DNA of 64,000 bases. Source: a virus. The position numbers were made by a program, and so were the translations under genes. Below, one piece after another: positions 1-64,000 of the stretch. A model generated the notes under the pieces. That model was not told the origin of the DNA, did no database searches, and was given only the letters and a program-made list of their open reading frames with translations. The DNA lies in the IMG/VR virus record IMGVR_UViG_3300031753_000002, positions 22,785 to 86,784 of that record; one strand, 5' to 3'. Within the stretch, counting starts at the first letter, position 1; each line of letters starts with the position of its first letter.

Positions 1-360
1 GGCTCGGCGCTGAGGAACGGCAATGGCCTTTTGTGGCACGGCGAGCGACGGACCGCCGAGACCGGGCAGTAATTTATTGCGCGCCTCGATCTTCTTTTTC
101 AGGCCCGCGATTAGCTCTTGCTGCGCCTTGCACGCCGCTTCAAAAGCGACAAGGTAAGCGCCCCACGCTGTCGCGTTTGTATGGGTCGAGAGCGACCGCC
201 ACGTCCGCTCAAGCGGCATAAGCTGTTCCACACGGAAGGTCTTTTCGCTCGAATCGACGATGACTCGGATGATCCGAGTGGGTACCATGAACAACCAGAC
301 GCGCCAGCCCTCGGGGACCGTGTCGAGCAATGCTTGCATTGCTGGGATGGGCGCGATCAT
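1..360 (-). CDS. Partial hypothetical protein, cut by left window edge
   Basis: An open leftward frame starts at ATG 360 (MIAPIPAMQALLDTV...) and runs 120 codons to the window edge without a stop. The product is soluble, with a charged helical stretch around residues 85-100 (QELIAGLKKKIEARNK) that could form a short coiled coil. It lies 7 bases downstream of the preceding leftward gene, so it belongs to the same operon. The ribosome binding site is weak (GAG). I do not recognise the family. Confidence 0.6.
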   Translation of the reverse strand, partial: MIAPIPAMQALLDTVPEGWRVWLFMVPTRIIRVIVDSSEKTFRVEQLMPLERTWRSLSTHTNATAWGAYLVAFEAACKAQQELIAGLKKKIEARNKLLPGLGGPSLAVPQKAIAVPQRRA

Positions 361-367
361 GATATTC

Positions 368-577
368 TCAGGAGCCGGCGCTTGCTATTGTCCGGCCGCG
401 CGAGCCGGCGCCAGTAACACAGCTTGTGCGCCGCGCGGGCCGCGTTGCGTCTTGCCGATCGGTAGCTCGATGCGTGTCGCATTTCAACCTCTTTACAATG
501 CGGATCGATTCGCACTCCGCCCCGCTCCATAGCAGAGCGCGCACGACTGCGTCAATAGCGTCGTTCCATTCACTCAT
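368..577 (-). CDS. Hypothetical protein, 69 aa
   Basis: The start (MSEWNDAIDAVVRALLW...) overlaps the stop of the upstream leftward gene by ATGA, the strongest evidence that it is translated. The N-terminal half looks like an amphipathic helix. The C-terminal half is rich in Arg, Ser and Gly and probably disordered. No family is recognised. Confidence 0.5.
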   Translation of the reverse strand: MSEWNDAIDAVVRALLWSGAECESIRIVKRLKCDTHRATDRQDATRPARRTSCVTGAGSRGRTIASAGS

Positions 578-843
578 TTGAAATGCGTCGCCGTGAGTCG
601 ATGCGAACCGGGCGTGAGTTCAATGACAGTCGCACCGCATATGTGCAACTTTTTCCAAAGCCATTGCGGAATCGGGGGGTCTTTCACCTCAATGAATGTG
701 ATGTGATCGTATCCAACAAGGTCTTTCGCGTATTTGATGACCCGAAGATGGGAATGAGAAGCGCTCGATCCAACCTCATGCAAGAAAGCCTCCACCGCGT
801 CGCGGTGGAGATCGTAGCAGAATAGGTGCCGGGCGCTGGTCAC
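574..843 (-). CDS. Hypothetical protein, 89 aa, GTG start
   Basis: I choose GTG at 843, which lies just after the TAA of the upstream gene with AGGG five bases ahead. An ATG further upstream (879) would overlap that gene by 35 bases. The product (VTSARHLFCYDLHRDAVEAF...) has an alternating helix and strand pattern and ends with a strand-rich ELTPGSHRL segment. It could be a small nucleic-acid-binding or regulatory protein, but no family is recognised. Confidence 0.6.
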   Translation of the reverse strand: MTSARHLFCYDLHRDAVEAFLHEVGSSASHSHLRVIKYAKDLVGYDHITFIEVKDPPIPQWLWKKLHICGATVIELTPGSHRLTATHFK

Positions 844-844
844 G

Positions 845-1201
845 TTAGCCCTGTCGTTCGAAGTCTTCGCGTTCGACAATGCCGCGGGCTTCCATGGCGT
901 GCACCGCGATGCCGGCGATCTTACGAATGATGCTCATAGTCCGATACTCGGGATACTCGGGCGGCTGTTTTTCTTGCGACCATGAAAGCTTGGCTCGGGT
1001 GACGTATTCGTCGAGCAAGAGAATAAACTCGCCGATCCTTAGCGGCGGGTTGTGGCCCCAGCGTATGTCCTGATACTCGCGCTCGCCATCGATTGCATTG
1101 TACACCATGTCGCGGCGTTCGCTCCGCGTCACTCTTGTCGGGAATTTTCCCGATACGCGCGATGCGGATCGGTGGGGCTGTGTAGCGTTCTCTATCGTCA
1201 T
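845..1201 (-). CDS. MazG-like all-alpha NTP pyrophosphohydrolase-like protein
   Basis: This 118-residue protein carries a segment from about residue 33 (YNAIDGEREYQDIRWG) followed by helices (IGEFILLLDEYVTRAKLSW, IIRKIAGIAVHAMEARG). That pattern resembles phage proteins of the all-alpha NTP pyrophosphohydrolase (MazG-like) type, which hydrolyse nucleotide triphosphates. The ExxxD-type metal-binding residues are not clear, so activity is uncertain. It overlaps the upstream HIRAN gene by ATGA and is co-translated with it. The call rests on overall sequence pattern. Confidence 0.45.
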   Translation of the reverse strand: MTIENATQPHRSASRVSGKFPTRVTRSERRDMVYNAIDGEREYQDIRWGHNPPLRIGEFILLLDEYVTRAKLSWSQEKQPPEYPEYRTMSIIRKIAGIAVHAMEARGIVEREDFERQG

Positions 1202-1482
1202 TGGGGGACCTCGTATGTTATCGTGATGGTACAGCCGGCAATGGCAGCCTTCGCCGCCTTGATCGGCATTCCTCTATCCATCAGCGGTGCCAATTCCTCA
1301 GCGAGGCCGCGCGGCAAATAGCCGAGTATGCGATTACCCCACTGCACCGCGATGGCGTTCTTGTCGTACTTATTCGTCGGCTCACGCTTAAGCGCCAAAC
1401 CAGTGCCAATCTTCAAGCTCTGCACAAAGTCAGTGGCGCCTCTGTGGAACGACGTGCCTACGATCGCTGCGTTCTTGATCAT
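1198..1482 (-). CDS. HIRAN domain protein
   Basis: The 94-residue product is almost entirely a HIRAN domain: VGTSFHRGATDFVQSLKIGTGLAL, then REPTNKYDKNAIAVQWGNRILGYLPRGLAEELAPLMD. The NxxDxNAIxV and LGYLPR signatures are those of the family. In eukaryotic HLTF and bacterial proteins this domain binds DNA ends or 3' single strands at stalled forks. Here it stands alone, so it may be an adaptor that targets replication or repair proteins to DNA. A GAGGT ribosome binding site precedes ATG 1482. It sits between a 28-residue ORF and the MazG-like gene. Confidence 0.8.
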   Translation of the reverse strand: MIKNAAIVGTSFHRGATDFVQSLKIGTGLALKREPTNKYDKNAIAVQWGNRILGYLPRGLAEELAPLMDRGMPIKAAKAAIAGCTITITYEVPQ

Positions 1483-1494
1483 CGCGGGACCTCG

Positions 1495-1581
1495 TTAGGC
1501 GTATGTAGGCGCCCAATCGTTGACCTTGATAAAGAAGACCTTCGTGAAGGGTTCATCATCCTTCAAGCCGGAACCGTACAC
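1495..1581 (-). CDS. Possible mini-protein, 28 aa
   Basis: A short frame starts at GTG 1581 with AGGGGG four bases ahead and encodes YGSGLKDDEPFTKVFFIKVNDWAPTYA-like sequence after the start. It fills the gap between two leftward genes exactly, with the next gene 12 bases downstream. The same frame continues upstream inside the neighbouring gene, so the start is uncertain. No function is assigned. Confidence 0.3.
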   Translation of the reverse strand: MYGSGLKDDEPFTKVFFIKVNDWAPTYA

Positions 1582-1594
1582 GCCCCCTACCGGC

Positions 1595-2080
1595 TCACGC
1601 GAGCGGGTCGTCGTCGTTGGCGTCGTCCGCCCCGTCAGGGTCACCGAGAAGACCAGCGCAAGCCTCATAAACCGCATCGTAAAACTCAGGCTTCAATTGA
1701 CCAACGTTGGTCACGTTCCCGATTTCGTCGAGCAAATTCAGCGCCAGCTTCGTGCCTTCGCCCTTCTTGCCTCCGGTGCTTTCGTTGCCCTTTTCGATCA
1801 CGACTCGACGTATGATATCGCGAACCTCGTCTTGAGTATGCTTGCCGCCCGGACCCTTGGTCTGACCGGAGGGCGCCGAACCTGATGCGCCCTTGCCTGC
1901 CGCCGGCTTCGCGGCGGGCTTACCGCCCGGCGTACCGCCCGGCGCTGCACCGGCCGGCTTGTCAGGCTTGACCGTCGCCGCTTTTGCGGGGGCTGCCTCG
2001 GGCACGTCTAAGGCGCGTGGCCTTTTCGCAGCAATCGTTTCGAGAGCGGCTGCGATTCGCTCCAAGAGTTTGTCGGACAT
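1595..2080 (-). CDS. Hypothetical protein with Pro/Ala/Lys-rich linker, first gene of leftward operon
   Basis: This 161-residue protein has three parts. Residues 1-25 form a short amphipathic helix (MSDKLLERIAAALETIAAK). Residues 26-85 are a low-complexity Ala, Pro, Gly and Lys linker. Residues 86-161 form a compact helical domain (KHTQDEVRDIIRRVVIEKG..., NLLDEIGNVTNVGQLKPEFYDAVYEACAGLL) with an acidic tail (DPDGADDANDDDPLA). A helix-linker-domain architecture with an acidic tail suits a replication accessory factor, but this is inference. It is the promoter-proximal gene. Confidence 0.75.
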   Translation of the reverse strand: MSDKLLERIAAALETIAAKRPRALDVPEAAPAKAATVKPDKPAGAAPGGTPGGKPAAKPAAGKGASGSAPSGQTKGPGGKHTQDEVRDIIRRVVIEKGNESTGGKKGEGTKLALNLLDEIGNVTNVGQLKPEFYDAVYEACAGLLGDPDGADDANDDDPLA

Positions 2081-2115
2081 TTGAAAAGGGACCTTTCGTT
2101 GGATTCGATATCGGC

Positions 2116-2144
2116 TTCCTAACCGCTGAATTTCAGCTTGTCAA
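2116..2144 (-). promoter_or_regulatory. Leftward promoter with palindromic operator in spacer
   Basis: Read leftward, TTGACA (2144-2139) and TAGGAA (2121-2116) are 17 bases apart, a sigma-70-type arrangement 36 bases upstream of the first leftward gene. The spacer contains the palindrome GCTGAA-A-TTCAGC, which a repressor could occupy. The 2081-2317 gap is divergent and must also hold signals for the rightward replication gene, which I could not identify. Confidence 0.5.
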
Positions 2145-2317
2145 GTGCGTTCGCAAAATCGGATAGGGTACCGGCATGCATGAGGATGACCATGAAGCTG
2201 GATCGCGCGGCATATCCGGTCGGCCAAGGTCTTACTCATATGTGTTGAGTCCTCTACAGCCGACGCCGGGTAAAAGTCAAGACTTGCAATCTGTAAATCG
2301 GAATGATAAGGCGGATC

Positions 2318-4552
2318 ATGGGAACTCTCGATATCGCCCTCGATTGGTTGCGCCGTCATCCCGGCCACCACCTGTTTCCGACGAAAAACAAGTCGCAACC
2401 GCTTCTCGCGGAATACTTGAAAGCGTCCAGCAACAACCCTACGCAAATCCGCACATGGCACGCCTATTGGACTCAGCGGCTAGGCGAGGAACCGTGGTGG
2501 GGCCTCGCGCCCGAACTGTCCAAGATCGTGCCTGTTGATATTGATACCAAGCCGGGCAAGAGCGGGCAAGAAACATATGAGGCGCTCAACCTCGCCTATG
2601 GACCTTGGCCGCCGACGCTCGCCGTCGAGACGCCAAGTGGCGGCCGGCATCTGTGGTATGAGGGACCGCACCTATTCGCGCTTGGCTCTCCCAAATCTCA
2701 GCACCCTGGCATCGACTTTGCGCAGTTCATTCTCCTTCCCGGTTGCGGCGCTTACAAAGCGCTTAACGCTCGCCCAATCGCACCCGCGCCTGAGTGGTTT
2801 TACACTATCGCCAAGAAGCCCGAACGCGACATTGCGGAAACGCAAGAGCCTTCGACAGACCTCGATACCGACGCGGCGATCAAAGAAGCCACGTATTATC
2901 TGATCCATGACGCTAAGCCGTCCGTCCTGTATCAAAATGGCGAGAAGGCGCTGTATAATACGGCGTGTTGGCTCAAGGACCATAGCATCTCGTTTCAGAC
3001 GGCGTGCGAACTGCTTCAAGAACACTACAACGTTTTCCCCACATGCGACCCGCTGTGGAATTACGACGATGGTCCGGCGGCTGACCAGCTTGTCGTCAAA
3101 GTCCGCAACACCTACACCTACGCCAAAGAGAACGCGCCGGGCGAGAAGACGCCTGAGTCAGAATTCCGCGATGATGCGCCCGAACCGTTGACGCCGGCAG
3201 AGAAGAAAGCCGAGAAGAAAGCCACCAAGGAAAAGGCGCAAACTGAGAAGCTAGTCAAGCGCCCTCCCGAGGAACGTAGCCGCATCTGGACCTTCGCCGA
3301 GCTTTGCGATGAATGGGTTTGGCTGACCGTAATTGACCGCTTCTTGTTGCGCGCCGAGCCGGACATGATGTTGAAAACGGAAATCTTCGACAAGGCGTTC
3401 GCGTATGCTCGACCGGGCAAGGCAACGAAGCTCTCAAAGGCCATGTTCGATAAAGCGACCAAAACAATCCGAAAGCTCAAACGATCTGTGTTCATGCCCG
3501 GCAAACCAGAATTCCTTAATCACGGCCTCGATTACAATCTGTGGCGCCCTTCGTTGATCGTGCCCGCGCAAGGCGACACGACGCTTTGGAATGCGCATCT
3601 CGACTATCTCTTTCCTGATTCAGTGGACCGCGACCATGTGCTGAATTGGCTGGCGTGGTTCCTACAAAATATTGGCTTGAAACCGAAGCATGCATTGCTG
3701 ATTGCCGGCCGTATCCAAGGTACAGGCAAGAGCTTCATCGCCGAGGTTCTATCGCACATTATCGGAACAAAGAACGTTTCACCTATCGGTTCTGCCGAAC
3801 TGTCTAGTACGTTCAACAAATGGGCCATGGGATGTAAGCTTTTGTTATGCGAGGAACTGCGCGCGCTTGAAAGGGGCGAGGTCGCAAAGAAGCTGCACCC
3901 GATCATCACGCAAGAGGCAATCCCGATCAACAACAAGAACCAAGAGACGTTTGTTGCCGACAACTGCTTTGGCGTGTTTGCGATGACAAATGACGATGCC
4001 GCCATTCCACTTGACGGGACAGACCGCCGCTACCTTGTCGTGCGGACCAAGGCCAAGCCGAACCCCGATGCCTACTACAAGACGCTCTATGGTATTCTCA
4101 AAGATCAAAGCGCACTTGGCGCTATCGCCTGGGAGTTGATGCACCGCGACGTTGGCGCTTACGACGGTCAAGCCAAGGCGCCCTACACGGTCGCTAAGGG
4201 CGATATGATAGAGGCTGGCCTGAGCGATCTTGAACATTGGATAGTCGAGCATTCGAAGCAGCCACCATTCACGCGGCGCGTCATCTGCATTGACGACGTG
4301 ATCGAAATACTGCCAGCGCGCTTGCATCGGCAACAGCGTCTTGGCAATACGATTGCCTCGATCTTGCGTTCACGATTCCAAGGGGAAAAGATAGGGCAAT
4401 ACCGCTGCGGCGGGGAATTCAAGATGTTGTGGGGTATCAACGGATTTAAGCCGTGGAAGGAAGATGGCAGCCTCGGGAAAATCTATATGAAAGACCGCCA
4501 GGACGGTCCCGCCCCGGCGGCCCAAGACTTTGCAGAAGATGCCGGCGCCTAG
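2318..4552 (+). CDS. Primase-polymerase/SF3 helicase replication protein (NrS-1-like)
   Basis: A single 744-residue replication enzyme. Residues 1-165 match an archaeo-eukaryotic-type primase-polymerase (Prim-Pol): D74 and D76 in VPVDIDTK are the metal-binding pair, and SGGRH (107-111) is the SxH-type motif. A lysine- and glutamate-rich linker (290-320) follows. Residues 320-600 form a superfamily 3 helicase of the DUF5906/D5 type: Walker A GRIQGTGKS (464-472), Walker B LLLCEE (508-513), the sensor AMTND (555-559) and Arg570/571 as arginine finger. This combination is that of the phage NrS-1 polymerase, which primes, unwinds and extends DNA. I choose ATG 2318 because AAGG lies seven bases ahead; an ATG five codons upstream has no such site. 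The adjacent repeat region is its likely target. Confidence 0.85.
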   Translation: MGTLDIALDWLRRHPGHHLFPTKNKSQPLLAEYLKASSNNPTQIRTWHAYWTQRLGEEPWWGLAPELSKIVPVDIDTKPGKSGQETYEALNLAYGPWPPTLAVETPSGGRHLWYEGPHLFALGSPKSQHPGIDFAQFILLPGCGAYKALNARPIAPAPEWFYTIAKKPERDIAETQEPSTDLDTDAAIKEATYYLIHDAKPSVLYQNGEKALYNTACWLKDHSISFQTACELLQEHYNVFPTCDPLWNYDDGPAADQLVVKVRNTYTYAKENAPGEKTPESEFRDDAPEPLTPAEKKAEKKATKEKAQTEKLVKRPPEERSRIWTFAELCDEWVWLTVIDRFLLRAEPDMMLKTEIFDKAFAYARPGKATKLSKAMFDKATKTIRKLKRSVFMPGKPEFLNHGLDYNLWRPSLIVPAQGDTTLWNAHLDYLFPDSVDRDHVLNWLAWFLQNIGLKPKHALLIAGRIQGTGKSFIAEVLSHIIGTKNVSPIGSAELSSTFNKWAMGCKLLLCEELRALERGEVAKKLHPIITQEAIPINNKNQETFVADNCFGVFAMTNDDAAIPLDGTDRRYLVVRTKAKPNPDAYYKTLYGILKDQSALGAIAWELMHRDVGAYDGQAKAPYTVAKGDMIEAGLSDLEHWIVEHSKQPPFTRRVICIDDVIEILPARLHRQQRLGNTIASILRSRFQGEKIGQYRCGGEFKMLWGINGFKPWKEDGSLGKIYMKDRQDGPAPAAQDFAEDAGA

Positions 4553-4779
4553 TCAGTCAAGACGCCGACCGCCAAAATCCAATCGTCGAAATTCTCGATG
4601 ACCTCCGCGATGGCATCGGCCGCTTCCAACGATTCGGTCGCTTCGTCTTCCCGGCCTTCCTTGGATTCGAGCCGCTCGGCGCGCTCCCGTTCGCTGGCCT
4701 CCGCCTTTTCCAGCTTGCCCTTGGCCTTCTCCAAGAACGCGCCGGCTTCGTTGATTGCCTTCACACTGCTAGCCTTCAT
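4549..4779 (-). CDS. Hypothetical acidic coiled-coil protein, 76 aa
   Basis: A leftward gene converges on the replication gene and overlaps its stop by four bases. A strong ribosome binding site (GGGAGAAG) precedes ATG 4779. The protein is a nearly continuous charged helix (FLEKAKGKLEKAEASERERAERLESKEG) followed by an acidic stretch and a hydrophobic C-terminus (FDDWILAVGVLTD), so it probably forms a coiled coil. No family is recognised. Confidence 0.65.
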   Translation of the reverse strand: MKASSVKAINEAGAFLEKAKGKLEKAEASERERAERLESKEGREDEATESLEAADAIAEVIENFDDWILAVGVLTD

Positions 4780-4842
4780 GATCTTCTCCCATTGGGGTTT
4801 GAGTGCAACGGCGCGAACATGACGCGCCGTTTACGTTTTTGT

Positions 4843-4867
4843 CAAGTCGCTTTCACACAGCGACTTG
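4843..4867. promoter_or_regulatory. Perfect 9-bp inverted repeat hairpin
   Basis: CAAGTCGCT and AGCGACTTG are separated by seven bases. No T-tract follows on either strand, so an operator or mRNA structure upstream of the 4549-4779 gene is more likely than an intrinsic terminator. Confidence 0.4.
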
Positions 4868-4980
4868 TCTCATTTGGTCCGCCGCGCTCTTAGCGATGAA
4901 CCCCCTGTGCACGCTCCAAGGTTCAATCCTCGGGCTTGGCGTTTTGAATTTCTTGATTTTGGCGGTGCGTAATAGCTATG

Positions 4981-5232
4981 TCAAGACCGTCGAGAGAACT
5001 GGCGCAGTCGGGTGCCGGCCCCGGTGTAAAGCTTGAGCATCTCTTGGACCGCCGCGGTGTCGATTCGAAGGCGGGTTACCGCCTCGCCGACCGTCTCGCC
5101 GGATAGCAGGCAAACGGAGGCGAGCGCCCCGGCGGCCATGGAAAGGGCATGTTCGCGGTTCCAGGGCTGGCATGTCGCGGCCCGCCGCAGGAAGGCGAGC
5201 GTTTGCTGTTCGGAGGTTTTTTGCGTCCTCAT
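4981..5232 (-). CDS. Hypothetical protein, 83 aa
   Basis: The frame is open from 5460, but the upstream part translates the DNA repeats at 5375-5502 and looks random. I therefore choose ATG 5232, which has GAGGAT ahead. The product (MRTQKTSEQQTLAFLRRAA...) is helical, with a hydrophobic alanine-rich segment in the middle (ALSMAAGALASVCLLSG). It may be a small DNA-binding or membrane-associated protein. It is the last leftward gene before the repeat region, so it may be controlled from there. Confidence 0.55.
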   Translation of the reverse strand: MRTQKTSEQQTLAFLRRAATCQPWNREHALSMAAGALASVCLLSGETVGEAVTRLRIDTAAVQEMLKLYTGAGTRLRQFSRRS

Positions 5233-5374
5233 AGGATGAAATCCTCGCGAAGCTTTTTGGCTAGACCGATATTCGCTCCGCCAGGTCTTTGTTGACTTGG
5301 GCATCGGTCCCTGGTCAGCGCGAGCGATGAGTGAGATCAACATTTTGGTGGACTTGGACCCTTCGGTGACTATG

Positions 5375-5502
5375 GCATCTAGCCGATTTTTTAGCAGATC
5401 ACCGGGCAAATTCATGAATGATTTCAGAGTGCATCTAGCCGATTTTTTAGGTGGTGTCAACGGCGTGATCGCAGGTCACCGGGCAAATTCATGAATGATT
5501 TC
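5375..5502 (+). repeat. Two nested direct repeats (20 bp and 27 bp)
   Basis: A 20-bp word beginning GCATCTAGCCG occurs at 5375-5394 and 5431-5450. A 27-bp word beginning TCACCGGGCAAATTC occurs at 5399-5425 and 5476-5502. Both pairs are identical and keep their order, so the block is an imperfect tandem duplication. Confidence 0.85.
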
Positions 5503-5701
5503 GGCGTAGTGCATATGCTGTCCGGTTCTATGGTCACCATAAATTCGTTTGTTATTTCAATTGGCTATCATATGGGTGACCCTGTTTACCCTATATTACT
5601 ATATATAGGAATTATAATATATGTATGTATGAAGTGGAAATTCGCACTCTGGGTCACCTATACGTTAAGTTATTGTTTTATCAGAGTAAAATATGGTGAC
5701 C
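5474..5701. repeat. Cluster of five GGTSACC sites
   Basis: GGTCACC or GGTGACC occurs at 5474, 5532, 5575, 5652 and 5695, at intervals of 43-77 bases. The DNA between them is AT-rich. Such spacing suits binding of one protein to several near-palindromic sites. Confidence 0.5.
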
Positions 5702-5760
5702 TAGGGCCAAGCTCTGGGTACGACATCGGGCGCCTCGACTAAAAGTGGATTTTATGCCAT

Positions 5761-5821
5761 GTTAACCATTTTTGTTCACCATTTACACCTGCGTTAACCA
5801 TTTTTGTTCACCATTTACACC
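5761..5821 (+). repeat. Tandem 29-bp repeat containing TTAACCAT
   Basis: Two identical copies lie at 5761-5789 and 5793-5821, 32 bases (about three helical turns) apart. Each starts GTTAACCATTTTTG and ends with CACCATTTACACC. Confidence 0.85.
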
Positions 5822-5883
5822 CATGTGTACCCACTTAAATCACTGATTTTGCTCACGAAATCGGTTCTTTAGGTACCTCGGGC

Positions 5884-6186
5884 GGGTCCTGGCGTACCGG
5901 AAAGGCTAAAAATTAACATTAATGACCATGGCTCCCCCGTCGTTAACCATGCAGGAGCCGGGGCAGGCGGTCGCGCATTAACGTTAATTTTTAGTCTTAT
6001 CTTGCGATATGCCATAGCACCCGTTAAGGTTAATTCGCGGCCCCACCTCCGGCCAGCCGCGCATTAATATTAATTTTTAGTCTTACCTTGCGATGCCATA
6101 GCACTCGTTAAGGTTAATTCGGGTCCTGGCGTACTATAAAGGCTAAAAATTACCGTTAATGACCATGGCACCCCGTCGTTAACCAT
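5884..6186 (+). repeat. 67-bp imperfect direct repeat
   Basis: The copies at 5884-5950 and 6121-6186 both start GGGTCCTGGCGTAC, pass through AAAGGCTAAAAATTA and TTAATGACCATGG, and end CGTCGTTAACCAT. Differences are scattered point changes and one base of length. Confidence 0.8.
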
Positions 6187-6300
6187 GTTTAATAAGTTTA
6201 ATTTTTAAGGTTACCACGGAAGGCCCGGGGCAGGTAAAGGCTCTACCGCCGGCCAGCCGCGCATTAACGTTAATTTTACACTGCGATGGCCATAGCACCC
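5972..6300 (+). repeat. Three 60-bp repeats centred on conserved 12-bp palindromes
   Basis: Copies at 5972-6036, 6059-6120 and 6251-6300 (shorter) share CGCGCATTAA..., TTTTTAGTCTTA, GCGAT, GCCATAGCAC and GTTAAGGTTAATTC blocks. Each carries a perfect palindrome: ATTAACGTTAAT (5978), ATTAATATTAAT (6063) and ATTAACGTTAAT (6263). The variant copy changed both central bases and stayed palindromic. Confidence 0.8.
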
Positions 6301-6688
6301 GATACTTAAAGATTGATGCATTAACCCAAGCGAGGCACCCCGTACGGGGAGCAGCCCAAGTTGGGGTCAGTTTGGGGGTGTCTGCGAGCTACGGGGTAGG
6401 ACCCAATTAACCACATCGAGCGAAAAATGCTATGTGCCCTACGGTATGCTCTCTTTCAGAAATTCCTAAAAATAAACGAAAAATAATAAAAATGAAAAGT
6501 GGAAAAATCTCGCCCCCTCGTTGTCTAAAAATTAACAACGAATCCAGGTCTCGCTTGACGCGCGCCTAACCGGCTGCCATACGTTGAATCCGTTGCAACC
6601 CGGAACAGGGCGGCGCGTTGTGGTGCCCTCCTAACAACTCTCTGGTGATGATCGAGGGCTCCGTTGAAGCGTTAAAAGGGAGCATGCT

Positions 6689-6865
6689 ATGAGTCGATAT
6701 ATCGTTTCAACTGAAGATGTGCACCACTCGTGCTGCTACGCGGCGGAGGTTCTCGATACAGAGACACTCGATCGCCACGACAATCCGGAGCGGATTTGCG
6801 AGTGTTTCGACCGTGCCACTGCGGAGAAAATCGCAGCGGCGCTCAACACAACGGAGGTGACATGA
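6689..6865 (+). CDS. Hypothetical protein, 58 aa, first gene of rightward operon
   Basis: ATG 6689 follows the ribosome binding site AAAAGGGAG. The product (MSRYIVSTEDVHHSCCYAAE...) has a double Cys and ends with a helix (ATAEKIAAALNTTEVT). It resembles small alphaproteobacterial phage proteins that begin with a strand and end with an 'exclusion of residues by helix' segment, but no function is known. It overlaps the next gene by ATGA. Confidence 0.65.
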   Translation: MSRYIVSTEDVHHSCCYAAEVLDTETLDRHDNPERICECFDRATAEKIAAALNTTEVT

Positions 6866-7071
6866 CTCGTATCGTTAAACGTGGTGCGAACCTTCTCGAC
6901 TGCCAACGTCTCGCGCGCGAGCTTGGCGCCGAGATTTCTTTTTACCGCAAAACGGGCGAGCTTCGTTTTTGGCATCCGGCAGTGCCTGTCACGATGCGCG
7001 TCAATAGCCGGCGCAAGGACGCGCCGCGGGCCTTGACACATTGGCTCAATCGTGTAGGGAGTGCGTTATGA
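6862..7071 (+). CDS. Hypothetical protein, 69 aa
   Basis: The start ATG 6862 overlaps the preceding stop (ATGA). The protein is basic, with CQRLARELGAEISFYRKTGE followed by RFWHPAVPVTMRVNSRRKD and a C-terminal helix. The Arg/Lys content and alternating strands suggest nucleic-acid contact. Similar short proteins occur in rhizobial phages and prophages, to my knowledge without a function. Confidence 0.7.
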   Translation: MTRIVKRGANLLDCQRLARELGAEISFYRKTGELRFWHPAVPVTMRVNSRRKDAPRALTHWLNRVGSAL

Positions 7072-7277
7072 GTTTTGATCGTGATCAATTTTGGCTTCAA
7101 CCCCGTGTCGAAGGCGCGACTGGTATTACCTCGTACAATCACGAGCTTGACATATCAATCGGATGTCTGCTTGATTCACTCTTGCGCGACTCGGCGCGAC
7201 TGACTGGCGACAATGCGACGTGGTTTCGAAGCCGCTTGAAATTCATCAAGCAAGCATGGGAGCATCAGCATGGATAG
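7068..7277 (+). CDS. Hypothetical protein, RLxFIxQA family member
   Basis: This 69-residue protein overlaps the preceding gene by ATGA. Its second half (ELDISIGCLLDSLLRD...FRSRLKFIKQAWEHQHG) clearly matches the middle of the 190-residue protein at 8065-8637 (ELDISIGSLIDLALYD...FRQRLRFIRQAWEHQRG). A more distant match is at 51228-51407. The shared segment is probably one helical domain duplicated within the phage. Function unknown. Confidence 0.7.
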   Translation: MSFDRDQFWLQPRVEGATGITSYNHELDISIGCLLDSLLRDSARLTGDNATWFRSRLKFIKQAWEHQHG

Positions 7278-7377
7278 GCAGATCATTCAAATCGCGGCTG
7301 CGGACAAGAACTTGTACGCGTTGTGTGATGACGGCACCGTATGGGTTTTCCTAGACGCGCCGGTTAGTGGAGGATGA
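7270..7377 (+). CDS. Mini-protein, 35 aa
   Basis: ATG 7270 lies inside the end of the preceding gene (8-base overlap). The sequence MDRQIIQIAAADKNLYALCD followed by DGTVWVF is typical of a small beta-sheet or propeller-blade-like phage protein. It is compact and has protein-like composition. Function unknown. Confidence 0.6.
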   Translation: MDRQIIQIAAADKNLYALCDDGTVWVFLDAPVSGG

Positions 7378-7418
7378 ATTTGGGAGCGGATAGTGCGCAT
7401 TCCGCAGGGGAGGCGCCA

Positions 7419-7808
7419 ATGAGTGCCGCCCTGGACAAGCTGCACGTCGCGGCCGTGCGCCGTATGTACGGAGTGAAGCGGCAAACAATCAGCACGGACA
7501 CGCCGTGGGCTGTAGTCGAGCAAGGCCGTGAGATAAAGCTCGTGCGGACGCGGCGGGAAGCGCGGCGCATTGCAGAGTATCTCAACTCAATGCGGGCTAC
7601 TCGCTTGCGGGCGCAGTTCGGTGTTCCTGATCCTGCACTGATGCGTGAGGCGGCTGCGGCGCTGCGGGCGTTTAGAGAAGACGGCGACGACCCCGGCGAT
7701 CGTTACAAGAATGTTGCGGAGTGGATCGACGAAGAAGCGTATGACCGCGAACGAATGATCGAGGAAGCGCGAGCGTTCGTCGCGTCGATCGAACCACCAC
7801 TGGTTTGA
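7419..7808 (+). CDS. Hypothetical protein, 129 aa
   Basis: I choose ATG 7419, preceded by GGGGAGG. An in-frame ATG at 7374 sits directly against GGAGG with no spacing. The protein is helical and strongly charged. Residues 1-60 include VRRMYGVKRQTIS and REIKLVRTRREARRIAEYLN, an arrangement that resembles a small strand-helix domain. The C-terminal third (EWIDEEAYDRERMIEEARAF) is acidic. No family is recognised. Confidence 0.7.
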   Translation: MSAALDKLHVAAVRRMYGVKRQTISTDTPWAVVEQGREIKLVRTRREARRIAEYLNSMRATRLRAQFGVPDPALMREAAAALRAFREDGDDPGDRYKNVAEWIDEEAYDRERMIEEARAFVASIEPPLV

Positions 7809-7871
7809 TCTTCGCGGAGTGGCGGTCCGGGCCGGCGCGCTGAATCACGTCCGGACCGTCCTGATGATTCG

Positions 7872-7979
7872 GTGACAGTGGCTCGCCTCGCGCAGATCGT
7901 CAAGCAGTACGGAACACGCGTTCAGATTTTCTTCTACAAGGATGGCGACGTGATCGAATCGTTAACGATGCTTCCATGA
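7872..7979 (+). CDS. Mini-protein, 35 aa, GTG start
   Basis: GTG 7872 (a second GTG is two codons on) opens VTVARLAQIVKQYGTRVQIF followed by FYKDGDVIESLTMLP. Its TGA overlaps the ATG of the next mini-gene (ATGA). The chain of overlaps to 8065 supports translation. Function unknown. Confidence 0.5.
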   Translation: MTVARLAQIVKQYGTRVQIFFYKDGDVIESLTMLP

Positions 7980-8068
7980 TCCGCTTGCGCGTCCGAAGAA
8001 TGCTTACTATCTTCGGACTGCCTTACTGGGCGCCAGTGAAGCCCATACCGCAAAGGAAAATCTCATGA
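7976..8068 (+). CDS. Mini-protein, 30 aa, basic
   Basis: Bounded on both sides by ATGA overlaps. The product MIRLRVRRMLTIFGLPYWAP followed by VKPIPQRKIS is basic and hydrophobic and may associate with membranes. Function unknown. Confidence 0.5.
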   Translation: MIRLRVRRMLTIFGLPYWAPVKPIPQRKIS

Positions 8069-8637
8069 CATGGGGTGCAACCGGATGGATGTTCCGTGGC
8101 GGCGCGACCGGTCCGACCACCTGTTGGCCCGCGAGTGGTCCCTCGCAAGAGGCGCTCGACCAAGCTGGTGTGCAGTCGCCCGATGTGGAGGTCAGCGTGG
8201 GCGCGACCGGAATCGTCATGGGCAACGGTGAGCTTGACATATCGATCGGCTCGCTTATTGACTTGGCGCTGTACGATGGGGCCAACACAGACAGCGCCGA
8301 ATTCTTTCGCCAACGTCTCAGATTCATTAGGCAAGCATGGGAACATCAACGTGGCAACAGCCGCGGCTGGTATCGGCGCTTTGCGTTCCCCTGGCCTGTC
8401 CCTGTCCGAATTATGCGGCATCCTTCGGACGTGACACTTGACCGAATCGAATATGTGTGGTTTGGAGCCTTCTGGCGTCGCTATGTCACGACTACTGAAG
8501 GGAATGGGGCCGGCGGCGACCGCTACATTATCGAGCACGTGCCGGCCTGGAAGAAAGAAGGTTTGCATTGGCTCGCAATTGAGCCGCACCACACTCATAA
8601 GAGCGAACGCTGGCGCAGTGAGGAAAGGGAAGGCTAA
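8065..8637 (+). CDS. Hypothetical protein with RLxFIxQA domain, 190 aa
   Basis: The start overlaps the preceding stop (ATGA). Residues 1-50 are Gly, Thr and Pro-rich with GATG triplets. Residues 53-97 repeat the domain of the 7068-7277 protein. Residues 98-190 form a different domain rich in Trp and Arg (GWYRRFAFPWPVPVRIMRHP, WFGAFWRRYVTTTEG, LHWLAIEPHHTHKSERW). The architecture suggests fusion of a duplicated helical domain with a strand-rich domain. Function unknown. Confidence 0.7.
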   Translation: MTWGATGWMFRGGATGPTTCWPASGPSQEALDQAGVQSPDVEVSVGATGIVMGNGELDISIGSLIDLALYDGANTDSAEFFRQRLRFIRQAWEHQRGNSRGWYRRFAFPWPVPVRIMRHPSDVTLDRIEYVWFGAFWRRYVTTTEGNGAGGDRYIIEHVPAWKKEGLHWLAIEPHHTHKSERWRSEEREG

Positions 8638-8864
8638 TGGGCAAGCCCACGAATCTCCCGATGAAAACGGCTCAGATCATGGGCCGCAAGACCTTCACTG
8701 CCTCGCCGTGCTTCTGTGGCTGTACGGAATTCTATGCGTCGAATGGCGGATGCGTCGAGTGCGCCAAGGCGCGCTCTCGCGCCCGCTATGCAACTCCCGA
8801 GGGGAAGCGGGCGCAACGGGAAGGCGACAAGCAGCGGTATCGCGTAAGGACCGGCAAGTCATGA
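8637..8864 (+). CDS. Zinc-ribbon-like protein, 75 aa
   Basis: ATG 8637 overlaps the preceding TAA. The core FTASPCFCGCTEFYASNGGC followed by VECAKARSRARYATPEGKR carries Cys residues as CxCxC and CxxC, a likely zinc site, with a basic tail. The same layout is found in the N-terminal region of phage EndoVII and HNH enzymes, here without any catalytic HNH part. It may be a regulatory zinc finger or a relic of an endonuclease. Confidence 0.65.
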   Translation: MGKPTNLPMKTAQIMGRKTFTASPCFCGCTEFYASNGGCVECAKARSRARYATPEGKRAQREGDKQRYRVRTGKS

Positions 8865-8947
8865 CGTGCACTGGCACCGCTGTTTTGATCAGGGCCTTGG
8901 TGTACTATACCCGAAAGATGGCGCGCGACGTGTACGGACTCAAGTGA
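8861..8947 (+). CDS. Mini-protein, 28 aa
   Basis: ATGA overlap with the preceding gene and TGATG overlap with the next. The product MTCTGTAVLIRALVYYTRKM followed by ARDVYGLK has a hydrophobic N-terminal half and a basic end. Translation is supported only by the overlaps. Confidence 0.4.
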   Translation: MTCTGTAVLIRALVYYTRKMARDVYGLK

Positions 8948-9126
8948 TGGGACGAAAGATCGTAGGTCAGCTTCAAGCGCCGATAGCGATCGACAAAAAC
9001 TCGGCGCTCTACCACTACGTTCGATCGCTTACGCATCAGTGGATAGGAAACATGGAGGTCCCGCGGATCGACGCAACCGAAGCAGTGTGCCGCGCTCTTA
9101 TCGAGGAAGGTATTCGAGTGAAATGA
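8947..9126 (+). CDS. Hypothetical protein, 59 aa
   Basis: ATG 8947 lies in a TGATG overlap. The sequence MGRKIVGQLQAPIAIDKNSA continues into a helical segment (LYHYVRSLTHQWIGNMEVPRID) and ends ALIEEGIRVK. It is compact with balanced composition. Function unknown. Confidence 0.6.
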   Translation: MGRKIVGQLQAPIAIDKNSALYHYVRSLTHQWIGNMEVPRIDATEAVCRALIEEGIRVK

Positions 9127-9326
9127 ACCGCCGAAAGGTCTTAACTGGACTAGCAGCCGTAGGTGTCGCCGGCGTGCGTCGCTGTAGTGTTCGCAGGACC
9201 GATCGAGACGTTCTGGCCGCTGGGCAATTGCTACAGCAAGATCATAGCGAGCTTCGGCGCGGCACCCGCAATCCGGTATTCGAGCGAGCCCTTGGCACTG
9301 GACTGAAAAATAAAATTTCGCGCTAG
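9123..9326 (+). CDS. Small exported protein, apparently frameshifted
   Basis: ATG 9123 (ATGA overlap) encodes MNRRKVLTGLAAVGVAG, a good twin-Arg or Sec-type signal. After residue 17 this frame becomes Arg-rich and unlike a secreted protein. The +1 frame over the same bases reads VAVVFAGPIETFWPLGNCYS and on to a TGA at 9304-9306, a natural continuation of a signal peptide. A one-base change near 9170-9180 would join the two. Either this is a frameshift mutation or assembly error, or a short second gene starts at a GTG there. Confidence 0.45.
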   Translation: MNRRKVLTGLAAVGVAGVRRCSVRRTDRDVLAAGQLLQQDHSELRRGTRNPVFERALGTGLKNKISR

Positions 9327-9355
9327 GAAGCTTTAACTATATCCAGCGGTACGTG

Positions 9356-9383
9356 TTGCACCGGGCTGCGCAGGTGCTAATCT
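9356..9383 (+). promoter_or_regulatory. Candidate promoter TTGCAC-N16-TAATCT
   Basis: TTGCAC (9356-9361) and TAATCT (9378-9383) lie 28 bases upstream of the 9411 start, in a gap after a break in the overlapping gene chain. The -10 context GGTGCTAATCT recurs at 10498-10508 and, as GGTGTTAGTGT, at 12605-12615. Confidence 0.45.
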
Positions 9384-9410
9384 AGCTTGTGTAGCGAACA
9401 GGAGGACACC

Positions 9411-9596
9411 ATGATCGACAGTCGGGTACAGCGACAAGAGCCGCAACATCCCACTTTCGAACAACGGATAGTGGCGTTGCAGCGGACGGCGGAGCGCTTC
9501 CACGAAGCCTACATTGAGCAAGTTGCGGACTTCCATGCCGAGCGGTGTATAGCGCGACAACGTGCCAATCGGCCTTGGGATGCGAATGGTCAGTGA
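9411..9596 (+). CDS. Hypothetical protein, 61 aa
   Basis: ATG 9411 follows the strong site AGGAGG. The protein is a charged helix (FEQRIVALQRTAERFHEAYI) and ends RQRANRPWDANGQ. It is the first gene after a candidate promoter, and its stop lies at the 5' end of a tRNA-like element. Function unknown. Confidence 0.65.
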   Translation: MIDSRVQRQEPQHPTFEQRIVALQRTAERFHEAYIEQVADFHAERCIARQRANRPWDANGQ

Positions 9597-9739
9597 GTGT
9601 GGCGGAAATGGTAAACGCTGAAAGTCGGTTGCCGCCGGCAAAGCTGGACGCGGGTGAGATGACATGGCTTCAGCCCTCCGGAGCCACAAGCCCAATGCGG
9701 AGGACCAGCGTATTGCAGAGTTCGAACCCTGCCGCTCAT
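9593..9739 (+). tRNA. tRNA-like element, class II-type ends, aberrant length
   Basis: The 5' end GTGAGTG (9593-9599) pairs with CGCTCAT (9733-9739) over seven positions, two of them G-U. It is followed by T, G and a D arm, GCGGAAATGGTAAACGC (9602-9618), identical in type to tRNA-Leu/Ser D arms. The 3' side carries a T arm, GCAG(A)G-TTCGAAC-CCTGC, canonical except for one extra A. Between them about 95 bases replace the roughly 50 of a class II tRNA. CTGAA/TTCAG could be an anticodon stem holding a 46-base loop. CCTCCG/CGGAGG could be a variable arm. No anticodon can be assigned and no CCA is encoded. It may be a degenerate tRNA, one with an insertion, or a tRNA mimic. Confidence 0.4.
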
Positions 9740-9750
9740 TGACCGTTAAC

Positions 9751-9789
9751 CACGACCGCCGATTTTCCTTGTGAAAGTCGGCGGTCGTG
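9751..9789 (+). terminator. 12-bp perfect hairpin after the tRNA-like element
   Basis: CACGACCGCCGA (9751-9762) pairs with TCGGCGGTCGTG (9778-9789), and an inner TTTC/GAAA pair extends the stem. There is no T-run after it, so it could be a factor-dependent terminator, an RNA-stability element or a boundary structure. Confidence 0.5.
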
Positions 9790-9830
9790 TCATATTCGGG
9801 GCGATGACCAAGCGTATCGGAGGGACCTCT

Positions 9831-10004
9831 ATGACCAAGTTTAGAGAACGGCGGGAATCATGGCCGGCGAATGCGCCGCGCCTGAGCGACCGGGAGCGCG
9901 GCTATCGGCAACGAGAAGATATCCGTATGGTCGCCTCGCTAGTCTTCGCCTTCGGGATCGCATGCGTTCTGTGGATCGTTGGCTGGGGTTTAGGTCAATG
10001 GTAG
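9831..10004 (+). CDS. Small single-pass membrane protein, 57 aa
   Basis: ATG 9831 follows GGAGGG at good spacing; the more upstream ATG at 9804 lacks a site. A basic soluble N-terminus (RERRESWPANAPRLSDRERG) precedes one membrane segment at about residues 33-54 (VASLVFAFGIACVLWIVGWG). Positive charges before the helix place the N-terminus in the cytoplasm. Function unknown. Confidence 0.65.
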   Translation: MTKFRERRESWPANAPRLSDRERGYRQREDIRMVASLVFAFGIACVLWIVGWGLGQW

Positions 10005-10031
10005 CACCGCCATTTGAGAGGAATACGGGAC

Positions 10032-10271
10032 ATGATCAAGTGCAAGAATGCCGACCAATCAAATGCCGATACGGTCAAGCCGGGCGATATCCTAATCGCG
10101 GATGCTGGCTTTACTTGCCTCAAGGAAGGCCGCCCGCTGGTAGTCCAGGAAGACCCAACCAAGGTCGGTGAGCGCATTTCGCGGCTCTATGTCCAGTGTA
10201 ACGACGGGCGGCATTACCTCGATGGGCAACTCGGTGAAGAAAGCGCGCTGATCGGGTTCTATTTCGCGTGA
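10032..10271 (+). CDS. Hypothetical small beta protein, 79 aa
   Basis: ATG 10032 follows GAGAGG by about ten bases. The sequence (VKPGDILIADAGFTCLKEGR, then PLVVQEDPTKVGERISRLYV) looks like a small all-beta fold and ends with DGRHYLDGQLGE. Such proteins are common near phage replication genes with no known role. It overlaps the next gene (GTGA). Confidence 0.7.
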   Translation: MIKCKNADQSNADTVKPGDILIADAGFTCLKEGRPLVVQEDPTKVGERISRLYVQCNDGRHYLDGQLGEESALIGFYFA

Positions 10272-10570
10272 GGGAATTTGAATTCAGTTCCGGGGCCTAT
10301 CAGGACGACCCCGCCTCGCCGGCCATGAGCTTCCGTGCGGACACCATGCACGGACCTGCCGCGGTGTGGACTCTCAAAGACGTGCATGCTGCAATCCAAG
10401 CGTATGCCCGAAAGTTCGGCCCGTACCGCACAACCGCAGCGCTGGTTTTGGTCACAGACCTTTATGACGCCAACAAGATACCCACTAGGCTCTATGGGGT
10501 GCTAATCTGCTATCTTTGTCAGAACATGACTAGTCGGCCACACAGGAGACGTGAGAATGTCAGGACTTGA
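10268..10570 (+). CDS. Hypothetical protein, 100 aa, GTG start
   Basis: GTG 10268 overlaps the preceding TGA. The centre (WTLKDVHAAIQAYARKFG followed by TTAALVLVTDLYDANKIPT) looks like two helices. The last 15 residues are basic and less protein-like and coincide with a TAATCT promoter-like box. An internal ATG at 10325 is an alternative start. No family is recognised. Confidence 0.5.
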   Translation: MREFEFSSGAYQDDPASPAMSFRADTMHGPAAVWTLKDVHAAIQAYARKFGPYRTTAALVLVTDLYDANKIPTRLYGVLICYLCQNMTSRPHRRRENVRT

Positions 10571-10823
10571 AGAACGAATTCGGGACTTAGCTGAGCGCGG
10601 AAATCTCACGCATATCTCCCTCACGCCGCGGCATGATGGCCGGAAGCTCTTGGGCTGGGCAGCCTCCTACTCCCCAGCGACGGGGTGGGGTCAAGGATTT
10701 GGACTTGACGCCGACCCGGTTACGGCTATCTTGACGGCGATCGACGATTGGAAGCCGGCGAGGAAGCCGCGGAAAACTAAGGTGGTGCCCGACGATGACG
10801 ACCTCCCCGACCCCACGGCGTAA
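10557..10823 (+). CDS. Hypothetical protein, 88 aa
   Basis: ATG 10557 follows GGAG by nine bases. The sequence MSGLEERIRDLAERGNLTHI, then SLTPRHDGRKLLGWAASYSP, resembles a small helix-strand-strand domain seen in rhizobial phages, with GFGLDADPVTAILTAIDDW as its second half and an acidic tail. A promoter-like GGTGCTAATCT lies 50 bases upstream. Function unknown. Confidence 0.7.
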   Translation: MSGLEERIRDLAERGNLTHISLTPRHDGRKLLGWAASYSPATGWGQGFGLDADPVTAILTAIDDWKPARKPRKTKVVPDDDDLPDPTA

Positions 10824-11079
10824 GCGACCCGGCTTTACACAAGTCATTCATGGCGACACGATCGTCATGGGCGACCGCAAAGTCGAATACAAGGGTAAGT
10901 ATGTTCGGCTCGAATCTGTGCGGTGCTGCGATTGCGGTTTGACGCACGTGTTGTTATTCAATCGCGCAGTCAAGATGCAGGTTCTTGTCAATACTGTTTC
11001 GACTCGGCTTGCTCGCCGATCGAAGAAATGTCGAAAGCGCATCGCCGCGCTTGCGACCAAGGTCAAGAGGGCGAAATGA
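10795..11079 (+). CDS. Hypothetical Cys-containing basic protein, 94 aa
   Basis: It overlaps the previous gene by 29 bases. The middle part (GDRKVEYKGKYVRLESVRCC, then DCGLTHVLLF) has a CCDC-x2-TH cluster resembling half of a metal site. The C-terminus is a strongly basic helix (ARRSKKCRKRIAALATKVKR). Proteins with the RCxDCGLxH signature recur in proteobacterial phages. DNA or RNA binding is inference. Confidence 0.7.
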   Translation: MTTSPTPRRKRPGFTQVIHGDTIVMGDRKVEYKGKYVRLESVRCCDCGLTHVLLFNRAVKMQVLVNTVSTRLARRSKKCRKRIAALATKVKRAK

Positions 11080-11177
11080 GGTACGCCAACTTTGAGCATA
11101 GACGTGCGCATGCACGAGCAATGTCAGGCACGACTCAATGCGCCCGGACAGAACTGAGCGCTCGCCTGAACCGCTGA
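11076..11177 (+). CDS. Possible mini-protein, 33 aa
   Basis: ATGA overlap with the preceding gene. The product (MRYANFEHRRAHARAMSGTT...) is Arg-rich. It overlaps the better-supported zinc-ribbon gene at 11138 by 40 bases, so it may be a leader that couples translation rather than a functional protein. Confidence 0.3.
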   Translation: MRYANFEHRRAHARAMSGTTQCARTELSARLNR

Positions 11178-11302
11178 GATGCCAGTGCGGTGGGACCATC
11201 AACGTCCAGGACTCGCAAGGCCGGTGGATCGTGTGCCCCCTGCTTCGCGGCAAGCACTGTGACGGCGCACCGAAGGCACGGGAGCCTAAGCCATGGGAGT
11301 GA
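11138..11302 (+). CDS. Zinc-ribbon-like protein, 54 aa
   Basis: This gene starts at ATG 11138. MRPDRTERSPEPLRCQCGGT continues INVQDSQGRWIVCPLLRGKH and CDGAPKAREPKPWE. The Cys spacing (CxC...C...C) fits a zinc ribbon. It overlaps the next gene by ten bases. Function unknown. Confidence 0.6.
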   Translation: MRPDRTERSPEPLRCQCGGTINVQDSQGRWIVCPLLRGKHCDGAPKAREPKPWE

Positions 11303-11484
11303 GCATCAAAGATCGTGTCGCGGCACAGCACAGGCGGATCACGGCTGCGAAGCGCGCTGTGGAGGTAGCCTGGGCAGAGCTTCGCGTGATCCAAGCCGAT
11401 TGCCCACATGAGAGGATCGTCGGGACGATGACCATGGGCGAGAGTGGAAGCAAGTGTGTCGAATGCGGTCAGGTGTTCTCATGA
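11293..11484 (+). CDS. Zinc-binding small protein, 63 aa
   Basis: ATG 11293 lies inside the end of the preceding gene. An N-terminal helix (DRVAAQHRRITAAKRAVEVA) is followed by DCPHERIVGTMTM and CVECGQVF, giving a C-x2-H...C-x2-C metal site. It may be a small DNA-contacting ribbon. Function unknown. Confidence 0.7.
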   Translation: MGVSIKDRVAAQHRRITAAKRAVEVAWAELRVIQADCPHERIVGTMTMGESGSKCVECGQVFS

Positions 11485-11582
11485 AGCATTTCAGCACGTG
11501 CCGACCGAGAAGCACGAGAGCCGCTAACACTTTCTTAACCGGCGTGTGCTATGATGCTCCCTATTTGGAGGAGCCTGCAAAC

Positions 11583-11681
11583 ATGGATGCCGCCTTGATT
11601 GCGTTATTGAAGCAAATCGAAAAAGAGAAGGCCGCGAAGATTAAGGAAAAGTTCACGAAGCTTCGGGAGAAGACCAAATGA
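11583..11681 (+). CDS. Charged helical mini-protein, 32 aa
   Basis: ATG 11583 follows GGAGGAG, and a TATGAT box at 11550-11555 suggests a promoter. An in-frame upstream start at 11481 would add residues of different composition. MDAALIALLKQIEKEKAAKI continues KEKFTKLREKTK, one amphipathic Lys-rich helix. Function unknown. Confidence 0.5.
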   Translation: MDAALIALLKQIEKEKAAKIKEKFTKLREKTK

Positions 11682-11803
11682 AAATCTTTCTGATGATCAT
11701 GATCTTACTCGCCCTCTATGGCGAGTATAATCGACCATCTTGCGGGACGGCCGCGGTGTGCGGCGCTCCGGTTCATGATTTCCTGCATCAGGTGATCGGA
11801 TGA
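11678..11803 (+). CDS. Small exported or membrane protein, 41 aa
   Basis: ATGA overlap on both sides. The N-terminus MKIFLMIMILLALYG is a membrane or signal segment. It is followed by a short region with two Cys (RPSCGTAAVCGAPVHDFLHQ). The pair of Cys suggests a periplasmic location. Function unknown. Confidence 0.6.
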   Translation: MKIFLMIMILLALYGEYNRPSCGTAAVCGAPVHDFLHQVIG

Positions 11804-11967
11804 CCGTCGAGCAAGCGCGCAACGCGGACTACGCCGCGATCGAGGCGCGGGTCTTGGCGCACTTTGCCGCCACGGACCTACCGCGCCCGGAGCGCCGCCT
11901 GAGCGAGGGTGATCGCCGGGCGATCGAGCGATGGTTCCCCGGAAGGCGAGCCGAACACGAACACTGA
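11800..11967 (+). CDS. Hypothetical protein, 55 aa
   Basis: ATGA overlap with the previous gene. The protein (MTVEQARNADYAAIEARVLA...) is helical and charged, with LSEGDRRAIERWFPGRRAEH at its end. No family is recognised. Confidence 0.6.
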   Translation: MTVEQARNADYAAIEARVLAHFAATDLPRPERRLSEGDRRAIERWFPGRRAEHEH

Positions 11968-11983
11968 AAGGGAGAAAAGCAAA

Positions 11984-12283
11984 ATGCCACGCAATGGACA
12001 CTCGGGCCGATGTTTCCGTGATCGGCGCCGGACCTATGCCCGCAAGGAACGTCAAGGCGTAATCACTGACCAGCGCAAGTTCGCTGAGCTAGCTGTCAGC
12101 GCCGGGTTTTTCAAGACAATCTCGTCGGCGCTCTGGTATGCTCCCCGGTTCGATACCGACTTTTTCAGGTGGATCGTCAAGCAGGCGCCGGGCATCGTGC
12201 GGAAGCTTGATGGCAAGCTCGGGGTCTTGCATCCCAAGAACAAGTTCACAGCCGCACCGGCTAAAAACCCGGTTGCCGGGTGA
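11984..12283 (+). CDS. Hypothetical basic protein, 99 aa
   Basis: ATG 11984 follows AGGGAG. The N-terminal 30 residues are Arg-rich. The middle (FAELAVSAGFFKTISSALWY) is a predicted helix pair, and the end contains LDGKLGVLHPKNKF. The stop codon immediately follows one copy of the 15-bp intergenic motif, which here encodes the last residues (KNPVAG). Function unknown. Confidence 0.6.
   Translation: MPRNGHSGRCFRDRRRTYARKERQGVITDQRKFAELAVSAGFFKTISSALWYAPRFDTDFFRWIVKQAPGIVRKLDGKLGVLHPKNKFTAAPAKNPVAG
12262..12276 (+). repeat. 15-bp motif copy 1 (TAAAAACCCGGTTGC)
   Basis: One of six same-direction copies of TAAAARSCCGGTTGY. This one lies at the very end of a gene. With the following bases it can form CCCGG-TTG-CCGGG. 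Confidence 0.7.
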
Positions 12284-12337
12284 GGTGATTCGGGCTAGGA
12301 AAGCCATGGTCCCCCTCCCCAATTTCGGGAGTATGCC

Positions 12338-12571
12338 ATGGCTACCCTTACAACGAAGGCTCGCAACAAGCTTCCCGCGTCCAAGTTTGCGCTGTCCGGC
12401 GAGCGCTATCCGGTCGAAGACAAGGCGCACGCTCGCGCCGCGCTCTCGCGTGTGAGCCACGCGGCCAAGGTCGGCAATGTGACGCCCGCCGAAGCCGCGA
12501 AGGTTCGCCACAAAGCGGAGCATGTTCTCGGCGAGACAGATTCCACTTACCATAATACTCCCGGAAGATGA
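12338..12571 (+). CDS. DUF6582-like small basic protein
   Basis: The 77-residue product (MATLTTKARNKLPASKFALS, then ERYPVEDKAHARAALSRVSH) matches a family of short proteins common in proteobacterial phages and plasmids, with the hallmark 'RYPVEDKxHAxxALSRV' and 'AKVRxKAxxVLG'. The role is unknown; family members are small, helical and basic. GGGAG lies ahead of ATG 12338. It is the last gene before the KDAKGHGS cluster. Confidence 0.75.
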   Translation: MATLTTKARNKLPASKFALSGERYPVEDKAHARAALSRVSHAAKVGNVTPAEAAKVRHKAEHVLGETDSTYHNTPGR

Positions 12572-12586
12572 CAGCGAAGATATCGG

Positions 12587-12614
12587 TTGCGCTTCCGTGA
12601 GCGCGGTGTTAGTG
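12587..12614 (+). promoter_or_regulatory. Candidate promoter TTGCGC-N16-TTAGTG
   Basis: The hexamer positions and spacing match those of the 9356 promoter, and GGTGTTAGTG resembles its GGTGCTAATC. It lies 27 bases upstream of the 12642 gene and would start transcription of the small-protein cluster. Confidence 0.4.
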
Positions 12615-12641
12615 TCTACGGGCAAGGCGAAAGGAACGCCA

Positions 12642-12971
12642 ATGTTCAAGACAAACCGCCGCATCGCGGCACTGGAAAAGTGGAGAAGATTCATGGATGC
12701 TCAAGTGCAAGCCCTGACCGACAACGAGAAGGCTCTCGCCGACAATGTGGCTAAGCTGATCGCCGATGTCGGCGATTTGCAAAAGCAACTCGCCGCTGGT
12801 ATCGACGCGGGCGATGAAGCCGCAATCGCGGCCGTCAATGTCGGCTTGACCGATTTGGTGACTCGCACCGCCGCCGCTCTGGCGACCGGTGCCTCTGGCG
12901 CCTCCGGTGCCTCTGGCGCCTCCGGTGCCTCCGGTGCCTCTGGCGCCTCCGGTGCCTCTGGCGCCAGCTAA
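12642..12971 (+). CDS. Coiled-coil protein with collagen-like GAS tail, 109 aa
   Basis: ATG 12642 follows AAAGGAA. Residues 1-85 are helical (LEKWRRFMDAQVQALTDNEK, ADNVAKLIADVGDLQKQLAA) and probably form a coiled-coil trimer. Residues 86-109 are tandem Gly-Ala-Ser triplets encoded by an 18-bp DNA repeat. A coiled coil next to collagen-like triplets usually gives a trimeric fibre. Its position outside the tail genes is unusual. It may be a minor virion fibre or decoration protein. Confidence 0.7.
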   Translation: MFKTNRRIAALEKWRRFMDAQVQALTDNEKALADNVAKLIADVGDLQKQLAAGIDAGDEAAIAAVNVGLTDLVTRTAAALATGASGASGASGASGASGASGASGASGAS

Positions 12972-12981
12972 GGCGAGAACG

Positions 12982-13203
12982 ATGGCAAAGGACGCCAAGG
13001 GTCACGGTAGCGAATCGCGGCGCGATGCAGTCGCAGCGGGCCGTGCCTTGGCGTCCCATCAACTCAAAATTCAGCATCTCGACACGTCGCTGCTTGGCAA
13101 TCCATGGCGCACGGTCGGGGCGAAGACGAACCGAGCCACTGCCGAGCGCATTGCGCAGCATATGCGCACGGACAACGCTGATACTCTTGTGAGGGTACGA
13201 TAA
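12982..13203 (+). CDS. KDAKGHGS-tag protein A, 73 aa
   Basis: The start MAKDAKGHGSESRRDAVAAG carries the tag shared by six proteins in this cluster. The body (LASHQLKIQHLDTSLLGNPW, then TKNRATAERIAQHMR-like sequence) is a short strand-helix segment resembling a small 'name-tag' domain in phage proteins. Its stop overlaps the next start. Function unknown. Confidence 0.7.
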   Translation: MAKDAKGHGSESRRDAVAAGRALASHQLKIQHLDTSLLGNPWRTVGAKTNRATAERIAQHMRTDNADTLVRVR

Positions 13204-13550
13204 TGGCCAAGGATGCAAAAGGACACGGCTCCGAAAGCCGCGGCATCGCCTCGATTACCGGCGCATCGACAACGATGCTCGACGGTCAGCTTCACGGCTC
13301 CGTCAGTTGGAAGGATCACGGCGGCCGAACCGGCACGACCTCCGGACTCATGGACAACGCGCACATGCAAGCGCTTATGGCGCGAGCCGGTCGCGAAGGC
13401 ATCACCGATCGGAACGCAGCCGGCGCGCTTGCGCAAGGTCACCCCAAATCAGCGCCCGTGGCAGTGCATCCGGCTATCAAAGCGGATAACGATGCGGCAA
13501 TTTCCAGATTGAGGCCTGCCTACGGAGCCGGCGTCGGATATCGAAAGTAA
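13203..13550 (+). CDS. KDAKGHGS-tag protein B, 115 aa
   Basis: Starts MAKDAKGHGSESR, almost the same residues as protein A but with many synonymous codon changes, so the peptide is conserved rather than recently copied. The middle is Gly, Ser and His-rich. AGALAQGHPKSAPVAVH near residue 80 repeats a motif also found in the 14630 protein. No fold is recognised and the protein is probably largely disordered. Confidence 0.65.
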   Translation: MAKDAKGHGSESRGIASITGASTTMLDGQLHGSVSWKDHGGRTGTTSGLMDNAHMQALMARAGREGITDRNAAGALAQGHPKSAPVAVHPAIKADNDAAISRLRPAYGAGVGYRK

Positions 13551-13590
13551 ACTGGCATCACGGCCATACCGAGGCATCTAGGAGTGTGAA

Positions 13591-13881
13591 ATGGCCAAGG
13601 ACAGGTTCGGACATGGAAGCGACGGACGCGGCGGAAGCCGCGGGAGCTTTGGGCAGGGCAATGCACGGTACGGCGGCTATCAGGGGCCGGGCACGCAACG
13701 GCTCATGGATTTGCTTCACGGCACGCACGCCGAGCGCTACGGCGCGGGCCTTAGCCGGGCCTCGGGTGATTCCGATTTCTCTCGCAAGGGCGGGAATCTC
13801 TATCTAGGGCCTACCCCGCCCCCGGCGCATGTCAGCACGCGAGAGCAATTCGCCTCGGCATTGAAGGGAATACGGTCATGA
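13591..13881 (+). CDS. KDAKGHGS-tag protein C (divergent), 96 aa
   Basis: Starts MAKDRFGHGSDGRGG, a variant of the tag, followed by a Gly, Ser and Arg-rich stretch and a helical C-terminus ending HVSTREQFASALKGIRS. AGGAG lies ahead. It overlaps the next gene by ATGA. The Gly-rich body suggests a flexible virion or nucleic-acid-associated protein; this is inference. Confidence 0.65.
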   Translation: MAKDRFGHGSDGRGGSRGSFGQGNARYGGYQGPGTQRLMDLLHGTHAERYGAGLSRASGDSDFSRKGGNLYLGPTPPPAHVSTREQFASALKGIRS

Positions 13882-14030
13882 AAGACGCAAAGGGTCACGG
13901 CAGCGCTTCAGCGGCCGGGTCCGGTACCACCGAATTCCATGGATGCCATCCGCGCGCATGTCGGCGCTGGCGGAGTTGTCAGTGTCTTGACGCAAACCCG
14001 ATCGACCGTGATGGAGAAGAAACATTTTGA
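13878..14030 (+). CDS. KDAKGHGS-tag protein D, N-terminal frame (possibly frameshifted)
   Basis: ATGA overlap and MKDAKGHGSASAAGSGTTEF are followed by a Cys/Arg-rich tail that looks out of frame. The +1 frame from 13939 gives a normal protein. The two may be one gene broken by a single-base change close to 13937. Confidence 0.45.
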   Translation: MKDAKGHGSASAAGSGTTEFHGCHPRACRRWRSCQCLDANPIDRDGEETF

Positions 14031-14154
14031 CAAGTGGGACAAGGCAGGCACGCCGCTCTTGAAGCCCGAGGGCGAGGGCTATCGAATGCACACTGAAGGG
14101 GAGCGTGGCGTCTATTTGCTGCCCGATCAGTTGCGTTACGGAGTTCGGCAATGA
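13939..14154 (+). CDS. Hypothetical protein, probable body of protein D, 71 aa
   Basis: MDAIRAHVGAGGVVSVLTQT continues RSTVMEKKHFDKWDKAGTPL and KPEGEGYRMHTEGERGVYLL, a well-formed small protein. ATG 13939 has no ribosome binding site, which supports the idea that translation should come from 13878 in a shifted frame. It overlaps the next gene by ATGA. Confidence 0.5.
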   Translation: MDAIRAHVGAGGVVSVLTQTRSTVMEKKHFDKWDKAGTPLLKPEGEGYRMHTEGERGVYLLPDQLRYGVRQ

Positions 14155-14591
14155 AGGACGCGAAAGGACATGGTAGCGATGCACACGGGGCCGGGGTTGC
14201 GCAAGTCGGGCAACCGATTCCGGTAGCTGCGAAGGTGGCGGGCGTTATCCAACGTAACCCGAACGGTTTCTCTGTGACGCCAAGCGGGCAAGTGCCAACC
14301 AACGGCTTCATGGTTTCTGTGCCGGGCCGGACGCGCTTCTTGAACCCAGGCGAGGTCACGCCTCAACACGTGGCGGAGTTCGCCAATCAGCACGCCGACC
14401 TCTTTCGGGACAACCCGAATATGCACGTCGGCATGTGGCACGATCCGGCGACCGAAAGGGTCCATCTTGACCCATCCGAGAATTTCAAGAGTCGATCATC
14501 GGCCGAAACCGCCGGAAAGTCGCGTAACCAGATTGCGATTTGGGACGTGCAGAACCGGCGGTCGATTCCGACCGGAGGTACAGGCGGCTAG
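14151..14591 (+). CDS. KDAKGHGS-tag protein E with PTxGFMVSxPGRT domain, 146 aa
   Basis: After the tag MKDAKGHGSDAHGAG comes a domain at about residues 40-146: GFSVTPSGQVPTNGFMVSVP, EFANQHADLFRDNPNMHVGM, then SRNQIAIWDVQ and IPTGGTGG. Similar domains occur in large phage and actinobacterial polyvalent proteins, where the repeated G-x-W-xD-xxTGxxxxD element is seen. Biochemistry is unknown. This is the best-structured member of the cluster and the one to model first. Confidence 0.7.
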   Translation: MKDAKGHGSDAHGAGVAQVGQPIPVAAKVAGVIQRNPNGFSVTPSGQVPTNGFMVSVPGRTRFLNPGEVTPQHVAEFANQHADLFRDNPNMHVGMWHDPATERVHLDPSENFKSRSSAETAGKSRNQIAIWDVQNRRSIPTGGTGG

Positions 14592-14629
14592 CAGAAAGTC
14601 TTGCGCACGTGAAAGTTAGGAAGGTTCCG

Positions 14630-14791
14630 ATGAATGGATGCTATCAAGACGGCGGAGAGCCGACCACAAAGTCGGCCGCCGCGGCGCTCGCTCAGGGTCA
14701 TCCGAAGGCGACGCCCGTGCCTGTCAAGTGGGGCATGAAGGATCAACAGGACCCGAGTATAGTCAAGCCCAAGGGGAAACGTGAGGGCTAG
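14630..14791 (+). CDS. Small protein with AQGHPK and VKWGMKDQ motifs, 53 aa
   Basis: The sequence includes AAAALAQGHPKATPVPVKWG followed by MKDQQDPSIVKPKGKREG. AQGHPK recurs in protein B and VKWGMKDQ in the 15937 protein. It lacks the KDAKGHGS tag. It looks disordered, so these words may be binding peptides. Confidence 0.6.
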   Translation: MNGCYQDGGEPTTKSAAAALAQGHPKATPVPVKWGMKDQQDPSIVKPKGKREG

Positions 14792-14792
14792 C

Positions 14793-15041
14793 ATGTTATC
14801 TTTTGTCGGATATGGTCTCACGACTGCCGACATTCTGTATCATCGGCCGGATCATCTGTGGCTTCTCCAAAGGTACCTCTGGCAAGCATTCGATCAAGCC
14901 CCGAGTTTCCCTCGCTTGCATCGATTCCTGGATTTCTGGCAGAGCAATCTCGACGGTCCGCTGCATTCGGTCACGATCACGCATGCGACGTTGGTTATGC
15001 CAGCGGAGTTGCGATATGCGAGTAATCATTTTCTGATGTGA
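14793..15041 (+). CDS. usg: Usg-like family protein
   Basis: The 82-residue product (MLSFVGYGLTTADILYHRPD, HLWLLQRYLWQAFDQAPSFP, then RLHRFLDFWQSNLDGPLHSV) matches the Usg family (PF06233), a conserved alphaproteobacterial protein of unknown function first noted upstream of biosynthetic genes. Family length is about 85-95 residues, so this copy is near full length. I choose ATG 14793 with GTGAGGG ahead; a GTG four codons earlier is possible. It was probably taken from an alphaproteobacterial host. Confidence 0.8.
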   Translation: MLSFVGYGLTTADILYHRPDHLWLLQRYLWQAFDQAPSFPRLHRFLDFWQSNLDGPLHSVTITHATLVMPAELRYASNHFLM

Positions 15042-15048
15042 GGGGCAC

Positions 15049-15273
15049 ATGCCTGTCGTCAGTCGAGCCCAAGCTGGCTTTGTCGCCATGAGTAAGACCG
15101 CTCAGGGCCGCGCCAAGTTGCGCGCTCATGGCAAGCGGCCAATGCCGGTCAAGGTCGCGACCGAGTTTCAGACGGCAAGCCGAGGCTTGTCGGTCAAGAG
15201 CTTGCCTATGCGCAAGAAGCGGCCGGCGCACGAAGCCGGCATACACACTGCAACGCGGAGGTCCCGCCTATGA
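15049..15273 (+). CDS. Small basic protein, 74 aa
   Basis: MPVVSRAQAGFVAMSKTAQG begins like a group of short phage proteins (VVSRAQxxFM...) found near packaging genes. The protein is Lys/Arg-rich (KLRAHGKRPMPVKVATEFQ, RKKRPAHEAG). It may contact DNA. Function unknown. Confidence 0.6.
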   Translation: MPVVSRAQAGFVAMSKTAQGRAKLRAHGKRPMPVKVATEFQTASRGLSVKSLPMRKKRPAHEAGIHTATRRSRL

Positions 15274-15491
15274 CGACAAAGATCAAGATCGAGAATGATG
15301 GTACCAGCAACGGCGACGTTGTGGTGCGTGCTTTCAATTCGTGCGAGGGTACGATCGCATTCGAGTTGCTCCCGGGCGAAGCTCGGGAGTTGTGGATCAC
15401 AGACAATACCGGACTGTTCGTGACGGAGACGTGGCCGACCAAGAAGCCGAATCCCGATAGTCCGGCGCCAGCCGAGCCCGGCGAGGATTGA
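15270..15491 (+). CDS. Hypothetical beta-sandwich-like protein, 73 aa
   Basis: ATGA overlap. MTTKIKIENDGTSNGDVVVR, then CEGTIAFELLPGEARELWIT, is an alternating strand pattern like a small immunoglobulin-like or decoration domain, followed by a Pro-rich acidic tail (KKPNPDSPAPAEPGED). Function unknown. Confidence 0.65.
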   Translation: MTTKIKIENDGTSNGDVVVRAFNSCEGTIAFELLPGEARELWITDNTGLFVTETWPTKKPNPDSPAPAEPGED

Positions 15492-15500
15492 TCCGACCGC

Positions 15501-15515
15501 TAAAAGCCCGGTTGC
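15501..15515 (+). repeat. 15-bp motif copy 2 (left of EndoVII gene)
   Basis: TAAAAGCCCGGTTGC, ten bases after a stop codon and 14 bases before the EndoVII start. Confidence 0.7.
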
Positions 15516-15528
15516 ATATAGAGCCGCG

Positions 15529-15858
15529 ATGGTGAATCAGCGTAAAGTTCGTGCTCGCTCTGTTCGATATCGGGCTGCACATCCGCAACGCGTGCGCGAT
15601 TCGGATAGATCACGCCGCGCTCGAAAAATGGGCTATGAACCGCCACCTTCTGAAAAGGATTGTTCGGCACGACCACGTGATGGTCGATGCGATTGTTGTT
15701 TACGGCCGACAATACGATTTCATTTAGATCACGACCATGTAACCGGCGCGTTTCGCGGCTGGGTTTGTGGTCCGTGCAATCAATCAGCTTTTCCTGATGA
15801 TCCGGTGCGATTGCGAGAACGCGCCGATTTTCTGGATCGTAAATTACCTTGGCAGTGA
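15529..15858 (+). CDS. Recombination endonuclease VII family homing-type nuclease
   Basis: The 109-residue protein has an Arg-rich N-terminus and the EndoVII core: CDCCLRP, HLDHDHVTGAFRGWVC and GPCN. The paired CxxC motifs bind zinc and HLDHDH holds the catalytic His and Asp of the His-Me finger. Free-standing EndoVII-type genes in phages behave as homing nucleases. Here the usual 'CNxGLGxxGDDP' is CNQSAFPDDP, a divergence just after the last Cys. The gene is flanked by two copies of the 15-bp motif. Confidence 0.8.
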   Translation: MVNQRKVRARSVRYRAAHPQRVRDSDRSRRARKMGYEPPPSEKDCSARPRDGRCDCCLRPTIRFHLDHDHVTGAFRGWVCGPCNQSAFPDDPVRLRERADFLDRKLPWQ

Positions 15859-15862
15859 CGGC

Positions 15863-15877
15863 TAAAAACCCGGTTGC
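15863..15877 (+). repeat. 15-bp motif copy 3 (right of EndoVII gene)
   Basis: TAAAAACCCGGTTGC, four bases after the EndoVII stop, in the same direction as the left copy 362 bases away. Confidence 0.7.
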
Positions 15878-15936
15878 GCATAGCTTGGCTCCCAGCTAAG
15901 TTATCGCGACGGTTTTTCTTTATTTTGGAGGTCACC

Positions 15937-16446
15937 ATGGCTGTATCTGGCAGTGGCACGGCAGTCCGTGCAAATAACCCCGACCCGCCGATGGTGGATC
16001 AGACCAAGTATGACGCACGTTCCGGTGCTCCGAAGCGTCCGCAGACCACGTACCCGGTCAAGTGGGGCATGAAGGATCAGACAACCATGTCCGGCCTCGG
16101 CGTAGGTATTGGCGGGCCAGCCGGCGCGCCGGATGCAAGCTCGCCGAATCCGCTCGACCCGGAGCCCCGCGTCAAGAATTTGCGACGCCAGCCGGTCAAA
16201 CTCGAAGCCAAGTGGGGAATGCGCGGAGCGTCGCAGACGGACGGCATGAGTGATAGTCATGTCACCGGCAAGACTCTCGAAACCACGATGCCAGATGGCA
16301 GCAAGCTCGGTGCGGAGGCGATGGCAGGCAAGGTTCTCGGTGAGGCAATTCTCTCGGGATCGAGCAAGCTCCCGGCTTCGCAGAGCGCGAAGACCGACAG
16401 TGGTACCGCCCCGAAGCCTTGGCCGGCGCAAGATCGCGGCGGGTAA
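15937..16446 (+). CDS. Hypothetical disordered protein with KWGM motifs, 169 aa
   Basis: ATG 15937 follows TTTTGGAGG. The protein is rich in Pro, Ser, Thr and Gly. It carries TTYPVKWGMKDQ (about residue 40) and VKLEAKWGMRG (about 90), an internal duplication of the motif in the 14630 protein. The C-terminal part has a helix (GAEAMAGKVLGEAILSG). No domain is recognised. The repeats look like short binding motifs on a flexible chain. Confidence 0.65.
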   Translation: MAVSGSGTAVRANNPDPPMVDQTKYDARSGAPKRPQTTYPVKWGMKDQTTMSGLGVGIGGPAGAPDASSPNPLDPEPRVKNLRRQPVKLEAKWGMRGASQTDGMSDSHVTGKTLETTMPDGSKLGAEAMAGKVLGEAILSGSSKLPASQSAKTDSGTAPKPWPAQDRGG

Positions 16447-16449
16447 CGT

Positions 16450-16752
16450 ATGCGCGCCGTCCGCAGTACGCGGCCGGGCTACGCGGACCCGAGCAATCCT
16501 TGGGCGATCGCCAAGCAGCCGGCATCTCAAGGCGCTGAGGCGGTCAGTGTCATCGGGCACGGGCATGTTGCGCCTGAATTCGCCGCGGCCGTCATGCATA
16601 ACGATTTGTCGGATGACGAACGCAATTTGATGCAGGGCTACAAACCTACGCCGTTGCCTTGGTCTCAAGTGCCGACCGAAGGGTCAGATACAAATGAGAC
16701 CGAGGGAGACGGGAGTGTAAGAGACCCTACAGGACAGGGATTCGGGACATGA
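16450..16752 (+). CDS. Hypothetical protein, 100 aa
   Basis: MRAVRSTRPGYADPSNPWAI continues into GHGHVAPEFAAAVMHNDLSD and an acidic, Thr-rich tail. It starts three bases after the previous stop and overlaps the DUF3309 gene by ATGA. No family is recognised. Confidence 0.6.
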   Translation: MRAVRSTRPGYADPSNPWAIAKQPASQGAEAVSVIGHGHVAPEFAAAVMHNDLSDDERNLMQGYKPTPLPWSQVPTEGSDTNETEGDGSVRDPTGQGFGT

Positions 16753-16892
16753 GCCTCATTATTTTGATTATCGTGCTTTTGCTGCTTTTCGGCGGCGCCG
16801 GGCATTATTATGGCGGCCCGGCTTGGGGCGGGGGCGGCATCGGGCTTGTGCTCCTGATTTTGCTTATCCTGTTTTTGTTCGGTCGAATCTAG
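16749..16892 (+). CDS. DUF3309 small membrane protein
   Basis: The 47-residue product (MSLIILIIVLLLLFGGAGHY, then GPAWGGGGIGLVLLILLILF and LFGRI) has two hydrophobic helices around a Gly-rich turn and ends in LFGRI. This is the DUF3309 (PF11752) pattern common in alpha- and betaproteobacteria. It probably sits in the inner membrane. Function unknown. It points to a proteobacterial host. Confidence 0.75.
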   Translation: MSLIILIIVLLLLFGGAGHYYGGPAWGGGGIGLVLLILLILFLFGRI

Positions 16893-16901
16893 GAGGACGC
16901 C

Positions 16902-17054
16902 ATGGCGCCTATCGCAGCCGTCAAGTTCATTGGTTCGTGGGGATGCATCGTCGGCGCCGTCGTGCTCATGGTGCTCGGGCATGAGACGTTCGGGCTGCCC
17001 GGCGTGCTTGCGCTTCTCTCGATAGCATTTTCTCAAGCCCCGGTGACGTGGTGA
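16902..17054 (+). CDS. Small membrane protein, 50 aa
   Basis: A strong AGGAGG precedes ATG 16902. Two hydrophobic segments (AAVKFIGSWGCIVGAVVLMV and LPGVLALLSIAFSQA) surround GHETFG. It follows the DUF3309 gene directly, so the two may act together at the membrane. Its TGA overlaps the next GTG start. Confidence 0.6.
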   Translation: MAPIAAVKFIGSWGCIVGAVVLMVLGHETFGLPGVLALLSIAFSQAPVTW

Positions 17055-17248
17055 AAGACGCAAAGGGACATGGCAGCGATCCGCGTAATGCCGGCGGATC
17101 GAAAGCGTCGCATGAGCGCGCGGCACCTTCGGTTCGTCCAGCGATTCAGATGATGGCTAAGCACGGGGACCTCTTTGACCCAGCGACGATATCTGAGGCA
17201 CCCACTACGCACCTAGCCGCGCACATCGCGCACTTTATGGGACTGTGA
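17051..17248 (+). CDS. KDAKGHGS-tag protein F, 65 aa, GTG start
   Basis: GTG 17051 gives MKDAKGHGSDPRNAGGSKAS, exactly the tag seen at 13878 and 14151, which fixes the start over the GTG one codon earlier. The body (PAIQMMAKHGDLFDPATISE, then HLAAHIAHFMGL) is helical. It lies 2.5 kb from the other tagged genes but in the same run. Confidence 0.65.
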   Translation: MKDAKGHGSDPRNAGGSKASHERAAPSVRPAIQMMAKHGDLFDPATISEAPTTHLAAHIAHFMGL

Positions 17249-17254
17249 ACGGCT

Positions 17255-17719
17255 ATGATCCGCGGAAAACGACAATATGGAGCACGGCAGCAATATGGCA
17301 TTCCCTTTGGAGGATTGAATTCTACGCGCCCGGCACAGAGCCCCGAAAGTGATTTGCAAAATTTAGGCGGCACGGCGCCGGGGGGATTAGTTGGGTTTCC
17401 TGGTGGAAATTCACAATGGAACACACCAAACGCCGCAGTGCATGCCGATGCAAATTTGCCGCCCGGCGCAACAGTCAATCCGTTGCACAAGGCGTTGGCG
17501 TATAGCCATGCGACGGCTGCGGATGGCGCACCGGATGTGGCGCGCAACGTACCAATTCACCCCGGCCTTCGGCCGGGCCTGTTCCGCACGGCGAGCGATG
17601 CCAATCCGCGCGCCCCGGACGGGCAGATAACAACGCAGGGGCCGATCGCTCCGAATGGTAGGTACCGCGGCGACTCGCCTGAGATACCGAAGCAGCCGAA
17701 AGGCACGTACGTCCGATGA
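17255..17719 (+). CDS. Hypothetical Gly/Pro-rich protein, 154 aa
   Basis: The protein starts MIRGKRQYGARQQYGIPFGG and is rich in Gly, Pro, Asn and Ala throughout. It resembles disordered phage structural proteins. No motif from the other cluster members is obvious except the general composition. The last residues overlap the following frame. Confidence 0.55.
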   Translation: MIRGKRQYGARQQYGIPFGGLNSTRPAQSPESDLQNLGGTAPGGLVGFPGGNSQWNTPNAAVHADANLPPGATVNPLHKALAYSHATAADGAPDVARNVPIHPGLRPGLFRTASDANPRAPDGQITTQGPIAPNGRYRGDSPEIPKQPKGTYVR

Positions 17720-17772
17720 TAATGCTCTATGTGGCATATGTCGCGACGATACAGGCAATGTGGGAGATTGTG

Positions 17773-18108
17773 ATGGCACAAGAAATCGTTGGTTCTCGGA
17801 TGCCGACGTTGGCGTCCGATGCGCTTCACCCGTCCGATCGCGGCTATGGACAGAACGGCTTTGCCGGGCCGTCGAGTGATGAACCGGGACAGAACAGCAA
17901 GAGCGGTTTCCTGCCCGGTGTCGATCTAGCCGCGGCTGTGGCCGATAATGGGCTGCGATCGGCTCCGCAAGAGCTTTCGCGTTCGGGAATGGAGCGTCCG
18001 CGGGGTGAGAAGGGCGGCCACATTCAAGGGCCGCAGACGCGCCACGTCAGCGATGCCGGTTATCCGCCGTCGTTTGGGATGACCTCGCGGTCGCCTCGCG
18101 ACCGATAA
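17773..18108 (+). CDS. Hypothetical disordered protein, 111 aa
   Basis: I choose ATG 17773, with GGGAG ahead; the upstream extension to 17716 is hydrophobic and unlike the rest. The product (MAQEIVGSRMPTLASDALHP...) is Gly, Ser and Pro-rich with FAGPSSDEPGQNSKSGFLPG. The stop lies within an 18-bp palindrome. Confidence 0.6.
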   Translation: MAQEIVGSRMPTLASDALHPSDRGYGQNGFAGPSSDEPGQNSKSGFLPGVDLAAAVADNGLRSAPQELSRSGMERPRGEKGGHIQGPQTRHVSDAGYPPSFGMTSRSPRDR

Positions 18109-18121
18109 GACGCGTCTTATC
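18104..18121. terminator. 18-bp perfect palindrome at gene end
   Basis: GATAAGACGCGTCTTATC overlaps the stop of the preceding gene and is followed by TTTG. As RNA it forms a 7-bp stem with a CGCG loop. A second pair, TGATAA/TTATCA, follows at about 18134. It may be a weak terminator or an operator. Confidence 0.4.
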
Positions 18122-18154
18122 TTTGCCGCTAACCCTGATAAGGGAAACGTTATC

Positions 18155-18286
18155 ATGCGAAAAGCTCCGCCCCGCCCGGCAACCCCTCAACCTCAAACCC
18201 AAGCGGGTCAAGCTGCGGGCGCGGGCAAGCTAAACCTCGCGAACGCGAGCGCGGCCGGGACAACGGCCGGCTACGCGCTATCGTGA
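18155..18286 (+). CDS. Mini-protein with LANASAA motif, 43 aa
   Basis: AAGGGAA precedes ATG 18155. The sequence MRKAPPRPATPQPQTQAGQA ends GKLNLANASAAGTTAGYALS. The second half matches MTLANASAASTTAG in the next protein, so the two share a short motif and probably an origin. Likely disordered. Confidence 0.55.
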   Translation: MRKAPPRPATPQPQTQAGQAAGAGKLNLANASAAGTTAGYALS

Positions 18287-18304
18287 GAGGATGAGAGGCG
18301 TTAG

Positions 18305-18607
18305 ATGAGCAAAAATAAATCGGCATTGCAAACGGCTTCATCTCCGACTCGTATGACTTTAGCTAACGCCTCAGCGGCGTCAACTACCGCTGGGGCACCG
18401 ACTCCATTAAGTATGGGACCACAAGGCGGCCCCGCACTTAGTGTCGGACCGCAGACAAGCCCGAGCCCAAAAGGTTCGAATCAACCACTGCCCGCTTCAG
18501 CGCCACGGCCGCCCGTCGCGCCGCATGGCGGCACCAAGTCTCTCGGGACGCACCAATCCGCCTCGCCGAACAAGAAGGGCAATCCGGTACACGGTATGTC
18601 AAAATAA
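18305..18607 (+). CDS. Hypothetical protein with LANASAA motif, 100 aa
   Basis: MSKNKSALQTASSPTRMTLA continues NASAASTTAGAPTPLSMGPQ and a Pro, Ser and Gly-rich chain ending GNPVHGMSK. The sequence is low in complexity and probably disordered. It is the last small gene before the terminase. Confidence 0.6.
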   Translation: MSKNKSALQTASSPTRMTLANASAASTTAGAPTPLSMGPQGGPALSVGPQTSPSPKGSNQPLPASAPRPPVAPHGGTKSLGTHQSASPNKKGNPVHGMSK

Positions 18608-18663
18608 GGCGCGCATGGGCGCGCACGTCGGCATGGGCCGGCGCAGAAGATTAGGAGGCTGAC

Positions 18664-19398
18664 ATGGGTCAGAACCGGCAAGCCAAATATAGACCCGGCT
18701 TTGATAAAAGTTCGCATGGGCACGTTCGATCTTCGCAGGCTATCATCGGAGTTGACGCCCGCGGTCGGCCAGTAATTCAGAAGCGTCCCGGCGCCCCCAC
18801 CAAGTACACCCCCGAACTATGTCAACGTATTCTAACCGCTATTGAGCGATGGGCAAACGTGACGCATGCGTGCGCCATGAACGGCATCATATATCCGACG
18901 TTTCGGCATTGGCTCCTAAAAAGTAGGAACGGTCGGGTCGGCGACGGATTCGATGTAGAGTTCGATGGCCGCGTTGATAGGCTCCACGTTCATTATGACG
19001 ATTGCCTGGACGCGTCAGTGCAGCGAATCGAAGAAAATCTCATGGATCGTGCAATCGGCTGGAAAGAGGTCCTGACGGATAAGGGCCGTGTGCAATACCA
19101 GTTCGATGAAGACTTGCTTAGTCTCGGGTTCACGGGATACGAGGCGTATCTCCGCGATGAAAACGGCAAACCTATTCCCGAGACTGTGGACAAGCAGGAC
19201 CCCGAGGTCATGCTCATGGTTTTGAAACATTTCCGTCCTGAGCGCTGGACGACGAAGATCGATATGGATGTGACGCACAAGGGCGGCGTCCTTGTAGTCG
19301 GTGTGAAGGCAACATCCGAAGAACTGACTGACCTCGCCAAGAAGGCGCGTGACAACCCGGTTGAGATCGAGTTTCGTGAAGACGGGGAGGACGTGTGA
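18664..19398 (+). CDS. terS: Terminase small subunit
   Basis: A 244-residue protein directly upstream of the large terminase, overlapping it by ATGA. Residues 49-90 (TPELCQRILTAIERWANVTH, then CAMNGIIYPTFRHWLLKSRN) form a helix-turn-helix of the terminase small-subunit type that binds the packaging site. The middle forms helices for oligomerisation. The C-terminus (EELTDLAKKARDNPVEIEFR) would contact the large subunit. Roles follow from the family. Confidence 0.8.
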   Translation: MGQNRQAKYRPGFDKSSHGHVRSSQAIIGVDARGRPVIQKRPGAPTKYTPELCQRILTAIERWANVTHACAMNGIIYPTFRHWLLKSRNGRVGDGFDVEFDGRVDRLHVHYDDCLDASVQRIEENLMDRAIGWKEVLTDKGRVQYQFDEDLLSLGFTGYEAYLRDENGKPIPETVDKQDPEVMLMVLKHFRPERWTTKIDMDVTHKGGVLVVGVKATSEELTDLAKKARDNPVEIEFREDGEDV

Positions 19399-20945
19399 TG
19401 CACACCATCCACGCCTTTCGCAAAGTCGGGAATGAATACATCCCGCTGGTCTATGACGATCATGGCAAGGAAATCGAAGCTGTGTGGGCGCCGCAGCCCG
19501 GTTCGCAAGAGCTATTTCTCAAGGCGTCTGAAATCGAGGTTCTGTACGAAGGAACACGCGGTCCCGGCAAGACCGACGCTCTGATTATGGATTTTTGTCA
19601 GGACGTGGGCAAGGGCTGGGGCGCGGAATGGAAGGGCGTGCTGTTTCGGCAAACGCATCCACAGTTGAGAGACGTGATCGAGAAATCAAAAAAGTGGATC
19701 AAACGTATCTGGCCCGGCGCTTTCTACAACGAGATCAAATTCTTCTGGGAGTGGGAATCGGGCGAACGCTTGTATTTTTCACATTTCAACGTTCCGTCGC
19801 AGTATTCCGACTATCACGGCCATGCGTACCCGTGGATCGGCTGGGAGGAATTGACAACGTGGCCGAACCCAGACTGCTTCAAAGTCATGTTCGCATGCTC
19901 GCGCTCGACGATAGCAAAGATGCCGAGAAAAGTCCGGGCGACAACGAATCCCTACGGAGTCGGGCATAATTGGGTAAAGTCACGCTACCGACTGCCTGTG
20001 CCGCCGGGCGATATCGTTGGGCCGGTCATTGCTGATAGCATTGACGATCAAGGAAACCCGGAGCCGCCGCGCCGCGCAGTTCACGGCTACCTCGACGAAA
20101 ATAAAATTCTTGCGCATACGGACCCCGGCTACAAAAGTCGGATTCGGGCTGCGGCTCGAAACGAGAGCGAGCTTCGGGCGTGGCTCGACGGATCGTGGGA
20201 TATCGTCGCAGGCGGCATGTTCGACGATATTTGGTATGAATACAGGCACGCAATCGTGGTGCAGCCTTTCGAGGTTCCGCCGGGATGGAAGATCACGCGG
20301 GCGTACGATCACGGGTCTTCGAAGCCGTTTAGCGTCGGCTGGTATGCTGAGAGCGACGGCACTGATTTGGCATTCCCGGATGGTACTGTGCGCGCCACAC
20401 TCCGCGGCGATATCTTTCGGATCAAAGAGTGGTACGGCTGGCGCGGGCAACCGAACGAAGGCTCACGCATGTTGGTCCCCGATATCGCCAAGGGTATCGT
20501 CGAGCGGGAAATCAAGTGGGAATGGCGGGCGCCTGATGGTTCATCCAATCGTGTCAAGCGTGGCCCCGCCGACAGTTCGATCTTCGACGATTCGAACGGC
20601 ATCAGCATCGCCGAAGATTTCGAGAAGCCGATCATGTTCAACGGCGTGAAGCACAAGGGCATCGTGTGGGAGAAAGCCGACAAGGGACACGGGTCGCGCG
20701 AACAAGGATGGGAGCAAATCCGAAAGAGGCTCAAGGCCACGAAGCGTCCGCCGGGCGGCTATCGCGAGGTTCCTGGCCTATTCATTACGAAGGATTGCGT
20801 CCATTGGCTTCGCACGGTTCCTACTCTGCCGCGTGATGAAAAGAAGATCGATGATGTTAATGATGAAGCCGAGGATCACACTGGCGACGAAACCCGATAT
20901 CGATTGCGTTTTGAAAGTCGCACCGTGACAAGTAGGAGGGCATAA
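19395..20945 (+). CDS. terL: Terminase large subunit
   Basis: The 516-residue packaging motor. The ATPase half has Walker A GTRGPGKT (53-60), a Walker B-type WIGWEE (147-152) with the catalytic Glu, and the coupling motif RATTNPYG (181-188). The nuclease half has candidate metal-binding Asp at 305 (RAYDHGSSKPF), 393 (GPADSSIFDD) and in the acidic segment near 490 (DEAEDHTGDE). It cuts concatemeric DNA and translocates it into the prohead. Length is typical for the family. Confidence 0.9.
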   Translation: MMHTIHAFRKVGNEYIPLVYDDHGKEIEAVWAPQPGSQELFLKASEIEVLYEGTRGPGKTDALIMDFCQDVGKGWGAEWKGVLFRQTHPQLRDVIEKSKKWIKRIWPGAFYNEIKFFWEWESGERLYFSHFNVPSQYSDYHGHAYPWIGWEELTTWPNPDCFKVMFACSRSTIAKMPRKVRATTNPYGVGHNWVKSRYRLPVPPGDIVGPVIADSIDDQGNPEPPRRAVHGYLDENKILAHTDPGYKSRIRAAARNESELRAWLDGSWDIVAGGMFDDIWYEYRHAIVVQPFEVPPGWKITRAYDHGSSKPFSVGWYAESDGTDLAFPDGTVRATLRGDIFRIKEWYGWRGQPNEGSRMLVPDIAKGIVEREIKWEWRAPDGSSNRVKRGPADSSIFDDSNGISIAEDFEKPIMFNGVKHKGIVWEKADKGHGSREQGWEQIRKRLKATKRPPGGYREVPGLFITKDCVHWLRTVPTLPRDEKKIDDVNDEAEDHTGDETRYRLRFESRTVTSRRA

Positions 20946-21100
20946 TGGCTGCGTTGTTAGGTTCTGTAGCTCTTACGGGCGCGGAAAAGAGTGCTCGATA
21001 TGATGTTAAGCATCGTATCGAACGCGCCGAAGACGGCACCGCCGAAGAACATGAAGCGATTGCCGCATGGATGAAAGGGTACTCTCATGGCTCTCGATGA
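20945..21100 (+). CDS. Small protein between terminase and portal, 51 aa
   Basis: ATG 20945 overlaps the terminase TAA by one base, and the gene overlaps the portal by 14 bases. MAALLGSVALTGAEKSARYD continues into helices with HRIERAEDGTAEEHEAIAAW. The position suggests a small portal- or packaging-associated protein. No family is recognised. Confidence 0.6.
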   Translation: MAALLGSVALTGAEKSARYDVKHRIERAEDGTAEEHEAIAAWMKGYSHGSR

Positions 21101-22730
21101 TCGTCATCCTGAATATGTGCAAAGACTCGGAGAGTGGATACAATGCCGAGATTGCTACGCTGGGGAGCGAGCAATCAAGCGTAAGCGCTTAGATTATCTT
21201 CCTCCAAGTGAGGCGATGGTGCAAGACGGAATGACTACACCAACATCCCCAGGCTGGAAAGACTATGAAGCATATCTGACCAGAGCTTACTTTCATGACG
21301 TTATGCGAGATGCTGTGAAAGCAATGGTTGGAATTATGCATATGAAACCCGCCGTCATCAAACTGCCGCCGAAGCTTGCCCCAATGGTGGACAAGGCTAC
21401 GATCCAAGGCGAGGGCCTGCAAATGCTCATGCGCCGAATCAATGAGGCGCAGCTTGTGTTCGGCCGCTGCGGCTTGCTTGTTGATGCGCCAACCGGAGTG
21501 GACCCCTACAAGGCGCTTCCCTACATCGCGTTTTACGAACCCGAGCGCATCATCAATTGGGATGCCGGCCGACGCGACGAAGGCCGCAATTTGCTTGAAC
21601 TTGTCGTGCTCGACGAAAGTGGGTTTCAGCGCGAGGGCTTCACATGGGTCAACGAGCGCAAACATCGCGTCCTGACGCGCGGCATTCCTGGTTCTCTCGA
21701 AAGTGGATGGACCCGCCCAGAACCTACCGACAAGTTCGCATTGTGCGTCAAAGTCAACGATATGTCGATGCCGATTCCCGACGATTTCATCGTGCCATCG
21801 ATAGGCGGCCGGCCGATGGATGAAATCCCATTCGTCTTCATCGGCGCGACCGATCTTGTGCCTGAGCCGGACCTGCCGCCCTTGCTTGGACTCAGCAATC
21901 TCGCGCTTGCGATCTACCGCGGCGAAGCCGATTATCGGCAGACGCTTTTCATGCAAGGACAGAGCACTCTCGTTATCATCGGCGGCGCCGCCGACGATGA
22001 CGACAAGCAGCTTCGCGTCGGCGCGAAGGGCCTCATTTCCCTCCGCATCGGGGGCGACGCCAAATACATCGGCGTCCCTGCCGCTGGCCTCGGTGAAATG
22101 CGGACCTCGCTCAAGACTGATCAAGAGAACGCAGCTATGATGGGCGTTGCATTCATGGACGTGGGCAACGCTCGTGGCGAGTCAGGCGAGGCGCTGCGTA
22201 TCCGCGTCGCTGCACGCACGACAACGATTTCCGCCATCGCTCAAGCGGCTGGCGCCGGTTTGGAGCAAGTTCTCAAGCTGTGCGCCATATGGGTCGGCGA
22301 AGACCCGGACACCGTGAGCGTGACGCCGCAGACCGATTTCGCGGACCAGAACGTCGCGGGTGCGAGCCTGTTGGCCTTCATGCAAGCGAAGCAACTCGGC
22401 TTGCCGCTCAGTCTCAAGAGCTTGCATCGCATGATGCATCTCAACGACATGACTGAGATGGATTTCGACACCGAGAACCAACAGATCGAAGAAGAAGCCG
22501 AGAGCTTGATCGGCACAATGGTTCACGGCGCCGCGTTCGGCGTGACCGACGAAACCTTCCTCGATACCCAACAGGGAAGCGGAGCGGACCCGGTAGACCC
22601 CGAAGATGCTGCCGCGACCATTCCGCCTATCCCGCCGAATCAAAACGTTCCGATCAAGCCGCACACACGCGGCTCGCCCGTTCCGCTCAAACGCAAGGTA
22701 GGCAAGAAGGGCGCGTCCAATGGTAAATGA
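21087..22730 (+). CDS. Portal protein (DUF4055 family)
   Basis: The 547-residue protein begins HPEYVQRLGEWIQCRDCYAG and RAIKRKRLDYLPP, followed by WKDYEAYLTRAYFHDVMRDA and VGIMHMKP. This is the N-terminal pattern of DUF4055 portal proteins. A long central beta and helix region (ALPYIAFYEPERIINWDAGR) and a C-terminal helical crown region follow. The portal forms the dodecameric ring at the capsid vertex through which DNA passes. Its place after the terminase agrees. Confidence 0.85.
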   Translation: MALDDRHPEYVQRLGEWIQCRDCYAGERAIKRKRLDYLPPSEAMVQDGMTTPTSPGWKDYEAYLTRAYFHDVMRDAVKAMVGIMHMKPAVIKLPPKLAPMVDKATIQGEGLQMLMRRINEAQLVFGRCGLLVDAPTGVDPYKALPYIAFYEPERIINWDAGRRDEGRNLLELVVLDESGFQREGFTWVNERKHRVLTRGIPGSLESGWTRPEPTDKFALCVKVNDMSMPIPDDFIVPSIGGRPMDEIPFVFIGATDLVPEPDLPPLLGLSNLALAIYRGEADYRQTLFMQGQSTLVIIGGAADDDDKQLRVGAKGLISLRIGGDAKYIGVPAAGLGEMRTSLKTDQENAAMMGVAFMDVGNARGESGEALRIRVAARTTTISAIAQAAGAGLEQVLKLCAIWVGEDPDTVSVTPQTDFADQNVAGASLLAFMQAKQLGLPLSLKSLHRMMHLNDMTEMDFDTENQQIEEEAESLIGTMVHGAAFGVTDETFLDTQQGSGADPVDPEDAAATIPPIPPNQNVPIKPHTRGSPVPLKRKVGKKGASNGK

Positions 22731-22962
22731 GCGAGCGCGTCGGGTCTCGGTTTGGAATGCAGTCATCGCCATCATTGACCAAACCGAGCTTGAAATGCGC
22801 GATATCATAGAGCGAGAGTTCGTCAACACCGCGGGCCTGGACGGGCTTCGGCTCGGCGAGGCCATGACGGCAGCGAACCGCGCCATGAAGCAAATCACGC
22901 CGTTGCGCGTTCGGGCAATCAAGCGCGCGTTCCGATTGATCCGTGACAAGGGCATGGCATGA
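22720..22962 (+). CDS. Hypothetical helical protein, 80 aa
   Basis: It overlaps the portal by 11 bases and the next gene by ATGA. The protein is helical (SVWNAVIAIIDQTELEMRDI, EAMTAANRAMKQITPLRVRA) and ends IKRAFRLIRDKGMA. It may be a small head-assembly accessory protein. No family is recognised. Confidence 0.65.
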   Translation: MVNERARRVSVWNAVIAIIDQTELEMRDIIEREFVNTAGLDGLRLGEAMTAANRAMKQITPLRVRAIKRAFRLIRDKGMA

Positions 22963-23843
22963 CCTTCGACCCGAACGAAGCACGTGACTATCACGGCCGC
23001 TGGACGGCTGGGAGCGGGAGCGTGGCGGAAGCACAGGCGCAGGCCATGAAGATTGCCGGCGGGCGCCAGCCGCTCGCCGGACTGCTGCAGAAGCCTATCA
23101 AGCTCGGCGACGAATGGTATGTGCCCGGCCCGAACGCGCGTATCGCCGACGCGGCTGAAGCGTACATGAAGGCCGCGGGCCTGCCGTATGATCCGCCAAA
23201 GACTTACCAGAAGGTTGACTCCGAGCGCGCCACGAAGATCGCGCAAGCCTTTGAAGACATGAAGCATGATCCGAACGACCCGGCCGTCAAGGCATCTTAT
23301 GAAGCGATGGCGCGTGAAACCCTCGCCCAATGGCAGGCGCTCAAGGCGACTGGCCTTCAAGTCGAGTGGATCAAGCCCGGCCAGCCGGACCCCTATGCAG
23401 ACAGTCCACGTCGCGCCGCGATGGATATGAGTCTGCATAATCATTGGTGGGGCTTTCCGACCGACATGGGCTTTGGCACTGGACCCGAAGCCGAGAAGGC
23501 CATGAAGGATAACCCGTTACTCGCGCCGACCAATGAGGTTGTAGGTGGGCGCCACTTGGTCGTCAACGATGTGTTCCGAATCGTGCATGACCAGTTCGGG
23601 CATTTCAAAGAGGGCAATGGCTTCCGGGCGGACGGCGAGGAAAACGCGTGGCGCTCGCACGTGGCGATGTATTCGCCGCTTGCCCGCGGCGCGATGACCT
23701 CCGAAACTCGGGGGCAAAATTCGTGGGTAAATTTTGGGCCGTATGGGGCGGCGAACAAGCACGCGAGCGCGGCCGATACTCACTACGCCGATCAAAAGGT
23801 CGGTCTCATGCCGGAATGGACCCGGACTGAGGGTGCGAAATGA
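22959..23843 (+). CDS. RDxHGRWT-motif virion-module protein, 294 aa
   Basis: The N-terminus FDPNEARDYHGRWTAGSGS carries the 'RDxHGRWT' signature common in phage head-module proteins and shared with the next gene. The C-terminal half (residues about 180-285: HNHWWGFPTDMGFG, VFRIVHDQFGHFKEGNGF, YSPLARGAMTSETRGQNSWV) is a conserved domain known from large phage polyvalent proteins, with conserved His, Asp, Glu and Arg that look enzymatic. Its reaction is unknown. It may be carried in the capsid and ejected. Confidence 0.65.
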   Translation: MTFDPNEARDYHGRWTAGSGSVAEAQAQAMKIAGGRQPLAGLLQKPIKLGDEWYVPGPNARIADAAEAYMKAAGLPYDPPKTYQKVDSERATKIAQAFEDMKHDPNDPAVKASYEAMARETLAQWQALKATGLQVEWIKPGQPDPYADSPRRAAMDMSLHNHWWGFPTDMGFGTGPEAEKAMKDNPLLAPTNEVVGGRHLVVNDVFRIVHDQFGHFKEGNGFRADGEENAWRSHVAMYSPLARGAMTSETRGQNSWVNFGPYGAANKHASAADTHYADQKVGLMPEWTRTEGAK

Positions 23844-24757
23844 ATGATGTGACAACCGAACCGCGTGACGAACACGGTCGCTGGACCTCTGGCAGCGGGA
23901 GTACCAAGCCGAGCGACAAGCTTTGGGCGACGCTTCACGGCGATCCTAATGGGCCGTTCGTGAGTCTCGCAGACCCGGAGAGTAACGCCGCGCATGCGAG
24001 AGCCATTTCTGACATTGCCGGGAGTGTCGCCAAAGAGCTTGGGTTCAATCCATCTAAGATCAACATCACGGATGGCGAGCATAAGTTCACAGTCAACGGG
24101 AAAGACATGACGGCGGCGGGCCTCGCGCATCGGGAAACAGGATTGATAACGCTCTACACGAAGCAGCTTACCGAGTCCTTCACTCCTGGCGCCACGGCGC
24201 ACGAAATCATGCATCAAAAATGGAACGCATACCTCGAAGATTATCGAGCGGAGGCGGCCAAAGTCATGACGGACCCGGATGGTGCAAACTCACCGTACCG
24301 CGGGCCAGATGCCTTCATGAAGGCTGACGGAACCCTTGGCGAAAAGTACGCCGCTCGGTATCCGATCTATCAAGAATACACGAAGCTCATGATGAATTCG
24401 GAGAAGATGCGCGCCGAGGATGGGGTATCCGATTACAGCCGGGAATATTGGAATGCCGTCAACAGCGGCGAAGCTAACCGTGTCAAGGGCACGTACATCA
24501 ACTCGCAAGGCAATGTGCAAGAATACACGACAAGCCGCATCACTCTCGACCAGTGCTACCATGAGACGCTCGCAGAGATGGCGAGGCTCGACTATGAGAA
24601 TAAGAAGGCCAAGGAAAAGGGCAGCGCGATCTTCAATCCAGTTGCCCCGCCGGCCCGGCTGAAAAGCGGCAAGGCTTCGACGGCTCGGAGGTCGAAGGAT
24701 TGGGAGGCTTTGTACGAAGCGATCAACCGCAACTGGGATAAGCGGAGCAAAGCATGA
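23840..24757 (+). CDS. Putative zinc metallopeptidase with RDxHGRWT N-terminus, 305 aa
   Basis: ATGA overlap. The N-terminus EPRDEHGRWTSGSGS repeats the motif of the preceding protein. HEIMH (121-125, in PGATAHEIMHQKW) is a HExxH zinc-protease motif after a strand, as in gluzincins, and CYHETLAEMARLDYE near residue 240 could give the third ligand. Such a protein in the head module could process proheads or be ejected and act in the host. A dedicated prohead protease of S14 or U35 type is not otherwise visible here. The function is inferred from the motif. Confidence 0.6.
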   Translation: MNDVTTEPRDEHGRWTSGSGSTKPSDKLWATLHGDPNGPFVSLADPESNAAHARAISDIAGSVAKELGFNPSKINITDGEHKFTVNGKDMTAAGLAHRETGLITLYTKQLTESFTPGATAHEIMHQKWNAYLEDYRAEAAKVMTDPDGANSPYRGPDAFMKADGTLGEKYAARYPIYQEYTKLMMNSEKMRAEDGVSDYSREYWNAVNSGEANRVKGTYINSQGNVQEYTTSRITLDQCYHETLAEMARLDYENKKAKEKGSAIFNPVAPPARLKSGKASTARRSKDWEALYEAINRNWDKRSKA

Positions 24758-25236
24758 TCGAGCGACAGACCATCAACGGTCGCCCCGCGACCGTCGCCTA
24801 CATGACAGCCGATTTCGTGCCGGCCGACAAAGACACCGCGCCGTATGCGAAAGTGCTGTTCGATGACGGTGAGATGCTATTGCTCGCGAGCGGGAACGCT
24901 GATGACGGCGCCGAGGAAGCCGCCGCGTGGAATCGGCACCGCATGCAACAACAGAAGCCATATGGGCAGCCGCCGCGAAAAACCTTGCTGGGGTACAGCC
25001 TTGCGAGATGGGCAGCTTTTTTCGCCAAGACCGACATAGCCCGGATTGACAACGCGATCAAAACAGGACTTATCGCTGGCCTAGACAACACTGAAATCGC
25101 CCGCCGCGTCATTGGCAGTATCGGACTACGCGGTATTGATGGCGTAACGGAGGTTACTAGGCGCCGCATAGCTGAATTAGGGCGTCTTGCTCTCAAAGAA
25201 CGTAAAGGACGTGGAGTGCCTTATGTCACTAAATGA
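24754..25236 (+). CDS. MuF-like head protein, C-terminus altered by insertion
   Basis: ATGA overlap with the metallopeptidase. The 160-residue protein ends with AFFAKTDIARIDNAIKTGLI, GLDNTEIARRVIGSIG and DGVTEVTRRRIAELGRLALK, the pattern of the Mu F-type head morphogenesis domain. It stops soon after, at 25236. In the same frame, further downstream (25383-25470), a second version of the tail occurs (RYITRQQIAHIGRIALKSRR). The gene appears to have been interrupted by the HNH-like insertion at 25223-25381. MuF proteins sit in the head near the portal. Confidence 0.6.
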   Translation: MIERQTINGRPATVAYMTADFVPADKDTAPYAKVLFDDGEMLLLASGNADDGAEEAAAWNRHRMQQQKPYGQPPRKTLLGYSLARWAAFFAKTDIARIDNAIKTGLIAGLDNTEIARRVIGSIGLRGIDGVTEVTRRRIAELGRLALKERKGRGVPYVTK

Positions 25237-25381
25237 TCTAGCCGCTAGACGAAATTATAACCGGGCATATCGAGCAGTCCATCGTGAGCAAATCAATGCT
25301 CAGGGCCGGTCGCATCGCGCGGCTAATCGTGAGCAAATAAATGCTCGGGCACGAATCAACTTAAAAGAGATGGGACCTTAG
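25223..25381 (+). CDS. Remnant of HNH-type homing endonuclease, 52 aa
   Basis: ATG 25223 lies inside the end of the MuF-like gene. MSLNDLAARRNYNRAYRAVH continues REQINAQGRSHRAANREQIN and ARARINLKEMGP. Basic 'REQINA' repeats of this kind form the N-terminal arm of phage HNH and EndoVII nucleases, but no HNH core follows. The core has probably been deleted. Confidence 0.5.
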   Translation: MSLNDLAARRNYNRAYRAVHREQINAQGRSHRAANREQINARARINLKEMGP

Positions 25382-25470
25382 CAGAGTTTCAAGCTATCGT
25401 TCGCTACATCACCCGGCAGCAAATTGCCCACATCGGCCGAATTGCCCTCAAGTCTCGGAGAAAATCATGA
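25382..25470 (+). pseudogene. Detached second copy of MuF-like C-terminus
   Basis: In the frame of the 24754 gene this stretch reads AEFQAIVRYITRQQIAHIGR and IALKSRRKS, ending in TGA with an ATGA overlap to the next gene. It parallels VTEVTRRRIAELGRLALKER in the intact gene, with similar DNA (TTGCYCTCAA shared). It looks like the original 3' end, displaced by the insertion. No start codon with a ribosome site is seen. Confidence 0.45.
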
Positions 25471-25892
25471 GCGGGAACCAAATTGGCTTATTGGTAAGCG
25501 TTGCAGTTGTCATTGGCATCCTTGCGTTCTCGCATGACGGCTTGCGACCCGCATCGGCGCCTGTCGAGCTTCCCGAAATCGTGGTTGATCCCGAGGTCAC
25601 TCCGCTGCCTACGCCAGCGCCCATGCCCGAAGCGGTCTCGCCCGAGAGTGTTGTCGGGCCCCTGCCCGTACCGGCACCCGGCGCACCGAAAAAGATAGGT
25701 CCGAAAGTCGTCCCGGTCGTGCCGCCGGTCTACCACAAAGTCCTGCCCGGCGGGAAGATCGGGCCGAAGATTGATTGTGCGCGAGTCCCAGCGGTTGCGT
25801 GGCTTTATCCGCAGGCCGCTGTCGAGCAATATGCGCGTTCCTACGGGCTGACGGAATCACAGATTCGGCAACTACGCGTTTGCCTGAATTGA
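25467..25892 (+). CDS. Membrane-anchored Pro-rich protein, 141 aa
   Basis: The N-terminus (QIGLLVSVAVVIGILAFS) is a membrane anchor. Residues 30-95 are Pro and Val-rich (PLPTPAPMPEAVSPESVVGP), typical of a periplasm-spanning linker. The C-terminal 40 residues (CARVPAVAWLYPQAAVEQYA, LTESQIRQLRVCLN) form a small helical domain with two Cys that could be disulfide-linked. It may span the periplasm, but it lies in the head module. Function unknown. Confidence 0.65.
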   Translation: MSGNQIGLLVSVAVVIGILAFSHDGLRPASAPVELPEIVVDPEVTPLPTPAPMPEAVSPESVVGPLPVPAPGAPKKIGPKVVPVVPPVYHKVLPGGKIGPKIDCARVPAVAWLYPQAAVEQYARSYGLTESQIRQLRVCLN

Positions 25893-25950
25893 AAGGCGGC
25901 ATGGGCCGCGCTCGGTAGCATGTGCTCCCGAGAAACTGACGGAGAGTACA

Positions 25951-26808
25951 ATGCCTAAGCTCAAGACCATCTATGAGAAAGAGGAAGACGTTCCCGAAGG
26001 TTTCGGCGAGTTGTACGTCGAGCGCAACGGGAAATGGGAGTTGACCGGAGTCGAAGGCGTGAAGACGCAGGCTGATATCGACCGGGTGAATGAAGCCCTC
26101 CGCAAGGAAAAGGCCGACCACAAAGCGCTCAAGGAAAAACACGTCAAAGTAGCTGATCTTGACCCCGAAAAGGTCGCTGAACAGGCTGCCGAACTTGAAG
26201 CTGCGCAAGCACAGCTTGCCGCATTCACGAAGGATGGCAATCTTGACGAAACGAAACTTGAGCCGATCATTGAGGCGCGAATCAAGCGCGCCCTCGGGCC
26301 GATCGAGCGCGACAAGGCCGCGCTTGAACGCAAGCTCGCCGATGAAGCCAAGGCTAAGGAACTGGCACTCGGCGAGGTCGTGTCCCTGAAAACTAGCATC
26401 ACGCAGCGCACGATCGAGAACGCGCTTCGCGATGCCGCAACCGCCGGCAAGGTCCTGATCACCGCGGTTGACGATGCCGTATCCATCGGTTCCCGGTATT
26501 TCGAGACAACCGAAGACGGCCGCGTGTTGACTCGTGACAACATGGGAATCACGCCGGGCTTGAAACCGACCGAGTGGCTCAAGGACATGCAAGAGCACAA
26601 GCCGCATTGGTGGCCTGCTTCTCAGGGCGGTGGTTCGCGCGGCGGTTCTGGCGGCACTGGCGGCCGGGCCGACAATCCGTGGATGCCTGAGAATTGGAAC
26701 GTCACCAAGCAGGGCGCCTATATCCAGCAACACGGCATTGAGAAAGCCGCGCAAGCGGCTGCGACCGCTGGCAGTAAGGTTGGCGCCACTAAGCCGAAAG
26801 CTGCGTAA
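25951..26808 (+). CDS. Scaffolding-like capsid assembly protein, 285 aa
   Basis: The N-terminus (KEEDVPEGFGELYVERNGKW) is followed by a long charged coiled coil (residues about 45-155: NEALRKEKADHKALKEKHVK and on) and a C-terminal segment NPWMPENWNVTKQGAYIQQH. The coiled coil just upstream of the capsid gene is the layout of phage scaffolds, which guide capsid assembly and then leave. The last 45 residues are duplicated in the next gene. Confidence 0.75.
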   Translation: MPKLKTIYEKEEDVPEGFGELYVERNGKWELTGVEGVKTQADIDRVNEALRKEKADHKALKEKHVKVADLDPEKVAEQAAELEAAQAQLAAFTKDGNLDETKLEPIIEARIKRALGPIERDKAALERKLADEAKAKELALGEVVSLKTSITQRTIENALRDAATAGKVLITAVDDAVSIGSRYFETTEDGRVLTRDNMGITPGLKPTEWLKDMQEHKPHWWPASQGGGSRGGSGGTGGRADNPWMPENWNVTKQGAYIQQHGIEKAAQAAATAGSKVGATKPKAA

Positions 26809-26819
26809 ACCGCCTAAGG

Positions 26820-26851
26820 ACCTTCGCGTGCCCTTAAAAGTACGCGAAGGT
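26820..26851 (+). terminator. 10-bp stem hairpin after the scaffold gene
   Basis: ACCTTCGCGT (26820-26829) pairs with ACGCGAAGGT (26842-26851) around a 12-base loop, followed by TGTC. It probably attenuates or stabilises the mRNA between scaffold and downstream genes. Confidence 0.5.
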
Positions 26852-26872
26852 TGTCATTCAGGGATGTAAGTG

Positions 26873-27235
26873 ATGATTAACCCGTGGGCGGCCGATACTT
26901 GGAATCTCACCAAACAAGGCAGCATTGTCAGCAATTTCGGTTTTGCTGCGGCTGAGAAAATGGCGAGAGAGGCGGGCACGACAGTCGGCGGCTTGAAGCC
27001 TAAGATCGCGCCCGCAAAGCTCACGGTTCTAATTCAGCGGAGATTTTTGGGCGCAAGTGGGGGCAGCGGGACCGGAGCGACTGGCGCAACGGGCGCAACG
27101 GGCGCCACGGGGGCAAGTACAAATTGGCTTGAGGGACACGGGGTTCCTAGTGATTCGATCGGAAATAATGGTGATTTGTATCTTGACCTCGACACGGGAA
27201 ACGTCTACCAGAAGGCAGGTGGAACGTGGTTCTGA
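26873..27235 (+). CDS. Chimera of scaffold tail, collagen-like repeat and fibre-tip domain
   Basis: Residues 1-45 (MINPWAADTWNLTKQGSIVS, EKMAREAGTTVGGLKPK) copy the C-terminus of the scaffold. Residues 60-80 are GAT/GAS collagen-like triplets. The end (NWLEGHGVPSDSIGNNGDLY, LDTGNVYQKAGGTW) is the 'GxPxxxxGxNGDxYLDxxTGxxYxKxxGxW' tip found after collagen-like repeats in phage fibres and also at 32091-32369. The fusion may put a decoration fibre on the capsid lattice; this is inference. Confidence 0.7.
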   Translation: MINPWAADTWNLTKQGSIVSNFGFAAAEKMAREAGTTVGGLKPKIAPAKLTVLIQRRFLGASGGSGTGATGATGATGATGASTNWLEGHGVPSDSIGNNGDLYLDLDTGNVYQKAGGTWF

Positions 27236-27242
27236 GGTCCTC

Positions 27243-28349
27243 ATGCGCTTTCATGTGTTGGCTATTCCCCATACGATTTCGATGCCTGAATATTCTTCTT
27301 GCGCCTTCACGTCGAAGGTCGTGAAGCTATGCAAGATGCTCATGCGTCGGGGCCATACCGTCATCCACTATGGGCATCAGGACTCGCAAGTGGAGGCGAC
27401 GCAGCACGTCACGGTCACGGGGCGGTACGACCTAGACAAGAGCTACAAAAACCACGATTGGCGCAAGCTCGGCTGGCCCAAGTACAACGAGAAAGAGGAT
27501 TGGGTCTATCAGGTGTTCTATAAGAACGCCATAGAGGCTCTCGCGGGCCATAAACAGCCCGGCGATTTCCTGCTTTGCCAGTTCGGCTTCATGCACAAGC
27601 CGGTCGCCGATGCGCACAAGGACCTGATCATTGTAGAGCCGGGCATCGGGTACCCGGACGGGGGCTTCGCGCCCTACCGCGTGTTCGAGAGCTACTCGAT
27701 CCAATCAGCCTACCAAGGCAAGAACGCGATCGGGTGGGCCAAGAACAATTTCTGGTACGACACGGTTATCCCCAACTATTTTGACCTCGACGAATTTGAC
27801 TTTAGCCCATGTGTCAAGCGAGACTATTTCCTGTTCTGTGGCCGTGTTAATTCCGGTAAAGGCATCCACATTGCGGAGCAAATCTCCGCAGCGACGAATG
27901 TGCCACTAATCGTGGCAGGTGCCGGGGATTTCAAGCTCAAGCCGACTACGCAGAGGGTCGGGGTCGTCGGTCCTGTCGAGCGTGCTTCACTCATGTCCGG
28001 TGCACGGGCTCTGCTTTGCCCCTCGACTTTTATGGAGCCGTTCTGTGGCGTGCAAGTCGAAGCCTACCTGTCGGGCGTCCCCGTAATATCGTCCGATTGG
28101 GGCGCGTTCGCTGAATACAACATCCATGGTGTCACCGGCTTTCGATGCAAGACGTTTGAACAATTCGTGTGGGCTGCGAATCACGTCGGCGAGCTAAATC
28201 CGCAGGACTGCCGCGATCATGGCGTCGCGTTCTCCCTGGAACGAATCGGACCCATGTACGAAGAATTTTTTGAGAACATCGCTCGCGGCGGCTGGTATGC
28301 CGAGAACCCCGATAGAAAAGACTTGACGCGCACAGTTTTTCGGCCGTAA
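27243..28349 (+). CDS. Glycosyltransferase, GT4-like
   Basis: I choose ATG 27243, eight bases after the preceding stop. The 368-residue protein has a GT-B fold pattern: an N-terminal domain (SCAFTSKVVKLCKMLMRRGH), then FLFCGRVNSGKGIHIAEQIS and the C-terminal signature MEPFCGVQVEAYLSGVPVIS. The latter contains the E-x7-E (EPFxxxxxE) motif of retaining GT4 enzymes that use nucleotide sugars. It lies between scaffold and capsid genes, far from the glycan module at 52-60 kb, so it may modify virion proteins. Confidence 0.8.
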   Translation: MRFHVLAIPHTISMPEYSSCAFTSKVVKLCKMLMRRGHTVIHYGHQDSQVEATQHVTVTGRYDLDKSYKNHDWRKLGWPKYNEKEDWVYQVFYKNAIEALAGHKQPGDFLLCQFGFMHKPVADAHKDLIIVEPGIGYPDGGFAPYRVFESYSIQSAYQGKNAIGWAKNNFWYDTVIPNYFDLDEFDFSPCVKRDYFLFCGRVNSGKGIHIAEQISAATNVPLIVAGAGDFKLKPTTQRVGVVGPVERASLMSGARALLCPSTFMEPFCGVQVEAYLSGVPVISSDWGAFAEYNIHGVTGFRCKTFEQFVWAANHVGELNPQDCRDHGVAFSLERIGPMYEEFFENIARGGWYAENPDRKDLTRTVFRP

Positions 28350-28367
28350 GATAATCGTAGCGGAGAA

Positions 28368-28404
28368 GGCCGGTTTGAGTCCGGCCCGGCAATTCGGGCC
28401 GGGT
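28368..28404 (+). terminator. GC-rich double hairpin after the glycosyltransferase gene
   Basis: GGCCGG-TTTGAGT-CCGGCC (28368-28386) is followed by CCCGG...CCGGG overlapping it to 28404. There is no T-run immediately after, so termination is uncertain. Confidence 0.35.
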
Positions 28405-28452
28405 AGTGTCAGTGGCGCACGCCCCGCACTTTTTCGCCCTATGGAGGCACCC

Positions 28453-28827
28453 ATGCGCAAGTACACAATTATGCTACTCGCGGCTGCGACATTCTCATGG
28501 ATACCAAGCAGTGTTCAGGCGGCTGGGTGCGACGGCAGCCCGACGTTCACAGTGCAGCGGGAAGCGATAGAGGCGGCGAATCCAGGCTATCAGCACATCG
28601 AGTTGACCGCCGAACAGCGTGCCGTTTTTCTCAAAGCGATGGCCGAATATGCTGGGCACAATCTCAATTTCGCTCACGTGTGGGTCGGTGTGAACGTCAA
28701 TCCGAGCGAGGTTGCCATCGCATTCGTTGAGGAAAATGATTGCGTCAATGGGGCGGCGCTCATGCCATTGGACATATTCGAACAGATGCTCGGGTACGAC
28801 TCCGGACCGGAGAAACGGAGTCTCTAA
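28453..28827 (+). CDS. Secreted protein with signal peptide, 124 aa
   Basis: ATG 28453 follows GGAGG. The signal peptide is MRKYTIMLLAAATFSWIPSS with likely cleavage after VQA. The mature part has two Cys (GCDGSPTF, NDCVNGAAL) that may form a disulfide, and a central EAANPGYQHIELTAEQRAVF. It would act in the periplasm. No family is recognised. It could contribute to superinfection exclusion or lysis, but nothing proves this. Confidence 0.65.
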   Translation: MRKYTIMLLAAATFSWIPSSVQAAGCDGSPTFTVQREAIEAANPGYQHIELTAEQRAVFLKAMAEYAGHNLNFAHVWVGVNVNPSEVAIAFVEENDCVNGAALMPLDIFEQMLGYDSGPEKRSL

Positions 28828-28839
28828 AGCCATGGTAGG

Positions 28840-28998
28840 CAGCGCTTGATGTAACCATGTTGCATCATCGGCCCACCCTTGACCAGTGTTGCAAGTAGCG
28901 TGGCACCATCCAAGAAATTGTCCTGTATCGTGACAGTGGTCCATATGTAGGGCGGCTGGGTCCGCATAAAAGCCCGGTTGCGTTACAGCTTGCTGCAT
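28840..28998 (-). pseudogene. Remnant of an EndoVII-type endonuclease
   Basis: Leftward translation gives AALHMDHCHDTGQFLGWCHA and TCNTGQGWADDATWLHQAL, the HxDHxHxTGxxxGWxCxxCNxGxG core of EndoVII with one residue misplaced around the Cys pair. The upstream CxxC half is absent. The stretch 28828-29145 otherwise contains no gene. A copy of the 15-bp motif lies at the edge of the remnant. Confidence 0.55.
28967..28981 (+). repeat. 15-bp motif copy 4 (upstream of capsid gene)
   Basis: TAAAAGCCCGGTTGC, 164 bases before the capsid start and inside the EndoVII remnant region. Confidence 0.7.
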
Positions 28999-29145
28999 GA
29001 TACCTCTATCCAATAATTGACGTGATCCCTCTGTCTTGAGCGGCCCATGCGGGGCGACTCGGCGAGGCTTTCCCGACAATATTCCGCGACCCCCATGGGG
29101 GAGGTTGACGGTCCCTGACCAGTCAGCAACCCAAGGGGCTTTGTC

Positions 29146-30285
29146 ATGACAAACGTTTCGACGCAAATCGCGGATGTGATCGTCCCCGCAATTTTCACTC
29201 CCTACACACAGCAATTGACGATGGAGAAGACCGCCATCGTTCAGTCCGGAATCGCGGCTCGGGATGACTTTCTCGACAACCTGCTTGCCGGCGGCGGTCT
29301 GACGTTCACCGTTCCGTCCTGGCAGGATATCGGGGACCCCGCCGAGAACATTTCGAGCGATGACCCGAACACCAATTCTCAGCCGAACATCACGCAAACC
29401 TCCGCCGAGGTCGCGGTCCGGCTGTCCCGCAACAGTTCGTGGAGCACCATGCGGCTCGCAACAGCCCTGGCCGGCGCCGACCCGATGCAGAGCATCGCCT
29501 CGCGCGTTTCCGACTATTGGGTCCGTCGTCTTCAGCGCGCGTTTGTCGCCGTCGCTCAGGGCGTGTTCACGACCAACGCCGCGGCCAACGCGGGCGCGAC
29601 TCCGGGCCTGGGCCTCACCGCTCAGTACGGCACGCAGAATGACCTGACGAACGACATTTCGGCCGGCGGGTACTCCAGCGGCGTCACCGACTTTTCCGCC
29701 TCCGCGTTTATCGACGCATGCACTCTGTTGGGCGATGCGGCCGAAGACGTGACTGCCGTCTTCATGCACTCGATCGTGTATGCGAAGGCGCAGAAGAACA
29801 ACCTCATTGACTTTATTCCGGACGCTGAAGGCCACATCAACATCCCGACTTTCTTGGGTCGGCGCGTGATCGTTGACGACGGCATGCCGAATCCGTCCGG
29901 CGACAACAGCAACGGCGCTGCCACCGCCTCGGGTGTCTATCACACTTGGCTTGTTGGCCCCGCCAGCTTCCGACTTGGTGTCGGCACCCCCGTCGTCCCG
30001 ACCGAGGTCTTCCGTTACCCGGATCGAGGCAACGGCGCCGGCTCCGATATCCTGTACAACCGCGTCGAATGGTGCATCCATCCGGTCGGCCATGCGTACA
30101 GCGGTTCGACCGCAAGTAAGGGCGGACCGTCCAACAACACTCTCTCGGCAAACGGCGCCTTCGTGCGTGTGTTCCCCGAGCGCAAGCAGATCAAGCTCGC
30201 TCGCCTGATCACCGCCGAAAGCATCGCGACTCCGGGTCCGTATCGCGCTGATCCGTTCGTGAGCGGCGGCAACGCGGAGGTCTGA
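29146..30285 (+). CDS. Major capsid protein
   Basis: The 379-residue protein lies after the scaffold and before a strong terminator, the usual place of the capsid gene. Composition is that of a coat protein: even Ala, Gly, Asn and Thr content. An N-terminal arm (FTPYTQQLTMEKTAIVQSGI) is followed by a body with FMHSIVYAKAQKNNLIDFIP and FLGRRVIVDDGMP, the central segment of HK97-fold coats, then VHTWLVG-like strands and a C-terminal P-domain. No N-terminal delta domain is present, which agrees with a separate scaffold. Confidence 0.85.
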   Translation: MTNVSTQIADVIVPAIFTPYTQQLTMEKTAIVQSGIAARDDFLDNLLAGGGLTFTVPSWQDIGDPAENISSDDPNTNSQPNITQTSAEVAVRLSRNSSWSTMRLATALAGADPMQSIASRVSDYWVRRLQRAFVAVAQGVFTTNAAANAGATPGLGLTAQYGTQNDLTNDISAGGYSSGVTDFSASAFIDACTLLGDAAEDVTAVFMHSIVYAKAQKNNLIDFIPDAEGHINIPTFLGRRVIVDDGMPNPSGDNSNGAATASGVYHTWLVGPASFRLGVGTPVVPTEVFRYPDRGNGAGSDILYNRVEWCIHPVGHAYSGSTASKGGPSNNTLSANGAFVRVFPERKQIKLARLITAESIATPGPYRADPFVSGGNAEV

Positions 30286-30300
30286 GGTTTGAATTCTGCC

Positions 30301-30336
30301 CCGGAAGCGTAATTAGACTACGCTTCCGGCCACTTT
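30301..30336 (+). terminator. Intrinsic terminator after the capsid gene
   Basis: CCGGAAGCGTA and TACGCTTCCGG form an 11-bp stem with a seven-base loop, followed by CCACTTTTT. It would uncouple capsid expression from the genes downstream. Confidence 0.8.
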
Positions 30337-30357
30337 TTCAAACCGGGAGTTCCCAAC

Positions 30358-30567
30358 ATGACCGACGCCAACGCGACTCCCCGTCTCTATCGTCGCCATC
30401 AGCGTCATGCGAGTCTTGCTCGTATGCGCTACAGCGATCAAGCGGATGCGTTCCTGGACAAGCAGGCGACGCGCCTTGGACTGACCGAAGCGCAAGTGTT
30501 CGCCGACTTGAAAAAGAACACTGCACAACGAATCAAGGACGCGCCCAATTCGGGCGCCCTGAGTTAA
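30358..30567 (+). CDS. Small basic helical protein, 69 aa
   Basis: It starts at ATG 30358 with GGGAG ahead. MTDANATPRLYRRHQRHASL continues ARMRYSDQADAFLDKQATRL and GLTEAQVFADLKKNTAQRIK. The Arg-rich N-terminus plus helices suggest a head or DNA-binding accessory protein. No family is recognised. Confidence 0.65.
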   Translation: MTDANATPRLYRRHQRHASLARMRYSDQADAFLDKQATRLGLTEAQVFADLKKNTAQRIKDAPNSGALS

Positions 30568-30572
30568 AGCTT

Positions 30573-30613
30573 GGCGTCCCGGTCCCGCGGGGGACCGTAC
30601 GGGCCGGGACGCC
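30573..30613 (+). terminator. Large GC-rich nested hairpin
   Basis: GGCGTCCCGG (30573-30582) pairs with CCGGGACGCC (30604-30613), and GGTCCC/GGGACC pairs inside. Further GC-rich arms follow to about 30705, then ATTTTTA. The 163-base gap has no gene. It may be a strong terminator or a structured RNA. Confidence 0.5.
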
Positions 30614-30730
30614 GACCGCTGGCACGGGTGCTTAGTCGCCCACCGCCCGCACAGGCGGGGTCGCCGGGGGCGCTTCGGCGGCCTTGGGCGGCCCCGCCGC
30701 ATTTTTACTCAAGCCCCCTGAGAGGATACT

Positions 30731-31408
30731 ATGAACGACGCACAACGAGAGAAGATTCGAGCCGCACTAGCGCAGCTTGACAACGATGACAATGCGCACT
30801 GGACCGATGATGGCCTTCCGCGCACCGGCACCGTCCAGAAGCTCGCCAATGATACCACGATCAAGCGGTCGGATATCCATGAGGCGTACCCCGGCTTTGC
30901 GCGCAAGGTCGGCGATGCGATGGGCGACCCGCCCGAAAGTGTCACCGGAGCCGAGGTTCCCAGTGCCAAGCCGGTGACCGAAGGCGCGGGCGAGTTGATG
31001 ACCGAAGCCGAGGTTCACGCGATTCTCACGCAGAACATCGTCGCAGCTACCGAAGCCGTCAAGGCGGCTCAGCGCAAGATTTTCGAAGGCCACGCCGACG
31101 AAAAGAAGGCACTTGCCGCCCTCACCGCGGCCCGGCAGGACCTCGCGCAAAAATTCCCGCCGATGACCCCGATGGAAAATATCAAGCAGTTCCTCGCCAC
31201 CGAAAACGCGCGCCGCGCCGCGGCAGCCGGGGTGCCGGGCCACTACCAGCCGGCACAGGTCGATATGGCGGCAGCGCGGGGTAACTCCCGCGGATGGAAG
31301 CGGCCGGTACGCCCCGCGATGGGTGTTGATGGCAAGCTAGTCATGCCCGAGAAGCGCGAGACCCGATCGTTCCCGTCGCAGGGCGTGGGGGCTGTACCGC
31401 AGAGGTAA
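30731..31408 (+). CDS. Head-module protein with DNDDNAHWTxDG motif, 225 aa
   Basis: ATG 30731 follows GAGAGG. The N-terminus (LAQLDNDDNAHWTDDGLPRT, VQKLANDTTIKRSDIHEAYP) is a short domain that recurs in phage head genes. A coiled region (residues 90-150) and a basic C-terminus (GNSRGWKRPVRPAMGV) follow. It is likely a minor structural or connector-associated protein. Confidence 0.6.
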   Translation: MNDAQREKIRAALAQLDNDDNAHWTDDGLPRTGTVQKLANDTTIKRSDIHEAYPGFARKVGDAMGDPPESVTGAEVPSAKPVTEGAGELMTEAEVHAILTQNIVAATEAVKAAQRKIFEGHADEKKALAALTAARQDLAQKFPPMTPMENIKQFLATENARRAAAAGVPGHYQPAQVDMAAARGNSRGWKRPVRPAMGVDGKLVMPEKRETRSFPSQGVGAVPQR

Positions 31409-31414
31409 TCCACC

Positions 31415-31684
31415 GTGGCTTTCACCGCCCGCACTCAGGCCGGCCTCTATTACCGGCGAAAAAACAACCGCTCGCGAGCCTTAGTGGGAAACCTCACTAA
31501 ATGGCGCACGGGTCTTGTCGTTACGGCTGGTCACTATGTACAAAGCTTCGGTCAGGCTTACGTCGCATTGACTAGCGCCACGGCTGGCTCGACTCCGCCG
31601 TCAGGAACCGGCCGGATATCAGATGGCGCTGTCACTTGGCAATTCGTTGACACTCAAGCCATTCTCGTCCCTCCGGTGACCTAA
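31415..31684 (+). CDS. Small structural protein, GTG start, 89 aa
   Basis: GTG 31415 starts MAFTARTQAGLYYRRKNNRS. Its second half (TAGHYVQSFGQAYVALTSAT, GTGRISDGAVTWQFVDT) is the 'W-x-G-x-YVALTSGxTG-x-P-x-G-x-SDGxVxW' beta repeat common in phage capsid decoration and tail proteins. It probably binds the particle surface. Confidence 0.65.
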   Translation: MAFTARTQAGLYYRRKNNRSRALVGNLTKWRTGLVVTAGHYVQSFGQAYVALTSATAGSTPPSGTGRISDGAVTWQFVDTQAILVPPVT

Positions 31685-32086
31685 ATGACCGCCCCGGCCC
31701 CGACTGTCAGCATTGTCAATCTCGCTGTTTTGAACAATGCGTGGTTTCTCCAGTCATTTCGATTCGGAACGACTGGCGACTTGTCGTGGAGTTTTGCACA
31801 TCAGGAATTCTTGTGCGACTGGAAGCTCGATCCTACCTCGGCGCTGCCTGACCTTGCACTATCATCTGTGGCCGTCCCGGCCACGATTGTCGTGGATGAT
31901 CCGATTGCTCGTATTCTTCATTTCGAGGTCAATGATGAGGTTTTCGATTCGATGACGGCGGCGCCCGATCCAGGCATTCCCTACAATTACGATTTGCTCA
32001 TGGTCGATTTGACGACTGGTGTTCGCATCGCGCTCATGCGCGGCCTGATTTATCTAGTTCAAGGGATAACCATAGAGGACAGCTAA
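31685..32086 (+). CDS. Hypothetical structural protein, 133 aa
   Basis: It starts directly after the preceding stop. The sequence is strand-rich (NNAWFLQSFRFGTTGDLSWS, ILHFEVNDEVFDSM, YDLLMVDLTTGVRIALMRGL). It has the composition of a virion beta protein. No family is recognised. Confidence 0.6.
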   Translation: MTAPAPTVSIVNLAVLNNAWFLQSFRFGTTGDLSWSFAHQEFLCDWKLDPTSALPDLALSSVAVPATIVVDDPIARILHFEVNDEVFDSMTAAPDPGIPYNYDLLMVDLTTGVRIALMRGLIYLVQGITIEDS

Positions 32087-32090
32087 GCGA

Positions 32091-32369
32091 ATGGAAATTA
32101 CAACTGTTCAAGTTCCGGTCCCGTCGAGCGCACCGATAGTTGTAGCCGGCGGCGCGGTGTCGCCGACGTTGCCGCCGGTCATAGGCGCGTTGCCTGTTCC
32201 AGTCCTCGCGATGGGGCCGGCCGGATCGCCGGGCGCATCTGGAGCATCGGGCACAACATGGTATGAAGGTTCGGGAGTGCCAAACAACACGTTCGGAATA
32301 AATGGTGATTTTTATCTCGATACATCAACCGGGAATATCTACCAAAAAGCCGTAGGAACTTGGTTCTAA
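32091..32369 (+). CDS. Small collagen-like fibre protein, 92 aa
   Basis: A hydrophobic Pro and Val-rich N-terminus is followed by GPAGSPGASGASG triplets and the tip TTWYEGSGVPNNTFGINGDF, then DTSTGNIYQKAVGTWF. The tip is the same domain as in the 26873 protein. Collagen-like triplets trimerise, so this is probably a short fibre on the head or tail. Confidence 0.7.
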   Translation: MEITTVQVPVPSSAPIVVAGGAVSPTLPPVIGALPVPVLAMGPAGSPGASGASGTTWYEGSGVPNNTFGINGDFYLDTSTGNIYQKAVGTWF

Positions 32370-32444
32370 AATGCCCCTAATTTGTAATCTACCGTGAATA
32401 TCTACTGAAAAGCCGTAGAAAGTTGGTTCTAAATGCCTCTGATT
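32333..32444 (+). repeat. Tandem duplication of a gene end (about 50 bp)
   Basis: The stretch GAATATCTACC...TGCCCCTAATT (32333-32382) is repeated with few changes at 32396-32444. It includes the end of one gene and the start of the next, so the second copy supplied the start of the 32433 gene. Confidence 0.7.
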
Positions 32445-32882
32445 GGCAATATACGCGGCGCAAGTGGCGCAAGCGGTGCAGTCGGCGCTGACGGCGAAGA
32501 CGGAGAGGACGGCCAACCCGGACCGGCGGGAGGCGGCGCTACGGGTGCATCCGGCGCCAGCGGCGCGACCGGCGCCAGCGGCGCGACCGGCGCCAGCGGC
32601 GCGACCGGCGCCAGCGGCGCCAGCGGCGCGACCGGCGCGACGGGCGTGGCTGGTACGGCCGGGGCGAGTGGCATTCCGGGACTCGACGGGCAAGACGGAG
32701 AGGACGGGTTGCAAGGTGGCACGGGTGGCGTCGGCGCTACGGGTGCATCCGGCGCCAGCGGCGCGACCGGCGCCAGCGGCGCGACCGGCGCCAGCGGCGC
32801 GACCGGCGCGACGGGACCAACGTCCTCGTTTATTCTTGCGATGTGTTGTGATCTTGCGAAACTTTGTCCAGGAGGTATATAA
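32433..32882 (+). CDS. Collagen-like protein, 149 aa
   Basis: After [15 protein letters not shown], most of the chain is Gly-x-y triplets (GAS, GAT, GED), interrupted by [14 protein letters not shown]. It ends with a short Cys-containing tail ([17 protein letters not shown]). Two blocks of about 75 bp (from 32534 and from 32732) are nearly identical, so length probably varies by recombination. It is likely a trimeric fibre. There is no tip domain. Confidence 0.7.
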
Positions 32883-33307
32883 TGTCTACAACTCCGAATT
32901 CTGTAGTTTCTGTTCAAACCCCAAATCACGGATTAATCCAAATTGCGAATGCGGATGCGCAAGCGCAAAAAACGGTTTATACTGGAGGTTCAAACGGCAG
33001 CAAAATTACGAGTTTAGTTCTTCAATCAACTGATACATCGGCTCGGGATGTTCAGATATCCATTACAAAATCGGGCACGTCTTACCCGCTCGGAACTGTT
33101 ACTGTTCCGATTGGTGCTGGTAATTCTGGTACTGTGCCAAGTGTTAATGCGTTGAATAGTTCTCAAATTCCCGGACTTCCTCTTGATAGCGATAATAACC
33201 CATATATTTTTCTAGCTGGCTCTTCTGAAACTTTGACGATTTCAGCACTGACAACTGTCACATCAACTAAATTGATTACTGCAAACGCCTTTGCAGGAGA
33301 TTTCTAA
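32882..33307 (+). CDS. AT-rich structural protein, 141 aa
   Basis: ATG 32882 follows AGGAGG. The protein ([20 protein letters not shown]...) is Ser, Thr and Asn-rich and strand-forming, like tail or head fibres ([20 protein letters not shown]). Base composition is visibly more AT-rich than in the flanking genes up to 35237, a sign of separate origin. Function in host contact is inferred. Confidence 0.6.
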
Positions 33308-33308
33308 A

Positions 33309-34085
33309 ATGTTTACTATGCCGGGTGGGAAGGTTGTATCTAGACCGCGACTTGGCGTGGTAAAAACCTATGCCGCATCCGTAGACCCGGGAACTGCGAA
33401 CGACAATACGCAGGGCTATTCGCCCGGATCGATCGGAGTTAATACTGGAACAGGGCGCGCTTTTATTTGTCGAAGTGCTGCTACAGCCTCGGCTAAATGG
33501 GGTGCGCTTGATTCAACGAATTTTGATACTTACGCGGCGAACAATTGGTATCCATCCTTTTTTGCTCCACTACCCGTTAACGGGTCAACGCTAGCTACCG
33601 GTACATCAAGTTTTTCTCCGTTCCTTGTTAAGGAGCGATCAACTTGGGGGTCGCTTGGAATCCATATTGGCACTCTAAAAGCGTCGGGTAATCTTCAACT
33701 TGCTCTATATAACGATTCAGCAAGTCAGCCAAGTACTCTTGTCGATAATACCGCGAGTATTACAACTGGTGCGACTGGATTTGTTTCGGCATCGTTTTCC
33801 GGCGGAAATCATACATTAGAACCGGGTCTTTATTGGTTTGGTCTCGCTTATGATGCGACTGCCAGCAGTTCAGCGATTTGTGATTCATGGCCAAATATTG
33901 CATCATCATTTGTTGCAGGGTTACTTGGTTCTGCCACAGGAGATACGGTTGCAGGGTTTACTCAATTGCCTACCGGCTGGACTTTTGGTCAGACGTTCGG
34001 TACTTGGGCTACTGTCTCTAGTGCGACGGCGACTACTGTCAAGAACACCCCATTTGGCGTCATGCAAAATGTGAGTAGTCCTTAA
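33309..34085 (+). CDS. Mosaic paralog 1 of tandem pair, 258 aa
   Basis: A strand-rich protein (TYAASVDPGTANDNTQGYSP, GRAFICRSAATA, STWGSLGIHIGTLKASGNLQ, LEPGLYWFGLAYDAT) with the look of a lectin-like or carbohydrate-binding virion domain. It has the same length as its neighbour at 34087. About 155 bp in the middle (from 33631) are identical in both genes at every base, while the flanks differ. It is probably a host-range or decoration protein. Confidence 0.65.
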   Translation: MFTMPGGKVVSRPRLGVVKTYAASVDPGTANDNTQGYSPGSIGVNTGTGRAFICRSAATASAKWGALDSTNFDTYAANNWYPSFFAPLPVNGSTLATGTSSFSPFLVKERSTWGSLGIHIGTLKASGNLQLALYNDSASQPSTLVDNTASITTGATGFVSASFSGGNHTLEPGLYWFGLAYDATASSSAICDSWPNIASSFVAGLLGSATGDTVAGFTQLPTGWTFGQTFGTWATVSSATATTVKNTPFGVMQNVSSP

Positions 34086-34086
34086 A

Positions 34087-34863
34087 ATGTTTACGCTTCC
34101 CGCCGGAAAAATTATACCTAAACAACAACTTGGTGTATTGAACACCTATGCCGCATCCGTAGACCCGGGAACTGCGAACGACAATACCCAGGGCTATTCG
34201 CCCGGATCGATCGGAGTTAATACTGGAACAGGGTGTGCTTTTATTTGTCGAAGTGCTGCAACAGCCGCCGCTAAATGGGAAGCAATTGGTGCGAATAATT
34301 TTGATACCTATCAAGTGAATAATTGGTATCCATCACTATTTGCACCATTACCTACCAGCGGGACAACGCTAGCCACCGGTACATCGAGTTTTGCACCATT
34401 TATCATAAAGGAGCGATCAACTTGGGGGTCGCTTGGAATCCATATTGGCACTCTAAAAGCGTCGGGTAATCTTCAACTTGCTCTATATAACGATTCAGCA
34501 AGTCAGCCAAGTACTCTTGTCGATAATACCGCGAGTATTACAACTGGTGCGACTGGATTTGTTTCAGCGGCTTTTTCTAATGGAAATCATCAACTAGAAC
34601 CAGGTCTTTATTGGTTTGGTCTCGCTTATGATGCGACTGCCGGCGGTTCAGCCATTTGTAATTCATGGCCAAATGCTACATCGACAATTATTCCAGGATT
34701 ACTTGGTTCGGCCACTGGAGATACGGTTGCGCATTCTTCTGCTCTACCTACGGGTTGGACCTTTAACCAGACGTTCGGTACTTGGGGTACTGTCTCTAGT
34801 CCGACGGCAATTACTACCAAGAATGTGCCATTTGGCGTCCTTCAAAATGTGAGTGTCCCATGA
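34087..34863 (+). CDS. Mosaic paralog 2 of tandem pair, 258 aa
   Basis: It starts one base after the first copy ends and keeps its length of 258 residues. Two blocks are almost identical to copy 1: residues about 18-55 and about 105-165. Between and after them many residues differ (for example EAIGANNFDTYQVNNW against GALDSTNFDTYAANNW). This is duplication followed by divergence or gene conversion. It overlaps the next gene by ATGA. Confidence 0.65.
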   Translation: MFTLPAGKIIPKQQLGVLNTYAASVDPGTANDNTQGYSPGSIGVNTGTGCAFICRSAATAAAKWEAIGANNFDTYQVNNWYPSLFAPLPTSGTTLATGTSSFAPFIIKERSTWGSLGIHIGTLKASGNLQLALYNDSASQPSTLVDNTASITTGATGFVSAAFSNGNHQLEPGLYWFGLAYDATAGGSAICNSWPNATSTIIPGLLGSATGDTVAHSSALPTGWTFNQTFGTWGTVSSPTAITTKNVPFGVLQNVSVP

Positions 34864-35237
34864 GTATCAATTATAGACATGACGGTACGATTCTTTTCAT
34901 CTCCGACGCGGATTCAACTGTTACACAGATTGAACCGGCAGGAAAAACGCCAGCGCAGATTTTGGCGGACTATACCACCTTCCAGAATAGTTGGCCTCTT
35001 GCGTGGTGGAAAACCTATTGGCAGTTACAGCTTGATACGCTTTTAGATAATAATTTTGATTTGAAAGCGTTTATACGCGCAGGTAATTCTACTAGTGTGA
35101 CAGGAACCCAAGTTGGAAATTTTTTGGCGACGATAACTGATAATTATCGCTCGTTGCGTGCGTCCATTGCAGCGGCGGCGAGTGTAGCCGCAGTGCAAGC
35201 AATTAATATCAACAATGGGTGGCCCTCTAATCCGTGA
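34860..35237 (+). CDS. Hypothetical helical protein, 125 aa
   Basis: ATGA overlap with paralog 2. MSINYRHDGTILFISDADST is followed by long helices (WWKTYWQLQLDTLLDNNFDL, YRSLRASIAAAASVAAVQAI). It shares the AT-rich composition of the preceding genes. It may be a chaperone or partner of the paralog pair. No family is recognised. Confidence 0.6.
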   Translation: MSINYRHDGTILFISDADSTVTQIEPAGKTPAQILADYTTFQNSWPLAWWKTYWQLQLDTLLDNNFDLKAFIRAGNSTSVTGTQVGNFLATITDNYRSLRASIAAAASVAAVQAININNGWPSNP

Positions 35238-35251
35238 AAGAAGAAACCTAA

Positions 35252-36169
35252 ATGACTCAAACCACAATTTTCTGCGTTCAAGACCGCAGTGGGACCTCGG
35301 CTCAACTCGTAATGGCTTCGGCGATGCCTCACCCCATCGCCGTCGGCGACACGGGCGTCTATGCTGGTACGGATTCCGTTGATGACATTGGACAAGGCGT
35401 TACCGACACTCCGGTATCGCTCGCATTCACGGTTGGGCAGATTCTAGACCCGCTTAACTTTGGCATATACACCAAGGCCGCGTTAGCCTCGGGATGGCCA
35501 CCGTCCGGCGTCGTAACGTGGAAGACTGGAGCTAACACGACCTCACCAAACACATCGTCCATTATTCAGATGGTCCCAGCGAATGCGTATATAACTGTGG
35601 CGTTTCTCAAGGAATACCATGCGAGCCGAGGTAATGCTCTCGGGTTCCCGCTCACATCGGCTGCGCAAGCGGCCATCGTTCAATCGAGTGATTATATAGA
35701 CCAGCGTTACCGGTTCAAGGGCATTAAGCTACTTCAATTTCTTACAAACCCAACGCTCGATCCTATGTTGCCATTTATAGACCCGTGGCTTTCACCTTTC
35801 GGGTTTGCGCAGATGAATTTTTTCACTCCGAGCACTACGCAGCAACACACAGAATGGCCGCGACAGGGCGTCGTCGATTGGAGTGGAGATTCGGTCTATG
35901 ACGTGCCCAAGGCTGTCAAGTTCGCATGCGCCGAGCTTGCCTTTCGAGTCCTCGCCGGCACCATCTTGATGCCGGATTATGATCCAAACGTCTCATCTGG
36001 GGGCGGAGTCATTCAAACTCGGACAGAAGATGTGGGGCCGATTCGAACAACTTACACGTATGATACCAAATTCGGTCTTGGCTTCTTCCCGGACTTTCCG
36101 CAAGTTACCCGGATGCTGTCCAGCGCGGGCCTTTTGGTCGCGGCCGGCGGCCGGACAATTATCCGCTGA
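35252..36169 (+). CDS. Head-tail connector (DnaT-like fold) with extra N-terminal domain
   Basis: Residues 1-105 are a strand-rich domain. From about residue 110 the sequence (PANAYITVAFLKEYHASRGN, AIVQSSDYIDQRYRFKGIKL, EWPRQGVVDWSG, PKAVKFACAELAFRVLAG) matches the DnaT-like head-completion adaptor that docks under the portal. The position fits. The N-terminal addition is not typical of the family and may decorate the neck. Confidence 0.65.
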   Translation: MTQTTIFCVQDRSGTSAQLVMASAMPHPIAVGDTGVYAGTDSVDDIGQGVTDTPVSLAFTVGQILDPLNFGIYTKAALASGWPPSGVVTWKTGANTTSPNTSSIIQMVPANAYITVAFLKEYHASRGNALGFPLTSAAQAAIVQSSDYIDQRYRFKGIKLLQFLTNPTLDPMLPFIDPWLSPFGFAQMNFFTPSTTQQHTEWPRQGVVDWSGDSVYDVPKAVKFACAELAFRVLAGTILMPDYDPNVSSGGGVIQTRTEDVGPIRTTYTYDTKFGLGFFPDFPQVTRMLSSAGLLVAAGGRTIIR

Positions 36170-36175
36170 CCCGGA

Positions 36176-36190
36176 TAAAAGGCCGGTTGC
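36176..36190 (+). repeat. 15-bp motif copy 5
   Basis: TAAAAGGCCGGTTGC, seven bases after a stop and 24 bases before the next start. Confidence 0.7.
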
Positions 36191-36214
36191 GCCATTAACC
36201 ATATGGGGCTAGAC

Positions 36215-36583
36215 ATGGCAGGATTCAACTACCTGGGTACACGGGCGACAGCGGACAAGTTGATCAAACGGTTCGGTATGAAGGCAGCCCTTCGCCGAGC
36301 CGGCGACACCCCAACGGATCGTGAGTGCTGGGTATGCATCTATGACTACATGCCGAGCGACAAAGCGACGGCGCTAGCGAACCCGACCGACCGCAAAGTC
36401 ATCATGTCGGTAGGACTAGGCGCGGTGCTCAATGAGCCGCCCGACAACGAGAAGGACCAGCTTGTGACGTTTATCCAGCCGGCAGGCACGGTTCAAAACG
36501 AGGTTCTGCCGTTCACATGCCCTCCGAAGCCGTTCGCCCCAGCGGGGGTTAATGTGCTTTGGGAGTTCACCGTTCGGCGTTAA
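36215..36583 (+). CDS. Hypothetical head-closure-like protein, 122 aa
   Basis: I choose ATG 36215 because GGGG lies just ahead; the ATG four codons upstream has no site. The start MAGFNYLGTRATADKLIKRF continues GMKAALRRAGDTPTDREC and beta strands with a C-terminal LWEFTVRR, the general pattern of the small head-closure or stopper proteins that follow the adaptor. The family call is from position and length. Confidence 0.5.
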   Translation: MAGFNYLGTRATADKLIKRFGMKAALRRAGDTPTDRECWVCIYDYMPSDKATALANPTDRKVIMSVGLGAVLNEPPDNEKDQLVTFIQPAGTVQNEVLPFTCPPKPFAPAGVNVLWEFTVRR

Positions 36584-36953
36584 GATAGGAGACCGCGCGC
36601 ATCAGAGATTCGGCGTCATCGCCAAGCAGCCCCAAACCGGCATTGCAGTTGCGACAAAGCCATCCTCGAAACCGTCCGGTAACATGGTCATGATCTATGC
36701 AAAGCACCGCCCTCTTGTGGCAAAGCTCGCAACAGCCATCTTCGGGCGGGGAGCGAAGCGTGCTTTCATCGAGCAATGCATGCCCTTCATTAAGGGCACG
36801 CCTCTGAATTGCGGCCACTCGTATCTTGACTCGGTTTATGGTCTGGTACGTATGATTTTTGGCGCGACCACGGGGCGTCTTCCCGTAGTCGCTTTGGCTC
36901 TTTCGAATGCGGTCGGGATGGCGCGCTTTGTATCGAGTATGCCGTTCGGACAT
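36567..36953 (-). CDS. EndoVII-type endonuclease on the opposite strand
   Basis: The 128-residue protein has a basic N-terminus (ERHTRYKARHPDRIRKSQSD) and the complete EndoVII core CCELCHK, CIDHDHVTGRFRGWLC, NCNAGLGLLGDDAESL. All zinc Cys and the catalytic His/Asp are present. It is antisense to the late genes and overlaps the end of the previous one by 17 bases, as expected for an inserted homing endonuclease. It shares HVTGxFRGWxC with the 15529 gene. Confidence 0.85.
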   Translation of the reverse strand: MSERHTRYKARHPDRIRKSQSDYGKTPRGRAKNHTYQTINRVKIRVAAIQRRALNEGHALLDESTLRSPPEDGCCELCHKRAVLCIDHDHVTGRFRGWLCRNCNAGLGLLGDDAESLMRAVSYLNAER

Positions 36954-36991
36954 GCTGCATTCTACATGGTCGGCTTGGGGCGGTCAAGCCG

Positions 36992-37498
36992 ATGACAACA
37001 ATTCGCGACCGCCGTGAGGAAATTTTGGAACGACTCGACGCGCTTCTCGCCGGAACGACGATCATGTTGTCGAGTGGAACAATACCAGCCGGGAACTACG
37101 TGCACAATCGCAACGAGCTTCCGGCGTCCTTGGTGCCGGGGATCATTCTTCTGGACGGGGACGAAACGAATGACACCCGCCTAACGCGGGCACCGGGGCT
37201 GCAACAGGGTCAAGTGCCGACGCAGTTGGTCAAGATGACCCCGGAGATTTATGTGGTTCTCGACGTGCGAAAGCCCTTGAACCTCAATGTAGGAGCGGAC
37301 TTGAACTTGGCGCGACGTGTAATCCTGGCGGCCATTCTGCCGGACCCGTCCTTACAGGCCAGTGTGGGCGCCAACGGGAACATCGTGTACGACGGATGCG
37401 TCACAGACCTCGCACGCAACCGCCAAATGCAAGGGCAACTCGGGATAAGCATCACGTTCACTTATCCACTGCTTCCTTGGGAAACTGTCGGCCAATAG
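36992..37498 (+). CDS. Tail terminator-like protein, 168 aa
   Basis: The protein starts TTIRDRREEILERLDALLAG with an N-terminal helix, then beta strands (SLVPGIILLDGDETNDTRLT, KMTPEIYVVLDVRKPLNLNV) and VGANGNIVYDGCVTDL. This helix-then-sheet pattern and its place just before the tail tube gene match tail terminator proteins, which cap the tail and join it to the head. The assignment rests on position and pattern. Confidence 0.55.
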   Translation: MTTIRDRREEILERLDALLAGTTIMLSSGTIPAGNYVHNRNELPASLVPGIILLDGDETNDTRLTRAPGLQQGQVPTQLVKMTPEIYVVLDVRKPLNLNVGADLNLARRVILAAILPDPSLQASVGANGNIVYDGCVTDLARNRQMQGQLGISITFTYPLLPWETVGQ

Positions 37499-37507
37499 GA
37501 GTGTTCC

Positions 37508-38077
37508 ATGCCCCAAAATTCCAATCGGCTTGTAGAGGGCAGCCTTACCAGTCCTAATATCGGAAATTATTACATCGGCAAAGGCGCGGTGTGGATCAAG
37601 GTGCTCGGCGAGACCGTGTTCACGCACGCTGGAAACTGCCCGATATTCGAATTCATGGCGAAGGTCACGCAGCTTGATCACTACAGTTCGATGACCGGCG
37701 TCAAGGTAAAAGATTTCGTGGCCGTGACCGAACTTTCAGGCACGCTGACCATGGTGCTTGAAGAATTGACTGCACGCAATGTCGGCTTCGGATTGCTTGG
37801 CCTGCCGTACGGCGGCCCATCCCCGGCTCAAGAGGAAATCGACATTTTCGCGAATCCGGTCATTTACGCGGCAATTCAGTTCATCGGCGCCAACGATATC
37901 GGCCCGGTGTGGACTGTCCATTTTCCGCTTGTGAAGCTGTCGCCGAACAAGGCCCTCAGCCTAATCGGCAACACGTGGGGTACCGTTGATCTCGAAGGCG
38001 ACGTGCTCTTTGACCACACGACAGGCACCTTCGGACAAGCCTACGTGTCCTTGCCGACCTCGCCGGTCCCGGACTAA
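37508..38077 (+). CDS. Major tail tube protein
   Basis: The 189-residue protein (SNRLVEGSLTSPNIGNYYIG, KGAVWIKVLGETVFTHAGNC, SSMTGVKVKDFVAVTELSGT) is strand-rich and located between the tail terminator and the tail chaperones, the conserved position of the tail tube gene in siphoviruses. It would form stacked hexameric rings. A good GGAG site precedes ATG 37508. Confidence 0.7.
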   Translation: MPQNSNRLVEGSLTSPNIGNYYIGKGAVWIKVLGETVFTHAGNCPIFEFMAKVTQLDHYSSMTGVKVKDFVAVTELSGTLTMVLEELTARNVGFGLLGLPYGGPSPAQEEIDIFANPVIYAAIQFIGANDIGPVWTVHFPLVKLSPNKALSLIGNTWGTVDLEGDVLFDHTTGTFGQAYVSLPTSPVPD

Positions 38078-38311
38078 ACTAGCGTCTGCGTATATGTTGA
38101 CGTTATGCGCGTTTTCGTATAGAGCGAATCATGTCGCGTCGCCATTCGCCCTATTCGCAAGCAGCTTATTCTCGGGCCAAATAGAAAACCCGAGCCATCT
38201 TGCATGAATTCCGCAAGGACGGGTGCGCAACATGCGGGGAGCGCGGTGCGGGCGTTCGATTCGTCCCGCCGGCTCTCCCTTTTATCTGCAACTCCCAAAC
38301 GAGGCCCCCAA
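38078..38311 (+). other. 234-bp gap with a T-arm-like hairpin
   Basis: No gene is seen. The notable element is GCGGGCG-TTCGATT-CGTCCCGC (38248-38269), a stem with one bulged T and a 7-base loop identical in type to a tRNA T arm. Upstream, 38193-38199 (GAGCCAT) can pair partly with CCGGCTC after it, but no D or anticodon arm is evident. Its role is unknown. Confidence 0.3.
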
Positions 38312-38785
38312 ATGGCAAAGGAACAAGGTCTTAGCTTGCTCGATATCGGCGTTCCTACTGAGCAAATCATGATCGGCAACCGACCCCTGAGAGTGACTGG
38401 AATCGCGGCTGAAGATGTGTTCGCTCTGTTTCAGCGCTTCCCCGAGGTCCAAGCATTGATCGGAGGCCGCGTGAAGCTTTCCGACTTAGCGACGACAGCC
38501 CCCGAGGCTCTCTCCGCCGTAATCGCGGCCGGCTCCGGAAATCCCGGCGATGAGGCGGCCGAAGCAATTGCCCGCCGCCTCCCGGTCGAAGCACAACTCG
38601 ATATCCTTGAGGCGATCGGGAGGCTCACATTCAAGAGTGGCTTCGGCCCTTTCGTCGAGAGAGTGATAGTTCTCGCCAACGTAGTCGCCTCCGCAAACTT
38701 TGGAAGGGCGCCGGATATGAACTCGCCGCCTCAATCGAAGCCCTCATTGCCACCGGATTCGACTACCGAACCGTCTGGTCCTTGA
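38312..38785 (+). CDS. Tail assembly chaperone, short form (G-like)
   Basis: The 157-residue protein (QGLSLLDIGVPTEQIMIGNR, DVFALFQRFPEVQALIGGRV) lies between the tail tube and tape measure genes, where G-type chaperones occur. It wraps the tape measure during tail assembly. Its gene contains a slippery heptamer for a longer GT-like product. ATG 38312 follows GAGG. Confidence 0.7.
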   Translation: MAKEQGLSLLDIGVPTEQIMIGNRPLRVTGIAAEDVFALFQRFPEVQALIGGRVKLSDLATTAPEALSAVIAAGSGNPGDEAAEAIARRLPVEAQLDILEAIGRLTFKSGFGPFVERVIVLANVVASANFGRAPDMNSPPQSKPSLPPDSTTEPSGP

Positions 38786-38934
38786 CGCCCCGTCAGATTG
38801 CTGCATACCTTTTTCTGTCGGAACGTCGGCGCGAACGCGAGAATTACGCGGCTCTTGCTATCGCCGCGCTAGGGGCAAGTGGGGACGGAAAACAGATTCA
38901 GAAGCAGCTTGATGAATGGGAAAAACAACAATGA
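38312..38934 (+). CDS. Tail assembly chaperone, -1 frameshift product (GT-like)
   Basis: A second frame, open from the slippery site to TGA 38934, encodes AASIEALIATGFDYRTVWSL and TPRQIAAYLFLSERRREREN, typical of T-type extensions. It has no own start. It lies in the -1 frame relative to the upstream gene, and the heptamer C-CCT-TTC (38647-38653) is in the correct phase. The fusion would have 207 residues. The extension binds tail tube subunits in other phages. Confidence 0.7.
38647..38653 (+). promoter_or_regulatory. -1 ribosomal frameshift slippery heptamer
   Basis: CCCTTTC is read as CCT TTC in the G frame and CCC TTT in the T frame, an X-XXY-YYZ arrangement. The T frame stays open from here for 95 codons. 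Confidence 0.6.
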
Positions 38935-39395
38935 CGCGGAGAAAAGTCTGGCCTCGGTTATTGTTCAATGAACACCGATGCGCCGCCCGAAAGCGCGGTA
39001 TAGATTTTTATTTAACATTCACAGAATGGTGGAAGATTTGGCAGGATTCCGGTCACTGGAACGACCGCGGGATTTACTTAGGACAGTATGTGATGGCGCG
39101 GCCCGGAGATTCCGGCCCTTACGCAATCGAAAATGTGAAGATCATAACCTGTTCTGAAAATCATTCGGAGGGAAATCTAGGACACCACCGCTCTACCCTC
39201 GCAATGGCGAAAGCTCAACAAGGGATGAAGCGCCCACTAAAAGCACGTCAACATATGTCTGAAGCACAACGCCGCCGTTGGGCATCACCTGCGGCTCGAC
39301 AAGAATCTTCAATAATCCAGCGCGGTAAGAAACGATCCGCTGAAACTCGTCAACGAATGGTAGCCGCCTGGGTTGAACGAAGGGCAGCCCTATGA
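38931..39395 (+). CDS. Homing endonuclease with NUMOD3-like C-terminus, 154 aa
   Basis: ATG 38931 overlaps the chaperone TGA (ATGA); an in-frame ATG at 38916 is less likely. The N-terminal part (LTFTEWWKIWQDSGHWNDRG, ARPGDSGPYAIENVKIITCS, NHSEGN) fits an HNH variant of phage homing enzymes. The C-terminal half holds two copies of a DNA-binding helix (MKRPLKARQHMSEAQRRRW, GKKRSAETRQRM), as in NUMOD3 repeats. It interrupts the conserved chaperone-to-tape-measure order. Confidence 0.7.
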   Translation: MTRRKVWPRLLFNEHRCAARKRGIDFYLTFTEWWKIWQDSGHWNDRGIYLGQYVMARPGDSGPYAIENVKIITCSENHSEGNLGHHRSTLAMAKAQQGMKRPLKARQHMSEAQRRRWASPAARQESSIIQRGKKRSAETRQRMVAAWVERRAAL

Positions 39396-39919
39396 GGTTC
39401 ATCGTTTCCAAAGCCGCCGCCCCAAAGTTCAAGCAGAACCTAGCTGGTCTCGCCGACCGTTTTGAACAAGCCCTGATCACGGCCGCCAATATGGCCGCGA
39501 GCATGATCGAAGCGGGCGCTCGCGCCAGCATTGCTCAAGCCGGAAATTTCGGCGGATCATGGATATCGGGATTACAGGTACGGGTCGAAGGGTCGCTCCA
39601 AAACATGCGCATAAGCATGACCCATGAAGACCCTCGCGTTGCGATCTTCGAAACCGGGGGAGAGATACACGGTAATCCGCTTTTATGGATTCCCATCAGC
39701 GGCACCGATGCTGCGGGCCGATCGGCGTCAAGCTACGGCGGCCTGTATTCCGGCAATCCGCCCGGTCATCCGCCGTTGCTATTCTCTATCAGCGATCGGC
39801 AACCAAAGTATTTTGGTATAAGTCGCGTCATCATCCCGCAAAAATTCTTCTTGCGAGAACGGCAAATGGAGGTCATGAGCAATTTTCGCTCGATCTTCGA
39901 AACGGCATTTAGAGGCTGA
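39392..39919 (+). CDS. Minor tail or connector protein (DUF6441-like), 175 aa
   Basis: ATGA overlap with the homing gene. A helical N-terminus (KFKQNLAGLADRFEQALITA) precedes strand-rich sequence with FETGGEIHGNPLLWIPISGT, a pattern seen in phage proteins of the DUF6441 type located beside tape measure genes. The C-terminus (EVMSNFRSIFETAFRG) is amphipathic. The family call is from memory of the pattern. Confidence 0.5.
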   Translation: MRFIVSKAAAPKFKQNLAGLADRFEQALITAANMAASMIEAGARASIAQAGNFGGSWISGLQVRVEGSLQNMRISMTHEDPRVAIFETGGEIHGNPLLWIPISGTDAAGRSASSYGGLYSGNPPGHPPLLFSISDRQPKYFGISRVIIPQKFFLRERQMEVMSNFRSIFETAFRG

Positions 39920-39921
39920 TC

Positions 39922-42102
39922 ATGGCCGGCTTGGAAGACGTTATCCAAGGTATAGGCATCGAAGGTGGCACCGAGGTTCTCGAAACGTTGCGGCGTATCG
40001 AGGAAACCGGCGTACGCACTTTCGAGAACATTGCGCAGGCAGCGGAAGCCGGCGGCGGAGGCTTGGAGAAATTCGAGTTGGTGGTTGCCGGCATTGAAGC
40101 CGCCATGGGGGTCGCCGCGGGCGCAGCGCTCCTATTTGTTGAGTCGCAAGATCGCCTTATACAGCGCCTCAGCGCTTTGAGCGAGGCGTTCGGCGGATCG
40201 ATAGATCAAATTGAAGGTATCAAGGAAGCCTTTGCGTCGATCGGCGTCGGCGGGCAGATGTTGGAACGGTCCTTGAACCGATTGGCGATAAGCATCGGCC
40301 AGCAATGGGCTGAAATCCAGCGAGAAATGAGTGGGGCGGCCGACGTACAAGAACGCGACATGATGCGAGTGCAAGAGGCAGCTTTGGGCCTCGAAAAGGC
40401 TTATGATCGGGTTCAGGAAGCCGCAACCTCAGCGGCTCAAACGTCCGCCCACGACGCGCTGTCGCAGCGCGGTGCCGCGCTCGCACTTGAGGCGGCGCAA
40501 AATAAATTGTACGAAACTCCCGGTGCGAAAAAGTACGGGGATGTTGCATCGAAAGCCGCGAAAGAGGAACTGCAATATAAGCAGGATAGCTTCGCTGTTG
40601 ACAAAGCGATCCAGGCCGTCGCCGATGCGAACCTGAAATCGGCAGAGGACTCACACAAAGCGATGATGGCGCAGAAGGAAGCTGCGCTTGGGCTCAAGAA
40701 AGCGAGGGAGGCCGAAGCTGAGGCAGCGGATAAACAGCGTGAGGACGACCTTAAGAACCTTCCGAAGATTGCCGAGAAGGTGGACCAAATTTCCAAAGGC
40801 TACGGGAACATAAAAGACGGCCTTGATCTCAGTTTGGTGCCCGCGCAGAAATTGGCGCAAGCAGTCATTCAATCGGCGTCGGCGGGAGGCGAGAAGCCGA
40901 CTGGCCTCCAAGTCTTCACGAAGATGACGGAACTGTTCCATCAACTCGGCAATTCCGCCGATGATATGAGCATCAAGATGGAACTGGTCCAGCGCCTCAT
41001 GGGCGCCGGTTTCCGGGCGGGCACGTCTTCGGCTTCGGAGTTGGTCGCGGCCATTAGCAAAGGGCCGGAAGCAATCGAGGCGATGGTAGAGAAGGCGAAG
41101 AATTCCGCATTCGCGTTGTCGGGGGCGAACGTCACCGCTGCAAAAGATACGGTCTCGGCATGGGCGAGTTTCGGCGCCGAAATGGACCGAGTTCAAAACA
41201 AAATTTCGGCTGAACTGTCCCCTGCGGCAACCAGATTTCTAAAGTTAATCACGGAAGCATTTGAAACCGATACTATGAAGGATTTCATCAGCGGTCTTGC
41301 CGCGATTAAGGTCTTTATAAGCGATGCCATAGACGGTTTGGCGGCCTTGGACAAATGGCTTTCTGCGGCTTTTGAGCCGAACAAGAGTTCGGGCATTAAG
41401 GTTGCCCTTGAAACACTCTCAACTTTGGCCCTTGGATTTCTCTCCCCTTGGATCGCCATCCCGATCGCGATTGCCCTTGTTGTAACCGCGATGGGGACTG
41501 TCGTCAACAACGCTGGCAAAATTAAAGAAGCCTTTGATGATATCTACAAGGGGAGTTGGATCGAGCAAATAGTCAACGGGTTTGGAGTAATCGTCGGATG
41601 GATCATGAAGGCAGTAAGCGCGGCATACGAACTTGGAAAAGCTCTTGCGTCCATCGGCGCGGCCCCGGCGCTTAATAATGCCAATCCCGGAACTCCGGTA
41701 CAGCAACGGAATGCTGGACTCACTCCTAGCGCTGAAGCCGGGCTTTCGGGCTTCGCATCCGGCGGCCCGGTGCGCGGCCCCGGCACCGGAACAAGCGACA
41801 GCATTCTCGGTCGCTTGTCAGCCGGCGAATTCGTGGTCACGGCAGACGGCCATAACCTGAGTGAGGCCATCAACTATTTCGGCGCGAAACTCTCCGGCTT
41901 CGCCATGGGTGGCCCGGTGTTGGCTCCGATACGTTCGGCCGGCGCTGCCGGGGGCAAGAGCGGATCGATTTTGAACTTGACGATTGACGGACACCACTTT
42001 AACGGCCTTCACGCCCCGGCCGACGTAGCTTCGAAGCTCGCGACGTTCGCAATTCAGCGGCAAACGGCTTCAACCGGAAGGAAACCGTCATGGGTCAGCT
42101 AG
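39922..42102 (+). CDS. Tail tape measure protein
   Basis: The 726-residue protein is mostly alpha-helical, with Ala and Lys-rich coiled regions (residues 130-300). Two hydrophobic segments lie at about residues 495-525 (LGFLSPWIAIPIAIALVVTA) and 548-575. The Gly-rich end contains SDSILGRLSAGEFVVTADGH, the conserved tape measure C-terminal motif. Tail length is roughly 0.15 nm per residue, so about 110 nm would be expected. It also has membrane-active segments that help DNA entry. Confidence 0.9.
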   Translation: MAGLEDVIQGIGIEGGTEVLETLRRIEETGVRTFENIAQAAEAGGGGLEKFELVVAGIEAAMGVAAGAALLFVESQDRLIQRLSALSEAFGGSIDQIEGIKEAFASIGVGGQMLERSLNRLAISIGQQWAEIQREMSGAADVQERDMMRVQEAALGLEKAYDRVQEAATSAAQTSAHDALSQRGAALALEAAQNKLYETPGAKKYGDVASKAAKEELQYKQDSFAVDKAIQAVADANLKSAEDSHKAMMAQKEAALGLKKAREAEAEAADKQREDDLKNLPKIAEKVDQISKGYGNIKDGLDLSLVPAQKLAQAVIQSASAGGEKPTGLQVFTKMTELFHQLGNSADDMSIKMELVQRLMGAGFRAGTSSASELVAAISKGPEAIEAMVEKAKNSAFALSGANVTAAKDTVSAWASFGAEMDRVQNKISAELSPAATRFLKLITEAFETDTMKDFISGLAAIKVFISDAIDGLAALDKWLSAAFEPNKSSGIKVALETLSTLALGFLSPWIAIPIAIALVVTAMGTVVNNAGKIKEAFDDIYKGSWIEQIVNGFGVIVGWIMKAVSAAYELGKALASIGAAPALNNANPGTPVQQRNAGLTPSAEAGLSGFASGGPVRGPGTGTSDSILGRLSAGEFVVTADGHNLSEAINYFGAKLSGFAMGGPVLAPIRSAGAAGGKSGSILNLTIDGHHFNGLHAPADVASKLATFAIQRQTASTGRKPSWVS

Positions 42103-42551
42103 AGAACACCCTGCCGGCAGGTAGCGATACGCTCTTGGTCATCTCGGGTCTCGGCGGGTTTCAATATCAGGCGCGCGGTCTCACGCAGACGCTTGAGGTT
42201 ATCAAGCAGGCGTCGCAGCAAGAGCGCACGATCAATGGCGTGCTGATTGATATCTCCAATCCGATCTTCCGCAAGTACGGGAGTAAGATAACATGCACGG
42301 ACGTTGACGCTCCGCCGCTCGACGGCCTGTACCCCGGCGATACCGTCACAGTTCTGTGTGCGGCGTCGTTCTGCTTCCTCAACGGCAACCCAGGCTCGCC
42401 ATTTCGTACCGTTGTCAGCGGGTCGGAATATGTGCAAGGGCACTACACGTTCTATCGGCCTGTCCTCACGATGATGGTCATGACCCTACATGAGCATTTC
42501 GATGAATGGAAATGCGCCATGAGTTGGGAACTTGATCTTGAAGAAATCTAA
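42090..42551 (+). CDS. Tail protein, 153 aa
   Basis: Starts inside the end of the tape measure gene. The sequence is strand-rich (DTLLVISGLGGFQYQARGLT, LDGLYPGDTVTVLCAASFCF, YTFYRPVLTMMVMTLHEHFD) and ends ELDLEEI. Its place after the tape measure fits a distal tail or tail-tip component. No precise family is recognised. Confidence 0.65.
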   Translation: MGQLENTLPAGSDTLLVISGLGGFQYQARGLTQTLEVIKQASQQERTINGVLIDISNPIFRKYGSKITCTDVDAPPLDGLYPGDTVTVLCAASFCFLNGNPGSPFRTVVSGSEYVQGHYTFYRPVLTMMVMTLHEHFDEWKCAMSWELDLEEI

Positions 42552-42558
42552 ACCAGCA

Positions 42559-42666
42559 ATGCGTCCGGCCAAAGCGGCTCGCATTCTCAAGACTCGGCAA
42601 GCGAAGATCGCGTTTGCAAAACGAGTCAGTGAAGCCCTTATTCTCATACTTACGAGGAAGCTGTGA
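42559..42666 (+). CDS. Basic mini-protein, 35 aa
   Basis: ATG 42559 encodes MRPAKAARILKTRQAKIAFA and KRVSEALILILTRKL, a basic amphipathic helix with a hydrophobic end. Its TGA overlaps the next GTG start (GTGA). A TTG at 42538 could extend it. Translation is uncertain. Confidence 0.4.
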   Translation: MRPAKAARILKTRQAKIAFAKRVSEALILILTRKL

Positions 42667-43181
42667 CCACCTTGATACCGAAAACTCGCGCAGAAGCGCA
42701 CCAAAGCGGCGCTACTCGGTATTTCACTGGAAATCCGTGTCCGCATGGTCATGTATGCGATCGACTTACAGCTAATGCAACTTGCGTTGATTGTCAGAAC
42801 CTTAAAAACGGGCGTCGCTATGCGGAAAATCAAGCATATCGTGAGCGCACTCTCGTTGCACGTGCGATAGCATACGAAGCTAACCCGCAAAAATTCATTA
42901 ATCTATCTCGACAGCAATACATGGAGGACCCTGAGCCAACTAAGATGCGCGCTCGCGCGCAAGATGCCAATCGAAGAGCCGCAGCTTGGGGTCTTCCAGG
43001 AGTTTTGACTGCGGCCGATGTACGCTTGATTCTAGCTAAGCCGTGTCCGTGCGGAGCGCCGTCAAACGATATCGCCCATAAAATTCCATTTTCATGGGGT
43101 GGTCCGAACACTGTAGAAAATATTCAAGGATTGTGTGAGCCGTGTCACGTTCAAAAAACTAATTTGGAAAGACAGCCATGA
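42663..43181 (+). CDS. HNH homing endonuclease, 172 aa, GTG start
   Basis: GTG 42663 overlaps the preceding stop. The N-terminal zinc-finger-like part (NPCPHGHVCDRLTANATCVD, CQNLKNGRRYAENQ) is followed by a C-terminal HNH domain: CPCGAPSNDIAHKIPFSWGG, NTVENIQGLCEPCHVQK. The HK, N and CxxCH residues form the catalytic site and zinc site. It is inserted between tail genes and is more AT-rich than they are. Confidence 0.8.
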   Translation: MTTLIPKTRAEAHQSGATRYFTGNPCPHGHVCDRLTANATCVDCQNLKNGRRYAENQAYRERTLVARAIAYEANPQKFINLSRQQYMEDPEPTKMRARAQDANRRAAAWGLPGVLTAADVRLILAKPCPCGAPSNDIAHKIPFSWGGPNTVENIQGLCEPCHVQKTNLERQP

Positions 43182-46069
43182 GTGCACTAACGCCGTTTTT
43201 CTTTAGTTGGGTTGACGCGGATCAGACAACGTTCACGGCGCATCAAGAGGTCGTGGACGAAGAAATCTTTGCGTTCGAAATCAAGCATGACGAAGGTCAA
43301 ACCCCGACGCTGGACCTCACCATTAAAAATCCGCGTATCGGGCTACTCGCACCCGGCCGCAAACAGTGGGCATGGCTCGCGTACCAGCCGCCGGATGGCA
43401 GCGGCGTCGTCCCTCTGTTCTTCGGCGTGCTGATCGGCGTCCCTTCCGACTTGTTCGCGGAGAAAATTACGCTGCGATTTATTTCGCGCTCCCGTTCGTA
43501 TATCGCGGACAAGCAGGCTGTTGCGGAAACCATGAAGGTGCGGCCGTATTGGGACCCGGTTTTTCTCGACGTGAAGCACCGTGACGATCCCGATTCGATT
43601 CTGGAAGGCTGGTCTTCGCTTTGGCATATAGACCGCACAACTTTGGCAACTACCGCATCGGATATCTTGACCGGCGAGGACGGGACCATCGTCTTCGAAG
43701 AAGAAGATGCGCTCTACAACAATGTTAGTCTGCAATTAGAGCAGCCGCCGCTTACAAATATCCAAGTGCAGGCGACAGTGAACTGGACACAGCGCTGCAA
43801 CGGGTTCGTAAGCGGTCCCGACGTGAATCTCGCCACCTATACCGGGGAATCCTTTCTAAGTCAGTGGCCTAAACCTGGAGCGGGTCTCGGTTCTGGCTGG
43901 TTTGTCGAGACCAGTTTTGCCGATGATGTTTACCGCATCAACTTGACCTCGATGTGGAGTTATAGCCATTCCTGGTCCACCGACGCACCTATGCTCGATT
44001 GCAGTACGAACAGCATGTCCGCATCGGCAAGCGGACCGTCGTGCGCCGGCCTGAGTCAGCAAATGACGTGGCTAGGAAAAGCGGGATATTGCAATCCTTA
44101 TGACGATCCGCCGGCCAATGAAGGGGCATCCGCTAATTGGACCGGCATGATCGTGCCGTTGTGGTGGATAAATTGTACGTGGGAACTGTATTATCAGGCG
44201 AAGCGGAGCTTCACGGAAAACCTGACTTTCAACGTGACAGCCCATACCCAAGCCATTTTGACGGCGCCTACAGTAGAGCAAAATACCGAACTTATCACGA
44301 TCACTGGGGTGAATGTCGGGGAACAACTTGAGCTAATCGACGCGTGGACCGACATTGCCGGTAAGTACGTCGAGCGGGGCTTCATTATCTTTCCGAACAA
44401 CCCGACAACACCGGGCGGTTTGAGCTATCAAGTTTGCGTCGTTGCTGGCACCGCCGGCTCCGTGGAGCCGGTATTCAGCGATCTTCCCGGCACGATTACG
44501 CTCGACGGACAGGCGACGAACGAAGCATCCTATTGTACCGTCAAACCCGGAACGGGCGGCACGCAGTTCACACTCACGACGCCTAGCACGTTCTCGGACC
44601 AGCAAGGACCAATCCTTTTTTATCCTAACAACGTCCCCAGCGATATCGCCTACACAACTCGATTTTGGGTTCATGTCATAGACGCCACTACTGTTTCGCT
44701 TGCCCTGAGTCTTGCCGACGAACAAGCCGGACGCTTCATTTCCACGGCCGACATATCGGGCAATACCTTCTACCTGTACGCCCCGCGCGGCGTGCTGTGG
44801 GCTAGCATGGGTACGGCGCCTCTCGCTCAGCCGCCGGGCTGGACCGATTCATCCAATATCCCGCTTGGCGAAATCATCTATGCCGTCCCCAAGTATTTCG
44901 ATGTGGCCGCCGGCAACTGGAAAGATTTCGACTTTGGCGCTTACCTCATGTGCATTTCGGCCGGCGAAACCAATAGCGCGTACCAGGAATTTACCTACAC
45001 ACCCGCTCGGGCCGTCTCGGATGAAGTGGCTCCGGCTCCCGTAACCATTTCATACATCAAAGGTCCGGGCTGGACCGAAACGGACCAGAGCGGCGGCGGC
45101 GGCACTGTGATCTTTTGGGGCGATTTCAACGTAGGGGATGGATTTACGGATGGGTCGGTAACCTGGGTCTTCCTCGGCGCCACTCCGTCTTTTCTCGGGA
45201 TTCCGGCAGGCGGAACGCCCATCCATGTCACTGCGAATAACTATTTCCCCACTGATCGTGGATTGTGGAGCGTCGAGTACCTACTCTGCAAAGCGCGAGC
45301 ACGACTCCGCCTACGGTCGCGCGCTGTCAAGGTCAGCTGGGAATGCCCCTTCGATTTGGCTATAGGGTTGTCTTGCCGGATGAATGCCACGCTGTACGAT
45401 CCTCGTTTGCCGGGCGGCGTCGCTACCGGCAAGGTGATTTCGTATTCCTTGAAAGCTGACGGCAACTCCGGTTCGTTGCTCGGGCATGTCGAGATTGGGT
45501 GCGCGGTGGGCTACGGTGAGACAATCACCGCGGTTCCCGGAACCCCGGAGTACACAACGGCCGCGGGATACATGCAAGCCGGCTATCAGCGCTATGACGG
45601 AGTGGTCATCCCAATTGCAGCGGCCACTATCGGGTACACGCCGCCCGAATACGCGCCCTTTGATGACGGACTGCTTTTCCCGCTTCAATCTCTCCCTACC
45701 GCCGGAAACCCGAATGGCACATTTGCCAAGTTTACCTTGGAAGAACAAGCGGCGAAAATTCAGGCGGCGATGATAGCCGCCGCGGGAGTAGCTGAGTCTC
45801 AGGCGATCCAAGGACAAACATTCACACAAATAACCCGCGGCAGCGGGGTTACCACAACCTATTCTACCCAATCCAGCAATACCCAAATGGAGGTCTTGTT
45901 CAACAATTCTGACAAAACCGTAGCACATGTCATGGCGGCTAACCCGATTGTTTGGGAGATAGATATCAAGCCGGTCACCAATGGCCCCTTTGAGGGCAGC
46001 TACGGCGTTAGCGTATCTGTGTTAGAGGTCCCCAAGGGCATTGATTTGGAGGCACCGAGCCATGTCTGA
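43178..46069 (+). CDS. Large tail-tip/baseplate hub protein, 963 aa
   Basis: The largest gene of the window. The N-terminal 150 residues (ALTPFFFSWVDADQTTFTAH, FAFEIKHDEGQTPTLDLTIK, GVLIGVPSDLFAEKITLRFI) resemble the hub domain of phage tail tips. The middle has strand-rich, Gly/Thr-rich receptor-like domains. The C-terminal 150 residues include helices (EEQAAKIQAAMIAAAGVAES) and a final sandwich. It probably forms the tail tip that contacts the cell. It overlaps the homing gene by ATGA. Confidence 0.7.
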   Translation: MSALTPFFFSWVDADQTTFTAHQEVVDEEIFAFEIKHDEGQTPTLDLTIKNPRIGLLAPGRKQWAWLAYQPPDGSGVVPLFFGVLIGVPSDLFAEKITLRFISRSRSYIADKQAVAETMKVRPYWDPVFLDVKHRDDPDSILEGWSSLWHIDRTTLATTASDILTGEDGTIVFEEEDALYNNVSLQLEQPPLTNIQVQATVNWTQRCNGFVSGPDVNLATYTGESFLSQWPKPGAGLGSGWFVETSFADDVYRINLTSMWSYSHSWSTDAPMLDCSTNSMSASASGPSCAGLSQQMTWLGKAGYCNPYDDPPANEGASANWTGMIVPLWWINCTWELYYQAKRSFTENLTFNVTAHTQAILTAPTVEQNTELITITGVNVGEQLELIDAWTDIAGKYVERGFIIFPNNPTTPGGLSYQVCVVAGTAGSVEPVFSDLPGTITLDGQATNEASYCTVKPGTGGTQFTLTTPSTFSDQQGPILFYPNNVPSDIAYTTRFWVHVIDATTVSLALSLADEQAGRFISTADISGNTFYLYAPRGVLWASMGTAPLAQPPGWTDSSNIPLGEIIYAVPKYFDVAAGNWKDFDFGAYLMCISAGETNSAYQEFTYTPARAVSDEVAPAPVTISYIKGPGWTETDQSGGGGTVIFWGDFNVGDGFTDGSVTWVFLGATPSFLGIPAGGTPIHVTANNYFPTDRGLWSVEYLLCKARARLRLRSRAVKVSWECPFDLAIGLSCRMNATLYDPRLPGGVATGKVISYSLKADGNSGSLLGHVEIGCAVGYGETITAVPGTPEYTTAAGYMQAGYQRYDGVVIPIAAATIGYTPPEYAPFDDGLLFPLQSLPTAGNPNGTFAKFTLEEQAAKIQAAMIAAAGVAESQAIQGQTFTQITRGSGVTTTYSTQSSNTQMEVLFNNSDKTVAHVMAANPIVWEIDIKPVTNGPFEGSYGVSVSVLEVPKGIDLEAPSHV

Positions 46070-46232
46070 GTGTGAGAACTGCCGAGAACGCCGCGAGAGA
46101 GTTGCGGCATGGATGAAACGTCTCATGCAACAAGCCGCGCGCCCGGAGTTTGCGCGGCTGCCGTGGGAAAAACAACAGGAGGAAGATCATGAACGGCTTG
46201 GAATCAGTCATCCGCCCCTTCACCGGGACTGA
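46062..46232 (+). CDS. Small Cys-containing charged protein, 56 aa
   Basis: ATG 46062 follows GGAGG and overlaps the hub stop. MSECENCRERRERVAAWMKR continues into LMQQAARPEFARLPWEKQQE. The CENC start could hold metal. Similar CExCRxRRE proteins are found in phage tail regions. Function unknown. Confidence 0.6.
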   Translation: MSECENCRERRERVAAWMKRLMQQAARPEFARLPWEKQQEEDHERLGISHPPLHRD

Positions 46233-46425
46233 CATAACTCCGAAAGACATTTTCGTTCCGGGGCAAGTCGGCGTTCCGAATGTGCATATTATCGTCGGCA
46301 GGCCGGGAGCGGGCAAAACTTTCAGCTACAGCGGGAGCAACTCTGAGGGATACGCGATGGGCAATTCGCACAAAGAATCGGCCCCAAAAAGCGATTCTCT
46401 TCAAAAGAAGCTGGCTCAGGACTAA
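46189..46425 (+). CDS. Small protein with isolated P-loop-like motif, 78 aa
   Basis: A strong AGGAGG precedes ATG 46189. The centre VPNVHIIVGRPGAGKTFSYS contains GRPGAGKT, a Walker A-type loop after a strand, but 78 residues are too few for an ATPase domain and no Walker B is present. More likely it is a Gly-rich structural loop. The rest is Ser and Lys-rich. Function unknown. Confidence 0.6.
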   Translation: MNGLESVIRPFTGTDITPKDIFVPGQVGVPNVHIIVGRPGAGKTFSYSGSNSEGYAMGNSHKESAPKSDSLQKKLAQD

Positions 46426-46430
46426 ACGTC

Positions 46431-48263
46431 ATGGCGGACAAAACTCGAAGGGTGCATGTCGTCCGGTGCAAGGACCCTAATAACTCCGATACGTGGGTGG
46501 ACGTGAAAGTCCTTGACAAGATCGTCTATTATCGGAACTCGGGCGGCAAGACGATGTTCACGCAGCCTACAACGCGTGAAGAAAATCTTTTGGAGGGGCT
46601 TTCCGCCAACGTGATCCCATACATCGTTGACGACACCCCCGGCGGCCCACACGCCAAAGGCGGGGCCAATAAATTCTCCCGGCGCTCACACATGAAACGC
46701 ATGGTCAATCCCGATGACCCAACTCAGATGCTCGACGCGGAAATCCTGGACAGCTTTGCCTATCGAGGAACGAACGGGCGCGAAACCGGATTATCGTGCT
46801 CTGTACTGAAATCCAAGCCGGCAATTATCGACCCGACCGGTCACGGGCTTGACATTGCCCCCGATGGGAACACGTCAATTAAGCTTCGCTGTGACCAGAT
46901 TGTCAAAGACGCAACACCCGGTGCCTCGGGGGGCGCTACTCAGTCCTCTGGCGCCGTAGGAGCATCAGGCGCGCCGTACCTGATCACAGAGCGGGTAGAG
47001 AAGATGGCTTGGAAGGGGACGAACGCTGAGGAAAACATTTGGCTCTGCCCACAAGGGGACCTTACGGAAATCGACTCCACCAAATACACGACCGATGCGG
47101 AGGGGAACAAAGTCCCGCCCGACAATACCGACCAGAACGTCTACATCTCATTCCCGGACAAGGACCATGGCGGACCGAGTTCGGGACCGTGGCTCGGCAA
47201 GGGCGCACCGCTTCGGCAGGGACCGCTTTGGTGGGTTGTCAACGCCCATGGCGGCCATGATCTTTACGCGCTGTTCTGCGTGTCGCTCGACCTCGGCTAC
47301 CTGGGGCAGGCGGTCGGAGATTTTCGCATCTTCATTCATGATGCGAATTTCCCGGTGTTCGGCGACGGGACAATCTGGCACTATCCGTATTTTGCACCGC
47401 CTTTCGGTGTGGGCCGGGCTGCGCCGGATAACGCGGCGGCGGGCGCGCCCATACCCCAGCCGGAAGGGGCGCCGCGCGCGCCATCGATCACCAATACGAT
47501 CTATGGCAATCTGGACGACTATTTCAAGTATTACTACTCATGGTGTCTGCATCCGTGGAGCACGGGAGGTGGCACGCCGGCCAACACGGCAACCGGCATG
47601 CCCGGCTTCTTTGGTTCCGGCGGGGTGAACGTGTTCGGCATCAACCTGACCAAAGTCCGTGCCCTTCTTGGACGGGACAATACTGGATACGATAAACCGA
47701 TCACCTTCACCGTGAGCACAGAAGGCATCCCCGACCGGACTGATATCGGCGCCTTCACATATTCATACCTCGATTTGGGCTTCGGTGGAATCGTGGCTGA
47801 TCACTTGGGAGGCACCGGAACGACTCCGGTGGTTACGCCGGGCAATCGTGCGCCGCAACAGTCACCGGGTTTTGTGCTAGGTCAGATAGCCCCTGTTCAA
47901 TTCGACAGCACTACGGACTACACCAATTTCGTGTTAGCCGCACTCGGGTTCTACACGGTCAGTTGCACTCCGCCCTTCCAGTTTTTCAGTCAGGATCATT
48001 CGTTTTTCTATTTCAACGACAGCCTGGGATCGCCGGATATCGTCCCATATATCAAGTCAACCGCGTCCGTGAATCTCCCGATCGTGGCCTTGCACAATAC
48101 CTTCACCGAGACCGGCAATTATTTTTCTGATCCTGGCTTTGCTCCTATCATCAACGTCTCGATCGGTCCGCGCGGCATCAACCCCGGCGACCCGGATAAC
48201 CGAATCGACTTGTCCGGCAGCTTCGGCAGCAACGAGAACAATTTCCAGTTGTTCGGCATATAG
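46431..48263 (+). CDS. Large tail structural protein, 610 aa
   Basis: The protein starts RRVHVVRCKDPNNSDTWVDV, an N-terminal attachment-like region, followed by long beta-rich sequence with many aromatic residues (FFYFNDSLGSPDIVPYIKST). A GASGGATQSSGAVGASGA stretch near residue 170 is collagen-like. The C-terminus (DLSGSFGSNENNFQLFGI) is strand-rich. It is probably a receptor-binding or baseplate component. No family is recognised. Confidence 0.65.
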   Translation: MADKTRRVHVVRCKDPNNSDTWVDVKVLDKIVYYRNSGGKTMFTQPTTREENLLEGLSANVIPYIVDDTPGGPHAKGGANKFSRRSHMKRMVNPDDPTQMLDAEILDSFAYRGTNGRETGLSCSVLKSKPAIIDPTGHGLDIAPDGNTSIKLRCDQIVKDATPGASGGATQSSGAVGASGAPYLITERVEKMAWKGTNAEENIWLCPQGDLTEIDSTKYTTDAEGNKVPPDNTDQNVYISFPDKDHGGPSSGPWLGKGAPLRQGPLWWVVNAHGGHDLYALFCVSLDLGYLGQAVGDFRIFIHDANFPVFGDGTIWHYPYFAPPFGVGRAAPDNAAAGAPIPQPEGAPRAPSITNTIYGNLDDYFKYYYSWCLHPWSTGGGTPANTATGMPGFFGSGGVNVFGINLTKVRALLGRDNTGYDKPITFTVSTEGIPDRTDIGAFTYSYLDLGFGGIVADHLGGTGTTPVVTPGNRAPQQSPGFVLGQIAPVQFDSTTDYTNFVLAALGFYTVSCTPPFQFFSQDHSFFYFNDSLGSPDIVPYIKSTASVNLPIVALHNTFTETGNYFSDPGFAPIINVSIGPRGINPGDPDNRIDLSGSFGSNENNFQLFGI

Positions 48264-48272
48264 GAGCGGATC

Positions 48273-48455
48273 ATGGCCGATAAGGATGATTACGCTGCCC
48301 TTGTGGCAATGCACGACAAGAATACCTCCACGGATCGCTCGGCACGGTACACCATGCTCGCCGATGCCCTCAAGCGGACTCCGGGCAGGCCCATTAACCC
48401 TGTGTTGACACAGCCGCCGCGCTTTGTTAACCAAGTTTCGCGGAGCAAGTCATGA
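48273..48455 (+). CDS. Hypothetical protein, 60 aa
   Basis: AGGAG precedes ATG 48273. [20 protein letters not shown] continues [20 protein letters not shown] and ends with a basic tail. It overlaps the next gene by ATGA. It lies between two tail fibre genes and may be their chaperone; this is inference. Confidence 0.6.
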
Positions 48456-49774
48456 CCGACCAAATCACGTATCGGACAAATGACAACACGCGTTGGGGGC
48501 CGGGCCAAGGTTCGGACCTCAGCGCGACGCAAATTGATATCAACTTTTGGTCTCTTTTCAGCGCGGTCGAGGCATTGCAGGACCATGCCGTCACATCGGA
48601 AATTGCCTATTTTAATGTGGTGAGCAGCCAACTCTATGTCCATTTCACGGACCATACCGTTCTCGGGCCGTACACGCTCCCGACTGCATCGTGGAATTTC
48701 CGCGGAGCGTGGACGCCGAATACCGGCTACGCCGTCATGGATGTGGTCACCATCAACGGGGCCGGCTCGCTTTATTTGGTCCTTGTCCAGCACACAAGCG
48801 CGGCCACGTTCGATCCGAATGCCGGCGATGGCTTGGGACACTATCTTTATGGCCTCTTGATCACGCAGCCGTCGAACGCGCTTCCGACTGGCGGAATCCA
48901 GGGTCAAGTCCTCACGAAAAATTCGCTTGCTAACTACGATGTGATTTGGTCAGACCCGATTCGCGGCGCGACCTTCATCGGCCTCGACGGCGATGATGGC
49001 GACGAAGGGATGCAGGGACCCCCCGGCAGCACGGGTGGCACGGGTGCGTCCGGCTCGCCGGGCGGCGCAACCGGAGCCACGGGCGCCACGGGCGCCTCGG
49101 GCGGCACCGGGGGCACGGGCGGCACGGGCGGCACGGGCGGCACAGGGTCGTCCGGGACGCCGGGTGGTCCTCCGGGGTCCACAGGCGCCACGGGGGCCAG
49201 CGGCGCCTCCGGGACGCCGGGCGGACCTCCAGGCCCGGTCGGGCCGTTCGGCCCCCAAGGCGATGACGGGGAGGAATCGTTCGTTCCCGGTCCGGTCGGG
49301 GCGACCGGGGCGACCGGAGGTCCCGGCCCGATGGGGCCGCCCGGATTCGCAGGGGATGACGGCGATGACGGTCAAGCCTACTACGGCACGGGTCCCATGG
49401 GCGGCACGGGCGGCACGGGCGCCTCGGGCGTTGTCGGTGTTCAGGTCACCGTCCAGGATGTTACGGCGTCCAGTACCAGCCTCACAATCGACCGCAGTCT
49501 CGGGGAAATTATCGAACTAACTCTCAGTTCGAACATCTCAGTGGCGATGACCATCAGCAATCCGGCGGCCGATGACACATTGACCAAGATCACGCTAATC
49601 ATAGCGAGCACGGGTGCGTACAACATCACCGCATGGCCGAGCGGCACGATTTGGCCCGGCGGTACCGCGCCGACCATCACGTCCGGCAGCGGAAAGAAGG
49701 ATGTAATTATCCTGATTTCCGCAGACGGCGGCACGACTTGGTACGGCAACACGGCGGGACAGAATTTCTCATGA
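48452..49774 (+). CDS. Collagen-like tail fibre, 440 aa
   Basis: Residues 1-170 form an attachment region ([40 protein letters not shown], a carbohydrate-binding-like W-x-G-x-Y-x-x-xDVV motif). Residues 180-330 are Gly-x-y triplets ([24 protein letters not shown]). Residues 335-440 form a strand-rich tip. The layout is that of a trimeric side fibre. DNA repeats under the triplets make the length prone to change. Confidence 0.75.
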
Positions 49775-50541
49775 CCGTAGCTCTCGACAACAACTCTACT
49801 TATTATGCCAGAACTAATTTTGGCAAGAACGGCTCTCATATTTCGGGAACCGTCACCCTCTCGACGGCCGGTACGGGCCGCATTGTTCTTGTTCACATCG
49901 CGAGTGAACTTGACCTCAATAGCAACTATTCAACAGTTTCAACCGTCACTGCCAGCGGTTTGACATTTGCAAAACTCGCGTCGTTTACGAGCGCAGATGT
50001 GAGTCATCCACATGCTGGCCAGGATACGCAGCAAGCTTTCGAGGTTTGGTGGGCATACGCCTCCGCTCAACTATCTGGAACAGTGATAACTGTTACAATG
50101 TCGCAAATCCCGGATGTTTGTGAGGTTTATGCGTTTGCAGTTTCAGGCCAGAATAGCAACACCAATCCGTTCGATTCTGGCTCAGTGGCGAACGCGTCAA
50201 ATGCTACATCTACCGGGTCTCAGGTTTCAGTAACCGGCTTCTCGACCTCTCAAGCGAGTGATATGATCATCCAAATGGGAAGCAGTGATGCGTTTGTCAC
50301 CCCGGCCGCACCGGGAACAGGTTGGACTCAACTACAACATCAGTTCAACTATCAAGACTCTTGGGATAATTACTGCAACCTATTCGGACAGTACAAGAAT
50401 GTTTCAAGCACTCAAAGCAACATCACTTGTTCGTTCGATTCAACGAGTACACAATATTGGAATTCAATCGTGTACGCGATCACTGCGAGCGGAAGCGGAC
50501 CAATCGTCGCTCCGTGGATAGCCAATTTGTTCGGAGTCTAA
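49771..50541 (+). CDS. Receptor-binding-like beta protein, 256 aa
   Basis: I choose ATG 49771, which overlaps the previous stop (ATGA). The protein is Ser, Thr and Asn-rich, with [20 protein letters not shown] and [20 protein letters not shown]. This beta-sandwich pattern is typical of phage tail adhesins. It is more AT-rich than the neighbouring structural genes. It probably acts with the collagen-like fibre. Confidence 0.65.
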
Positions 50542-50559
50542 AAACGAAGGGAGAGTATC

Positions 50560-51231
50560 ATGAAACATCAGTATAAGCCTGGAAATTGGTATCTGCCGCC
50601 CGGCTACGGCTCAATTCAGCAACCAACTGCCATTGGTGGTTTATACCCATTGGAGCCGGACCCCACGGTATTATATCTATTTCCATTTCTTGCGGATCAA
50701 GATTTTGATATTTCCGCATTGGGGGCGTTTTTGACGGGGAGCAGCGATCTATCGAATACAATCAATTTCCAATGCGCAGTCTATAATGATGATGAATGGG
50801 CGCCGACTGGCCTCCCTATGGCGGCTACTGGAAACATCCATGTGAACGCTACCAATATAACCGGAGGATTTGGCGGTGATCTAACCTCACCAATCAGCAT
50901 CGAGAAAGACAACCTGTATTGGCTTGGCTTGATGGCTGACAGGGCCAGTCCGAGCGGCGGAGGGGATAATTACTTTATTGGAGTTGATGCCGAGAACTCG
51001 GAAATGGCCCGCCGCGTTGGTTCCTCTACAATCCAGGGACTATGTCCATTTGCAACCGGACCAAACTTTAAGCTCTTAATTGGGATGAAAGTTCCTGGAC
51101 AGACTTATGGAACTTTCCCTGATCCGCGAGGGGCAAATGCGACGCTTCTTGAGGTCCACGCTCGGGACAGCGGCCCTGGTAGTTCTGCCGAAGACCCTAT
51201 TCCGCTTATCGGTTTCCGAGTTAGACCATGA
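50560..51231 (+). CDS. Beta-rich structural protein, 223 aa
   Basis: AGGGAG precedes ATG 50560. The layout (DPTVLYLFPFLADQDFDISA, CAVYNDDEWAPTGLPMAATG, KDNLYWLGLMADR) resembles in order the lectin-like domains of the 33309/34087 paralogs (LALYNDSASQP..., LEPGLYWFGLAYD), so it may be a distant relative. It probably belongs to the receptor-binding apparatus. Confidence 0.6.
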   Translation: MKHQYKPGNWYLPPGYGSIQQPTAIGGLYPLEPDPTVLYLFPFLADQDFDISALGAFLTGSSDLSNTINFQCAVYNDDEWAPTGLPMAATGNIHVNATNITGGFGGDLTSPISIEKDNLYWLGLMADRASPSGGGDNYFIGVDAENSEMARRVGSSTIQGLCPFATGPNFKLLIGMKVPGQTYGTFPDPRGANATLLEVHARDSGPGSSAEDPIPLIGFRVRP

Positions 51232-51407
51232 CCGGAGCGACAGGGGCAACCGGCGGCGCCGGCAACTGTATTGAGGCGACCGCCGATCCGCAGCGGCTTA
51301 TCGACGAACTCATAGCCGAGACACGCAACACGGACATGGCCGATTTTCTTGAGAACCGGCTGATGTTCATTCGACAGGCCCTTGACAGGGCGTTAACCTT
51401 TCGTTAA
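51228..51407 (+). CDS. Small protein with GATG start and RLxFIxQA motif, 59 aa
   Basis: ATGA overlap. After [14 protein letters not shown] comes a helix (DPQRLIDELIAETRN) and ENRLMFIRQALDRALTFR. This matches the duplicated domain at 7068 and 8065 (NTD...F-x3-RLxFIRQA). The stop lies inside a CtrA-like box. Function unknown. Confidence 0.6.
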   Translation: MTGATGATGGAGNCIEATADPQRLIDELIAETRNTDMADFLENRLMFIRQALDRALTFR

Positions 51408-51411
51408 CCAT
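51382..51411 (+). promoter_or_regulatory. Promoter with perfect CtrA-type box TTAA-N7-TTAACCAT
   Basis: TTGACA (51382-51387) and TAACCA (51405-51410) are 17 bases apart. Over the same bases runs TTAACCTTTCGTTAACCAT (51393-51411), which fits the alphaproteobacterial CtrA consensus TTAA-N7-TTAA. The gene at 51457 follows. Control by the host regulator is inference. Confidence 0.5.
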
Positions 51412-51456
51412 GCTGGAACGGCACAGCTAAGGCACCGCCGCAAATAGGAGAACACC

Positions 51457-51807
51457 ATGAGCATTCCCGCATTTAAGCGACTGGCCGGGCCTCTCGCCCT
51501 GACCACCACCCTCACCACGAACCTCTACAACCCGGCGTCCGGCATCTTCGCGATTCTGCGCGCCGTGCACGTCGTCAACAAGACGGCCTCCGCGCACAAT
51601 TTCACGATCTACCTTGGCGCGACCGGCGGCACCGCGGCCGGGACCGAGGAATGGTTCCAGAAAAATGTCGCCGCCGATGACGTTTACGATTGGTACGGCA
51701 TGATGGAACTCGGGAATTCCGCGTTCTTGGTCGGCGGCGCCGATGCCAACACTGCGCTGACCATCACCCTCAGTGGCGAAGAGTACGTCGTGGCGCCCAC
51801 GAGCTGA
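51457..51807 (+). CDS. Small virion-like beta protein, 116 aa
   Basis: AGGAG precedes ATG 51457. The sequence (AGPLALTTTLTTNLYNPASG, FAILRAVHVVNKTASAHNFT, LGATGGTAAGTEEWF) is a small jelly-roll-like pattern of surface proteins in phages. It has its own candidate promoter and is followed by hairpins, so it may be expressed at high level. It could be a capsid decoration protein. Confidence 0.6.
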   Translation: MSIPAFKRLAGPLALTTTLTTNLYNPASGIFAILRAVHVVNKTASAHNFTIYLGATGGTAAGTEEWFQKNVAADDVYDWYGMMELGNSAFLVGGADANTALTITLSGEEYVVAPTS

Positions 51808-51824
51808 TAAGTCCTTGATTTTAC

Positions 51825-51848
51825 TGTACTTTTCTCCAAAAAAGTACA
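51825..51848. terminator. 9-bp hairpin TGTACTTTT/AAAAGTACA
   Basis: A perfect stem with a six-base loop, 18 bases after a stop codon. The T-run is in the stem rather than after it; as a bidirectional AT-stem it could still aid termination. Confidence 0.4.
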
Positions 51849-51859
51849 AAAGGTTGATT

Positions 51860-51903
51860 TCTCCGCGGAGTTGGATTAATAGTTCGGTTCGGTTCCGCGG
51901 AGA
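51860..51903. repeat. 10-bp inverted repeat TCTCCGCGGA
   Basis: TCTCCGCGGA and TCCGCGGAGA are separated by 24 bases, directly upstream of the small gene at 51911. Each arm contains the palindrome CCGCGG, so the two arms are also possible twin binding sites. Confidence 0.6.
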
Positions 51904-51910
51904 ATACTAA

Positions 51911-52030
51911 ATGGACATTAACGAAAAAAGACACGCTGCACTTGCTGAGTTAGCTGCTCTCGCATTAGCAAATCGTTCAGAAAATGTATGTGCAGTTCGC
52001 GCTGCATATGCCTCACCGCCGGATTGCTAG
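51911..52030 (+). CDS. Mini-protein, 39 aa
   Basis: GGAGA precedes ATG 51911. MDINEKRHAALAELAALALA continues NRSENVCAVRAAYASPPDC. The N-terminal helix looks real; the end may be out of frame. It could be a remnant of a homing gene, but no signature remains. Confidence 0.35.
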   Translation: MDINEKRHAALAELAALALANRSENVCAVRAAYASPPDC

Positions 52031-52040
52031 GATTCGGTAC

Positions 52041-53138
52041 ATGACCAAGTCCCCGCTGCTCGTTCACGGCATGCACGGAATGGGGGATAACGTGCATCAA
52101 AGAGCAATAATAAGGCAACTGATGGAAGCTCATGAGGTCTTTCTCGGGACCTCATGGGCCTGCATCTATCATGACTTGATCGAGCAAGGGCTGCACGTAG
52201 TTCAACGGCCGACGCGCCTGCGAACTCAGACCAAAAATCAGATACGGGAAGCGGGTCGATTCTACACCGGCCCAATTCCCCGCACGGCGCCGTCGATTCT
52301 GATGCGCTACAATGGGCGTGACTGCCGCCCGACCGTCCTCAAAGCCATGTGCGATTGTGCGCGCGTCGATTACGATCGCGCGGATTTCCGGCTGCCCGTC
52401 CCCGAAGCTTGGTGCGCCGCGGCCGACAAGCTGATCGCCGATTGGGGCGTCCCGGACGACAAGCCCCTGATGATCTATCGGCCGCTGACCTCGCGCCCGG
52501 AGTGGAACGGCGGCCAATTGCGGAACGCCGACCCCGAGGCGTACGCCGAATTGCTCGCCACGATCCGTGACCACTTTTTCGTAGTTTCGCTCGCCGACCT
52601 CGCGCCGGGCCAAGAATGGATTGTCGGGCCGCGCTTCAAGGCCGACGTGATTATCGAGGACGGTAGCCTTCCATTCGAGACGCTCGCCGCGCTGATCGAG
52701 TCGGCCGACCTCATGTTCACGTCGGGTGGTTTCGGCGCGGTCCTGGCGCCGGCTGTCGGCACTCCCGTCATTTCGATCTACGGTGGCTACGAGCGCGCCC
52801 AATGGGTCACCGAAAGCAGCGCACGGTTCGCCCCGTGCCTCGGGATTGAGCCGATCAAGCCGTGTGACTGCGCGTCGTCCGGTTGCCGCACTTACGGCCG
52901 CGGCTGTGACAAGCGCATCGATATTCCGGCCGCGATTGCCTGCATCAAGACCTTCGTCGAGTCGCTCGGCCTCCCCACGTCCGGGGAGGCTCGTCCGTGG
53001 AGTGAATATCACGAAACCATCGTTCCACAAACTGAGCGTCCGCTTCGTGCGGCACCACTACCGGAGGGTCAAGTCTCGCGCACAGAACAGCGTCGTAAGC
53101 GTGAAATCATGCTGCAACAGATGGGGCGAAAAGCATGA
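52041..53138 (+). CDS. Glycosyltransferase, GT9/heptosyltransferase-like
   Basis: I choose ATG 52041. The 365-residue protein has a GT-B pattern: LLVHGMHGMGDNVHQRAIIR (nucleotide-independent N-domain loop) and, near residue 240, SADLMFTSGGFGAVLAPAVG followed by TPVISIYGG, the signature of GT9-type heptosyltransferases. A Cys-rich stretch (CDCASSGCRTYGRGC) is an addition. It ends in a Pro-containing linker and a basic helix (TEQRRKREIMLQQMGRKA) shared in style with its neighbours. First gene of the glycan module. Confidence 0.7.
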   Translation: MTKSPLLVHGMHGMGDNVHQRAIIRQLMEAHEVFLGTSWACIYHDLIEQGLHVVQRPTRLRTQTKNQIREAGRFYTGPIPRTAPSILMRYNGRDCRPTVLKAMCDCARVDYDRADFRLPVPEAWCAAADKLIADWGVPDDKPLMIYRPLTSRPEWNGGQLRNADPEAYAELLATIRDHFFVVSLADLAPGQEWIVGPRFKADVIIEDGSLPFETLAALIESADLMFTSGGFGAVLAPAVGTPVISIYGGYERAQWVTESSARFAPCLGIEPIKPCDCASSGCRTYGRGCDKRIDIPAAIACIKTFVESLGLPTSGEARPWSEYHETIVPQTERPLRAAPLPEGQVSRTEQRRKREIMLQQMGRKA

Positions 53139-54160
53139 AACGGCTTCTATTGACTGGCATTGGCGGTTCGATCGGCTGCCATACCATGCGCCATATATTG
53201 CAAAATACCGATTGGGAAATTATCGGCATTGATTCGTTTCGTCATAAAGGCCTCACGGATCGCGTCGAGTTCATGCTAAACGAATATCCCGAGGGCCGTG
53301 CCCGTGTCCGCATCGTTACGCATGATCTCGCTGCGCCGATTTCGAACTTGCTCGCGGCCAAGATCGGTCACGTTGATTACATCATCAACATGGCTTCGCT
53401 ATCCGATGTTCCTGAATCTCTGCTTAGTCCGACATTATTCATCAATACAAACATCGCACTTACTCTGACGATGCTGGAATACGCGCGCATCGCGAAGCCG
53501 GAGATTTTCCTGCAAATTTCAACCGACGAAGTTTACGGGCCGACTGAGATCGAGGCGCGTCGAGAATGGAGTCCCATCGTTCCGTCGAGCCCATACTCGG
53601 CGTCAAAGGCATCCCAGGAAGCTATCGCGATTTCCTATTGGCGCAGTTTCGGCTTGCCGCTGATCATTGTCAATTTCATGAACAACTTTGGCGAGATGCA
53701 ATCGCTTTCAAAATTTCCCGCAATCGTACAACGTAAAGTACGCCTTGGTGAGACCCTTACGATCCACGGGACCCCTGAGCATGTCGGTTCGCGCTTCTAT
53801 ATTCATTCGCGCAACGCTGCCGACGCTTTCTTGTTCCTGTTGCTGCGGGGTGCGCCCTTCAAGCACACCGCCGGAGCCGTCGATCGGCCCGACCGCTATA
53901 ATATAGCTGGCGATAAGAAAGTCAGTAACATGGAGCTAGCCGAGACGATCGCATATCTCGCTGGCTATCCATTTCATTACCGCTTTGAGAATTTTGGTGT
54001 CGGGCGCGCTGGGCATGACAGTCACTACAGTCTTGATGGCCGCAAGTTGGCCGCGCTAGGCTGGAAAGCTCCTATCTCATTTGACGATGCATTAAAAAGC
54101 ACAACGGAATGGTATAATAATCACCCGGAGTGGCTTGACATTCCCGTAAAAGGACCCTAA
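53135..54160 (+). CDS. NAD-dependent dehydratase/epimerase, RmlB-like
   Basis: ATGA overlap. The 341-residue extended short-chain dehydrogenase has the NAD loop TGIGGSIGCH (7-16), the TDEVYG motif (about 132-137) typical of dTDP-glucose 4,6-dehydratase, and the catalytic YSASK (Tyr-x3-Lys). The first Gly-rich loop is GxGGSIG, slightly unusual. It would make a 4-keto-6-deoxy sugar or epimerise a nucleotide sugar for the adjacent transferases. Substrate is not predictable. Confidence 0.8.
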   Translation: MKRLLLTGIGGSIGCHTMRHILQNTDWEIIGIDSFRHKGLTDRVEFMLNEYPEGRARVRIVTHDLAAPISNLLAAKIGHVDYIINMASLSDVPESLLSPTLFINTNIALTLTMLEYARIAKPEIFLQISTDEVYGPTEIEARREWSPIVPSSPYSASKASQEAIAISYWRSFGLPLIIVNFMNNFGEMQSLSKFPAIVQRKVRLGETLTIHGTPEHVGSRFYIHSRNAADAFLFLLLRGAPFKHTAGAVDRPDRYNIAGDKKVSNMELAETIAYLAGYPFHYRFENFGVGRAGHDSHYSLDGRKLAALGWKAPISFDDALKSTTEWYNNHPEWLDIPVKGP

Positions 54161-54161
54161 A

Positions 54162-54266
54162 ATGAAAATTGGTCAGATGCAAGCTACTAACCGGGCAAAC
54201 GGCCCGCGATGCAGAATCCTAGGTTCCTTAAGTCGCGCTAGCGCACACCGGGCGCGTTGCGTCTGA
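54162..54266 (+). CDS. Possible mini-protein, 34 aa
   Basis: ATG 54162 starts two bases after the preceding stop. MKIGQMQATNRANGPRCRIL continues GSLSRASAHRARCV. It is Arg and Cys-containing and could be chance. It may be a leader of the next gene. Confidence 0.25.
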   Translation: MKIGQMQATNRANGPRCRILGSLSRASAHRARCV

Positions 54267-54271
54267 CCATC

Positions 54272-55054
54272 ATGCACTACAAATTGCATATTCCGTTTAT
54301 GAACCGTGAAGATTTGCTTCGCGATGCGATCGAGTCGGCGCGTCCGATCGGCAACATCCATGTGTGGGCGAATACCGTCCCATCGCCTGACATTGCAGGC
54401 GTTGGGCACCATGCGCTCCCGCCCCTCCCGAATGTCGCCGTCTTCAATCTGATGATACAATCATCCTGGAACGATGACGTGATGCTTTGGCTTCACAACG
54501 ATGGCCTGATCTTGCCGGGCGTCGGCGAGCGCTTCCTGAGCTATGTCACCGAGCGCCTCGATCAACGCTGGGGCATGGTCATGACGACCTACGACGTGCT
54601 GTGTGCATTCAACATGCGCGCAGTCCGGGAGGTCGGCTATTGGGACACAATGTTTTTCCAGTACACCGTTGACGTGGATTATTACCGTCGTTTGCTTCTC
54701 GCCAATTGGCCGATCTTGCAATTCGGGCCGGGTAATAATGAAGAGGTACAGCACCGGAAGCCGAACGGAGACCCACACGGCGGATCGAATACAATTCAGG
54801 CCGACCCGCTCTACAACTACCGAATCCAATTGCGGAACCACACGGGGATTGACGGGGCCTATTTTATGTGCAAATGGGGCTTGCATGAGAAGCATTGGGC
54901 GGATATAAATGCCGGCTTCAAGCGACCCTTCGACGATTTCGTTGCGACTGGCATGAAGCACCCCGGCAGTTGGCAACGATGGTTCAACGAGTGCTTGGCG
55001 CAGCGTCATCGCGGCGTTCATGAACGTCAAATGCAGAGAGGGTTACGGGCATGA
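54272..55054 (+). CDS. Glycosyltransferase-like protein (GT-A type), 260 aa
   Basis: I choose ATG 54272. The sequence MHYKLHIPFMNREDLLRDAI, then DVMLWLHNDGLILPGVGERF, resembles GT-A family transferases, in which a short acidic motif (here LHNDG) binds the metal-nucleotide sugar. The later segment FFQYTVDVDYYRRLLLANWP matches the GT2 pattern 'ED-x-DxxxR', with DVDYYRR. It ends with RGVHERQMQRGLRA, a basic helix shared with neighbours. Confidence 0.65.
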   Translation: MHYKLHIPFMNREDLLRDAIESARPIGNIHVWANTVPSPDIAGVGHHALPPLPNVAVFNLMIQSSWNDDVMLWLHNDGLILPGVGERFLSYVTERLDQRWGMVMTTYDVLCAFNMRAVREVGYWDTMFFQYTVDVDYYRRLLLANWPILQFGPGNNEEVQHRKPNGDPHGGSNTIQADPLYNYRIQLRNHTGIDGAYFMCKWGLHEKHWADINAGFKRPFDDFVATGMKHPGSWQRWFNECLAQRHRGVHERQMQRGLRA

Positions 55055-56025
55055 TACAAGGTCAGAAGGTTATCGCGTTTACCCCTTGCGGCCGCAAGCG
55101 CTACATGGATTTGCTGGCGGCGCATGTCGCCCATCAGCACGACCTCGGAAATATCGACGAATGGATTTTGTTCAACAACGCCTATTCGATCGAGGACTCG
55201 ACCTACGCGGCGCAACTTGCGGCGGCCTTCCCGTGGATCACCGTCTTCAATCAGGCGAAGCCGGGCATCCCGGAACACATCGCCGATTTCTACAAGTTCA
55301 TGACGCAGGCTGAGGATGTGATCTATTTCCGGCTCGATGATGATGTGATCTACATTGACGACAGCGCAGTGCCGCGGCTAGTCGATTACCGACTCAAGAA
55401 CCCGGTGCCGTTCCTGGTCTTCCCGACCATCATCAACAACGTGCGGACCAGCTACCATCTGCAACAGGCCGGCGTCGTCCCGATGGAATGGGGCGTTATC
55501 AAAAACGAGATGTGCGACCTGATCGCGTGGAAATCCCCGCACTACGTTTGGAACTTGCATCAGAAGGCGCTCGCCGCGCTTGAGCGCGGTAGCCTCGCCG
55601 AGTTCACCCTGCCGAGCGAAACCTTCACTGATTGGGAGGCAGGCCACATCTCGATCAATTCCTTCGTGATCTTCGGCAAGGACATGCTTGAGTGCACCGT
55701 CCACCGTGACGAAGAAGGCTACCTGTCCCTCTGGCGGCCGAAGGTTCTCAATCGGCAGAACGCTCGCGCAGGCGATGCCTTCGTCATCCATTTCGCGTAC
55801 CACACGCAGACCGAATTCATGGACAAGTCTGGCATGCTCGGGGACTACACCAAGTTCTCGCCGGGCCTGCCCTTCCGCACCATCCGCCTCGCGCCGCCGC
55901 TTGTCGCCGCGGCACCGGACCCTCCGTCGCCTCCGCCCCCGAACCCGAATTTATCGCTCGTTTCTCGCGTCCTGCAACGCCAGATGCGTGAACGCGAACT
56001 GCAACTGAGAGGACTGAAAGCCTAA
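55051..56025 (+). CDS. Glycosyltransferase-like protein with DDD motif, paralog 1
   Basis: ATGA overlap. The 324-residue protein has VIAFTPCGRKRYMDLLAAHV and YFRLDDDVIYIDDSAVPRLV, a GT-A DxD motif (LDDD) for metal binding. The C-terminus has a Pro-rich linker (PDPPSPPPPNPN) and a basic helix (LQRQMRERELQLRGLKA). The closely related protein at 57413 shares most of its length. It would add a sugar from a nucleotide donor. Confidence 0.7.
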   Translation: MIQGQKVIAFTPCGRKRYMDLLAAHVAHQHDLGNIDEWILFNNAYSIEDSTYAAQLAAAFPWITVFNQAKPGIPEHIADFYKFMTQAEDVIYFRLDDDVIYIDDSAVPRLVDYRLKNPVPFLVFPTIINNVRTSYHLQQAGVVPMEWGVIKNEMCDLIAWKSPHYVWNLHQKALAALERGSLAEFTLPSETFTDWEAGHISINSFVIFGKDMLECTVHRDEEGYLSLWRPKVLNRQNARAGDAFVIHFAYHTQTEFMDKSGMLGDYTKFSPGLPFRTIRLAPPLVAAAPDPPSPPPPNPNLSLVSRVLQRQMRERELQLRGLKA

Positions 56026-56499
56026 ATGCCGATAACCAACGCAGAGAGCTGCGCCCGATTTGCTGCCGCCCATCCCGATCGGATTAAGGCGATCAATCGT
56101 GAGCAATACGCGTTTCGGCGCGAACACGTGCCAGAATATAACCACTGGCAAAATATGAAAAAGAGATGTAGAAGCGGACATAGAAATTGGGGCGGGCGCG
56201 GCATTCGAGTCTGTGCTAAATGGGAGAGTTCATTCACCGCATTTCTGATTGACATGGGGCCGCGGCCATCATCAAAGCATTCGATAGAGCGCGTTCGAAA
56301 CAACGAAGATTATGATCCAGAAAACTGCATATGGGCTGTGGTGAAAGTTCAGAACCGAAATCGGAGAGATAATCGCCTCTTAGAGTTCAACGGGAAAGTC
56401 CAGTGTTTAGCGGCATGGGCCGAAGATACCGGAATTCCTTACGCAACAATCTACTGGCGGTACGCTCATGGCCGCACACCTGCGGAGGTATTGGCATGA
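56026..56499 (+). CDS. HNH endonuclease with AP2-like tail, 157 aa
   Basis: It starts immediately after the preceding stop. EYNHWQNMKKRCRSGHRNWG, GRGIRVCAKWESSFTAFLID and SIERVRNNEDYDPENCIWAV form the HNH variant common in phage homing enzymes, with the conserved GRGI, Cys and 'ER-x-NN-x-DY-x-PENC-W' residues. The C-terminal part (LEFNGKVQCLAAWAEDTGIP) is an AP2-like DNA-binding module. It interrupts the glycan operon and ends in an ATGA overlap. Confidence 0.8.
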   Translation: MPITNAESCARFAAAHPDRIKAINREQYAFRREHVPEYNHWQNMKKRCRSGHRNWGGRGIRVCAKWESSFTAFLIDMGPRPSSKHSIERVRNNEDYDPENCIWAVVKVQNRNRRDNRLLEFNGKVQCLAAWAEDTGIPYATIYWRYAHGRTPAEVLA

Positions 56500-57416
56500 C
56501 ACAGCACGTTCTTGTGACCGGCGGAGCCGGATTCATTGGAAGCCATGTCGCGGAGCAATTGCTCCGCGACGGCTATAAAGTCACCGTGCTGGACAACCTC
56601 AGCACCGGCAAGAGGGAATGGATTCCAGAAGGCGCCGGCTTCATTGAGGGGAGTGTGCTGGACCTGGACTTGCTTCGGGAATGCTGCAAAGCGTCGAGCG
56701 GAGTTTTTCATCTCGCCGCAATGAGCCGGGTTCTGCCGTCGCTCCACGGCGGTCCTGAGTCAGCGCTGTTCTCGGCCGAACAGAACATCACCGGCACTCT
56801 CAACGTATTGGTCGCCGCGGCCGAGGCCAAGGTCCGCAAGGTGGTCTATAGCGCATCCTCGACCTATTACGGGAACATGCCGGCTCCGCATTGGGAGAGC
56901 ATGCTGCCCGGCTGCCACACGCCCTATGGCATCAGCAAGTACGTCGGCGAGCTTTATGCGCGGCAGTTCTCACGCATGTACGGCCTGCCGACCATGAGCC
57001 TCCGGTATTTCCAGGTGTACGGCCCACGCTGCCCGAGCAAGGGCGAGTACGCCATGGTGTCTAGCATTTTCATTGAGCAAGCGCTCCGCGGCGAGCCGCT
57101 GACCATTCACGGCGACGGGAAGCAGCGCCGCGATTTCGTGCACGTTTCCGACGTGGCGATGGCAAACGTGCGAGCTTTCGAAAGCAACGTTGGCGATGGC
57201 GAGATTATCAACGTCGGGCGCGGCGAGAGTTTCTCGATCAAGGAATTGGCCGACCTGATATCACCTAACCAAATCACACTGCCGACGCGGGCCTTCGATA
57301 TGAAGGAAACGTTGGCAGATACTTACAAGTGCCAACAGATGCTTCGCTGGACCCCCCAAATCGGCTTCGTACAGGGAACGCAATCTCTGATGCGTACTAT
57401 GGGATTGACAAAATGA
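56496..57416 (+). CDS. galE: NAD-dependent epimerase, UDP-glucose 4-epimerase-like
   Basis: ATGA overlap with the HNH gene fixes ATG 56496. The 306-residue enzyme has the NAD loop VTGGAGFIGSH (7-17), VLDNLSTGKREWIPEG, SSTYYG and catalytic YGISK (Tyr-x3-Lys). The GalE/WbpP-type RRDFVHVSD (about 207-215) is present. It would interconvert UDP-glucose and UDP-galactose or the N-acetyl forms, supplying substrate to the mutase two genes downstream. Confidence 0.8.
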   Translation: MTQHVLVTGGAGFIGSHVAEQLLRDGYKVTVLDNLSTGKREWIPEGAGFIEGSVLDLDLLRECCKASSGVFHLAAMSRVLPSLHGGPESALFSAEQNITGTLNVLVAAAEAKVRKVVYSASSTYYGNMPAPHWESMLPGCHTPYGISKYVGELYARQFSRMYGLPTMSLRYFQVYGPRCPSKGEYAMVSSIFIEQALRGEPLTIHGDGKQRRDFVHVSDVAMANVRAFESNVGDGEIINVGRGESFSIKELADLISPNQITLPTRAFDMKETLADTYKCQQMLRWTPQIGFVQGTQSLMRTMGLTK

Positions 57417-58378
57417 TCGATGGACATAAAGTAATCGCATTCACGCCAGTAGGCCGAAAGAGATATTTGGATTTGCTTATCACCTACATGAAGCGTGAGC
57501 ATGATGTCGGACACATTGACGAATGGATTCTATTCAATAATCCAATCGTGCCAGAAGAAGGTGGTCTAGCCCGCCAAATCAAGAAACAGTTTGGGGATTG
57601 GATCACAATCTTGGAAAACAGTGCATGTGATGATCGAGGTTGGCGACAAACCTCAATCATATCTACTTTCTATAAACAAATTCCGGTAGACCTCGCAGCC
57701 GTCTATATCAGGCTTGATGACGACATTGTTTTTATCGACAAGAATGCAATCGAACGACTTGTGCATTTTCGAATTGCGCATCCGTCACCATTCCTTGTCT
57801 ATCCATCGATCATCAACAACGTCCGTATATGCTGGTACATGCAACAGGCGGGTATTCTCCCCACGGAAGAATTCGGCGATCTAAAAACAACTGATATGTG
57901 GAACTTGATCGCCTGGACAAGTGATAATTTCATTAATAAGCTCCATGCCAAGGCTCTCACCTCGATTGCTAACGGTACTATAGCAAAGGATTTCGAATTG
58001 CCGAGTCGGCATTTCGCTAATTATGAAGACGGCTACATATCGGTCAATAGTTATTGTATCCTAGGCTGTGATCTGGCGTTGTCGTATGAAAATTGTCCCG
58101 GAGACGAAGAGCGATATTTCGCGCTTAATGAGCCTATACGTTTGGGGCGCACCAACGCGATGTGCGGCGATGCTATTATGGTCCACTTTTCCTACCATAA
58201 GCAGGAGGCTTACATGGACCGCACCGGAATGCTCGGCGATTACGCGCGCTTCACCGATCCGGTTGGATTCATGACAACCACATCTCCGCCTCCGCCGATC
58301 GATCCGACGCGCGAACAACGATTTCAGATGACGGCGGAACGTCTGCGACTGATAGATGTGCTCCAAATTCCAGGGTGA
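57413..58378 (+). CDS. Glycosyltransferase-like protein with DDD motif, paralog 2
   Basis: ATGA overlap fixes ATG 57413. It matches paralog 1 over most of its 321 residues: VIAFTPVGRKRYLDLLITYM, then YIRLDDDIVFIDKNAIERLV and HFSYHKQEAYMDRTGMLGDY. It carries the same LDDD motif and a Pro-rich linker (TTSPPPPIDPT) with a C-terminal basic helix. This gene is more AT-rich and uses different codons from paralog 1, so it may have been acquired separately. The donor may be UDP-galactofuranose. Confidence 0.7.
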   Translation: MIDGHKVIAFTPVGRKRYLDLLITYMKREHDVGHIDEWILFNNPIVPEEGGLARQIKKQFGDWITILENSACDDRGWRQTSIISTFYKQIPVDLAAVYIRLDDDIVFIDKNAIERLVHFRIAHPSPFLVYPSIINNVRICWYMQQAGILPTEEFGDLKTTDMWNLIAWTSDNFINKLHAKALTSIANGTIAKDFELPSRHFANYEDGYISVNSYCILGCDLALSYENCPGDEERYFALNEPIRLGRTNAMCGDAIMVHFSYHKQEAYMDRTGMLGDYARFTDPVGFMTTTSPPPPIDPTREQRFQMTAERLRLIDVLQIPG

Positions 58379-58381
58379 TTC

Positions 58382-59491
58382 ATGAAAATAGCCATTGTAG
58401 GGGCTGGGTTTTCCGGTGCCACTCTTGCATTCAAGCTTCGGGCGGCGGGGCACCAGCCCGAGGTTTTCGAATCGCATTGGCACGTTGGGGGCCATTGCGC
58501 TACGAAGCGCGATCTCGCAACCGGCATCATGATGCACATTTATGGCCCACACATCTTTCATACCGGCAACAAAAAGGTTTGGAATTTTGTGCGCCAATTC
58601 GCCGACATGGTTCCTTTCACGCTTCGGGTCAAAGCCGTCGCGCAGGGTTGTGTCTTTTCATTGCCGATCAATCTTCTGACTATTAATCAGTTTTTCGGAC
58701 GCACAATGCATCCCGCGGAAGCAAGGGAATTCTTTTTATCATTTGGAGTAGGCGCGGCGCCACCGCAGAATTTCGAGGAACAAGCGTTGCAGTTCATCGG
58801 ATGTGACTTGTACGAAGCCTTCATGAAGAACTATACGATCAAACAGTGGGGCCGTCATCCGCGCGAGCTTCCAGCGAGTATCCTGAAACGTCTTCCCGTC
58901 CGTTTTAATTACGATGACAACTATTTCGATCATCCGTATCAAGCTATCCCGCGTGACGGCTACACCGATCTAATCGAGCACATGCTCCACGGATGCATAG
59001 TGTATCTCGGCACGCCATTTTCGCGCTCGCGTGCATCGAATTATGATCACGTCTTTTACACTGGTCCGCTCGACGCATGGTTTGGTTATTCTGCCGGCCG
59101 GCTTCCCTATCGTACGCTTCGGTTTGATCTAGCCCGCTTTGATACGCCAGATGTGCAAGGTGCTCCCGTCATCAACTATTGCGACTCCAATCCCGCGTAT
59201 ACTCGCATCGTTGAGCATAAACATTTTGCGCCTTGGGAAACGCACGCCACGACGATTACGCATAGGGAATACAGCCGAGAATGCGGTCCGGAGGACGACC
59301 CCTATTATCCAGTTCGGCTCGCTACGGACAATACGATGTTGGCGACCTACGAACGACTCGCCGCCGCCGAGCGCAACGTTACTTTCGTCGGGCGCCTAGC
59401 CACATACAATTATATAGATATGGACATAGCCATCGAGCGGGCGCTCGCGGTCGCGGAAAGATTCCTGTCATGCGGGCCGGACCATACATAA
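58382..59491 (+). CDS. glf: UDP-galactopyranose mutase
   Basis: The 369-residue flavoenzyme has the FAD loop IVGAGFSGATLAFKL (4-18), then HIYGPHIFHTGNKKVWNFVR (active-site His/Gly loop) and NYTIKQWGRHPRELPASILK. The C-terminal half has DLARFDTPDVQGAPVINYCD. These match UDP-galactopyranose mutase, which converts UDP-galactopyranose to UDP-galactofuranose, used in bacterial surface glycans. Family length is 365-400 residues. It is the clearest enzyme of the module. Confidence 0.9.
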   Translation: MKIAIVGAGFSGATLAFKLRAAGHQPEVFESHWHVGGHCATKRDLATGIMMHIYGPHIFHTGNKKVWNFVRQFADMVPFTLRVKAVAQGCVFSLPINLLTINQFFGRTMHPAEAREFFLSFGVGAAPPQNFEEQALQFIGCDLYEAFMKNYTIKQWGRHPRELPASILKRLPVRFNYDDNYFDHPYQAIPRDGYTDLIEHMLHGCIVYLGTPFSRSRASNYDHVFYTGPLDAWFGYSAGRLPYRTLRFDLARFDTPDVQGAPVINYCDSNPAYTRIVEHKHFAPWETHATTITHREYSRECGPEDDPYYPVRLATDNTMLATYERLAAAERNVTFVGRLATYNYIDMDIAIERALAVAERFLSCGPDHT

Positions 59492-59703
59492 TCGAGGTCC
59501 GTTGGGGCAGCGCCGTAGGGGATGAATTCTCCGAAATTCAAACCATATGCGGGACCCTTACCGACGCCAAAAATATTGTGCTAACCTACATGCACAAGCA
59601 TCACCTCACTAGCTTGTCGGAATGGGTAGAAGGTGAACCGGACCAAAACGGCCGCGTTTATTTTGCTCGTGATCACCATGTCATGTTCCGAATTCGGAGC
59701 TAG
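59470..59703 (+). CDS. Hypothetical small protein, 77 aa
   Basis: It overlaps the mutase gene by 22 bases. MRAGPYIIEVRWGSAVGDEF continues SEIQTICGTLTDAKNIVLTY, a sheet-helix pattern ending VYFARDHHVMFRIRS. It is compact and protein-like. Function unknown. Confidence 0.55.
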   Translation: MRAGPYIIEVRWGSAVGDEFSEIQTICGTLTDAKNIVLTYMHKHHLTSLSEWVEGEPDQNGRVYFARDHHVMFRIRS

Positions 59704-59705
59704 TC

Positions 59706-60278
59706 ATGAAAGATGTGGCGCTGGTCATAGGTGGCTCCGAAGCTGTCTTCGACGAATACATGGGCGCCGCGGAACTATGCTCCCTCGCTGGCATGGACTA
59801 CGAAACGTTTTGCTGCAACGACATGATCGCCGAGTTTCATCGCGATGTGGATCATGCGGTCACGCTACACCCCGACAAGATGGATATGTGGCGCAACGCC
59901 CGTAATGCTTATGGCCATCCGCCACTGACGCGTGTATGGGGGCACCGCAAATTTATCCGGGGCCGGCATGGCTCGATTGATTGGGGTGCCACGGACGTAT
60001 CGGATGATCTTGGCGGATCAGTCGGTCTCCTCGCCACCAAGATTGCTTACGAACTAGGGCATCGCCGGATCATCCTCTGTGGCGTCCCTATGACTGTCGA
60101 GTCCGGGCATTTCACGCGCAAGCACCGATGGCTCGCGGCTCACGGTTTTCGCAAAGGCTGGAATCGACCGCAAATCACGCGGTGGGCGCCGAGCATCCGC
60201 AGCATGAGTGGGTGGACCCAAGAAAAATTTGGATTTCCTACAGTGGAGTGGCTCAATGCAGTTCACGCTGACGCCTGA
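59706..60278 (+). CDS. Hypothetical protein, DUF115/MptE-like or phage 'norphogenetic'-type, 190 aa
   Basis: MKDVALVIGGSEAVFDEYMG is a strand and Gly-loop start. It is followed by CNDMIAEFHRDVDHAVTLHP and RWAPSIRSMSGWTQEKFGF. Similar proteins in rhizobial prophages start with VALVxGGxxCV and contain NDM and HPDK; some carry the misspelt label 'norphogenetic protein'. The Rossmann-like start suggests nucleotide-sugar or cofactor binding. It closes the glycan module. Confidence 0.5.
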   Translation: MKDVALVIGGSEAVFDEYMGAAELCSLAGMDYETFCCNDMIAEFHRDVDHAVTLHPDKMDMWRNARNAYGHPPLTRVWGHRKFIRGRHGSIDWGATDVSDDLGGSVGLLATKIAYELGHRRIILCGVPMTVESGHFTRKHRWLAAHGFRKGWNRPQITRWAPSIRSMSGWTQEKFGFPTVEWLNAVHADA

Positions 60279-60621
60279 CCGGATACGCTCGATGTACGAT
60301 TTCCTTGCGTCGTGCCCGCCCTTCGATCGCTGGAATTTGCCGGCCGGTGAAGACGTGACCTTTCGCCGGACCCGAGCCAAGATGGTGCGGGGCTGGTATG
60401 ATAAGCGCAAAGGCAAGCACGTAATCGCTCTCAATCCTCGCTTCATTCTTACTTTGGAGTTAATGATGCGCACGATCGCGCATGAGATGATTCACTTGCA
60501 CGAACAGGAAACCGAGATGGCAACGCGAGAACAGCACACCAAGGCGTTTATGATCCTGTCGCGTCGCGTGTGCAAAGCTTTCGGATGGACCGAAATTACG
60601 GACCACACAGATATGTTGTGA
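60256..60621 (+). CDS. SprT-like metallopeptidase, 121 aa
   Basis: ATG 60256 overlaps the preceding gene. The protein has HEMIH (76-80, in RTIAHEMIHLHEQETEMATR), the zinc-binding HExxH motif, and a candidate third His at 94 (REQHTKAF), as in SprT-like enzymes, which act on DNA-bound proteins. Length and the small alpha fold fit. In phages such proteins occur near lysis genes with unclear roles. Confidence 0.65.
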   Translation: MQFTLTPDRIRSMYDFLASCPPFDRWNLPAGEDVTFRRTRAKMVRGWYDKRKGKHVIALNPRFILTLELMMRTIAHEMIHLHEQETEMATREQHTKAFMILSRRVCKAFGWTEITDHTDML

Positions 60622-60915
60622 AAAATTCAGGACCACGGCAACTCCCACCGAGGGGGCTTGACCCCGCCGGTTAACCATGATACGTCCCGGATGTTGGGAT
60701 GGAATAATCCCGGCTTCCGCCGGTCACATCCTCCGACACTGGCCGGGCGGTTCGAAAGTTCTGCGCAGTCACCACAACCCCGGTCATGTCCTCTCGCTCA
60801 GCGCCGATAGGCGCGCTGCGTAGCCTTTTGATGGCGGGATTTGCGGCGCGAGAGGGCGCTGTTTCATATTCAAAAAGTGCACGTTTCTGTCCACTTTCCA
60901 ACATGAGGCTTGGCC
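60622..60915 (+). other. 294-bp gap before lysis genes
   Basis: No gene is supported. It contains TTGACC (60658-60663) followed by TTAACCATGATACG, a promoter-like arrangement resembling the CtrA-type box at 51382, and the inverted repeat AAAGTG/CACTTT just before the lysozyme start. It probably holds the promoter for the lysis cassette. Confidence 0.35.
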
Positions 60916-61959
60916 ATGACAGTCACCGATGTATCAGTCAACGGCTTGAACGCGATTCGCATGGAGGAAGGCCGCGCATTGCGCGCCTATCAGGATAGTG
61001 TCGGCGTGTGGACGATCGGCTACGGCATCACAAATTTCGACAAGAACATCGAGTTCAAGGTCGAGCGCGGCGCCACGATCACCGCCGAGCAAGCCGAGCA
61101 ACTGCTCTATTCGTCCCTGCAAAAGAACTACTTGCCGGCTGTCTTGCGCGTACTCGACCAGCCGAAACTTACGCACCCGCAAGGTGCCGTTGACGGTGGC
61201 CTTAGCATGCATTTCAACACGGGCGGAATTATAAAAGCATCTTGGCCGGCAAAGCTCAATGCCGGGGATATCGAAGGCGCGCGAGTGAGCTTCGAATCAT
61301 GGAACAAGGCGGGCGGACGCGTCCTGGCCGATCTTGTGCGCCGTCGAGCGCACGAATGGGGCATAATCACTCGCGAGGACTATGGTCACCTGACCGGACC
61401 TGAAATCGAAGACGATCTCGGCCGAGGCATCGGCACGGGCGAGCTTCTGACGGCGCTGCCGGGTCATCCGGCGGGGCCTATCGTGCCCGGCAATGTCGCC
61501 ACGGACGGACCTCCGTCCTCGCCGGCTACCCCAGCGCCCGGCGTCCTGCGGCTCGGCTCGATCGGCCCGGCAGTCCTGGCGGTCCAGAAACAACTTGTCG
61601 CCCTCGGCTACCTCTCCCCGGTGAATAGTACCTTCGACGCCGCCACAGAGATGCAAGTCGGCCAATTCCAGAAAGCGCACCCGAACCTGACCATTGATGG
61701 CATTGTAGGACCTGCCACACGTGCTGCGCTGGCCCGTGCGTTGGCCCTCCGCCAGAAGGCGGCCAATGTCGCCAAGGGCGCAACAGCTACTGTGGCGGCT
61801 TCCGGCGGTCTCTGGCAAGCCTTTGGCGCGCACATCGGGGAAATCGCCTTGGCGATCGGCACAATCGCGCTGGTTGCATGGGGCCTCTATCTCGCGTGGC
61901 AGCACCGCGCGGAAATCGAGGCCATCATCAATAAAAAGCTGGGCCGGGCCACCGTCTAA
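60916..61959 (+). CDS. Endolysin: GH24 lysozyme with PG-binding domain and C-terminal membrane segment
   Basis: I choose ATG 60916. Residues 8-150 are a T4/P22-type lysozyme: MEEGRALRAYQDSVGVWTIG holds the catalytic triad Glu18, Asp27, Thr33 in E-x8-D-x5-T spacing. Residues about 185-265 form a peptidoglycan-binding domain (LRLGSIGPAVLAVQKQLVAL, FDAATEMQVGQFQKAHPN). Residues 305-325 (IALAIGTIALVAWGLYLAWQ) form a membrane helix. The C-terminal anchor is not typical and may delay release. It degrades the cell wall at lysis. Confidence 0.85.
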   Translation: MTVTDVSVNGLNAIRMEEGRALRAYQDSVGVWTIGYGITNFDKNIEFKVERGATITAEQAEQLLYSSLQKNYLPAVLRVLDQPKLTHPQGAVDGGLSMHFNTGGIIKASWPAKLNAGDIEGARVSFESWNKAGGRVLADLVRRRAHEWGIITREDYGHLTGPEIEDDLGRGIGTGELLTALPGHPAGPIVPGNVATDGPPSSPATPAPGVLRLGSIGPAVLAVQKQLVALGYLSPVNSTFDAATEMQVGQFQKAHPNLTIDGIVGPATRAALARALALRQKAANVAKGATATVAASGGLWQAFGAHIGEIALAIGTIALVAWGLYLAWQHRAEIEAIINKKLGRATV

Positions 61960-61971
61960 AAACCCGGTTGT
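61957..61971 (+). repeat. 15-bp motif copy 6
   Basis: TAAAAACCCGGTTGT, which includes the TAA stop of the endolysin gene (61957-61959). Confidence 0.7.
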
Positions 61972-62021
61972 ATTCGAGCAACTGGATGTGCCACAACCTG
62001 ATTCCGAAATTGGAGGTTCCC

Positions 62022-62354
62022 ATGGAACATCTCGCGCTTGAAGGTCTTTGGTTGCTTGCCGCCTTGGGGGCAGCGGTTCTGATTGGCATCTTCGTCGCTC
62101 AGTACGTCAAAGACCTTGTTACCGGCGTTCCGTCCGCGCTCCGCACCGCCCTGTCACAGACAGAAGCAACAGCGCTCGCGGCCATGAAGGAGGCGCACAC
62201 CACGATTGTTGCCAACGTAGCGGCTGCGGTCGCTTCGGCTTCGACGGCACCACCGGCCCCTGTTGTTGTCTTGTCGGTCGGCGCCTCAGGGGCCTCAGGA
62301 GCCTCGGGCGTCATCGGCGCATCGGGCGCATCGGGCGTCCCGGCTCACATGTAA
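62022..62354 (+). CDS. Membrane protein with collagen-like GAS tail, 110 aa
   Basis: TTGGAGG precedes ATG 62022. One membrane helix (LWLLAALGAAVLIGIFVAQY) is followed by a helical region (LSQTEATALAAMKEAHTTIV) and a C-terminal stretch of Gly-Ala-Ser triplets ([19 protein letters not shown]). A collagen-like tail on a membrane protein beside the endolysin is unusual. Holin or spanin function is possible but unproven. Confidence 0.65.
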   Translation: MEHLALEGLWLLAALGAAVLIGIFVAQYVKDLVTGVPSALRTALSQTEATALAAMKEAHTTIVANVAAAVASASTAPPAPVVVLSVGASGASGASGVIGASGASGVPAHM

Positions 62355-62364
62355 GCGTGCTAAT

Positions 62365-62634
62365 ATGTGGACCTGGGTCACCACGAAGATCAAGGGCTTC
62401 AAGACCTTGATTACATCCGCGGCCGTCGCTGGAGTCGGGATCGTGAATATGGCCGGGGGCCTCGATCTCCGCCCTCTATTCTCGTATTTCGTCAAGGATG
62501 AATCCCAGCTTGGTGCCATCATGGTAATGCTCGGGATCATATTTGCCGTTCTGCGGGTCATCTCAACCACACCGATCGGGCAGGCTGAAAACCTCCCTCA
62601 GACCGTACCAATGAAGATTGACGCAGGAGTATGA
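62365..62634 (+). CDS. Small membrane protein, holin candidate, 89 aa
   Basis: MWTWVTTKIKGFKTLITSAA continues VAGVGIVNMAGG and LGAIMVMLGIIFAVLRVIS, giving two membrane helices. Basic N-terminal residues precede the first. Size and position after the endolysin fit a holin or antiholin. Confidence 0.5.
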   Translation: MWTWVTTKIKGFKTLITSAAVAGVGIVNMAGGLDLRPLFSYFVKDESQLGAIMVMLGIIFAVLRVISTTPIGQAENLPQTVPMKIDAGV

Positions 62635-62637
62635 AAA

Positions 62638-62724
62638 ATGGACCCCATTCCTATCCTACTCCTAATTTGCGGCAGTGTTCTTATCTTTGGAGTTGTCTTG
62701 ATCCTCTTCTCTCGGGCGGAATAG
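62638..62724 (+). CDS. Single-pass mini-membrane protein, 28 aa
   Basis: ATG 62638 encodes MDPIPILLLICGSVLIFGVV and LILFSRAE, one membrane helix with a charged end. It is tightly placed between two other membrane genes. It could be a lysis regulator. Confidence 0.5.
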   Translation: MDPIPILLLICGSVLIFGVVLILFSRAE

Positions 62725-62725
62725 C

Positions 62726-63157
62726 ATGCTTACAGGCCTTCTCGGTTTACTCGGTATCATCCCGGCGGCGCTCAATACAATCAATGGCATAACAAACGCT
62801 ATTGCCAATGAACGCATTGCATTGATCAACGCGAAGACCGAGCAAGAGCGCATCCAAATCCAAGAACGAATCAACGCGCTAACGGCACGGTCTAATGTGC
62901 TGATCGCCGAATCGCGAACGCCGTCCGGCATTTGGAACGCGCGCATGCGATTCTTCATGGCGATCGGGCCGGCAGCCGTCATGTTCAAGCTTCTCTTTTG
63001 GGACAAGGTTGTCGGCAGCTTAGTCGGCTGTTCCGGCGTGACCGCTCCCGGGACCTGCGGCATCTTTATCACCGACCCCCTCGACGCGCATCAGTGGTAC
63101 GCCATCACGGCCGCCATTTGCTTCTATTTCGCCGCCGACGCCTACAGCAATAAGTGA
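62726..63157 (+). CDS. Holin-like membrane protein, 143 aa
   Basis: An N-terminal hydrophobic region (MLTGLLGLLGIIPAALNTIN) is followed by a helical charged segment (IALINAKTEQERIQIQERIN) and two C-terminal membrane helices (AIGPAAVMFKLLFWDKVVGS, WYAITAAICFYFAADAY). Conserved features (GIWNARMRFFMAIGP, DPLDAHQW) recur in putative holins of rhizobial phages. It would form the membrane hole for endolysin. Confidence 0.55.
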   Translation: MLTGLLGLLGIIPAALNTINGITNAIANERIALINAKTEQERIQIQERINALTARSNVLIAESRTPSGIWNARMRFFMAIGPAAVMFKLLFWDKVVGSLVGCSGVTAPGTCGIFITDPLDAHQWYAITAAICFYFAADAYSNK

Positions 63158-63173
63158 CCTATGGGGACCGGGA

Positions 63174-63602
63174 ATGAAAATCCGTTCGATTTTCACGTTG
63201 ACGCTTTCGGCGCCTATGATGGTTCTCTATGCCGCCATTCTTCACTTGGTTTGGGCGACCACGTTTTATATCAATGAAGCCGCGGGGAACGGGACGGGGC
63301 TTCACGCCGTTTCCCTCTTGGTCCCGGTGGCCGGACTGTTGCCACTCTTGATACTCGCCAGTATCGCCGCCCTGATCGGCGCGTTTTTCAATTTCCCTGG
63401 TAGCCACTATCTGTTGCTTCCGCAACAGGTGCTCTTGCTTATCTCCGCGACCGGAGCAATTACGGCGATGTGGCTCGGGCATTTCGCGGATGGTGTGGAG
63501 CGGTCGCATGCATTCATCATCGCGGACCAAGCGTACGTCGTCTTGACGGCCGTAAGTCACACTCTCGCTTTGGTGTTCTACTATTTCAGCAAAGCGGAGT
63601 GA
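63174..63602 (+). CDS. Multi-pass membrane protein, 142 aa
   Basis: Four hydrophobic segments (APMMVLYAAILHLVWATTFY, VSLLVPVAGLLPLLILASIA, LLLPQQVLLLISATGAITAM, AYVVLTAVSHTLALVFYY). Function unknown. It lies in the lysis cassette and may act in superinfection exclusion or lysis. Confidence 0.6.
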   Translation: MKIRSIFTLTLSAPMMVLYAAILHLVWATTFYINEAAGNGTGLHAVSLLVPVAGLLPLLILASIAALIGAFFNFPGSHYLLLPQQVLLLISATGAITAMWLGHFADGVERSHAFIIADQAYVVLTAVSHTLALVFYYFSKAE

Positions 63603-63607
63603 TCCAG

Positions 63608-63793
63608 ATGGATGAACTCGACAATTTCACCCCGGACCAAAAGCGCCGCCTTCTGAAAATGTTGGAGGCGCATGAGCGCGCGACATGGCTCTGGACCGGC
63701 GTCGGAATTTGGGCGAAATGGATCGTATCCGTTGCCGCCGCCGTCGCCGTTCTCAAGGCCGCGCTGTCCGGCTACTTTGGGAGCTTCAAATGA
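63608..63793 (+). CDS. Small membrane protein, 61 aa
   Basis: ATG 63608 (TCCAG ahead). An N-terminal helix (LDNFTPDQKRRLLKMLEAHE) precedes one membrane segment (WAKWIVSVAAAVAVLKAALS). It overlaps the next gene by ATGA. Many phages have such short proteins downstream of the holin. Confidence 0.6.
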   Translation: MDELDNFTPDQKRRLLKMLEAHERATWLWTGVGIWAKWIVSVAAAVAVLKAALSGYFGSFK

Positions 63794-64000
63794 CGACGGA
63801 CGAAATCCTCAGCTTGGCAGAAAAGCGGGTAAAGGGGCAGAGCCGGACCTCGATCGTCGCTGCCATCATATCCATGGCCTTTGTGGCGCCCGCGATGTGG
63901 ATGATGCTCGATCGCACGCCGCCGTATATCCGCGTATCCGGCTCGATCACACCGACCGAAGCTTCGCCGGGCGAAACAGTCTCGGCTCATTGGACGATTC
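63790..64000 (+). CDS. Partial membrane-anchored protein, cut by right window edge
   Basis: ATGA overlap. MTTDEILSLAEKRVKGQSRT precedes a membrane helix (IVAAIISMAFVAPAMWMMLD) and an exported part (PYIRVSGSITPTEASPGETV). The frame is open to the window edge. The beta-rich outer part may be an Ig-like domain. Confidence 0.6.
   Translation, partial: MTTDEILSLAEKRVKGQSRTSIVAAIISMAFVAPAMWMMLDRTPPYIRVSGSITPTEASPGETVSAHWTI

What the first reader, a model, noticed from the sequence alone, without database searches (positions are those of the whole stretch)
5972..6300. Three repeats with 12-bp palindromes that stay palindromic when mutated
The repeats carry ATTAACGTTAAT, ATTAATATTAAT and ATTAACGTTAAT. 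The middle copy differs at both central bases, yet the dyad is intact. A paired change that preserves symmetry points to binding by a symmetric protein. The copies lie next to the primase-polymerase gene and at a transcription divergence, so they are candidate iterons or operators of a new replication initiator.
Basis: partly seen in the sequence, partly recalled or inferred. Interest (0 to 1): 0.68.

Follow-up and report, generated by a model that had tools for sequence, protein, structure and literature searches.

The report
Phage control region rich in TTAA pairs
The palindromes belong to an array of paired TTAA sites in the control region where this phage's two gene arms diverge; unrelated phages of Alphaproteobacteria carry the same pairs, probably as landing sites for a gene-timing regulator rather than as the replication start itself.

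Summary
The three palindromes are real (5977-5988, 6063-6074, 6263-6274) and not chance. They are the symmetric end of a looser motif, TTAA-N2-TTAA: six exact copies plus one near copy in the 1.45-kb noncoding gap 5233-6688. Two further copies (5912, 6149) break the symmetry. Relatives mostly have asymmetric centres (CC/GG), so the "paired change" argument fails. Ten related phages carry one such array each (49 N2 sites, 0.4 expected); where checked it lies at the main divergence of the two gene arms. Unrelated alphaproteobacterial phages use the same dyad about 100-140 bp upstream of start codons. The published CtrA-bound gap of Brevundimonas phage vB_BsubS-Delta also contains nine N2 dyads, which the passages I read do not mention. 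However, the defining CtrA spacing TTAA-N7-TTAA is absent here (0 of 180 TTAA), and host-class genomes show no N2 excess. Best reading: operators for a TTAA-reading regulator, CtrA or another factor, controlling early transcription. Origin-like features exist but lie about 300 bp to the left: five GGTSACC repeats (5474-5701) around the joint AT-richest 50 bp; most relatives carry their own repeat there. The "new replication initiator" claim is not supported for the palindromes. Binding protein and host remain undetermined.

The parts
5233..6688 (.). Noncoding gap at the divergence of the leftward replication arm and the rightward arm
   Evidence: Gene calls: leftward genes end their 5' side at about 5232-5415 (an ORF extension to 5415/5460 is doubtful), first rightward gene starts at 6689; strand runs for the whole 86.8-kb record
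5474..5701 (.). Five GGTSACC palindromes (5474, 5532, 5575, 5652, 5695), candidate origin repeats; inner four spaced 43-77-43
   Evidence: 5 against 0.047 expected, 0 of 1000 shuffles (motif chosen after the fact, but the best 7-mer count of 5 exceeds the shuffle maximum of 4); lineage-specific repeats at the same place in most relatives
5592..5641 (.). AT-rich core, candidate DNA unwinding element
   Evidence: 82% AT, joint highest 50-bp window of the 64 kb
5761..5821 (+). Two identical 29-bp repeats GTTAACCATTTTTGTTCACCATTTACACC (5761-5789, 5793-5821), each with a TTAACCAT element
   Evidence: D9
5913..5922 (.). TTAA-N2-TTAA dyad, centre CA (not palindromic)
5977..5988 (.). TTAA-N2-TTAA dyad, perfect palindrome ATTAACGTTAAT
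6023..6034 (.). TTAA-N2-TTAA dyad GTTAAGGTTAAT, centre GG
6063..6074 (.). TTAA-N2-TTAA dyad, perfect palindrome ATTAATATTAAT
6107..6118 (.). TTAA-N2-TTAA dyad GTTAAGGTTAAT, centre GG
6149..6160 (.). Degenerate dyad ATTACCGTTAAT
6263..6274 (.). TTAA-N2-TTAA dyad, perfect palindrome ATTAACGTTAAT
5943..5950 (+). TTAACCAT element (others at 5762-5769, 5794-5801, 6179-6186); resembles the CtrA half-site
6386..6443 (+). Conserved leader: GAGCTACGGGGTAGGACCC (6386-6404), found in all ten relatives, and GCTATGTGCCC (from 6429), 43 bp on in six of them
   Evidence: no support for an RNA fold, no Rfam match
6555..6583 (+). Weak promoter-like TTGACG-N17-CATACG before the first rightward gene; better TTGAC-N17 sites at the same place in relatives
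   Evidence: read from sequence; not found by the strict scan
2318..4552 (+). Primase-polymerase with SF3-type helicase (neighbour, position not conserved)
   Evidence: Pfam Prim-Pol and DUF5906, PHROG primases

Best explanation
The palindromes are members of an array of TTAA-N2-TTAA regulator-binding dyads (RTTAA-SS-TTAAY) in the central control region of an alphaproteobacterial siphovirus. The array sits in the noncoding gap at the divergence of the two gene arms, just upstream of the rightward early transcription unit. A TTAA-reading regulator, probably host-derived, binds the dyads together with single TTAACCAT elements and switches early transcription with the state of the host cell, as shown for CtrA in other phages with such gaps. 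Shown here: the dyads, their excess, conservation, intergenic and promoter-proximal placement. Inferred: binding, the identity of the protein (CtrA about 40%), the direction of regulation and the host.
For: Ten relatives each have one array with 49 N2 dyads in total against 0.4 in shuffles. It lies at the main strand switch in the records with gene calls, with a conserved leader and promoter-like sites downstream. In unrelated phages of Sphingobium, Erythrobacter, Citromicrobium and Brevundimonas the dyad is intergenic (12/12, 39/42, 5/5, 51/54) with median distance 97-131 bp to a start codon (control pattern 0). In G036 it stands upstream of TTAACCAT and a CTTGACC-N17-TAGA promoter, gene after gene, in either orientation. 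The gap of vB_BsubS-Delta, where CtrA was shown to bind and repress (PMC9437464), holds 9 N2 dyads beside 6 N7 sites. The same paper counts Sphingomonas phage MMDA13, with the same gap layout, among CtrA-site phages; MMDA13 has 2 N2 dyads.
Against: The canonical CtrA spacing TTAA-N7-TTAA is absent from all ten arrays (0; 0.4 expected, so absence alone is not depletion). N2 is not enriched in 15 alphaproteobacterial genomes (49 against 87 control), nor generally in 114 more, whereas N7 is (120 against 37). In family A the dyads lie some 500-650 bp from the first start codon, and promoters in this window are weak. The host of this phage is not known.
Confidence: 0.58

Rival explanations
1. The TTAA dyads are iterons of the phage replication origin, bound by a phage initiator (PrimPol or other).
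For: Cumulative T-A skew peaks at the array in four of four genomes and the G-C minimum is 1-4 kb away. The gap also holds an AT-rich core and lineage-specific repeats.
Against: Skew at four-fold sites follows gene strand and does not switch elsewhere, so it is explained by transcription. Dyads occur in both orientations with irregular spacing (65, 86, 86, 114 bp) and are found upstream of single genes in other phages. PrimPol relatives without N2 exist, and PrimPol position is not conserved. The lineage-specific repeats are better iteron candidates.
Confidence: 0.15
2. The gap has two functions: an origin in its left half (GGTSACC repeats and AT core, 5474-5701) and a transcription control array in its right half (TTAA dyads). 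The TTAA regulator may couple replication start to the host cycle.
For: Seven of ten relatives have a short repeat (4-9 copies) left of the array, different in each lineage: GGCAACCC, ACTCAGAC, CTGAGGCA, CTGGCAC, ACCGCTCA, ATCCGAGA (weak), GGTSACC. In G004 they form two direct pairs facing two inverted pairs. Caulobacter CtrA also binds the host origin (established knowledge).
Against: No replication data; left repeats not significant in L177, L182, G001 or in the Delta gap; motifs were picked after the fact.
Confidence: 0.45
3. The dyads are sites of a dedicated phage-encoded DNA-binding protein.
For: N2 is a phage signature absent as an excess from host-class genomes. A GapR-family protein is encoded in 9 of 21 N2 phages, G000 included, and in 0 of 13 records without the arrays or with few dyads.
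Against: No protein family found is shared by all N2 phages and missing from RDJL3 apart from a structural-looking one. GapR is missing from near-complete G001, G002, G018, MMDA13 and Lacusarx, and known GapR prefers AT-rich DNA without a spaced motif.
Confidence: 0.2
4. The palindromes are neutral by-products of local duplication in AT-rich noncoding DNA.
For: Copies lie in longer duplicated units.
Against: The 6-bp spacing recurs in ten diverged relatives and in unrelated phages, while 4-5 and 8-12 bp spacings are nearly absent in family A.
Confidence: 0.03

Closest known systems
CtrA-site gap of Brevundimonas phage vB_BsubS-Delta (Mascolo et al. 2022, PMC9437464)
   Same: 1.3-kb noncoding gap between divergent arms; about 30 TTAA; N2 dyads with the same RTTAA-SS-TTAAY form and the same 6/7/13/19-bp spacings (9 N2)
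   Different: Delta also has 6 canonical TTAA-N7-TTAA sites; the window array has none. The phages are not close relatives.
Sphingomonas phage vB_StuS_MMDA13 (PMC7472734; L243)
   Same: 1186-bp noncoding region between arms, next to primase/helicase, GTTAACCAT repeats and 2 N2 dyads
   Different: Fewer N2 dyads, one N7 site; low overall similarity
Promoter-upstream N2 dyads of phages XM05, vB_EliS-L02, Lacusarx, vB_CbaS-RXM and Marchewka
   Same: Same 10-bp dyad with centre CC/GG, intergenic
   Different: Spread one per gene about 100-130 bp before the start codon instead of gathered in one gap; Marchewka pairs it with N7 sites
Iteron origins
   Same: Left part of the gap has short repeats around an AT-rich core
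   Different: The palindromes named in the finding are irregularly spaced, in both orientations, and shared by phages with unrelated replication repeats

Membership tests
CtrA-regulated phage gap (LPEG-type) | Large noncoding gap separating divergently transcribed arms | tested here: met
   5233-6688, main strand switch of the 86.8-kb record
CtrA-regulated phage gap (LPEG-type) | Strong local concentration of TTAA elements | tested here: met
   26 of 92 TTAA in 1 kb; 27 against 11.5 in shuffles of the gap
CtrA-regulated phage gap (LPEG-type) | Canonical TTAA-N7-TTAA sites | tested here: not met
   0 in the gap and 0 in ten family arrays; only one in the 86.8-kb record, at window 51393
CtrA-regulated phage gap (LPEG-type) | Alphaproteobacterial host that encodes CtrA | tested here: inconclusive
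   Host unknown. Indirect: GapR gene of alphaproteobacterial type, relatives among phages of alphaproteobacteria by PrimPol and portal (RDJL3)
CtrA-regulated phage gap (LPEG-type) | Binding and regulation by CtrA | not testable with these tools
   Needs gel shift and reporter assay
Replication iterons | Repeats in one orientation at regular, helix-phased spacing | tested here: not met
   Palindromes spaced 65, 86, 86, 114; CC and GG orientations mixed
Replication iterons | Conserved linkage to the initiator gene | tested here: not met
   PrimPol inverted or 2-10 kb away in relatives
Replication iterons | Strand-skew switch not explained by gene direction | tested here: not met
   Four-fold-site skew tracks gene strand
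Replication iterons | AT-rich unwinding region beside repeats | tested here: met
   5592-5641, but beside GGTSACC repeats and not the palindromes

The most novel reading that the evidence does not exclude
TTAA-N2-TTAA is a distinct regulatory element, separate from the CtrA N7 site, that unrelated phages of Alphaproteobacteria use independently and that their hosts' chromosomes hardly use. It would be read by an unidentified regulator, or by CtrA in a dimer arrangement not seen on host promoters.
Probability: 0.4. Interest if true: 0.72.

Novelty: new variant of a known kind. Interest (0 to 1): 0.5.

Why it matters
CtrA-timed phage development ('lytic deferment') was defined on TTAA-N7-TTAA sites. 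Here a whole phage group has the same control gap but only N2 dyads, and the best-studied CtrA gap turns out to contain more N2 than N7 sites. Either CtrA reads more than the textbook spacing, or a second regulator works at these gaps; one gel shift would tell. The contrast between shared TTAA dyads and lineage-specific repeats also separates the likely operator from the likely origin in a very diverse group of uncultured phages.

Tried and rejected
Skew as proof of an origin: rejected after four-fold-site analysis. Rfam and RNA fold of the leader: no match and no covarying structure. DNA similarity of the gap to known phages: none. Single-sequence PrimPol scan of IMG/VR: none; the portal and a PrimPol alignment gave the relatives. 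Sigma-70 consensus scan: no excess. PrimPol as reader of the dyads: rejected since RDJL3 and other PrimPol relatives lack N2. GapR as reader: rejected as a general explanation. N2 as a host regulon motif: rejected, with N7 as a working positive control. Shared phage-encoded regulator: none found by BLAST clustering, which would miss very small or fast-evolving proteins. Literature search for TTAACCTTAA or TTAAGGTTAA in phage context: no relevant paper.

Full report
What is there. The three palindromes are at 5977-5988, 6063-6074 and 6263-6274. Two near copies at 5912 (centre CA) and 6149 (ATTACCGTTAAT) are not palindromic, and GTTAAGGTTAAT at 6023 and 6107 shares the frame with centre GG. The common core is TTAA-N2-TTAA, six exact copies in the gap against 0.06 expected in dinucleotide-preserving shuffles. 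All lie in a noncoding gap of about 1.45 kb, 5233-6688. The copies are parts of longer local repeats.

Place in the genome. The window is 22785-86784 of an 86,784-bp IMG/VR record. My gene calls show leftward genes to the left of the gap (apart from the primase-polymerase and a few small ORFs) and rightward genes to the right. The array therefore sits at the main strand switch. Cumulative T-A skew peaks there in four of four genomes, but skew at four-fold degenerate sites simply follows gene strand and does not switch at a putative terminus. Skew gives no independent evidence for an origin.

Relatives. Portal and PrimPol searches brought in related records. Ten phages of this group (G000, G001, G002, G004, G015, G016, G017, G018, G019, G020) have one TTAA-dense array each. 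Pooled, they hold 180 TTAA and 49 N2 dyads against 59.7 and 0.4 in shuffles, and no TTAA-N7-TTAA (0.4 expected). TTAA spacings of 6, 7, 13 and 19 bp dominate and 11 bp does not occur. PrimPol is not tied to the array: it is inverted in the window relative to G004 and G001 and lies up to about 10 kb off in G002. More distant PrimPol relatives and Roseobacter phage RDJL3 have no N2 dyad.

The symmetry argument. Over the ten arrays the two central bases are CC 23, CG 13, GG 10, CA 2, TA 1, GC 0. In seven other phages they are CC 55, GG 54, CG 6, TC 2, GC 1, AA 1, AG 1. Asymmetric centres exceed what independent half-sites would give (33 against 21.2; 109 against 57.9). The outer frame RTTAA..TTAAY is symmetric, but the centre is not selected to be palindromic. 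The change CG to TA in the middle copy is thus not evidence for selection on symmetry. Copies related by duplication are not independent, so these counts are descriptive.

Unrelated phages. A DNA pattern scan and its follow-up found N2-rich regions in phages with little or no protein similarity to this one. Through two of them I reached named phages of Erythrobacter (XM05, vB_EliS-L02), Sphingobium (Lacusarx), Citromicrobium (vB_CbaS-RXM), Sphingomonas (MMDA13) and Brevundimonas (Marchewka). N2 counts with S-S centre are 42, 41, 12, 5, 2 and 54, with none for the reversed control pattern. The dyads are intergenic (12/12 Lacusarx, 39/42 XM05, 51/54 Marchewka, 5/5 RXM) and typically 97-131 bp from the next start codon. 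In G036 and G042 each stands, in either orientation, upstream of a TTAACCAT element and a CTTGACC-N17-TAGA promoter. In Marchewka N2 dyads and canonical N7 sites are both present, often close together or sharing a TTAA. These facts favour a transcription-regulatory role.

CtrA. Mascolo et al. (PMC9437464) described gaps rich in CtrA sites in alphaproteobacterial phages, with gel shifts and lacZ data, and named MMDA13 and vB_BsubS-Delta. Delta's gap, 1312 bp with 30 TTAA as they state, contains 6 N7 sites and also 9 N2 dyads; the sections I read speak only of N7 sites and half-sites, and I did not see the supplement. The window array fails the defining spacing. Fifteen alphaproteobacterial genomes show N7 (TTAAC-N6-TTAAC) at 120 against 37 in the control pattern, but N2 (TTAASSTTAA) at 49 against 87; 114 further genomes of the class show no general excess. 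So N2 is a phage signature. It is not shown.

Origin-like part. Left of the array, the window has five GGTSACC (5474, 5532, 5575, 5652, 5695; 0 of 1000 shuffles) flanking an 82% AT core at 5592-5641, jointly the AT-richest 50 bp of the window. At the same place most relatives carry a different short repeat: G004 GGCAACCC x8, L178 ACTCAGAC x8, L185 CTGAGGCA, G017 CTGGCAC x8, L184 ACCGCTCA x8 and, weakly, G002 ATCCGAGA x4. In G004 they form two direct and two inverted pairs. No such repeat stands out in L177, L182, G001 or Delta. Lineage-specific repeats beside an AT-rich core are what a fast-evolving initiator would leave. This is an inference.

Right of the array there is a conserved leader (GAGCTACGGGGTAGGACCC at 6386 in the window; all ten relatives) with GCTATGTGCCC 43 bp downstream in six of them, then an A-rich stretch and promoter-like CTTGAC-N17 sites in relatives. 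No RNA structure is supported.

Verdict. A real, conserved regulatory array; operators for a TTAA-reading regulator of early transcription, with a separate candidate origin in the left half of the gap. It is a new variant of the CtrA-type phage gap in form, but not a proven member because the N7 criterion fails.

Noticed in passing
L005 6468-6731 (record coordinates, left of the window): The phage encodes a GapR-family DNA-binding protein (PF10073, E 1.8e-21), a type known as an alphaproteobacterial nucleoid protein; 9 of 21 N2-bearing phages have one.
   Followed up: partly
window 6386-6443: Conserved leader GAGCTACGGGGTAGGACCC with GCTATGTGCCC downstream in the related phages; function unknown, no RNA fold supported.
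   Followed up: partly
window 5376-5500: Two copies each of GCATCTAGCCGATTTTTTAG and CACCGGGCAAATTCATGAATGATTTC left of the GGTSACC repeats.
   Followed up: no
L224/L225 (G036), one per gene from about 8900 on: Serial promoters each carry GAATC (a GANTC, CcrM-type site) just after the -35 and after the -10 hexamer, beside the TTAA elements; suggests GcrA/CcrM input.
   Followed up: no
window 56547-56570 and 18104-18121: Perfect palindromes GTCGCGGAGCAATTGCTCCGCGAC (24 bp) and GATAAGACGCGTCTTATC (18 bp).
   Followed up: no
window 33572-33585: Palindrome ACCCGTTAACGGGT in the lowest-GC part of the window (33-35 kb, 46% GC).
   Followed up: no
window 48452-49774: ORF with weak collagen-repeat and CBM_5_12 matches, likely a tail fibre; its family is shared by most N2 phages but not RDJL3.
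   Followed up: partly
window 35252-36169: ORF with a DnaT_2-like domain (PF20557), embedded among presumed structural genes.
   Followed up: no
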